Source of the DNA: Candidatus Hydrogenedentes bacterium CG07_land_8_20_14_0_80_42_17
GTDB lineage: Bacteria; UBA8481
DNA length: 10,282 nt
Assembly: GCA_002780065.1 (NCBI GenBank)
Contig: PEWQ01000174.1
Span: 1-10,282 of the forward strand
Direction: 5' to 3'
The notes beneath the pieces are model-generated. The model saw nothing but the letters and a program-made list of their open reading frames with translations. It ran no database searches and was not told where the DNA came from. Both the position numbers and the translations under genes were made by a program. Below are positions 1 through 10,282 of the stretch, piece by piece; the stretch's first letter is position 1, and the number at the start of each line of letters is the position of its first letter.

Positions 1-2
1 CT

Positions 3-107
3 CGAGTTGGCAGGCCTTTAGGTCAAGAAGGGTTTACAGAAAAACTAGAAAAGACGACAGGCAGGATATTAAAACCACAGAAACCGGGAAGGAATAAAAC
101 TAAATAA
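3..107 (+). CDS. C-terminal fragment of a Y1 (IS200-like/REP-associated) transposase
   Basis: An open frame enters from the left edge and ends at TAA 105-107, giving 34 residues. It begins RVGRPLGQEGF and continues with a basic, proline-containing tail (EKLEKTTGR, then KPQKPGR). The GRPLGxxxFxxKLExxxGR pattern followed by a Lys/Pro-rich end is typical of the C-terminus of REP-associated tyrosine transposases, which are single-strand HUH nucleases. The catalytic HUH and Tyr motifs lie outside the window, so intactness cannot be judged. It is convergent with hemC, with only 30 bases between the two stop codons. The other two forward frames here are closed or give no recognisable protein. The identification rests on a short stretch and is moderately sure. 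Confidence 0.6.
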   Translation, partial: RVGRPLGQEGFTEKLEKTTGRILKPQKPGRNKTK

Positions 108-143
108 GTAATGTGTCCCCGTATTTCCCCGTATTTCTTATTT
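102..143. repeat. 7-bp inverted repeat spanning both convergent stop codons
   Basis: AAATAAG (102-108) and CTTATTT (137-143) are perfect reverse complements around a 28-base loop holding the tandem repeat. Each arm contains one stop codon: the transposase TAA in the left arm and the hemC TAA (read on the minus strand) in the right arm. It could be the end structure of the mobile element. The AT-rich stem is too weak to call a terminator. Confidence 0.35.
117..136. repeat. Tandem 10-bp repeat (CCCCGTATTT x2) at the end of the transposase element
   Basis: Two perfect copies of CCCCGTATTT sit back to back, and a degenerate third copy (TTTCCGTATC) lies in the last codons of hemC. They follow GTAATGTGT just after the transposase stop. 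Read on the minus strand this gives AATACGGGGACACATTAC. GGGGACA-type tails of this kind are, as I recall, common beside this transposase family, so this is probably the element's terminal recognition region. Confidence 0.5.
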
Positions 144-1067
144 CCGTATCGATTTCAAGATAGCTCTTCCACCGCGATTGAGCAATAGTTCAGCCAAATC
201 ATCGCACTTCTTCTTCCAATTATTTTGATTCATTACAGATTTTTCTTTTAGATATTCTTTGCCATCAAGCGATGCAATCACCGCAGAAACTAATAATGTG
301 TCTTGACGCCATCTAGCTAATACTCCGACAGGCACCTGACAGCCACCTTCCAGTTTAGTCAGCACTCTTCTTTCAACCTCTACTGCTATGCTCGTCCGCC
401 TGTCATTCAGTTCTTTTAAAATCGATATAACTTTCCGATCTTTTTTTCTGCATTCAACTGCTATAGCGCCCTGTCCTGCCGCCGGCAAAATAACTGAAAT
501 AGGTATTTTCTTTGTGATTTCTTCCTTTCTTCCAAGCCTCTTTACTCCGGCATAAGCCAATACTATTCCGTCCAGTTTTAATTCATGCATCTTCCTAATT
601 CGAGTTTCCACGTTTCCGCGAAGAGTCATAAAACTAAATTCAGGATAGAAATGCTTCAGTTGAGCTATTCTTCTCGGGCTCGATGTTCCGATTATCGATT
701 TTCTTTTTTCGTGGTCCAAAAAATTTCCTTTGCGGGAAATATATGCATCGGACGGATCTTCTCGTTTAGCAACCGCGGCTAAAATTAATCCATCAGGCAT
801 ATCAGGCGGCACATCTTTTAAACTGTGTACGGCTATGTCAATTTCATAATTCAATAGTGCGTCTTCAATTTCCTTGACGAAAAAGCTCTTTCCTCGGTTT
901 CGATTTTGAGATAGCACGCCGCGGGTCAGCTTATCTCCAAGCGTTTTGATAATTATTATTTCACTCTTTACGCCTAATTTTGAAAGTGATTTCGATATGT
1001 AATTCGCCTGCCAAAGCGCCAAAGCGCTTCCTCTCGTGCCTATTCGTATATTCGTATCTTTTTTCAT
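138..1067 (-). CDS. hemC: Hydroxymethylbilane synthase (porphobilinogen deaminase)
   Basis: This cytoplasmic enzyme joins four porphobilinogen molecules into hydroxymethylbilane in tetrapyrrole synthesis. The 309-residue product has the family's normal length. It opens with IRIGTRGSALALWQA, has HSLKDVP (81-87) with the catalytic Asp85, TSSPRR (128-133), RGN (150-152) and PAAGQGAIAVE. The cofactor-anchoring Cys243 lies in EGGCQVPVG. A TTG seven codons upstream would lengthen the frame, but ATG 1065-1067 is preferred: it follows AGGAAGAGG and overlaps the hemA stop as ATGA, so translation is probably coupled. The final codons and the stop fall in sequence resembling the repeats of the neighbouring transposase element. 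No hemD follows on this strand inside the window. Confidence 0.95.
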   Translation of the reverse strand: MKKDTNIRIGTRGSALALWQANYISKSLSKLGVKSEIIIIKTLGDKLTRGVLSQNRNRGKSFFVKEIEDALLNYEIDIAVHSLKDVPPDMPDGLILAAVAKREDPSDAYISRKGNFLDHEKRKSIIGTSSPRRIAQLKHFYPEFSFMTLRGNVETRIRKMHELKLDGIVLAYAGVKRLGRKEEITKKIPISVILPAAGQGAIAVECRKKDRKVISILKELNDRRTSIAVEVERRVLTKLEGGCQVPVGVLARWRQDTLLVSAVIASLDGKEYLKEKSVMNQNNWKKKCDDLAELLLNRGGRAILKSIRK

Positions 1068-2338
1068 TTTTCCTCTTCCTTTAGACAAAAAAGTTTTTCA
1101 AGGCTTCTTCGTTCATTGAATCCTTCTTCAGTTCCTGAATCTTTTTTTAAAATTACCATCGGATTATGCAGGAGTTTATTCATGATGGATCTCGTTAAAT
1201 AATCTACCGCCTCCATCTGCTCTTCATTCAATATGTTTTTTGTTAGTATAACCCGTTCAATCTCCTTCAGCCTTATCTCTTCAAATTTTTCGCGCATCTC
1301 TTGAATTATTGGTACGGTATCGAATGAGATTAGATAATCGAGATATTTTTCTAATTCGTATTTTATTATTTCTTCACACTGAGCCACTTCTGAAGAACGC
1401 ATCATTTTGTTCTTGTTTGCAACATTTGTTAAATCGTCCGTGTTGTAAAGATAAACATTGTCTATTGAATTTATCTCTTCTTCGACATTTCTCGGAACCG
1501 AAATATCTATTATGAAAATTGGATTGCCGCGGCGAATCTTTAATGCATTTACAATCATCTCTTTATTGAGTAGCGGTTCTGAAGCAGAAACTGAAACAAC
1601 TATCATATCCACTTTGCTCAATATCGAAGGCAATTCAAAAAGTTCCTTGCTCTCTGCATTAAATTTTTTTGCCACTTCTTCTGCTCGCTCAATACTTCTA
1701 TTCGCAACTACCATCTTTGATATTCCGGCGTCGACAAGATTCTGAGCGACTAGTTCACCCATCTCTCCGGCTCCGATCACTAGAGCTTGCTTGCCTTTAA
1801 GTTCTCCGAAAATCTTTTCGGCAAGATCCACAGCTACCGAGCTTACTGAAATAGGCGCTCGCCCTATGCCAGTCTCGGTTCTCACTCGTTTGCCTACGTA
1901 TAATGCCTTCTCGAATAAAGTGTTCATTATCTTGCCTGAGGTGTGAAGCTCCCTGCTCTTCTGATACGCGTCCTTGACCTGCCCATGTATCTGAGGCTCG
2001 CCGACAGCAAGTGAATCAAGGCTGGATATGACCCGGAATAAATGCTCTATTGCGTCGCTGTTAGTATGTCGGTACAAAAGATTTTTGAAGCTTGTCACTT
2101 CAACTCTGTGATACTTTGCAATAAATTCAAGGAGATCGTCGTCGCTATCTATGCTCGCAGATCTTACAAAATATATCTCGACTCGGTTGCAGGTTGAAAG
2201 AATTACTGTTTCACGAATTTCGGGCAGAGCATTTATACCCCTCAGAGCGCATTCGATATCTTTGTCTTTAAATGCCAGTTTTTCTCGAATATCAATTGGA
2301 CATGTTTTATGATTGAAACCTATAACTGTAATTCTCAT
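1064..2338 (-). CDS. hemA: Glutamyl-tRNA reductase
   Basis: HemA reduces glutamyl-tRNA(Glu) with NADPH to glutamate-1-semialdehyde, the first committed step of C5-pathway haem synthesis. The 424-residue product starts MRITVIGFNHKTCPIDIRE. It has the catalytic Cys50 in STCNRVEIY, GEPQIHGQVKDAY (113-125), and GKRVRTETGIG. The NADPH-binding fold has VIGAGEMG at 187-194 and DISVPRN at 278-284. A C-terminal helical dimerisation region (about 340-400) ends in SIMNKLLHNPM. The ATG directly abuts the stop of the upstream membrane protein (TGAATG), and its own stop overlaps the hemC start. The ribosome binding site is weak (TTAGGT inside the upstream gene), which suggests coupled translation. Use of the C5 route excludes ALA synthase (Shemin pathway) as this organism's main source. 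Confidence 0.96.
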   Translation of the reverse strand: MRITVIGFNHKTCPIDIREKLAFKDKDIECALRGINALPEIRETVILSTCNRVEIYFVRSASIDSDDDLLEFIAKYHRVEVTSFKNLLYRHTNSDAIEHLFRVISSLDSLAVGEPQIHGQVKDAYQKSRELHTSGKIMNTLFEKALYVGKRVRTETGIGRAPISVSSVAVDLAEKIFGELKGKQALVIGAGEMGELVAQNLVDAGISKMVVANRSIERAEEVAKKFNAESKELFELPSILSKVDMIVVSVSASEPLLNKEMIVNALKIRRGNPIFIIDISVPRNVEEEINSIDNVYLYNTDDLTNVANKNKMMRSSEVAQCEEIIKYELEKYLDYLISFDTVPIIQEMREKFEEIRLKEIERVILTKNILNEEQMEAVDYLTRSIMNKLLHNPMVILKKDSGTEEGFNERRSLEKLFCLKEEEK

Positions 2339-3160
2339 TCAAAATGACCTAAAACTATGAAGCCCGTTTGAGAAAAGATTTATTCCAAGAAAAGTTACGA
2401 GAATCGAAAAAATCCCTATGATGGAACCCACTGCTGCTTTTCTGCCTTTCCAACCGAGAAAAATTTGAGAGAAAAGTAGAAAAGTATAGATTGACCATGT
2501 CAAATGAGTCAGAGCTACTTTTGGCGAATCGATCGATATTTTTATTGATAAACTTCTGAACCAGTAATGACCGAGCACAATACTTATTGTAAAAAAAAGC
2601 CAGCCGATAAGAGTGTAACGAAAATTGAGTTTTGATAGCGTTCCAAAATCAGGCAGTGAATAGAATAGATTCCCCGGCTGATGCGACTTGAGCTGTCGCT
2701 CTCCGATAATGAACAGAACTCCAATCAGAGCAGAAGCTATAAATGCTCCGTAGCCGATAAGAGCTGAGAAAATATGTAAAAGCATCCACCATGAAAAACC
2801 TCCGGTGCTTGTGACAGCACGGGTGACTTCTGATGAATGAATGTCTTTGCCTGCGCTGAGAAGCGCCATGAAAGAAAAAACCATTATGAAAGGCATAATG
2901 ACGGTGCCAAGTATTCTCGTCCTTTTCAATCTCAATTCGATTATCATAAAGACCAGAGTAGTGCCAAGACTAAGAATAGTAAAAGTTCCGGACATGGTCA
3001 TCGCGGCACTTACATCAAAAACAAACCGAGACAAATCCGAAGCAAAACCAAGAACGGCTAGAATGAATCCTATATCCGAATAAATATTGGCTCTTTTTTT
3101 ATAAAAAACTGCATAAAGCAAAAGACTCATCACATAAAATAGGAATGAAATGTAATACAT
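2339..3160 (-). CDS. CcsA/HemX-family membrane protein upstream of hemA
   Basis: The 273-residue protein is hydrophobic, with about eight membrane segments and a basic loop between each pair. It matches the cytochrome c assembly CcsA/HemX family through WWMLLHIFSALIGY (124-137), an ERQLK loop (154-158), GWKGRKAA (236-243) and the terminal GLHSF with His268. Between G197 and W222 the spacing of the haem-handling WWD motif is kept, but by my alignment its Trp, Asp and Glu residues are replaced; only Pro-Lys of WDPKE remains. That favours a HemX-like role (HemX lowers HemA levels in Bacillus) over cytochrome c haem ligation. Start ATG 3158-3160 follows AGAGGAG with good spacing. It is first of three genes in the hem operon. 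Confidence 0.85.
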   Translation of the reverse strand: MYYISFLFYVMSLLLYAVFYKKRANIYSDIGFILAVLGFASDLSRFVFDVSAAMTMSGTFTILSLGTTLVFMIIELRLKRTRILGTVIMPFIMVFSFMALLSAGKDIHSSEVTRAVTSTGGFSWWMLLHIFSALIGYGAFIASALIGVLFIIGERQLKSHQPGNLFYSLPDFGTLSKLNFRYTLIGWLFFTISIVLGHYWFRSLSIKISIDSPKVALTHLTWSIYTFLLFSQIFLGWKGRKAAVGSIIGIFSILVTFLGINLFSNGLHSFRSF

Positions 3161-3185
3161 ATTATTCTCCTCTGCATATCTACAA

Positions 3186-3191
3186 ATTATA
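3186..3191 (-). promoter_or_regulatory. Candidate -10 box for the hem operon
   Basis: A perfect TATAAT lies on the minus strand 25 bases before the membrane-protein start, with AGAGGAG between. No convincing -35 hexamer stands 16-18 bases upstream. Transcription from the nitroreductase gene, 99 bases upstream with no terminator seen between them, could also read into the operon. Confidence 0.35.
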
Positions 3192-3259
3192 TTAGTAGTA
3201 TAAATAAATTTAGAGATTATGACTATGAATAAAGGTAAGTTAAATACGACGTCTATGCT

Positions 3260-3754
3260 TCAGTCTATTAAGCGAATTACCTCATCTAAAGGTTTTCTCG
3301 ATGTAAGAGGTGTATTTCCGTCAGGATATCCGATTGGAACCAGACTTATCAATTTATATTCCTCGGAGATCCCAATGAGCTTTCTTATATCGTCCGCATA
3401 ATCCTTCTTATCACCGGCCACCCAGACTGCTCCGAGCCCCAAAGCATGAACCGCATTCAAAATGTTTTGAGTAGCAGCGCTTCCATCTTCGAGATAATAC
3501 TTAGAATTTTTACAAAAGACGCAGACGCACAGCGGAGCAACTTCGATATAAGGCCCGTTGTTAGGGCATAGATCTTTTATTTGCTTTCGCATTTTAGCAT
3601 TCGTAACAGCAACAAAATAACACGGCTGTTCATTATTCGCAGTCACCGCACGCTGGCCCGCCGACAAAATCTTTTCAATCGTCTTCTTGTCAATTCCATT
3701 TGTCAGAAATTTTCTTATGCTTCTTCTTGTAGTCAAGCACTCTAATGCATCCAT
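3260..3754 (-). CDS. Short nitroreductase-family FMN oxidoreductase
   Basis: The 164-residue protein belongs to the nitroreductase fold: FMN flavoproteins, usually dimers, that use NAD(P)H to reduce nitro compounds, quinones or flavins. Visible signatures are the N-terminal RRSIRKF phosphate-binding motif (10-16), NNEQPCYFVAV in place of the common NxQPWxF, and GLGAVWVAG near residue 114, followed by a DIRKLIGI helix and PIGYPDG. The start was placed at ATG 3752-3754 because GGAAGGAG lies just upstream and the protein then begins MDALECLTTRRSIRKF as the family does. A start 14 codons earlier is possible but has no ribosome binding site. It is divergent from the reductase operon, so co-regulation is possible. 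The substrate cannot be predicted. Confidence 0.88.
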   Translation of the reverse strand: MDALECLTTRRSIRKFLTNGIDKKTIEKILSAGQRAVTANNEQPCYFVAVTNAKMRKQIKDLCPNNGPYIEVAPLCVCVFCKNSKYYLEDGSAATQNILNAVHALGLGAVWVAGDKKDYADDIRKLIGISEEYKLISLVPIGYPDGNTPLTSRKPLDEVIRLID

Positions 3755-3794
3755 AACAATCTGCTCCTTCCTAAACGAATTATTATTAATAGAC

Positions 3795-3822
3795 ATAATA
3801 ACTAATATTTGCCTTTGACCAA
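3795..3822 (-). promoter_or_regulatory. Candidate promoter of the nitroreductase gene
   Basis: On the minus strand TTGGTC (3817-3822) and TATTAT (3795-3800) are separated by 16 bases, a fair sigma-70-type pair. The predicted start of transcription is near 3788, giving a leader of about 34 bases that carries the GGAAGGAG site. Confidence 0.4.
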
Positions 3823-3824
3823 AG
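3813..3824. promoter_or_regulatory. Palindrome CTTTG-AC-CAAAG over the nitroreductase -35 box
   Basis: Two 5-base arms are perfect inverted copies around a 2-base centre and overlap the proposed -35 of the nitroreductase promoter. The position suits a repressor or activator site in the divergent region, but no regulator gene lies in the window and the palindrome is short. Confidence 0.3.
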
Positions 3825-3867
3825 CATATTATTTTTTTCTTTCTTAAATGTTTCTATTTTCGTAAAC

Positions 3868-3873
3868 TATAAT
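3868..3873 (+). promoter_or_regulatory. Candidate -10 box for the reductase–ssnA operon
   Basis: A perfect TATAAT lies 68 bases before the proposed GTG start of the reductase. The -35 region is poor (TTAAAT at 3844-3849, 18-base spacing), which would fit a promoter needing an activator. The sequence from the -10 box to the start codon would form an untranslated leader of about 60 bases. Confidence 0.35.
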
Positions 3874-3885
3874 GCGGTAATGAAT

Positions 3886-3904
3886 GCGGATGTTTTATTT
3901 CCGC
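3886..3904 (+). other. Small GC-rich hairpin in the reductase leader
   Basis: GCGGA (3886-3890) pairs with TCCGC (3900-3904) around a 9-base AT-rich loop. Further GCGG and CCGC copies nearby (3874-3877 and just after 3904) allow alternative pairings. It could stabilise the mRNA or be a regulatory site. It matches no riboswitch I know. Confidence 0.25.
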
Positions 3905-3930
3905 CCGCCGCAAATTAATTTTCATTTCTT

Positions 3931-3935
3931 GGAGG
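3931..3935 (+). promoter_or_regulatory. Ribosome binding site that selects the GTG start of the reductase
   Basis: GGAGG directly touches the ATG at 3936, leaving no spacing for that codon, but stands six bases before the in-frame GTG at 3942. The GTG is therefore the more likely start, which shortens the protein by two residues. Confidence 0.6.
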
Positions 3936-3941
3936 ATGCTC

Positions 3942-6443
3942 GTGAAAGCTACTAAGGATCAGATTCTTTTAACCGATGCGCAATTAAAGATGGAACTTGA
4001 GCGTTGTGAATTCTGTGAGGAGAAACCGTGCCGTGACGGTTGTCCGTGCAATTGTTCTCCTGCGGATTTTATAATGGCCGCGCGTGGAATGACAGCAACG
4101 GATATTCAGCGCTCTGCGGCGCTCGTTATGCGGGAGAATCCGCTCGGAGGTATTTGCGGCGCAGTTTGTCCTGACCGTTTCTGCATGGCGAAATGTTCTC
4201 ACAAACTTGTAGACGGTCCTATTAATATTCCGCAAGTTCAGGCTTCCGTAGTTGAACGAGCAAAACAAGACGGTGGAATTCCTGAATATTTGAAAGCAAA
4301 AAAGAACGGCAAGAAGGTTGCTGTTATTGGCTCAGGACCAACAGGCTTAGCCGCCGCTTCCACATTGGCTCAAAAAGGGTATTCAGTTGTGATCTACGAT
4401 GAAAACAAAGAGCCCGGCGGAGCATTGAGACTAATTCCTGAAGTTAGGCTCGACAGAAAGATATTAAATACAGATATCGATTTCATTCTTTCACTTGGCG
4501 ATATTAAACTCAAAATGAACACTCGGATTAAAAACCCCGCAGAATTATTGAAGAAAGGTTTTCACGCTGTTCTTGTTGCTGAAGGTCTTTGGAATCCTAT
4601 TCTTTCCGGCATCCCAAATCAGGAATTAGCAATAGATAATATCCGATACCTCTCCAGTCCAAAGCAATTTAATTTGAAAGGCAAAAGGGTTGCAGTTATC
4701 GGCGGCGGAGCAGTAGCGACCGATTGCGCAACTACTGCTATTCACAACGGAGCAAAAAGAGTAGAAATGTTTGCCCTTGAAAAGCTCGGTGAGATGCCTC
4801 TTACAGGACGCGAATTGAATGAGCTTGTTCAGGAAGGCATTGAAGTGAACGGCAGAATACGCGTCACTGAAATTATTGCGCGCGATAAGAAGATTATCGG
4901 TTTGAAAACGAATAAGATTACATTGCCTCTGAATGTAAAATTCAATCTCAGAGATATCTCCGACGTTTCCGGTTCAGAGCAGATTCGTATGGATATCGAC
5001 TCGGTAATCATTGCTATTGGAAATAGGCCTGCGATGCGATTTCAGGAAACGGGAAAGATTTTCGTTGCAGGTGATGCCGCCAACGGTCCTACAACTGTAG
5101 TTGAAGCGAGCGCCGCAGGAAAGAATGTTGCGATTAGAATTGATGCTGCACTTAATTCTAAACCTCAGCCGAAAATTGAAAAACAGACAAAGAGTTATCA
5201 TCAACTCGATGGATATGTAAAAAAACCTGTATCGCTTGAAACAATATTCTTTGGCAGAAAGATTCGTTCACCATTTCTGCTTTCTGCGGCGCCGCCGTCT
5301 GACGGCTATGATCAGATGTCAAAAGCCTACAAAGCAGGTTGGGCGGGCGGAATAATGAAGACCTCTTTTGATAATGTTTCGATTCATATTCCAGGCGAAT
5401 ACATGCACGTTTTCGAGTCAAATACTTATGGCAATTGCGACAACGTATCTGGCCATCCGCTCAATCGAGTCTGCAAAGAGATAAAAAAATTGGTCAAGGA
5501 ATATCCGGATCGTCTGACTATGGCATCGACCGGCGGACCTGTCACAGGGAATGACGAGAGCGACAAGAAAGGTTGGCAGTCAAATACCAAAAAGCTTCAA
5601 AATGCCGGTGCGATGGCAATTGAATACTCTTTGTCTTGTCCTCAAGGCGGAGACGGAACTGAAGGCGATATAGTTTCTCAGAATGCGGCATTGACAGCGA
5701 AGATAATCGGGTGGGTCATGGAAGTTTCTAATCCTGACATTCCTAAAATATTTAAATTGACCTCAGCAGTCACTTCTATTGTTCCGATTGCCCGCGCAAT
5801 AAAAGAGGTCTTCAAAAAATATCCGCACAAGAAAGCTGGAATAACTCTTGCCAACACCTTCCCGACGATGTTTTTCAGAAAGATCGAGAAGAAGGAATGG
5901 GAAGAAGGAATTGTAGTAGGAATGAGCGGCGAAGGAGTTCTACCAATAAGTTATCTTACTCTTGCAACTGTTGCGCCTGTCGGGCTCGAGATTTCCGGTA
6001 ACGGCGGCGTTATGACTTACAAACATGCCGCGGACTTTTTGTCGCTCGGAGTTAATTCCGTTCAAGTCTGCACAGTTGCAACAAAATACGGTTACGGAAT
6101 CATCGACGAACTTGAAAATGGATTAAGCTATCTAATGGAGGAGCGCGGAATTAAGTCGATCTCAAAACTTCGCGGTATTGCTCTGCCGAATCCGATACGG
6201 GGATTCATGGAGCTTTCTCCTGTCAAAAAGATTTCGGAATACAACTACGAGTTCTGCACGAAATGCGGAAATTGTTCAAGGTGCCCATATCAAGCAATTT
6301 CGCTAACGGGTGAAGACGGATATCCGGTGACAGATCCGTCAAAATGCATTGGCTGTTCGATATGCGCTCAGAAGTGCTTCGCGAGTGCCATTTACATGAG
6401 AAAGCGGACTAAACGCGAGACTGCAATGCTGAAGGAAGATTGA
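3942..6443 (+). CDS. Fused PreT/PreA-type flavin–Fe-S reductase (dihydropyrimidine dehydrogenase-like)
   Basis: The 833-residue protein has the architecture of dihydropyrimidine dehydrogenase and is about the summed length of bacterial PreT plus PreA. Order: N-terminal Fe-S domain with Cys22, 25, 30, 34 (C-x2-C-x4-C-x3-C) and Cys72, 76, 81, 85; FAD/NAD(P) domain with VAVIGSGPTG (126-135), VAVIGGGA (250-257) and VAGDAANGPTT (375-385); FMN barrel from about 430 to 750; C-terminal ferredoxin. The barrel has SLSCPQ with catalytic-type Cys566, and ANT (637-639). Electrons would pass from NAD(P)H through FAD and Fe-S to FMN and an N-heterocycle. Oddities: the residue matching substrate-binding Asn of NxSCP is Ser563, and the first ferredoxin motif has Cys spacing 2-2-2 (772, 775, 778, 781). 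It leads the operon ending in ssnA. The family is sure, the substrate is not. Confidence 0.85.
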   Translation: MKATKDQILLTDAQLKMELERCEFCEEKPCRDGCPCNCSPADFIMAARGMTATDIQRSAALVMRENPLGGICGAVCPDRFCMAKCSHKLVDGPINIPQVQASVVERAKQDGGIPEYLKAKKNGKKVAVIGSGPTGLAAASTLAQKGYSVVIYDENKEPGGALRLIPEVRLDRKILNTDIDFILSLGDIKLKMNTRIKNPAELLKKGFHAVLVAEGLWNPILSGIPNQELAIDNIRYLSSPKQFNLKGKRVAVIGGGAVATDCATTAIHNGAKRVEMFALEKLGEMPLTGRELNELVQEGIEVNGRIRVTEIIARDKKIIGLKTNKITLPLNVKFNLRDISDVSGSEQIRMDIDSVIIAIGNRPAMRFQETGKIFVAGDAANGPTTVVEASAAGKNVAIRIDAALNSKPQPKIEKQTKSYHQLDGYVKKPVSLETIFFGRKIRSPFLLSAAPPSDGYDQMSKAYKAGWAGGIMKTSFDNVSIHIPGEYMHVFESNTYGNCDNVSGHPLNRVCKEIKKLVKEYPDRLTMASTGGPVTGNDESDKKGWQSNTKKLQNAGAMAIEYSLSCPQGGDGTEGDIVSQNAALTAKIIGWVMEVSNPDIPKIFKLTSAVTSIVPIARAIKEVFKKYPHKKAGITLANTFPTMFFRKIEKKEWEEGIVVGMSGEGVLPISYLTLATVAPVGLEISGNGGVMTYKHAADFLSLGVNSVQVCTVATKYGYGIIDELENGLSYLMEERGIKSISKLRGIALPNPIRGFMELSPVKKISEYNYEFCTKCGNCSRCPYQAISLTGEDGYPVTDPSKCIGCSICAQKCFASAIYMRKRTKRETAMLKED

Positions 6444-6452
6444 GGAGGGGAA

Positions 6453-6773
6453 ATGAAAAATAGCAACGGAAGATTAGCAGCAATTGCAAAAAGTTTTGAT
6501 AGACGGTTTGTTGAAATCGACGCAAATATCGAGGATATTAAACAAGATTATTTTGATTTCCAAAAGCGGACTATAGAATTTCAAAAGCAGACTATGGAAT
6601 TTCAAAAGCAGACCAATAAACAATTTGATTTTTTAATCGAAAAAACATCTGCACTTGGCAGAACAATGAAAGGATTGCAGAAAGATTCAAAAAATTTACT
6701 GGAGTATATTGAATTTGTTGACCAAGATATTCAAAATCACAAGAAATCTAAAAAACCACATATTTACGAATAA
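6453..6773 (+). CDS. Small coiled-coil protein of unknown function
   Basis: The 106-residue product has no family I recognise. It is rich in Lys, Gln, Asp and Glu, has no Cys, signal peptide or membrane segment, and is predicted almost wholly helical. Residues 35-55 are three near-identical heptads (DFQKRTI, EFQKQTM, EFQKQTN), and hydrophobic spacing continues through QFDFLIEKTSALG, so a rod-like oligomeric coiled coil is likely. A strong AGGAGGGG lies four bases before the ATG. The gap to the reductase stop is 9 bases and to ssnA 12, so it is clearly part of this operon. It might be a scaffold or oligomerisation partner, but that is only inference from position. Start and reading frame are well supported by the ribosome binding site and spacing. 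Confidence 0.75.
   Translation: MKNSNGRLAAIAKSFDRRFVEIDANIEDIKQDYFDFQKRTIEFQKQTMEFQKQTNKQFDFLIEKTSALGRTMKGLQKDSKNLLEYIEFVDQDIQNHKKSKKPHIYE
6555..6617 (+). repeat. Three tandem 21-bp repeats encoding heptads
   Basis: Units 6555-6575, 6576-6596 and 6597-6617 are in frame. The last two begin GAATTTCAAAAGCAGAC and are identical over 17 bases; the first differs at a few positions. A weakly related stretch (AAACAATTTGATTTT) follows. The high nucleotide identity suggests recent slippage or duplication, so copy number may vary between strains. Confidence 0.85.
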
Positions 6774-6785
6774 CAGGAGGAAAAG

Positions 6786-8114
6786 ATGAATAAGACAATT
6801 CTGATTAAAAATGGGCGTGTCGTCACAGGCACAGGCAAAGTATTTGAAAACGGAGCGGTGCTCATCGAAGGCACGAAGATAAAAAATGTTTATTCAAAGA
6901 CTCCGGCAATTAAGGCTGACAAAGTTATAGACGCGAAGAACAAAGTCGTAATGCCTGGACTTATCTGTGCTCATCATCATCTATACTCCACGATGGCCCG
7001 CGGAATGTGCCCTCCTGGAGCACCTGCGAAGAATTTCATGGAGGTGCTTCAACGATTATGGTGGAGACTTGATTATTCTTTGAGCCGTGAAGATGTTCTT
7101 CTTTCTGCTCTCGTTCCACTTGTCGAATGTATAAAGAATGGAACAACCACAATCATTGATCATCATGCTTCGCCTTCATGCCGCGACGGTTCGCTCGAAA
7201 TTTTGCGCGGTGCGTGTGAAGATGCCGGAATACGAGCAAGCCTTTGCTACGAGGTTTCGGACAGAAATGTTAAGGGCGGCGGATTATTCGAGAGTGAAAG
7301 ATTTCTTGCTGAGCTTCAGCGCTCGCCATCGGAGCTCGTTACTGGTTTAGTAGGGCTTCATGCTAGTTTTACTGTGTCGGACGATTCCGTAAAACAATGC
7401 GTAAAAATCGCGAATAAATACGGAGTAGGATGCCATATTCATGTTGCAGAGGACAAATCCGACAGAGAGCATTGCATTAAGAAATACAAGGTTCCTGTAG
7501 TAAAGAGACTTCATAAACTCGGATTGCTTGGAAAGAATTCAATACTTGTTCATTGCATCTGGATTGACGACTCCGAGATGGCATTAATTAAAAAATCCGA
7601 CACTATTGTCGTTCACAATCCTGAATCGAATATGAACAATGCGGTTGGAGTTTCGAAAGCATTGAAGATGATGCAGAAGGGAATTCTTGTTGGGCTTGGC
7701 ACTGACGGTATGTCCTCCGATATGCTTTCTCAGATGCGGTGTGCATATTTATTGCACAGACTGGACAATCACGATCCGCGCGTTGCTTTCTGTGAGGCGC
7801 CTCAGATGCTTTTAGAAAACAACCGTGAGATAATAAAGCGAGTTATGGGAATAGATGTTGGAGTTATAGAAAAAGGAAAACCTGCTGATGTCATCGTAGT
7901 TGATTACAATCCTCCAACGCCATTCGGAGCGGACAATTTCCTTGGGCACTTTATCTTTGGAATGGTCGATGCAACAGTCGACACCACAATAGTAAACGGC
8001 AGAATTCTGATGGAGGGCAAAAAAGTTAAATCGCTTAATGTAGAAAAAATAATGGAGCGATGCCGCGAATCTGCGCCGAAGATGTGGAAAAGGCTCAGAG
8101 AACGTTTTGCGTAA
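6786..8114 (+). CDS. ssnA: SsnA-type aminohydrolase (amidohydrolase superfamily)
   Basis: The 442-residue protein has the length and marker segments of the SsnA aminohydrolases: VMPGLICAHHHLYSTMARG, LWWRLDYSLS, IDHHASP, SNMNNAVG, YNPPTP with ADNFLGH, and a terminal MWKRL. The metal site of a mononuclear amidohydrolase is complete: His63 and His65 (HxH), His219 with Glu222 in HIHVAE, His256, and Asp307 in LGTDG. It should hydrolyse a C-N bond of a ring or amidine substrate in the cytoplasm. In enterobacteria and anaerobes ssnA sits among genes linked to purine or uric acid breakdown (ygfK, hyuA, xdhD), which fits the reductase upstream here. AGGAGG lies five bases before the ATG. The exact substrate is unproven. 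A related deaminase of the same superfamily is the alternative. Confidence 0.85.
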   Translation: MNKTILIKNGRVVTGTGKVFENGAVLIEGTKIKNVYSKTPAIKADKVIDAKNKVVMPGLICAHHHLYSTMARGMCPPGAPAKNFMEVLQRLWWRLDYSLSREDVLLSALVPLVECIKNGTTTIIDHHASPSCRDGSLEILRGACEDAGIRASLCYEVSDRNVKGGGLFESERFLAELQRSPSELVTGLVGLHASFTVSDDSVKQCVKIANKYGVGCHIHVAEDKSDREHCIKKYKVPVVKRLHKLGLLGKNSILVHCIWIDDSEMALIKKSDTIVVHNPESNMNNAVGVSKALKMMQKGILVGLGTDGMSSDMLSQMRCAYLLHRLDNHDPRVAFCEAPQMLLENNREIIKRVMGIDVGVIEKGKPADVIVVDYNPPTPFGADNFLGHFIFGMVDATVDTTIVNGRILMEGKKVKSLNVEKIMERCRESAPKMWKRLRERFA

Positions 8115-8138
8115 AATAATGAAGAAAGTTAATTTTGC

Positions 8139-8170
8139 GAAAGAGCAGGCTGAAACCTGCTCTTTCTTCT
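8139..8170 (+). terminator. Hairpin terminator after ssnA
   Basis: GAAAGAGCAGG (8139-8149) pairs perfectly with CCTGCTCTTTC (8156-8166) around a 6-base loop, followed by TTCT. The 11-bp stem is strong, but the U-run is short, so termination may be partial. It ends only 12 bases before the tyrS start, so it may also act as a leader structure for tyrS. Confidence 0.65.
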
Positions 8171-8178
8171 AAAACATT

Positions 8179-9348
8179 ATGATTGCAAATGCAAAAAAAA
8201 TATTACTGCGCGGTGTTGATGAAGTCATTGGCGACCTCGATTCTAAATTAAAAGAGGGGAGACCTTTGAGAATTAAAGCCGGGTTCGACCCTACTGCGCC
8301 TGATCTGCACTTGGGGCATACTGTACTCTTGCGAAAACTCAGACAGTTTCAGGATCTCGGGCACAAGGTTTTCTTTTTGATCGGAGACTTCACTGCTATG
8401 ATTGGCGACCCGAGCGGACGTAATGAAACTCGGCCTCCGTTAACTCGCGAAGCAGTTCTTGTTAATGCTCAAACTTACAAAGACCAGGTCTTTAAAATTC
8501 TTGATCCTCTGAAAACCGAAGTGGTTTTCAATTCGTCGTGGCTGGAACCTCTTGGAGCCGCAGGAATATTGAAACTGGCAAGTTATCGCACTGTCGCTCG
8601 GATGCTTGAAAGAGATGATTTCAAAGAAAGGTTCAAGAACAATATAGAAATTACTATTACTGAATTTTTGTATCCTCTGCTTCAAGGCTACGATTCTGTT
8701 GCATTGAATGCCGATGTCGAGATTGGAGGTTCGGATCAGCGCTTCAATTTATTGATGGGAAGAAAATTGCAGGAGATAGAGAATCAACCGCCTCAAGTTG
8801 TCGTTATGCTTCCGCTTATTGAAGGGCTTGACGGAGTCAGAAAGATGTCTAAATCTTACGGCAACGCAATTGGAATTCTTGAAAACCCTGACAATATTTT
8901 CGGGAAAATAATGTCTATTCCAGATTCTCTTATATGGAGATATATGATTCTTCTTACATCAATTTCTGAAGACGAAATAGAAGAGATGAAGAACTCGGCG
9001 ATAAATCCTCGAGATGCAAAAGCCAGACTTGCAGCAGAAATTGTTTCAATGTTGCACGACCGCAGTGCGGCGGAAAATGCATCGATTAGATTCGATTCCA
9101 TATTCAAACGTAAAGAAAAGCCCGAGGAAATTTCAGAAATTATTCCTCTTCAAGGCGAGGATCTTCCGTCGTTGCTATTGCGGGCAAAAACAGTTTCATC
9201 GAAGAGCGAAGCGCGGCGTTTGATTGAACAAGGCGGAGTAAGAGTAGAAAATGATAGCGGTTGGACTAAAATTACAGCAACATATTCATTCAAAAGAGGA
9301 GATGTCTTGAAGGTCGGCAAGAAAGGGCAGTTCTTGCGTATTGGGTAA
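8179..9348 (+). CDS. tyrS: Tyrosyl-tRNA synthetase
   Basis: This class I synthetase charges tRNA(Tyr). The 389-residue protein shows [16 protein letters not shown] with the HIGH-type HLGH at 44-47, [14 protein letters not shown] (68-81), the tyrosine-pocket segments [10 protein letters not shown] and GGSDQRFN (Asp185, Gln186), and KMSKS at 222-226. A C-terminal S4 RNA-binding domain (about 335-389) contains [16 protein letters not shown]. It belongs to the longer TyrRS type with HLGH and KMSKS. The start is firm because a stop codon (TAA 8170-8172) lies three codons upstream in frame; the N-terminus is slightly shorter than usual. No Shine-Dalgarno sequence is visible, and a hairpin ends 12 bases before the ATG. 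The biotin ligase gene follows after 15 bases. Confidence 0.96.
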
Positions 9349-9354
9349 GAACTG
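9328..9354 (+). other. Inverted repeat across the tyrS stop, before the biotin ligase start
   Basis: CAGTTCTT (9328-9335) and AAGAACTG (9347-9354) are perfect complements around an 11-base loop, followed by AGTCTTTTA and then the ATG at 9364. The stem covers the tyrS stop codon. It could be a weak terminator, an attenuator, or a structure coupling tyrS and biotin ligase translation. The 8-bp stem is only moderately stable. Confidence 0.45.
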
Positions 9355-9363
9355 AGTCTTTTA

Positions 9364-10071
9364 ATGCTCATAAGCGATTTTGAAATTATTAAGTATGACG
9401 AGCTTGATTCTACGCAGGATGAAGTTTACAGGCTGTGGCGCCAAAATCATAAATCCAAAATTGTGGTACTTGCAAAACATCAAACTGCCGGGCGCGGAAG
9501 AAATAAAAAAGTCTGGGAATCTCCTGAAGGCAGTTTGTATTTTTCTATGCTCCTCCATTCTCATGACCTCGATAATTTTTTTACGGAACAACTTTTTCTT
9601 CCTCTTGTAGTTGGACTATCGCTCCTAGAACTATTAAAAAATATCCGTGTGAATTGTCTGATTAAATGGCCCAATGATATTATTTATGAAGATAAGAAAC
9701 TTGCCGGAGTATTGTGCGAAAAAAAAGATGACGCATATATTGTCGGCGTTGGGATAAATGTAATGACGGCTCCAATTGATTCAGCTATATCTCTTTCTAA
9801 AATTCTTAAAGCGGATATGCCAAAGCTCGATCATCTGCTGACTTCTTTTCTTGAAGTATTTTTAAGAAGATTAAACTGCACCAACAAGTTTGAAATTCAG
9901 AAGGAGTTGAACAGCTTTCTTTACGGTAAGAATGAAAAAGCTTTTTTCGGCAATGAACTCGTCTTCATTCAAGGCATATCTGATGACGGCGGATTAATTA
10001 TTCTCAATGGTGAGAAGTCAGTCACTCTCTACTCCGGAGAAAAAGTGACACTTATCCGCAAGCTATTATGA
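9364..10071 (+). CDS. birA: Biotin–[acetyl-CoA-carboxylase] ligase, without DNA-binding domain
   Basis: This enzyme activates biotin with ATP and attaches it to the carrier lysine of biotin-dependent carboxylases. The 235-residue protein begins at the catalytic domain (DELDSTQDE, 12-20). It shows the biotinyl-AMP loop TAGRGRNKKVW (41-51), SPEGSLYFS, KWPNDI (101-106), KKLAGVLCE with the conserved Lys112, and GVGIN (128-132). A small C-terminal beta domain follows (about 190-235). The N-terminal winged helix of the E. coli repressor-ligase is absent, so it cannot repress biotin genes as BirA does there. It follows tyrS by 15 bases and is probably co-transcribed. The ATG has no clear Shine-Dalgarno sequence and follows a hairpin, so the start is slightly less certain than the identity. 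Confidence 0.93.
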   Translation: MLISDFEIIKYDELDSTQDEVYRLWRQNHKSKIVVLAKHQTAGRGRNKKVWESPEGSLYFSMLLHSHDLDNFFTEQLFLPLVVGLSLLELLKNIRVNCLIKWPNDIIYEDKKLAGVLCEKKDDAYIVGVGINVMTAPIDSAISLSKILKADMPKLDHLLTSFLEVFLRRLNCTNKFEIQKELNSFLYGKNEKAFFGNELVFIQGISDDGGLIILNGEKSVTLYSGEKVTLIRKLL

Positions 10072-10093
10072 AATGCGCGGCGTAAAAGAATTA

Positions 10094-10121
10094 TTGACAA
10101 ATTGCATCAATAGCTTAAATT
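10094..10121 (+). promoter_or_regulatory. Sigma-70-type promoter for the antiporter gene
   Basis: A perfect TTGACA (10094-10099) is followed after 16 bases by TAAATT (10116-10121). Transcription would begin near 10128, about 80 bases before the next start codon. It lies just after birA, where no terminator is visible. Confidence 0.6.
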
Positions 10122-10130
10122 CGTATACGA
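10121..10130. promoter_or_regulatory. Perfect 10-bp palindrome TCGTATACGA at the predicted transcription start
   Basis: The palindrome begins at the last base of the proposed -10 box and covers the expected +1. This is a usual place for a repressor operator. No binding protein can be named. Confidence 0.4.
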
Positions 10131-10133
10131 CAT

Positions 10134-10200
10134 AGGGAAAGAGGTCTCCCTCATAAATGCCAATTGGCTGATGACTTCTATAAAGAAAAAAATTATGAGG
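10134..10200 (+). promoter_or_regulatory. Structured leader with alternative stems around the ribosome binding site
   Basis: CCTCATAA (10149-10156) is an exact complement of TTATGAGG (10193-10200), whose GAGG is the ribosome binding site of the following gene. Two upstream segments can instead capture the same anti-site: AGGGA (10134-10138) pairs with TCCCT (10147-10151), and GAGG (10141-10144) pairs with CCTC (10149-10152). The 10-bp palindrome GCCAATTGGC (10159-10168) lies in the loop. Mutually exclusive pairings of this kind are the hallmark of a translational riboswitch or similar switch. I do not recognise a named class. Confidence 0.5.
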
Positions 10201-10208
10201 TAAACTCT

Positions 10209-10282
10209 ATGTTAGAAATCTATATTACTGCTACTTTATGGCTCGCATTGGCAATACTTGCCACAATATTAGCCAGTCAATT
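10209..10282 (+). CDS. N-terminal fragment of a probable cation:proton antiporter
   Basis: Only 24 codons lie in the window: MLEIYITATLWLALAILATI followed by LASQ. The hydrophobic stretch is a first membrane helix without a cleavage site, and the pattern resembles the start of CPA2-type sodium or potassium/proton antiporters (LWLALAxxATxLAxRxxIS). TGAGGT at 10196-10201 gives a ribosome binding site with eight-base spacing to the ATG, and a good promoter and structured leader precede it. The call rests on one helix, so another multi-pass transporter remains possible. Confidence 0.5.
   Translation, partial: MLEIYITATLWLALAILATILASQ

Follow-up and report, generated by a model that had tools for sequence, protein, structure and literature searches.

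The window, a stretch of 10282 bases that makes up one entire contig (C121), carries on its forward strand a three-gene operon that probably encodes two steps in the anaerobic breakdown of uric acid, namely reductive dearomatisation and the first opening of the ring, with a fused reductase built like dihydropyrimidine dehydrogenase (DPD) replacing YgfK or UacX. The evidence for this reading comes from the genes themselves, the domain order and predicted fold of the reductase, its recurring pairing with SsnA, the company of other pathway genes, and a survey of one phylum in which no genome had both the reductase and YgfK. The assembly comprises 2.39 Mb in 207 contigs and is 87% complete, and as the window is a single whole contig of it, genes of the same pathway that lie elsewhere are not visible in the window, so that a genome-wide search was needed.

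Organization of the operon and assignment of SsnA

The reductase gene (3942–6443, + strand) runs from a GTG at 3942 to a stop at 6443 and encodes 833 amino acids. GTG 3942 is the most likely start, judging from the GGAGG located 6 bases upstream, whereas an ATG at 3936 directly abuts this motif. A gap of 9 bases leads to an ORF of 106 amino acids (6453–6773, + strand) and a further 12 bases to ssnA (6786–8114, + strand; 442 amino acids), with Shine-Dalgarno-like sites upstream of all three starts (TTGGAGGATGCTC, GAGGAGGGGAA and AGGAGGAAAAG). A hairpin 3′ of ssnA, at ∼8139–8166 on the + strand, is a possible terminator: its stem has 11 pairs, folding of 8112–8180 yields −19 kcal/mol (z −4.3), and its tail (TTCTTCT) is only modestly U-rich. 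The layout that the preliminary description had given, i.e. three genes with 9- and 12-base gaps, good ribosome-binding sites and a hairpin at the end, is confirmed in the sequence. A terminator scan does not list the hairpin that trails ssnA, and a sigma-70 scan around the operon finds sites no more numerous than in shuffled sequences.

The SsnA protein has an Amidohydro_1 domain, scores above both NCBIfam cut-offs (NF005540, 543 versus 444 bits; TIGR03314, 513 versus 455.5 bits) and retains the HxH, HIH, H and D motifs of its metal ligands. It is proposed to open the ring of the reduced purine.

The reductase has a DPD architecture and an altered pocket

A domain search identifies, in order, Fer4_20, Pyr_redox_2, DHO_dh and 4Fe-4S in the reductase, which corresponds to an N-terminal 4Fe-4S region, an FAD/NAD(P)H module, an FMN barrel and C-terminal 4Fe-4S clusters, and is the domain order of DPD. 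The AlphaFold2 model (pLDDT 87.6, pTM 0.84) aligns with pig DPD over 788 residues at 3.5 Å, and a Foldseek search with this model ranks DPD as the top match. The curated cut-offs of the PreA, YgfK and GltD-type families all lie above the scores of the reductase, which reaches 209 bits with NF006183 (PreA; cut-off 335) and 147 bits with TIGR03315 (YgfK; cut-off 835), the latter match covering profile positions 442–778 only. In a tree, the protein and its relatives form their own clade on a long branch apart from PreA/DPD (support 100/100), with identities of 27–33% to PreA/DPD and of 22–24% to a Cetobacterium UacX candidate, the one UacX relative compared; this candidate sits on a very long branch, which makes its placement by the tree unreliable.

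Asn609, Asn668, Asn736 and Thr737 of pig DPD bind the pyrimidine, and the loop cysteine Cys671 is the proton donor in DPD. In an alignment of 32 members of the reductase family, the positions of Cys671, Asn609 and Asn736 are kept in every member, and that of Thr737 is Thr in 25 and Ser in 7. Asn668, which is Asn in all five PreA/DPD sequences, is Ser in 32/32 members, and Glu611 is Asp in 32/32. The exchange of these two residues in a retained DPD fold would fit a changed ring substrate.

The reductase-SsnA pair recurs across phyla

A single pass through a species-level set of genomes returned 35 relatives of the reductase (53–66% identity) from Elusimicrobiota, Chloroflexota, Acidobacteriota, Planctomycetota, Myxococcota, Ignavibacteriota, Lentisphaerae/Kiritimatiellae, Cloacimonadota, Aminicenantes and others. 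Among the loci of other genomes that extend far enough to judge, 16 of 30 have ssnA within 400 bp of the reductase gene, and three further Elusimicrobia loci have it 1.0–4.6 kb downstream on the same strand, one of these gaps containing a transposase-like gene. A whole-genome search finds an SsnA relative somewhere in 32/35 reductase-bearing genomes, at identities of 37–61%, a range that implies that a few of these matches may be paralogues. The pairing on which the preliminary description had built its case therefore recurs well beyond the source genome. Reductase and SsnA also show correlated pairwise distances (Mantel r 0.88, p 1e-4, n 18).

As the phylum of the window is represented by two genomes only, surveys were carried out in wider phyla. 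Of 301 Chloroflexota genomes, three carry the reductase, in each case adjoining an SsnA that is 58–59% identical to that of the window, and an SsnA of this type occurs in 1 of the 298 genomes that do not carry the reductase. Other markers of uric-acid degradation accompany the pair. The operons of L015 (Ignavibacteriae) and L021 read reductase-ssnA-ygeY-xdhA-xdhC-ygeW with additional genes interspersed, and ygeX, encoding diaminopropionate ammonia-lyase, lies beside the reductase gene in L003, L017 and L035. Across 38 reductase genomes, YgeW is found in 21, YgeY in 27 and YgeX in 10, and YgeW falls below the threshold used in the Chloroflexota reductase genomes. An XdhD at the level of TIGR03313 is present in 2 of 39 genomes searched, namely that of the window and G019 (Myxococcales), and the rest have more distant molybdenum hydroxylases.

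Relation of the reductase to YgfK

The N-terminal domain of YgfK is detected in just 1 of 38 reductase genomes searched (G019). In 340 Elusimicrobiota genomes, the reductase occurs in 76 (a hand tally from the survey listing), YgfK in 16 and both in none. This zero overlap has P 0.016 under the assumption of independent genomes, which genomes are not, and non-overlap by chance is only modestly unlikely. The combined-query survey of this phylum scored the two best candidates per genome, so that its YgeW and SsnA counts are lower bounds; YgeW is found in at least 45 of the 340 genomes, of which 41 carry the reductase. The corresponding association (Fisher p 3e-27, uncorrected for shared ancestry) is likewise a lower bound given the limited scoring. 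At one Myxococcales locus (L018), YgfK, SsnA and the reductase stand side by side, so that replacement of YgfK is not strictly one for one. The proposal of the preliminary description that the fused enzyme stands in for YgfK as the partner of SsnA nevertheless gains support from the pairing, from the pathway genes and from the finding that a search of the source genome did not detect YgfK.

Pathway genes elsewhere in the genome of the window

Contig C100 of the same assembly encodes SelD, YqeC and YqeB, all above their cut-offs, which constitute the set for a selenium-dependent molybdenum hydroxylase, together with an 8-oxoguanine deaminase, the product of which is uric acid. A full-length XdhD on contig C123 is 55% identical to E. 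coli XdhD, passes TIGR03313 (1284 versus 1102 bits), and has a YgfM-like subunit and a MocA-like protein as neighbours. It also keeps the Glu606 position, and a Glu of XdhD has been linked to yanthine formation (PMC12507026). A ygeY-ygeW pair lies on contig C112, a carbamate kinase gene on C2 and a TIGR02033 hydantoinase gene on C19. The genome thus encodes XdhD, YgeW, YgeY, a hydantoinase and SsnA, all components of the reductive uric-acid pathway of Li et al. (PMC12507026). The search of this 87% complete assembly detected neither YgeX nor the YgfK N-terminal domain. Of the partners that the preliminary description had suggested looking for, hyuA, ygeW, ygeY and xdhD/ygfM were therefore recovered, with ygeX as the exception.

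Proposed reaction sequence and alternatives

The chemistry is published for other organisms. Li et al. (2025) reconstituted the pathway and found that XdhD makes yanthine, and that YgfK (with NADH) or UacX (with an artificial donor) together with SsnA converts yanthine to ureidomethyl-hydantoin in vitro, an activity that required reductase and SsnA together (PMC12507026). By extension to the window, an XdhD-YgfM-type molybdenum hydroxylase would reduce uric acid to yanthine (2,8-dioxopurine), the FAD of the fused reductase would take a hydride from NAD(P)H, and the electrons would pass via the 4Fe-4S clusters to FMN. The pyrimidine ring of yanthine, the presumed substrate, would then be reduced, the proton being supplied by the loop cysteine (Cys671 in pig DPD), and SsnA would hydrolyse the dihydro product (dihydro-yanthine) at once. 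Such immediate hydrolysis would drive the unfavourable reduction towards completion and account for how closely the two genes are coupled. The ureido products may then be handled by the hydantoinase, by YgeW with carbamate kinase, and by YgeY. Overall, the proposal of the preliminary description that the fused enzyme takes the place of YgfK beside SsnA has good backing from comparative genomics and fits the known chemistry.

One alternative, an ordinary dihydropyrimidine dehydrogenase for uracil and thymine with ssnA as a chance neighbour, takes its appeal from the domain order and fold shared with pig DPD, the retained Cys671, Asn609 and Asn736 positions and the Thr in 25/32 members at position 737. 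The TIGR02033 match in the genome could be a dihydropyrimidinase, and a hydantoinase-type gene lies directly upstream of the reductase gene in four Elusimicrobia loci (L001, L002, L006 and L014); however, a hydantoinase is likewise an enzyme of the uric-acid pathway. With a PreA score of 209 against 335 bits, a separate clade on a long branch, the replacement of Asn668 in 32/32 members where all five PreA/DPD sequences keep it, and ssnA, ygeW and ygeY, all markers of uric-acid degradation, as recurring partners, we consider this reading quite unlikely. It is even harder to credit that the protein is an electron-supplying or accessory flavoenzyme beside YgfK or XdhD rather than the ring reductase. 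The N-terminal half does resemble electron-transfer flavoproteins of the NfnI, GltD and AegA type, and YgfK is present beside the enzyme in L018, but the FMN barrel retains an intact acid loop and the substrate-side Asn residues, and 37/38 reductase genomes do not have YgfK.

A somewhat stronger, though still improbable, competitor is that the substrate of the pair is not yanthine but a different oxidised purine, or a bicyclic ring related to one, e.g. xanthine or another oxopurine. XdhD at the level of TIGR03313 is missing from most reductase genomes and YgeW is below threshold in those of Chloroflexota, gaps which imply that lineages may differ in the ring that is fed to the reductase, and the coexistence with YgfK in L018 points the same way. 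Taken further, a DPD-like reductase and a matched SsnA subclade working on a non-yanthine oxopurine would constitute a route distinct from the gut pathway across uncultured phyla, to which we give an equally small chance. Against this, the genome of the window has XdhD with the yanthine-linked Glu as well as YgeW and YgeY, and C. difficile XdhD, at only 26% identity to the E. coli enzyme, serves the same pathway (PMC12507026), so that a weak XdhD score is compatible with yanthine. Yanthine remains the most likely candidate substrate of the reductase-SsnA pair.

Comparison with known ring reductases

The general idea of a PreA-like enzyme replacing YgfK is largely anticipated by earlier work, whereas the DPD architecture of the enzyme, the change in its pocket and the range of genomes that carry it seem to be new. 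Li et al. (2025) showed that the PydA homologue UacX, which is without an FAD domain, replaces YgfK in C. difficile, and reported YgfK and UacX as absent from Chloroflexota, for which an F420 enzyme was proposed instead; as neighbours were tagged there by PF01180, proteins of DPD architecture would be counted as UacX (PMC12507026). Barba et al. (2013) described an uncharacterised PreA-like clade, X1, near ssnA, hyuA, ygeW, ygeY, xdhABC and yqeA (PMC4016543). Like the family of the window, X1 comprises PreA relatives with uric-acid-type neighbours, but the text names no member proteins or architecture, and X1 may equal UacX, the window family or both. The field has been reviewed by Percudani (2025) (PMC12990295). 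The literature searched, with most subscription journals outside its reach, yielded no account of SsnA paired with a reductase of DPD architecture.

UacX of C. difficile, and the probable UacX of Cetobacterium (L070:16015–17115), share with the window enzyme a PreA/PydA-related FMN barrel with 4Fe-4S clusters and a gene position next to ssnA among uric-acid genes, and UacX substitutes for YgfK as is proposed here. UacX, however, has no FAD/NAD(P)H domain and presumably relies on ferredoxin, whereas the window enzyme is a full-length fusion with Fer4_20 and Pyr_redox_2; the Cetobacterium candidate, 24% identical to it, is also missing the DPD cysteine loop that the window enzyme keeps. YgfK of E. 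coli is likewise a large flavin/iron-sulfur reductase with FAD and FMN sites that adjoins ssnA, but its domain order differs and its N-terminal domain is missing from the window protein. Mammalian DPD and bacterial PreT-PreA are similar in domain order, predicted fold, Cys671, Asn609 and Asn736, and differ in belonging to a separate clade (∼30% identity), in the Asn668 to Ser and Glu611 to Asp changes of the window family, and in a genomic context of pyrimidine rather than purine breakdown.

The enzyme would represent a third type of ring reductase for the recently solved anaerobic uric-acid pathway, a single polypeptide drawing directly on NAD(P)H, and would extend the pathway to at least 10 mostly uncultured phyla, Chloroflexota included. 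Reductase and SsnA together may serve as a sequence marker for environmental genomes whose hosts are predicted to degrade purines anaerobically, and the family would be a natural experiment on the adaptation of the DPD fold from uracil to a purine.

The middle gene and an upstream neighbour

A nitroreductase encoded upstream was considered as a part of the system and rejected, the neighbourhoods being without a strong homologue. The 106-amino-acid product of the middle gene is coiled-coil-like and contains FQKQT repeats; domain and family profile searches give no match, homologues are absent from the 35 reductase loci, and the gene is present as a single copy in the genome of the window. The preliminary description had listed it as a member of the operon; a role as a conserved component was rejected on these grounds. 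In other loci, the gap between reductase and ssnA is occupied by unrelated genes, and the coiled-coil gene, judged by this distribution, is lineage-specific rather than a conserved part of the system.

Neighbourhoods of related reductase genes in other genomes

At the Myxococcales locus L018 (4068-12484), the genes for YgfK, SsnA and the DPD-like reductase adjoin one another, and the two reductase types can thus coexist. F420 biosynthesis genes, which encode CofD and in some cases CofC as well, lie upstream of the reductase-ssnA pair at the Chloroflexota loci L004, L005, L019, L026 and L027, and may be relevant to the F420 enzyme proposed for Chloroflexota (Li et al. 2025, PMC12507026). In Elusimicrobia, a dihydropyrimidinase/hydantoinase gene and an aspartate-decarboxylase-like gene precede the DPD-like reductase gene at L001, L002, L006 and L014, and ssnA is followed by LarA-like, FAD-oxidase and fumarase genes at L001, L002 and L006. 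The Aminicenantes locus L033 (1350-4775) carries three YgeW-like carbamoyltransferase genes in tandem and then a carbamate kinase gene, all upstream of the DPD-like reductase gene.

SsnA-like proteins in the phylum of the window

The searched set includes only two genomes of this phylum, that of the window and G001. In G001, the DPD-like reductase gave no match at the threshold used; YgeY (72%) and a YgeW-like protein are present, and an SsnA gene adjoins glyA. The window's own genome encodes another SsnA-like protein (L046, 7348-8727, on contig C91; 34% identity to the window SsnA), the gene for which is adjoined by glyA. This protein scores under the SsnA cut-offs (NF005540 and TIGR03314), and a conserved His that serves as a metal ligand is replaced by Asn (LANC versus LVHC); it is possibly an altered or inactive paralogue.
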